From: Bacillota bacterium
GTDB lineage: Bacteria; Bacillota; Bacilli; Bacillales_B; DSM-18226
Assembly: GCA_030705665.1 (NCBI GenBank)
Contig: JAUZQA010000340.1
Span: 1-5,002 of the forward strand
Direction of reading: 5' to 3'
DNA length: 5,002 bases
The position numbers and the translations under genes are program-made. Shown piece by piece: positions 1 to 5,002 of the stretch (positions are counted from its first letter, which is position 1; every line of letters begins with the position of its first letter). Below the pieces are notes generated by a model that made no database searches, was not told the DNA's origin, and worked only from the letters and a program-made list of their open reading frames with translations.

Positions 1-222
1 ATTCAAGTGCCTGGGGGAATTTTAATCAATGATCAAGTGACACATTATCAAATTGCCACCTATATTGGCAGTTCAAGAGAAACGGTGACAAGGGTTCTGA
101 ATGACTTGCGGAAAAAAGATATTATCGAATTTCATCGCAGTACATTGCTTATTAAAGATATGACCTATTTGAGAGGGTTGCTGAATTGTGATAAATGCGG
201 GGTTCAGAATTGTATTTTTTAG
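1..222 (+). CDS. fnr: Fnr, oxygen-sensing Crp/Fnr-family regulator (C-terminal part)
   Basis: This is the last 73 codons of a gene that enters from the left edge; frame 1 is open from base 1 and ends at TAG 220-222. The fragment carries the Crp-type winged helix-turn-helix. The recognition helix reads SSRETVTRVL, and its R-E-x-x-x-R pattern matches the CRP type that reads TGTGA half-sites, as is known for Bacillus Fnr. The tail ends in Cys-x2-Cys-x4-Cys two residues before the stop. That spacing equals Cys227, Cys230 and Cys235 of B. subtilis Fnr, which with an Asp ligate an oxygen-labile [4Fe-4S] cluster; E. coli FNR instead has its cysteines near the N-terminus. The expected role is activation of anaerobic and nitrate-respiration genes. 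The sensor domain, the Asp ligand and the start lie outside the window. A Crp/Fnr paralogue is possible, but the cysteine spacing makes Fnr most likely. Confidence 0.88.
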   Translation: MQVPGGILINDQVTHYQIATYIGSSRETVTRVLNDLRKKDIIEFHRSTLLIKDMTYLRGLLNCDKCGVQNCIF

Positions 223-236
223 AGTTACAAAGAAAA

Positions 237-267
237 AGCCGCCAAAAGCCGGCGGCTGATTTGTTTT
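237..267. terminator. Bidirectional intrinsic terminator between convergent fnr and glycosyltransferase genes
   Basis: A perfect 7-bp GC-rich stem (AGCCGCC 237-243, GGCGGCT 251-257) encloses a 7-base loop. On the plus strand it is followed by GATTTGTTTT. On the minus strand the stem is followed by TTTTTCTTT, from the A-run at 228-237. It starts 14 bases after the fnr stop and ends 11 bases before the convergent gene's stop codon, so it can serve both genes. Confidence 0.85.
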
Positions 268-268
268 C

Positions 269-1462
269 CTATTGAACTGTAAATGCCAAAATCTCATCAA
301 CAGCTTGGCGAGACCCGCCAGACTTTTGAAAGACTTCCCTATTTGCGGCAACAGCTTGATGGAAAGAGGGCTCGTTTAACACGCGCTCTGCGGCTTCACG
401 CAGTTGGTCTGCCGTCAAGCTTTGCATTTGCAAGGTAATACCAGCTCCAATTTTGGCAACCTGTCCAGCAATGATCGGCTGGTCCGCGCTTTGTGGGATG
501 ACAATGAGCGGAACCCCGTAATAGAGAGCTTCATTGGTACTGTTCATTCCTCCATGAGTGATAAATAGTTTACAGTGTTTCAGCACTTCCGTTTGCGGGA
601 CATAATTTTTGACAATGAAGTTTTGTGGAATCTCCCCCAAATCAGCGAGCTGCACTTTTCCCCCAATCGACATAATCACGGTATGGCCCGTATTCTCAAA
701 TGCTTGAAAACAAAGTTTATAGAAATCAATCGCTTGGTTAAAGACGGTACCAAGTGAAATGTAAATCGGACTTTTCCCCTTGATCGCAGACAGGTCAAAG
801 TTTTCTTTCATTACTGGGGAAGAGATGGACGGGCCAACAAACTTGTATTTTGGGTTGAATTCTTCACCCGATGGCTGGAACATTCTTGTTGTATATACAA
901 TCGTAAGTGGTGCAGGATTGCAAAAAACTTCGTAAGGCGAGTGAATGTTCACGCCGTATTGTTCCTTCACCCTTCCTGTCAGGGTTTGGAATTCATCGTT
1001 TATGGTCGCAGCTGCTTCGGCAGGAATTTTTTTCGAAAGATGTTCTAACATTTGCTCGAAGTTTTCTTTTGTTTGCGCAAAAGAAGTACAAGAACTAATG
1101 GCGGGCAGTTTAAGGATTTGAGCCAGTAAATAGCCGCAGCCGAACATGGAATCGTGGATGATATAATCAAAATGTTCTCCTTCAATTTGCTCAAGAACAC
1201 TTGGGATGACGATATCAGCCGTATGTAAAAGACCGTTGATTCTTTCGGTTAAATAGTTTCTGCCGCCTGAGATAAAGGCTTGAATAAATTTTTGACCGTC
1301 GAATGTTCGTACAGTCGCTCCTGTTTTCTCAATCCGTTCCCGAAAATCTTCAACTGCAAAGTACACTACCTCTTCGCCACGCGCAATAAGCTCTTGGACA
1401 ACCCCGATCGTTGGATTGATATGTCCTTCAGATCCTCCGTTAATAAATAAAACACGTGCCAT
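269..1462 (-). CDS. Macrolide-family (GT1, YojK/YjiC-like) UDP-glycosyltransferase
   Basis: This 397-residue protein has the full GT-B layout and normal length of the bacterial MGT family, which transfers a sugar from a UDP-sugar to small lipophilic acceptors such as macrolides or flavonoids. The N-terminal acceptor domain opens with VLFINGGSEGHINPT; His14 sits where the family's catalytic base lies, and Asp104 (in DYIIHDSMF) fits its partner. The C-terminal donor domain shows SLGT (236-239), NYVPQTEVL (286-294), HGGMNSTNEAL (303-313) and Asp327-Gln328, the sugar-contacting pair of the nucleotide-sugar signature. There is no signal peptide, so it should be cytosolic. The ATG at 1462 is supported by AAAGGGG at 1470-1476, seven bases upstream. 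It is transcribed alone from the gap that holds the repeat array. The natural acceptor cannot be read from sequence; detoxification of antibiotics or plant compounds is an inference. Confidence 0.92.
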   Translation of the reverse strand: MARVLFINGGSEGHINPTIGVVQELIARGEEVVYFAVEDFRERIEKTGATVRTFDGQKFIQAFISGGRNYLTERINGLLHTADIVIPSVLEQIEGEHFDYIIHDSMFGCGYLLAQILKLPAISSCTSFAQTKENFEQMLEHLSKKIPAEAAATINDEFQTLTGRVKEQYGVNIHSPYEVFCNPAPLTIVYTTRMFQPSGEEFNPKYKFVGPSISSPVMKENFDLSAIKGKSPIYISLGTVFNQAIDFYKLCFQAFENTGHTVIMSIGGKVQLADLGEIPQNFIVKNYVPQTEVLKHCKLFITHGGMNSTNEALYYGVPLIVIPQSADQPIIAGQVAKIGAGITLQMQSLTADQLREAAERVLNEPSFHQAVAANREVFQKSGGSRQAVDEILAFTVQ

Positions 1463-1492
1463 TCTAACACCCCTTTGATCTTCTTAACTAAA

Positions 1493-1521
1493 ATAATAAA
1501 AGTAAATTTATCGTAATACAA
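1493..1521 (-). promoter_or_regulatory. Candidate SigA promoter of the glycosyltransferase gene
   Basis: On the minus strand TTGTAT (1516-1521) and TATTAT (1493-1498) are separated by exactly 17 bases in very AT-rich DNA. The -10 box matches consensus at 5 of 6 positions and the -35 box at 3 of 6. Transcription would begin near 1486, giving a short leader before the AAAGGGG ribosome site. The -35 box lies just beside the degenerate end of the 52-bp repeat array. Confidence 0.45.
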
Positions 1522-1526
1522 ATTTG

Positions 1527-1800
1527 GAGATGTCTCGGCACTGTCTGCTAATCGTTCCTCTGTTTAAGGAAAACAGGTGAGCAAGGGAACGAAAAGGAGT
1601 TAATCGTGCCGATGCTCAAGGGAAATTGACGAGCAAGGGAATGAAAAGGAGTTAATCGTGCCCGTGCTCAAGGAAAATGGGTGAGCAAGGGAACGAAAAG
1701 GAATTAATCGTACCGATGCTCAAGGAAATTGGGGGAGTAGGGGAACAAAAAGGGGTTAATTGTGCCTGTACTCAGGGAAAAGGAGAGAGCACGGGCACAA
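1527..1800. repeat. 52-bp tandem array of hairpin-forming units (4 full copies plus degenerate and partial ends)
   Basis: Units begin at 1579, 1631, 1683 and 1735, each marked by GAGCA or GAGTA, and a partial unit begins at 1787; every step is exactly 52 bases. A degenerate copy at 1527-1578 is in the same phase and shares 16 of 21 bases with unit 1 over 1549-1569. Each unit is a 39-base imperfect inverted repeat plus a 13-base purine-rich linker. Arm GAGCA (unit positions 1-5) pairs with TGCTC (35-39), GG (8-9) with CC (31-32), and ACGA (11-14) with TCGT (26-29), around an 11-base loop like AAAGGAGTTAA. Unit 4 has GAGTA with TACTC and ACAA with TTGT, so both changes keep the pairing. The period is not a multiple of three and no long frame runs through the array, so it is not a protein repeat. 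The function is unknown; it fills almost the whole gap between the two flanking genes. Confidence 0.9.
1747..1800 (-). terminator. Possible terminator of the YdcF-family gene, built from repeat arms
   Basis: The left arm of the partial fifth unit (1787-1800) pairs with the right arm of unit 4 (1760-1773). The stem is 14 positions long with 12 Watson-Crick pairs, one wobble and one mismatch, and the loop is the 13-base linker. Read on the minus strand it begins 12 bases after the stop codon at 1813. The T-run (TTTTT, 1747-1751) is eight bases beyond the stem, farther than usual, so termination would be weak or atypical. Confidence 0.4.
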
Positions 1801-1812
1801 ATAAAACTTCAT

Positions 1813-2400
1813 TTATATTTTAAGCAAATAATATTTTGTAATCGCCAGGTATTCTCGAATATAGGATCTCGGAATAGCGAGAAGCGGGGTGCTCGCAGGT
1901 AGTCCGTGTAAGTTCAAATTTTGATCTCTAGCAATCATTAAGGCACGGTACAGGTGAAAGCGATTTGTGACAACTACCCCAGTCTTTGCATTCTTGGGAA
2001 GCAATTTTTTTGAAAACTTGATATTCTCATAGGTATTCGTAGACTGACTCTCCAAAAGAATCCGTGACCCGCTGATTCCTTTCTTGAGCAGTTCCTTTTT
2101 AATCGCTTCCGCTTCTGAAATTTCCTCACCGGGACCTTTTCCTCCCGAAGCAATGGCAATTGTTTTTGGATTATTGTTTAAATAAATTGCAGCTGTATCG
2201 ATGCGGCTTTGCAGCACGGACGAAGGAACGGTTCCTTTGACATTGGCTCCAAGAATAATTAAGTAATCCGCATGATTCGGAGCTTTCATTTGACTGTATT
2301 GGGCAATTTTCCATTGTAACAGCCCAAAGTAGATAAGGATGGTTCCAGTCAAAATACCAAAAATCAATAACAGCTTTTTATGGTAAAAAAACCTGCGCAT
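1813..2400 (-). CDS. YdcF/DUF218 (SanA/ElyC-like) membrane-anchored protein
   Basis: This 195-residue protein starts with a basic tip (MRRFFYHKKL) and one hydrophobic segment at about 9-29, likely an uncleaved anchor with the domain outside the cell. The rest is a DUF218/YdcF fold, showing its conserved blocks in order: DYLIILGA (45-52), SRID (65-68), SGGKGPGEEISEAEA (85-99), ES-STNTYEN (117-126) and TNRFHLYRA (145-153). These polar blocks form the family's putative active site. The biochemical activity is unsettled; relatives SanA and ElyC of enteric bacteria are linked to envelope integrity and peptidoglycan or lipid-carrier metabolism. The ATG at 2400 is backed by GGAAG at 2408-2412 with seven bases of spacing. 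The gene stands between the repeat array and the mutarotase gene, both on the same strand, with 156 bases upstream and its own TATAAT. A link to envelope stress is inference only. Confidence 0.88.
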   Translation of the reverse strand: MRRFFYHKKLLLIFGILTGTILIYFGLLQWKIAQYSQMKAPNHADYLIILGANVKGTVPSSVLQSRIDTAAIYLNNNPKTIAIASGGKGPGEEISEAEAIKKELLKKGISGSRILLESQSTNTYENIKFSKKLLPKNAKTGVVVTNRFHLYRALMIARDQNLNLHGLPASTPLLAIPRSYIREYLAITKYYLLKI

Positions 2401-2434
2401 AGGTTCACTTCCAATTATTTCTTATTGTCATCCT

Positions 2435-2463
2435 ATTATACACTACGCACCACTATGTGTACT
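2435..2463 (-). promoter_or_regulatory. Candidate promoter of the YdcF-family gene
   Basis: On the minus strand there is a perfect -10 box, TATAAT (2435-2440), with AGTACA (2458-2463) 17 bases upstream as a poor -35 box (3 of 6). A short inverted repeat, ACTTT-cagc-AAAGT (2461-2474), overlaps this -35 and could bind a regulator that compensates for it. The -10 box is convincing; the rest is tentative. Confidence 0.4.
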
Positions 2464-2513
2464 TTCAGCAAAGTGTGTGCCAGAGGTGTAAAAAGCACAG
2501 GCAATAGGGAGGC

Positions 2514-2554
2514 GGAGCTTGTCCATCCCCCAATCTATTGAATGGCAGCTTTCC
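2514..2554 (-). other. Imperfect inverted repeat just after the mutarotase gene
   Basis: GGAGCTTGTCCAT (2514-2526) and ATGGCAGCTTTCC (2542-2554) are partly complementary with bulges, lying 3 bases past the mutarotase stop. It may form a transcript-end hairpin, but no T-run follows it on the minus strand, so I do not call it an intrinsic terminator. Confidence 0.25.
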
Positions 2555-2556
2555 TT

Positions 2557-3423
2557 TTATAACTCTTCTACTTCAAAAGCCACATGGCTCTTCATTTCTT
2601 GACCAGGTTGAATATAAACAAGGTCTTCCTTTGAATTTAATGCATCTGTAGAAGCCATCCACGGCTCCACACAGAGGAAGTCTTTTCCCTTCAGCGTCCA
2701 AACAACAATATATTTGTAGATAGGATCAAAATGAACCTGTATTTTTCGCTTCAGTAAAGGATCTGTTATCTGGCAGTTTTGCGCACTCAGTTCCCGATAA
2801 AACACATTGATTTCATCCTGTTCATAGTTAAAGCGATTCTGAACGATGCTGTTGTTGATGGATTCTGAAAAGGTTTGCGAAGGGATCTCAATCTCCAGTT
2901 GCTTCTTATCCTCGACCTGAAAGTAAGGATGATAGCCGCCATAAAAAGGCATAGGCTGTTCATCTTGATTGATGTATGTAGCGTTCACAGAAAGGGTCGT
3001 ACCGCTGAGTCTGTACTCATAAACTAGTTTGAATCTAAATGGATACTGGGCATAGGTCTTTTCATTGTCCTGCAGTTCTAATGTTATTGATGCTGAATCT
3101 TCTTCGGCTGACACGCCAGCAACGTTCCACGCGCAATTTCTGGCAAAACCATGCTGCTTCATGGTGTAGGGATGGCCATTAAGAGAATACGTATCATTTT
3201 TCAAATAGCTGCATATTGGAAAAAGAATCGGATTGCCACCTCTAATATTTTTATTAGGATCGACCAGGGTAGCCTGATCTAGGTAAAAAACAGGCTTGTC
3301 CTTCACTACAAATTTGGTAATGATCCCGCCGCGGTCGGGGACAACCTCCATGAAAGTATCCTTTTTTGAATTGGCTAATCGATGAGTTTCAAAGACATCA
3401 TTCGTTTTTTCATAAATATACAT
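2557..3423 (-). CDS. Aldose 1-epimerase (galactose mutarotase-like) family protein
   Basis: The 288-residue protein has the beta-rich galactose mutarotase fold, which interconverts alpha and beta anomers of free or phosphorylated sugars. Recognisable blocks are EVVPDRGGIITKF (26-38), IRGGNPILFPICSYL (60-74), KQHGFARNCAW (89-99), YGGYHPYF (161-168) and CVEPW (251-255). His91, His165 and Glu253 fit the acid-base set of the family, and Arg61 and Arg95 are likely sugar or phosphate contacts. The length is shorter than the classic GalM (about 325-350) and the motif wording resembles the LacX/Slr1438-type subgroup, so the substrate should not be assumed to be galactose. There is no signal peptide; it should be cytosolic. 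ATG at 3423 has an excellent GGAGG (3431-3435) with seven bases of spacing. No sugar-pathway gene adjoins it. It is divergent from the C39-like peptidase gene, sharing a 227-base upstream region. Confidence 0.9.
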   Translation of the reverse strand: MYIYEKTNDVFETHRLANSKKDTFMEVVPDRGGIITKFVVKDKPVFYLDQATLVDPNKNIRGGNPILFPICSYLKNDTYSLNGHPYTMKQHGFARNCAWNVAGVSAEEDSASITLELQDNEKTYAQYPFRFKLVYEYRLSGTTLSVNATYINQDEQPMPFYGGYHPYFQVEDKKQLEIEIPSQTFSESINNSIVQNRFNYEQDEINVFYRELSAQNCQITDPLLKRKIQVHFDPIYKYIVVWTLKGKDFLCVEPWMASTDALNSKEDLVYIQPGQEMKSHVAFEVEEL

Positions 3424-3475
3424 TTAGCATCCTCCAATAACGGTTTACGTCATTTATAAATTCCCCAACATTTTC

Positions 3476-3481
3476 ATTATA
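3476..3481 (-). promoter_or_regulatory. Candidate -10 box for the mutarotase gene
   Basis: A perfect TATAAT is found on the minus strand about 40 bases before the GGAGG site. No -35 hexamer resembling TTGACA sits 16-18 bases upstream (CAGAAA at 17), so either an activator is needed or the match is chance in AT-rich DNA. Confidence 0.3.
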
Positions 3482-3562
3482 TTGCAAGCTGTGCAAAGTT
3501 TCTGGGTCCTGTTCTGCTTGATATGGATATATGAGGGGAAGTTGCGGATAAAGCAGAAATAA

Positions 3563-3577
3563 ATAACCTGAGGTTAT
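3563..3577. promoter_or_regulatory. Palindromic candidate operator in the divergent intergenic region
   Basis: ATAACCT-g-AGGTTAT is a perfect 7-bp inverted repeat around one central base. It lies 74 bases upstream of the peptidase start and 140 bases upstream of the mutarotase start. The size and symmetry fit a dimeric repressor or activator site; no T-run follows, so it is not a terminator. The cognate regulator is unknown. Confidence 0.4.
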
Positions 3578-3650
3578 GTTAAGTAAAAATTAAGCTGTTT
3601 CAGATAGGGTGATAATTGAAAATTATTTTTAAATAATTGGATGTGTTTTT

Positions 3651-4580
3651 TTGATTACTTTCCTAAAGAAAATAATAATAATTGGAATACTTTGTATCGT
3701 CGCAGATTTCGTTTTGGTCTACACCCATTCCCCTATAGCCATTAAACCCTCATTTGTTAAAAAGTTGGAAACTGTGTCTGCAGACAAACTTGAAGTAAAA
3801 GTAGCGGGAGTGAAAGAAGAAGCGACAACTGAGCAGACTGCAAAAGAACAAGCTGCAAAGGCGCAAGCGGCAAAAGAAGCAGCAGCGAAGGAACAAGCCG
3901 CAAATGAACAGGCGGCGAAAGAACAAGCAGCTAAAGCAGAGGCCGCAAAAGAAGCAGCAACGAAAGCACAGGCTGCTAAAGAGGCGGCGGCACAACAAGC
4001 CGGCAGAATACTAGATGTACCTCTTATTACGCAGATGAGTGATCCCAATCTCTACAATGGCTGTGAGGTAACAAGTCTGGCCATGATTCTAAATTACAGC
4101 GGATATCATGTCACGAAAACTGATTTAGCCAATAATATTGCAAGGGTCCCATTGACCTACCAAAACGGACTTAAAGGAAATCCCAATGTAGGGTTTGTAG
4201 GAAATATGGAAGTCGGACCAGGATATGCGGTATACAATGGACCAATCTACAATTTGGCCCAAAAGTATGCTGGTGATGATGTGGTTAATCTTACAAACCA
4301 TCCATTTACTGATATTCTGGCGAGAGTGTACCAAGGAGAGCCGGTTTGGGTAATCACGACCTGTTCATTTGCACCTGTATCTGATTTTATAACGTGGAAT
4401 ACGCCTCAAGGAACCATCAGCATTACCTATAGTGAACATAGCGTGGTTATTACCGGCTATGATGCCAACTACATCTATATCAATAATCCTTATGGTCAAA
4501 AAAGTCAGATGGTGGACCGAAGCAGCTTTGAAAAAGCTTGGGTGCAAATGGGGAGCCAGGCAATTGTTATTGGAAAATAA
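3651..4580 (+). CDS. Membrane-anchored C39-like (YvpB-like) cysteine peptidase with EAAAK helical stalk
   Basis: The 309-residue product has three parts. Residues 1-7 (MITFLKK) and a hydrophobic segment at about 8-25 form a signal anchor or signal peptide. Residues 61-115 are eleven pentapeptides of the (E/A)(Q/A/E)AAK type, predicting one long charged helix. Residues 118-309 are a Peptidase_C39_2-type, papain-like domain resembling B. subtilis YvpB: Cys138 (LYNGCEVTSLAMIL), His263 (SEHSVVITGYD) and Asn279 in INNPYG fit the catalytic set, the third residue being Asn rather than the more common Asp. It probably cleaves peptides outside the cell; the target is unknown and pseudo-enzyme status cannot be excluded. 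The only usual start in frame after the stop codon at 3630 is TTG 3651, with no good ribosome site (GGA at 3639-3641 only); an ATG at 3641 is out of frame by one base. It is monocistronic and ends in a strong hairpin before the rRNA operon. Confidence 0.85.
   Translation: MITFLKKIIIIGILCIVADFVLVYTHSPIAIKPSFVKKLETVSADKLEVKVAGVKEEATTEQTAKEQAAKAQAAKEAAAKEQAANEQAAKEQAAKAEAAKEAATKAQAAKEAAAQQAGRILDVPLITQMSDPNLYNGCEVTSLAMILNYSGYHVTKTDLANNIARVPLTYQNGLKGNPNVGFVGNMEVGPGYAVYNGPIYNLAQKYAGDDVVNLTNHPFTDILARVYQGEPVWVITTCSFAPVSDFITWNTPQGTISITYSEHSVVITGYDANYIYINNPYGQKSQMVDRSSFEKAWVQMGSQAIVIGK
3831..3995 (+). repeat. Eleven 15-bp coding repeats (EAAAK-type pentapeptides)
   Basis: Eleven consecutive 15-base units encode EQTAK, EQAAK, AQAAK, EAAAK, EQAAN, EQAAK, EQAAK, AEAAK, EAATK, AQAAK and EAAAQ. 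Codons vary between units (GCA, GCG, GCT, GCC for Ala), so the protein pattern is better kept than the DNA, which suggests selection on the helix rather than recent duplication. Confidence 0.9.
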
Positions 4581-4589
4581 TCTTAATGA

Positions 4590-4623
4590 ATTGGCGACCG
4601 AAATAGCATTTCTGGTCGTCAAT
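4590..4623 (+). terminator. Hairpin terminator after the C39-like peptidase gene
   Basis: Ten bases after the TAA, ATTGGCGACC (4590-4599) pairs with GGTCGTCAAT (4614-4623), with one G-T wobble. The stem continues inward with GAAAT (4600-4604) and ATTTC (4608-4612) across one bulged T, closing on the loop AGC. This is about 15 bp in total. The following CTTTCATATTCATTC is T-rich but lacks a clean T-run, so efficiency may be moderate. Confidence 0.65.
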
Positions 4624-4673
4624 CTTTCATATTCATTCAAAAAAGTAAGTTTCCGCTAATAAAAACTTTTCTA

Positions 4674-4702
4674 TTGCTATTTAAAACCGATGATGTTATT
4701 CT
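4674..4702 (+). promoter_or_regulatory. Weak candidate third promoter upstream of the rRNA operon
   Basis: TTGCTA (4674-4679) and TATTCT (4697-4702) are 17 bases apart, each 4 of 6 to consensus, and a TG at 4694-4695 gives an extended -10. It is weaker than the two promoters downstream, and a hairpin with a T-run at 4713-4746 would follow its start directly, so it may be inactive. Confidence 0.25.
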
Positions 4703-4712
4703 AGTAAAGCTG

Positions 4713-4746
4713 ATTCGTTACGAAGCTTCAAAAAACGAATTTTTTT
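4713..4746 (+). terminator. Possible weak terminator insulating the rRNA promoters
   Basis: ATTCGTT (4713-4719) and AACGAAT (4734-4740) form a perfect 7-bp but AT-rich stem with a 14-base loop, followed directly by six T (4741-4746). The form is that of an intrinsic terminator, and the stem is weak. The same bases also serve as AT-rich upstream sequence for promoter P1, so this reading is uncertain. Confidence 0.35.
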
Positions 4747-4769
4747 AAATCAAAAATATTTCGGAGAAG
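4731..4769 (+). promoter_or_regulatory. AT-rich UP-element-like region of rRNA promoter P1
   Basis: The bases just before the P1 -35 box contain phased A and T runs (AAAAA, TTTTTTAAAT, CAAAAATATTT). That position and composition match UP elements, which contact the RNA polymerase alpha subunits and boost rRNA transcription. Confidence 0.5.
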
Positions 4770-4798
4770 TTGACATTAACGAAAATGTGTGAGACAAT
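4770..4798 (+). promoter_or_regulatory. rRNA operon promoter P1
   Basis: A perfect -35 TTGACA (4770-4775) is followed after 17 bases by GACAAT (4793-4798), with TG at 4790-4791 making an extended -10. The start would fall near 4804-4806, where a G at 4806 is available. Two tandem SigA promoters are usual for Bacillus rRNA operons. Confidence 0.75.
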
Positions 4799-4837
4799 CT
4801 TTCTTGTCGCTGATGAAAAATTAATCTTAAAAAAAGA

Positions 4838-4866
4838 TTGACGAAGTATTCGGTTGAGGGTATACT
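4838..4866 (+). promoter_or_regulatory. rRNA operon promoter P2
   Basis: TTGACG (4838-4843) and TATACT (4861-4866) match consensus at 5 of 6 positions each with the ideal 17-base spacer. The likely start is G4873, seven bases past the -10. Starting with G fits Bacillus rRNA promoters, which respond to the GTP pool. An inverted repeat AATCTT-AAGATT (4823-4839) runs into the -35 box. Confidence 0.85.
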
Positions 4867-4888
4867 AAGAAAGTTGTTTTTTAGAAAT

Positions 4889-4904
4889 TGTTCTTTGAAA
4901 ACTA
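4889..4904 (+). promoter_or_regulatory. boxA antitermination site of the rRNA leader
   Basis: TGTTCTTTGAAAACTA closely matches the Bacillus rRNA boxA. In the leader RNA it is bound by NusB and S10 (NusE), which with NusA and NusG let polymerase transcribe the untranslated rRNA operon without premature termination. It lies about 16 bases after the P2 start. Confidence 0.85.
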
Positions 4905-4932
4905 AACAAACAAAAACGTCAACAATAAACAA

Positions 4933-4953
4933 TAGTGATTCAAGTAATCACTA
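4933..4953 (+). other. 16S leader hairpin 1
   Basis: TAGTGATT (4933-4940) and AATCACTA (4946-4953) form a perfect 8-bp stem with loop CAAGT. It sits in the transcribed leader between boxA and mature 16S, where leader RNA folding guides nuclease processing and 30S assembly. A specific role for this hairpin is inferred. Confidence 0.6.
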
Positions 4954-4967
4954 GCCAACGTAACATT

Positions 4968-4983
4968 TATGAGCTAACTCATA
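4968..4983 (+). other. 16S leader hairpin 2, adjoining the mature 5' end
   Basis: TATGAG (4968-4973) and CTCATA (4978-4983) form a perfect 6-bp stem around CTAA, ending three bases before the mature 16S 5' end. It may mark or shield the final 5' processing site. Confidence 0.5.
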
Positions 4984-4986
4984 CTC

Positions 4987-5002
4987 TTTATCGGAGAGTT
5001 TG
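4987..5002 (+). rRNA. 16S ribosomal RNA (first 16 bases, cut by window edge)
   Basis: TTTATCGGAGAGTTTG is the conserved 5' end of Bacillus 16S rRNA; AGAGTTTG at 4995-5002 is the start of the universal site at E. coli position 8. By that numbering base 1 is near 4988, and Bacillus 16S commonly begins at 4987. The gene continues past the right edge, presumably followed by 23S and 5S. Confidence 0.93.

Follow-up and report, generated by a model that had tools for sequence, protein, structure and literature searches.

A 52-bp hairpin repeat array in a Bacillota genome, from the class of 52-nt tandem repeats of Bacillus: a common dyad skeleton and a possible fork polarity

In the contig JAUZQA010000340.1, of which the whole stretch of 5,002 nt analysed here is called the window, a 52-bp unit is repeated in tandem between two genes, and each copy can fold into a hairpin. 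The locus raises the question of what keeps both the fold and the unit length. An earlier note on this DNA had held that pairing itself is being maintained, either as RNA structure or as a DNA inverted repeat read by a protein. The array is confirmed: it contains four 52-bp units with decayed ends, each with the hairpin described, and none of it is protein-coding, since 1463-1812 contains no ORF of at least 60 aa. A UDP-glycosyltransferase-like gene (269..1462) and a DUF218 (YdcF-like) gene (1813..2400), both on the - strand, flank the array and serve here as context only. The right edge of the array and the end of the DUF218 gene are some 12 bp apart, and a search of 1380-1900 for terminator-like and promoter-like sites found none; read-through from the DUF218 gene into the array is therefore likely. 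An apparent 16S gene seems to begin on the + strand near the right end of the window, which suggests that + may be the leading strand. Elsewhere in the window, 15-bp coding repeats encode an Ala/Lys/Glu/Gln-rich stretch of a C39-like peptidase gene (3840-3982).

TRF gave a period of 52 with 4.2 copies at 1579-1795. The four units, whose purine-rich strand is the + strand, start at 1579, 1631, 1683, and 1735 and occupy 1579..1630 (hairpin 1579-1617, linker 1618-1630), 1631..1682 (hairpin 1631-1669), 1683..1734 (hairpin 1683-1721), and 1735..1786 (hairpin 1735-1773). The extent first proposed was 1579..1773; according to the edge scan and the sequence the true span is longer, approximately 1546..1801 on the + strand, or about 4.9 modules counted from apex to apex. 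On the left, a decayed unit consisting of the 3' half of a hairpin and a linker precedes unit 1 (1546..1578), and on the right a half unit comprises the 5' arm alone (1787..1801). When folded singly as ssDNA on the + strand, all four units form the hairpin that had been described, with GAGCA/TGCTC, GG/CC, and ACGA/TCGT helices, in the first 39 bases and with an 11-nt loop. On the - strand, the lowest-energy ssDNA fold of unit 2 lacks the ACGA/TCGT inner helix, and the ssDNA hairpin is more stable on the + strand in all four units. As RNA, the array (1579-1795) has a better fold than every one of 200 dinucleotide shuffles, on + (z of -5.43) as well as on - (z of -7.48). On either strand the whole-array fold retains the local hairpin in three of the four units and has the right-hand half unit paired to an arm of unit 2. 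Unit positions 6/34 and 10/30 are unpaired in all four units, and positions 7/33 are paired in unit 2 only and form G.T in unit 4.

The paired changes that had drawn attention to unit 4 are present as described: C4->T is accompanied by G36->A, and G13->A by C27->T, and both double changes keep the pairing. Likewise, C12->T in unit 2 yields a T.G wobble pair. The four substitutions in unit 4 are its sole changes among the 22 consensus-paired positions and form exactly two complete pairs, an outcome that random placement of four changes reached in 0.76% of 200,000 trials. Covariation inside the window is real but small. Gene conversion from an inverted copy, which had been named in advance as an explanation that would undo the argument, is unlikely to have produced unit 4 as one tract, because the unpaired 10/30 position lies between the two changed pairs and was left unrepaired.

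The nearest relative found for the DUF218 protein, with 87% identity, is that of Neobacillus sp. PS3-12, where the glycosyltransferase is 88% identical. Among 50 neighbour loci, that of PS3-12 (L001) is the one in which the glycosyltransferase lies within the fetched flank. At the same site PS3-12 has two full units against four in the window, with half units at both ends, and the best aligned stretch between the two arrays shows 91% identity over 231 bp. The decayed left unit of the window (1546..1578) has an intact counterpart there. By the edge measure the arrays contain 2.94 modules in PS3-12 and 4.92 in the window, indicating that whole units have been lost or gained between the sister species.

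The earlier note recognised no named element here. That point has to be given up, since a class of this kind is already in print, though without a structural family or an Rfam entry: the array belongs to the "52-nt tandem repeats of Bacillus" described by Subirana and Messeguer in 2021 (PMC8161180). These repeats have a constant length and a variable sequence; among the Bacillus species covered by that paper (176 genomes) about 30% carry them, with 38-103 tandem repeats per species (PMC8161180, Table 1), and their authors, who used their own program SATFIND, propose protein lattices or small RNAs. The class is delimited by a length of 52 +/-1 nt, at least four repeats, a non-coding location, and a Bacillus-type (Firmicutes) host, and all of these apply to the window array. 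Class and array thus share a period of 52, non-coding sequence, at least four copies, and a host in the Bacillaceae, and N. mesonae, also sampled here (L005 record), is among the species of PMC8161180. For the class, RNA-seq matches in B. coagulans are reported in PMC8625621. In Rfam, three sub-threshold matches fell in the window, none of them at the array, and no match reached the gathering score. A distant blastn search of plasmid and phage records with the array region gave no match, and neither did a search of viral contigs with one exact core pattern.

The class is further marked by sequences specific to a species and by several families of equal length in one genome. Array matches at E<=0.001 were obtained in 22 of 193 family genomes, with PS3-12 by far the best (four candidates were scored per genome), and the unit spacing in the matching arrays is 52, with a few doubles of 104-105. 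Several 52-nt families of differing sequence are present in PS3-12. We sampled on a grid 80 stretches of 20 kb from PS3-12 and 40 from N. mesonae. Among the non-coding TRF rows with a period of at least 30, coding status being judged by ORFs and not by annotation, the period is 52 in 14 of 23 in PS3-12 (1.6 Mb) and in 14 of 23 in N. mesonae (0.8 Mb). The other periods were 31, 39, 42, 51, 82, 102, 104, and 156, of which the 104 and 156 rows may describe the same arrays. Neighbouring units are exactly 52 apart in 190 of 206 cases despite 12.9% base differences, as counted by a unit finder that drops units below 55% match, allows two-base shifts, and so favours regular spacing. In some relatives of Bacillus such arrays number in the dozens, and their fixed 52-nt length calls for an explanation. 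Meanwhile, three non-coding period-42 arrays of PS3-12 (L140:17169-17262, L142:3907-3985, and L152:470-584) apparently consist of two 21-nt halves and perhaps represent the 20-21-nt class of PMC8161180. In L071:1342-1650, two different hairpin repeat families, of the GTGGAATGA type and the GAGCACGGGCAC type, adjoin each other.

The analyses that follow draw on 66 arrays, namely 27 from loci fetched by similarity to the window array (L069-L106), the window array itself, and 38 others, including the PS3-12 copy of the window array. When aligned on the axis of the inverted repeat, families as different as GGGAACGA/TCGTGCCC, TGTCCGAAG/CTTCGGACA, and TGGTCTTCAT/ATGAAGACCA share one frame. This skeleton has K-G-K at -13 to -11 and M-C-M at +11 to +13, a variable complementary stem, and an 11-bp core; its hairpin spans 27 bp, and an A-run lies about 26 bp, half a period, from the axis. 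Fifty arrays have an inverted repeat at p<=0.05 (mononucleotide shuffle), and 48 of them were aligned, L004 and L037 being dropped with an axis between bases. In the 29 of these that are neither the window array nor similarity-fetched, the information of the skeleton amounts to 21.4 bits when the true axes are used and to 8.16 +/- 0.45 with random axes, and 27 of 29 have both G at -12 and C at +12. In 20 of 28 arrays the longest A/T run is no more than 4 bp away from one of the two axes. Out of sample, among the 18 published 52-length consensus repeats (PMC8161180, Table 1), 10 fit the skeleton at p<=0.05 and 8 do not; an inverted repeat at p<=0.05 is present in 14 of the 18, and its axis coincides with the skeleton axis in 13. 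PMC8161180 states no sequence conservation and tests no covariation, and the dyad skeleton, the apex-phased ends, and the fork polarity are added here. Among the papers listed by the literature search we found no other on covariation, fork polarity, or a shared skeleton of these repeats, and these points may be new.

The earlier interpretation, that pairing is maintained, is supported in part, with different answers between and within arrays. Between arrays it holds, in that inverted repeats recur with varied Watson-Crick pairs. Of the 38 arrays from loci outside the similarity fetch, 28 pass p<=0.05 for an inverted repeat against dinucleotide shuffles (24 pass p<=0.01), and the remaining 10 lack a significant one. 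At positions 6-9 from the axis the two bases are Watson-Crick partners in 42-47 of 48 arrays, with three or four kinds of pair; these 48 had been chosen for possessing an inverted repeat. In the same 48, the commonest states at distance 10 are C-G (19) and A.G (18), and at distance 11 they are G-C (18), T-A (18), and T.C (12), so that an asymmetry in the middle of the stem is retained as well. Inside arrays, covariation is thin: double changes within the 50 arrays number six, of which four are paired (two of them the window's own), compared with 9 paired of 38 when the frame was slid by 1-3. Single stem changes inside the 50 arrays comprise 27 G.T, 19 A.C, and 44 other mismatches, and as a test of RNA wobble (27 G.T against 19 A.C) they show no clear preference.

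The ends of the arrays are also related to the fold. Array edges lie within 6 bp of a hairpin apex in 40 of 60 cases, against 25% expected (22 of 30 on the left and 18 of 30 on the right, with the window among the 30 arrays). In PS3-12, the distance between successive, alternating GTCCGAA half-sites switches between about 34 and about 18, and seven of nine GTCCGAA clusters, of two or three modules each, start with a left-pointing and end with a right-pointing half-site; no lone exact GTCCGAA pair was seen in 1.6 Mb of this genome. An array therefore tends to be a set of complete modules cut at the apex, a pattern that simple slippage does not predict. In addition, five GTCCGAA arrays (L122, L134, L140, L154, and L171) have a common TGTCGAGAAAC-like stretch about 30 bp outside their left edge, which in several GTCCGAA loci directly follows an apparent terminator hairpin.

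To relate the arrays to replication, we located the origin from gene strand and GC skew, at about 2.63 Mb in PS3-12 and about 2.65 Mb in N. mesonae. Of 27 arrays, 23 have their purine-rich strand as the leading strand, compared with 495 of 745 control intergenic regions, which is borderline when counted by sign (Fisher p 0.058); the mean purine fraction is 0.607 in arrays and 0.521 in the control regions. Six arrays lie between co-directional genes that run against the fork, and five of them follow the fork, one weakly (0.52), while one does not (0.46). Judged by eye, with the query's own place included and the best match deciding where both strands match, one N. mesonae family is fork-oriented in 14 of 14 places, another in 8 of 11, and the PS3-12 GTCCGAA family in 12 of 18. 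These observations suggest that the purine-rich strand of the arrays tends to lie on the leading strand, which has the sequence of the lagging-strand template. With respect to genes, arrays are commoner at convergent pairs (13/40 vs 197/1338) and rarer at divergent pairs (5/40 vs 362/1338), in a tally that counts two arrays twice (L001/L137 overlap). Where the neighbouring genes are in tandem, the purine strand was sense 15 times, antisense six times, and neutral once.

Starting from the observed period, skeleton, apex-bounded edges, and whole-unit difference between sister species, we propose that the array is a replication-polarised DNA hairpin satellite, whose modules are gained and lost at replication forks through a hairpin-processing activity; we put the chances of this proposal at about even. 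In this reading each 52-bp unit is a dyad, with a hairpin of 27-bp span around an 11-bp core and, half a period off, an A-rich linker; the arrays are built of whole modules, apex to apex, and their purine-rich strand tends to the leading strand. The hairpins would act as DNA while single-stranded at the fork, where a putative processing or recombining activity may add or remove whole modules; base pairing would be kept because this activity needs the fold. Parallels exist in hairpin-tip nucleases such as SbcCD and in strand-biased single-strand transposition. On the choice between RNA structure and a protein-read DNA inverted repeat, the evidence leans to DNA, not decisively, since the linker and the core keep their lengths as strictly as the stem does, the fork is followed in most of the discordant cases, and no clear wobble preference is seen. 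Several results weigh against the proposal: the strand bias is borderline by sign and weaker in two of the families counted by eye, no processing enzyme emerged in PS3-12 beyond two partial Y1 matches, 10 of 38 arrays show no significant inverted repeat, 8 of 18 published repeats do not fit the skeleton, covariation inside arrays is thin, and the array is likely to be transcribed by read-through. A bolder extension, which we hold to be rather unlikely, would make the 52-nt satellites of Bacillaceae, described as unrelated in sequence, one modular class with a shared dyad skeleton, produced at forks by a putative single-strand-hairpin enzyme that cuts or joins at the apex, measures 52 bp, and leaves its copies oriented with the fork. 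A benefit of the array to the host is possible. Worth following are the skeleton common to the arrays, their apex-bounded modules, and a fork polarity that is possible. These features supply testable predictions about the builder of 52-nt arrays and argue for replication and hairpin processing as targets of study besides small RNAs.

The main rival to this proposal follows PMC8161180 in placing the function in duplex DNA, where a putative dimeric protein would occupy dyad half-sites, one unit per five turns, and form a lattice that organises the nucleoid or chromosome. That 52 equals 5 x 10.4 bp speaks for it, as do the strict spacing while the sequence varies, the near-invariant G/C at -12/+12 with an A-run phased to the dyad, and the mid-stem mismatch states kept at positions 10 and 11 from the axis. 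The lattice leaves unexplained, however, why the variable inner stem positions are complementary and why the edges fall at the hairpin apex, and no binding protein is known; we regard it as unlikely. Next in rank, and less probable, is an RNA element, a transcribed array whose hairpins would work as part of a small RNA or of an untranslated region. The good RNA folds on both strands would suit it, together with the finding of no terminator-like site that would separate the array from the DUF218 gene, the excess of sense orientation (15 to 6, one neutral) in tandem gene pairs, and the RNA-seq matches for the class in B. coagulans reported in PMC8625621. Against it, the linker and the core are held to their lengths as strictly as the stem, five of the six arrays among against-fork genes follow the fork, and the 27 G.T and 19 A.C single stem changes show no clear wobble preference.

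In last place, and in our judgement very improbable, stands a passive satellite without function or dedicated enzyme, in which hairpin-assisted slippage would multiply the units and arm-to-arm templating would keep the palindrome. Such a process would account for the copy number that differs between sister species, for the likeness of units within an array, and for the excess of arrays at convergent gene ends and their scarcity at divergent ones. It is at odds with a length fixed at 52 bp across differing sequences and with edges locked to the apex; moreover, arm-to-arm templating would remove the 10/30 mismatch, which is kept in all four units of the window.

Comparison with known repeat systems bears on the proposed DNA hairpin satellite. 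CRISPR arrays are likewise regular repeats with dyad symmetry. They have unique spacers, whereas in the window array the whole 52-bp unit repeats, linkers included, and no unique spacers occur. BOX, STAR, and MIRU are modular intergenic repeats of variable copy number, as the 52-nt arrays are; unlike these arrays, to our knowledge, they do not keep a constant unit length across differing sequences. The idea of a CsrA sponge, suggested by GGA loops, was dropped, as many of the fetched arrays have no GGA in the loop. REP/BIME elements, which are associated with RAYT (Y1) transposases, are clustered imperfect intergenic palindromes. They resemble the 52-nt arrays in their clustered palindromes and in being commoner at convergent gene ends; the arrays differ in their fixed 52-bp register. 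Some Y1 match occurs in 22 of 26 genomes. No full Y1 transposase was detected in PS3-12, where two partial matches, one with a stop, were found, and the flanks of 20 Y1 genes of relatives, inspected by eye, contain other palindromes or none, not those of the array type. A Y1/RAYT origin of the arrays is therefore not supported. Near the Y1 genes of relatives, five 52-nt arrays were counted in 0.38 Mb, one of them about 0.5 kb from a Y1 gene; the samples of PS3-12 (1.6 Mb) and N. mesonae (0.8 Mb) contain 14 each. Meanwhile, the RAYT-like Y1 genes of Neobacillus relatives at L188, L190, L191, and L202 are flanked by palindromes of the GGGACGGTTCT..AGAACCGTCCC or GGGACAGG..CCTGTCCC type, which apparently form a separate REP-type family.
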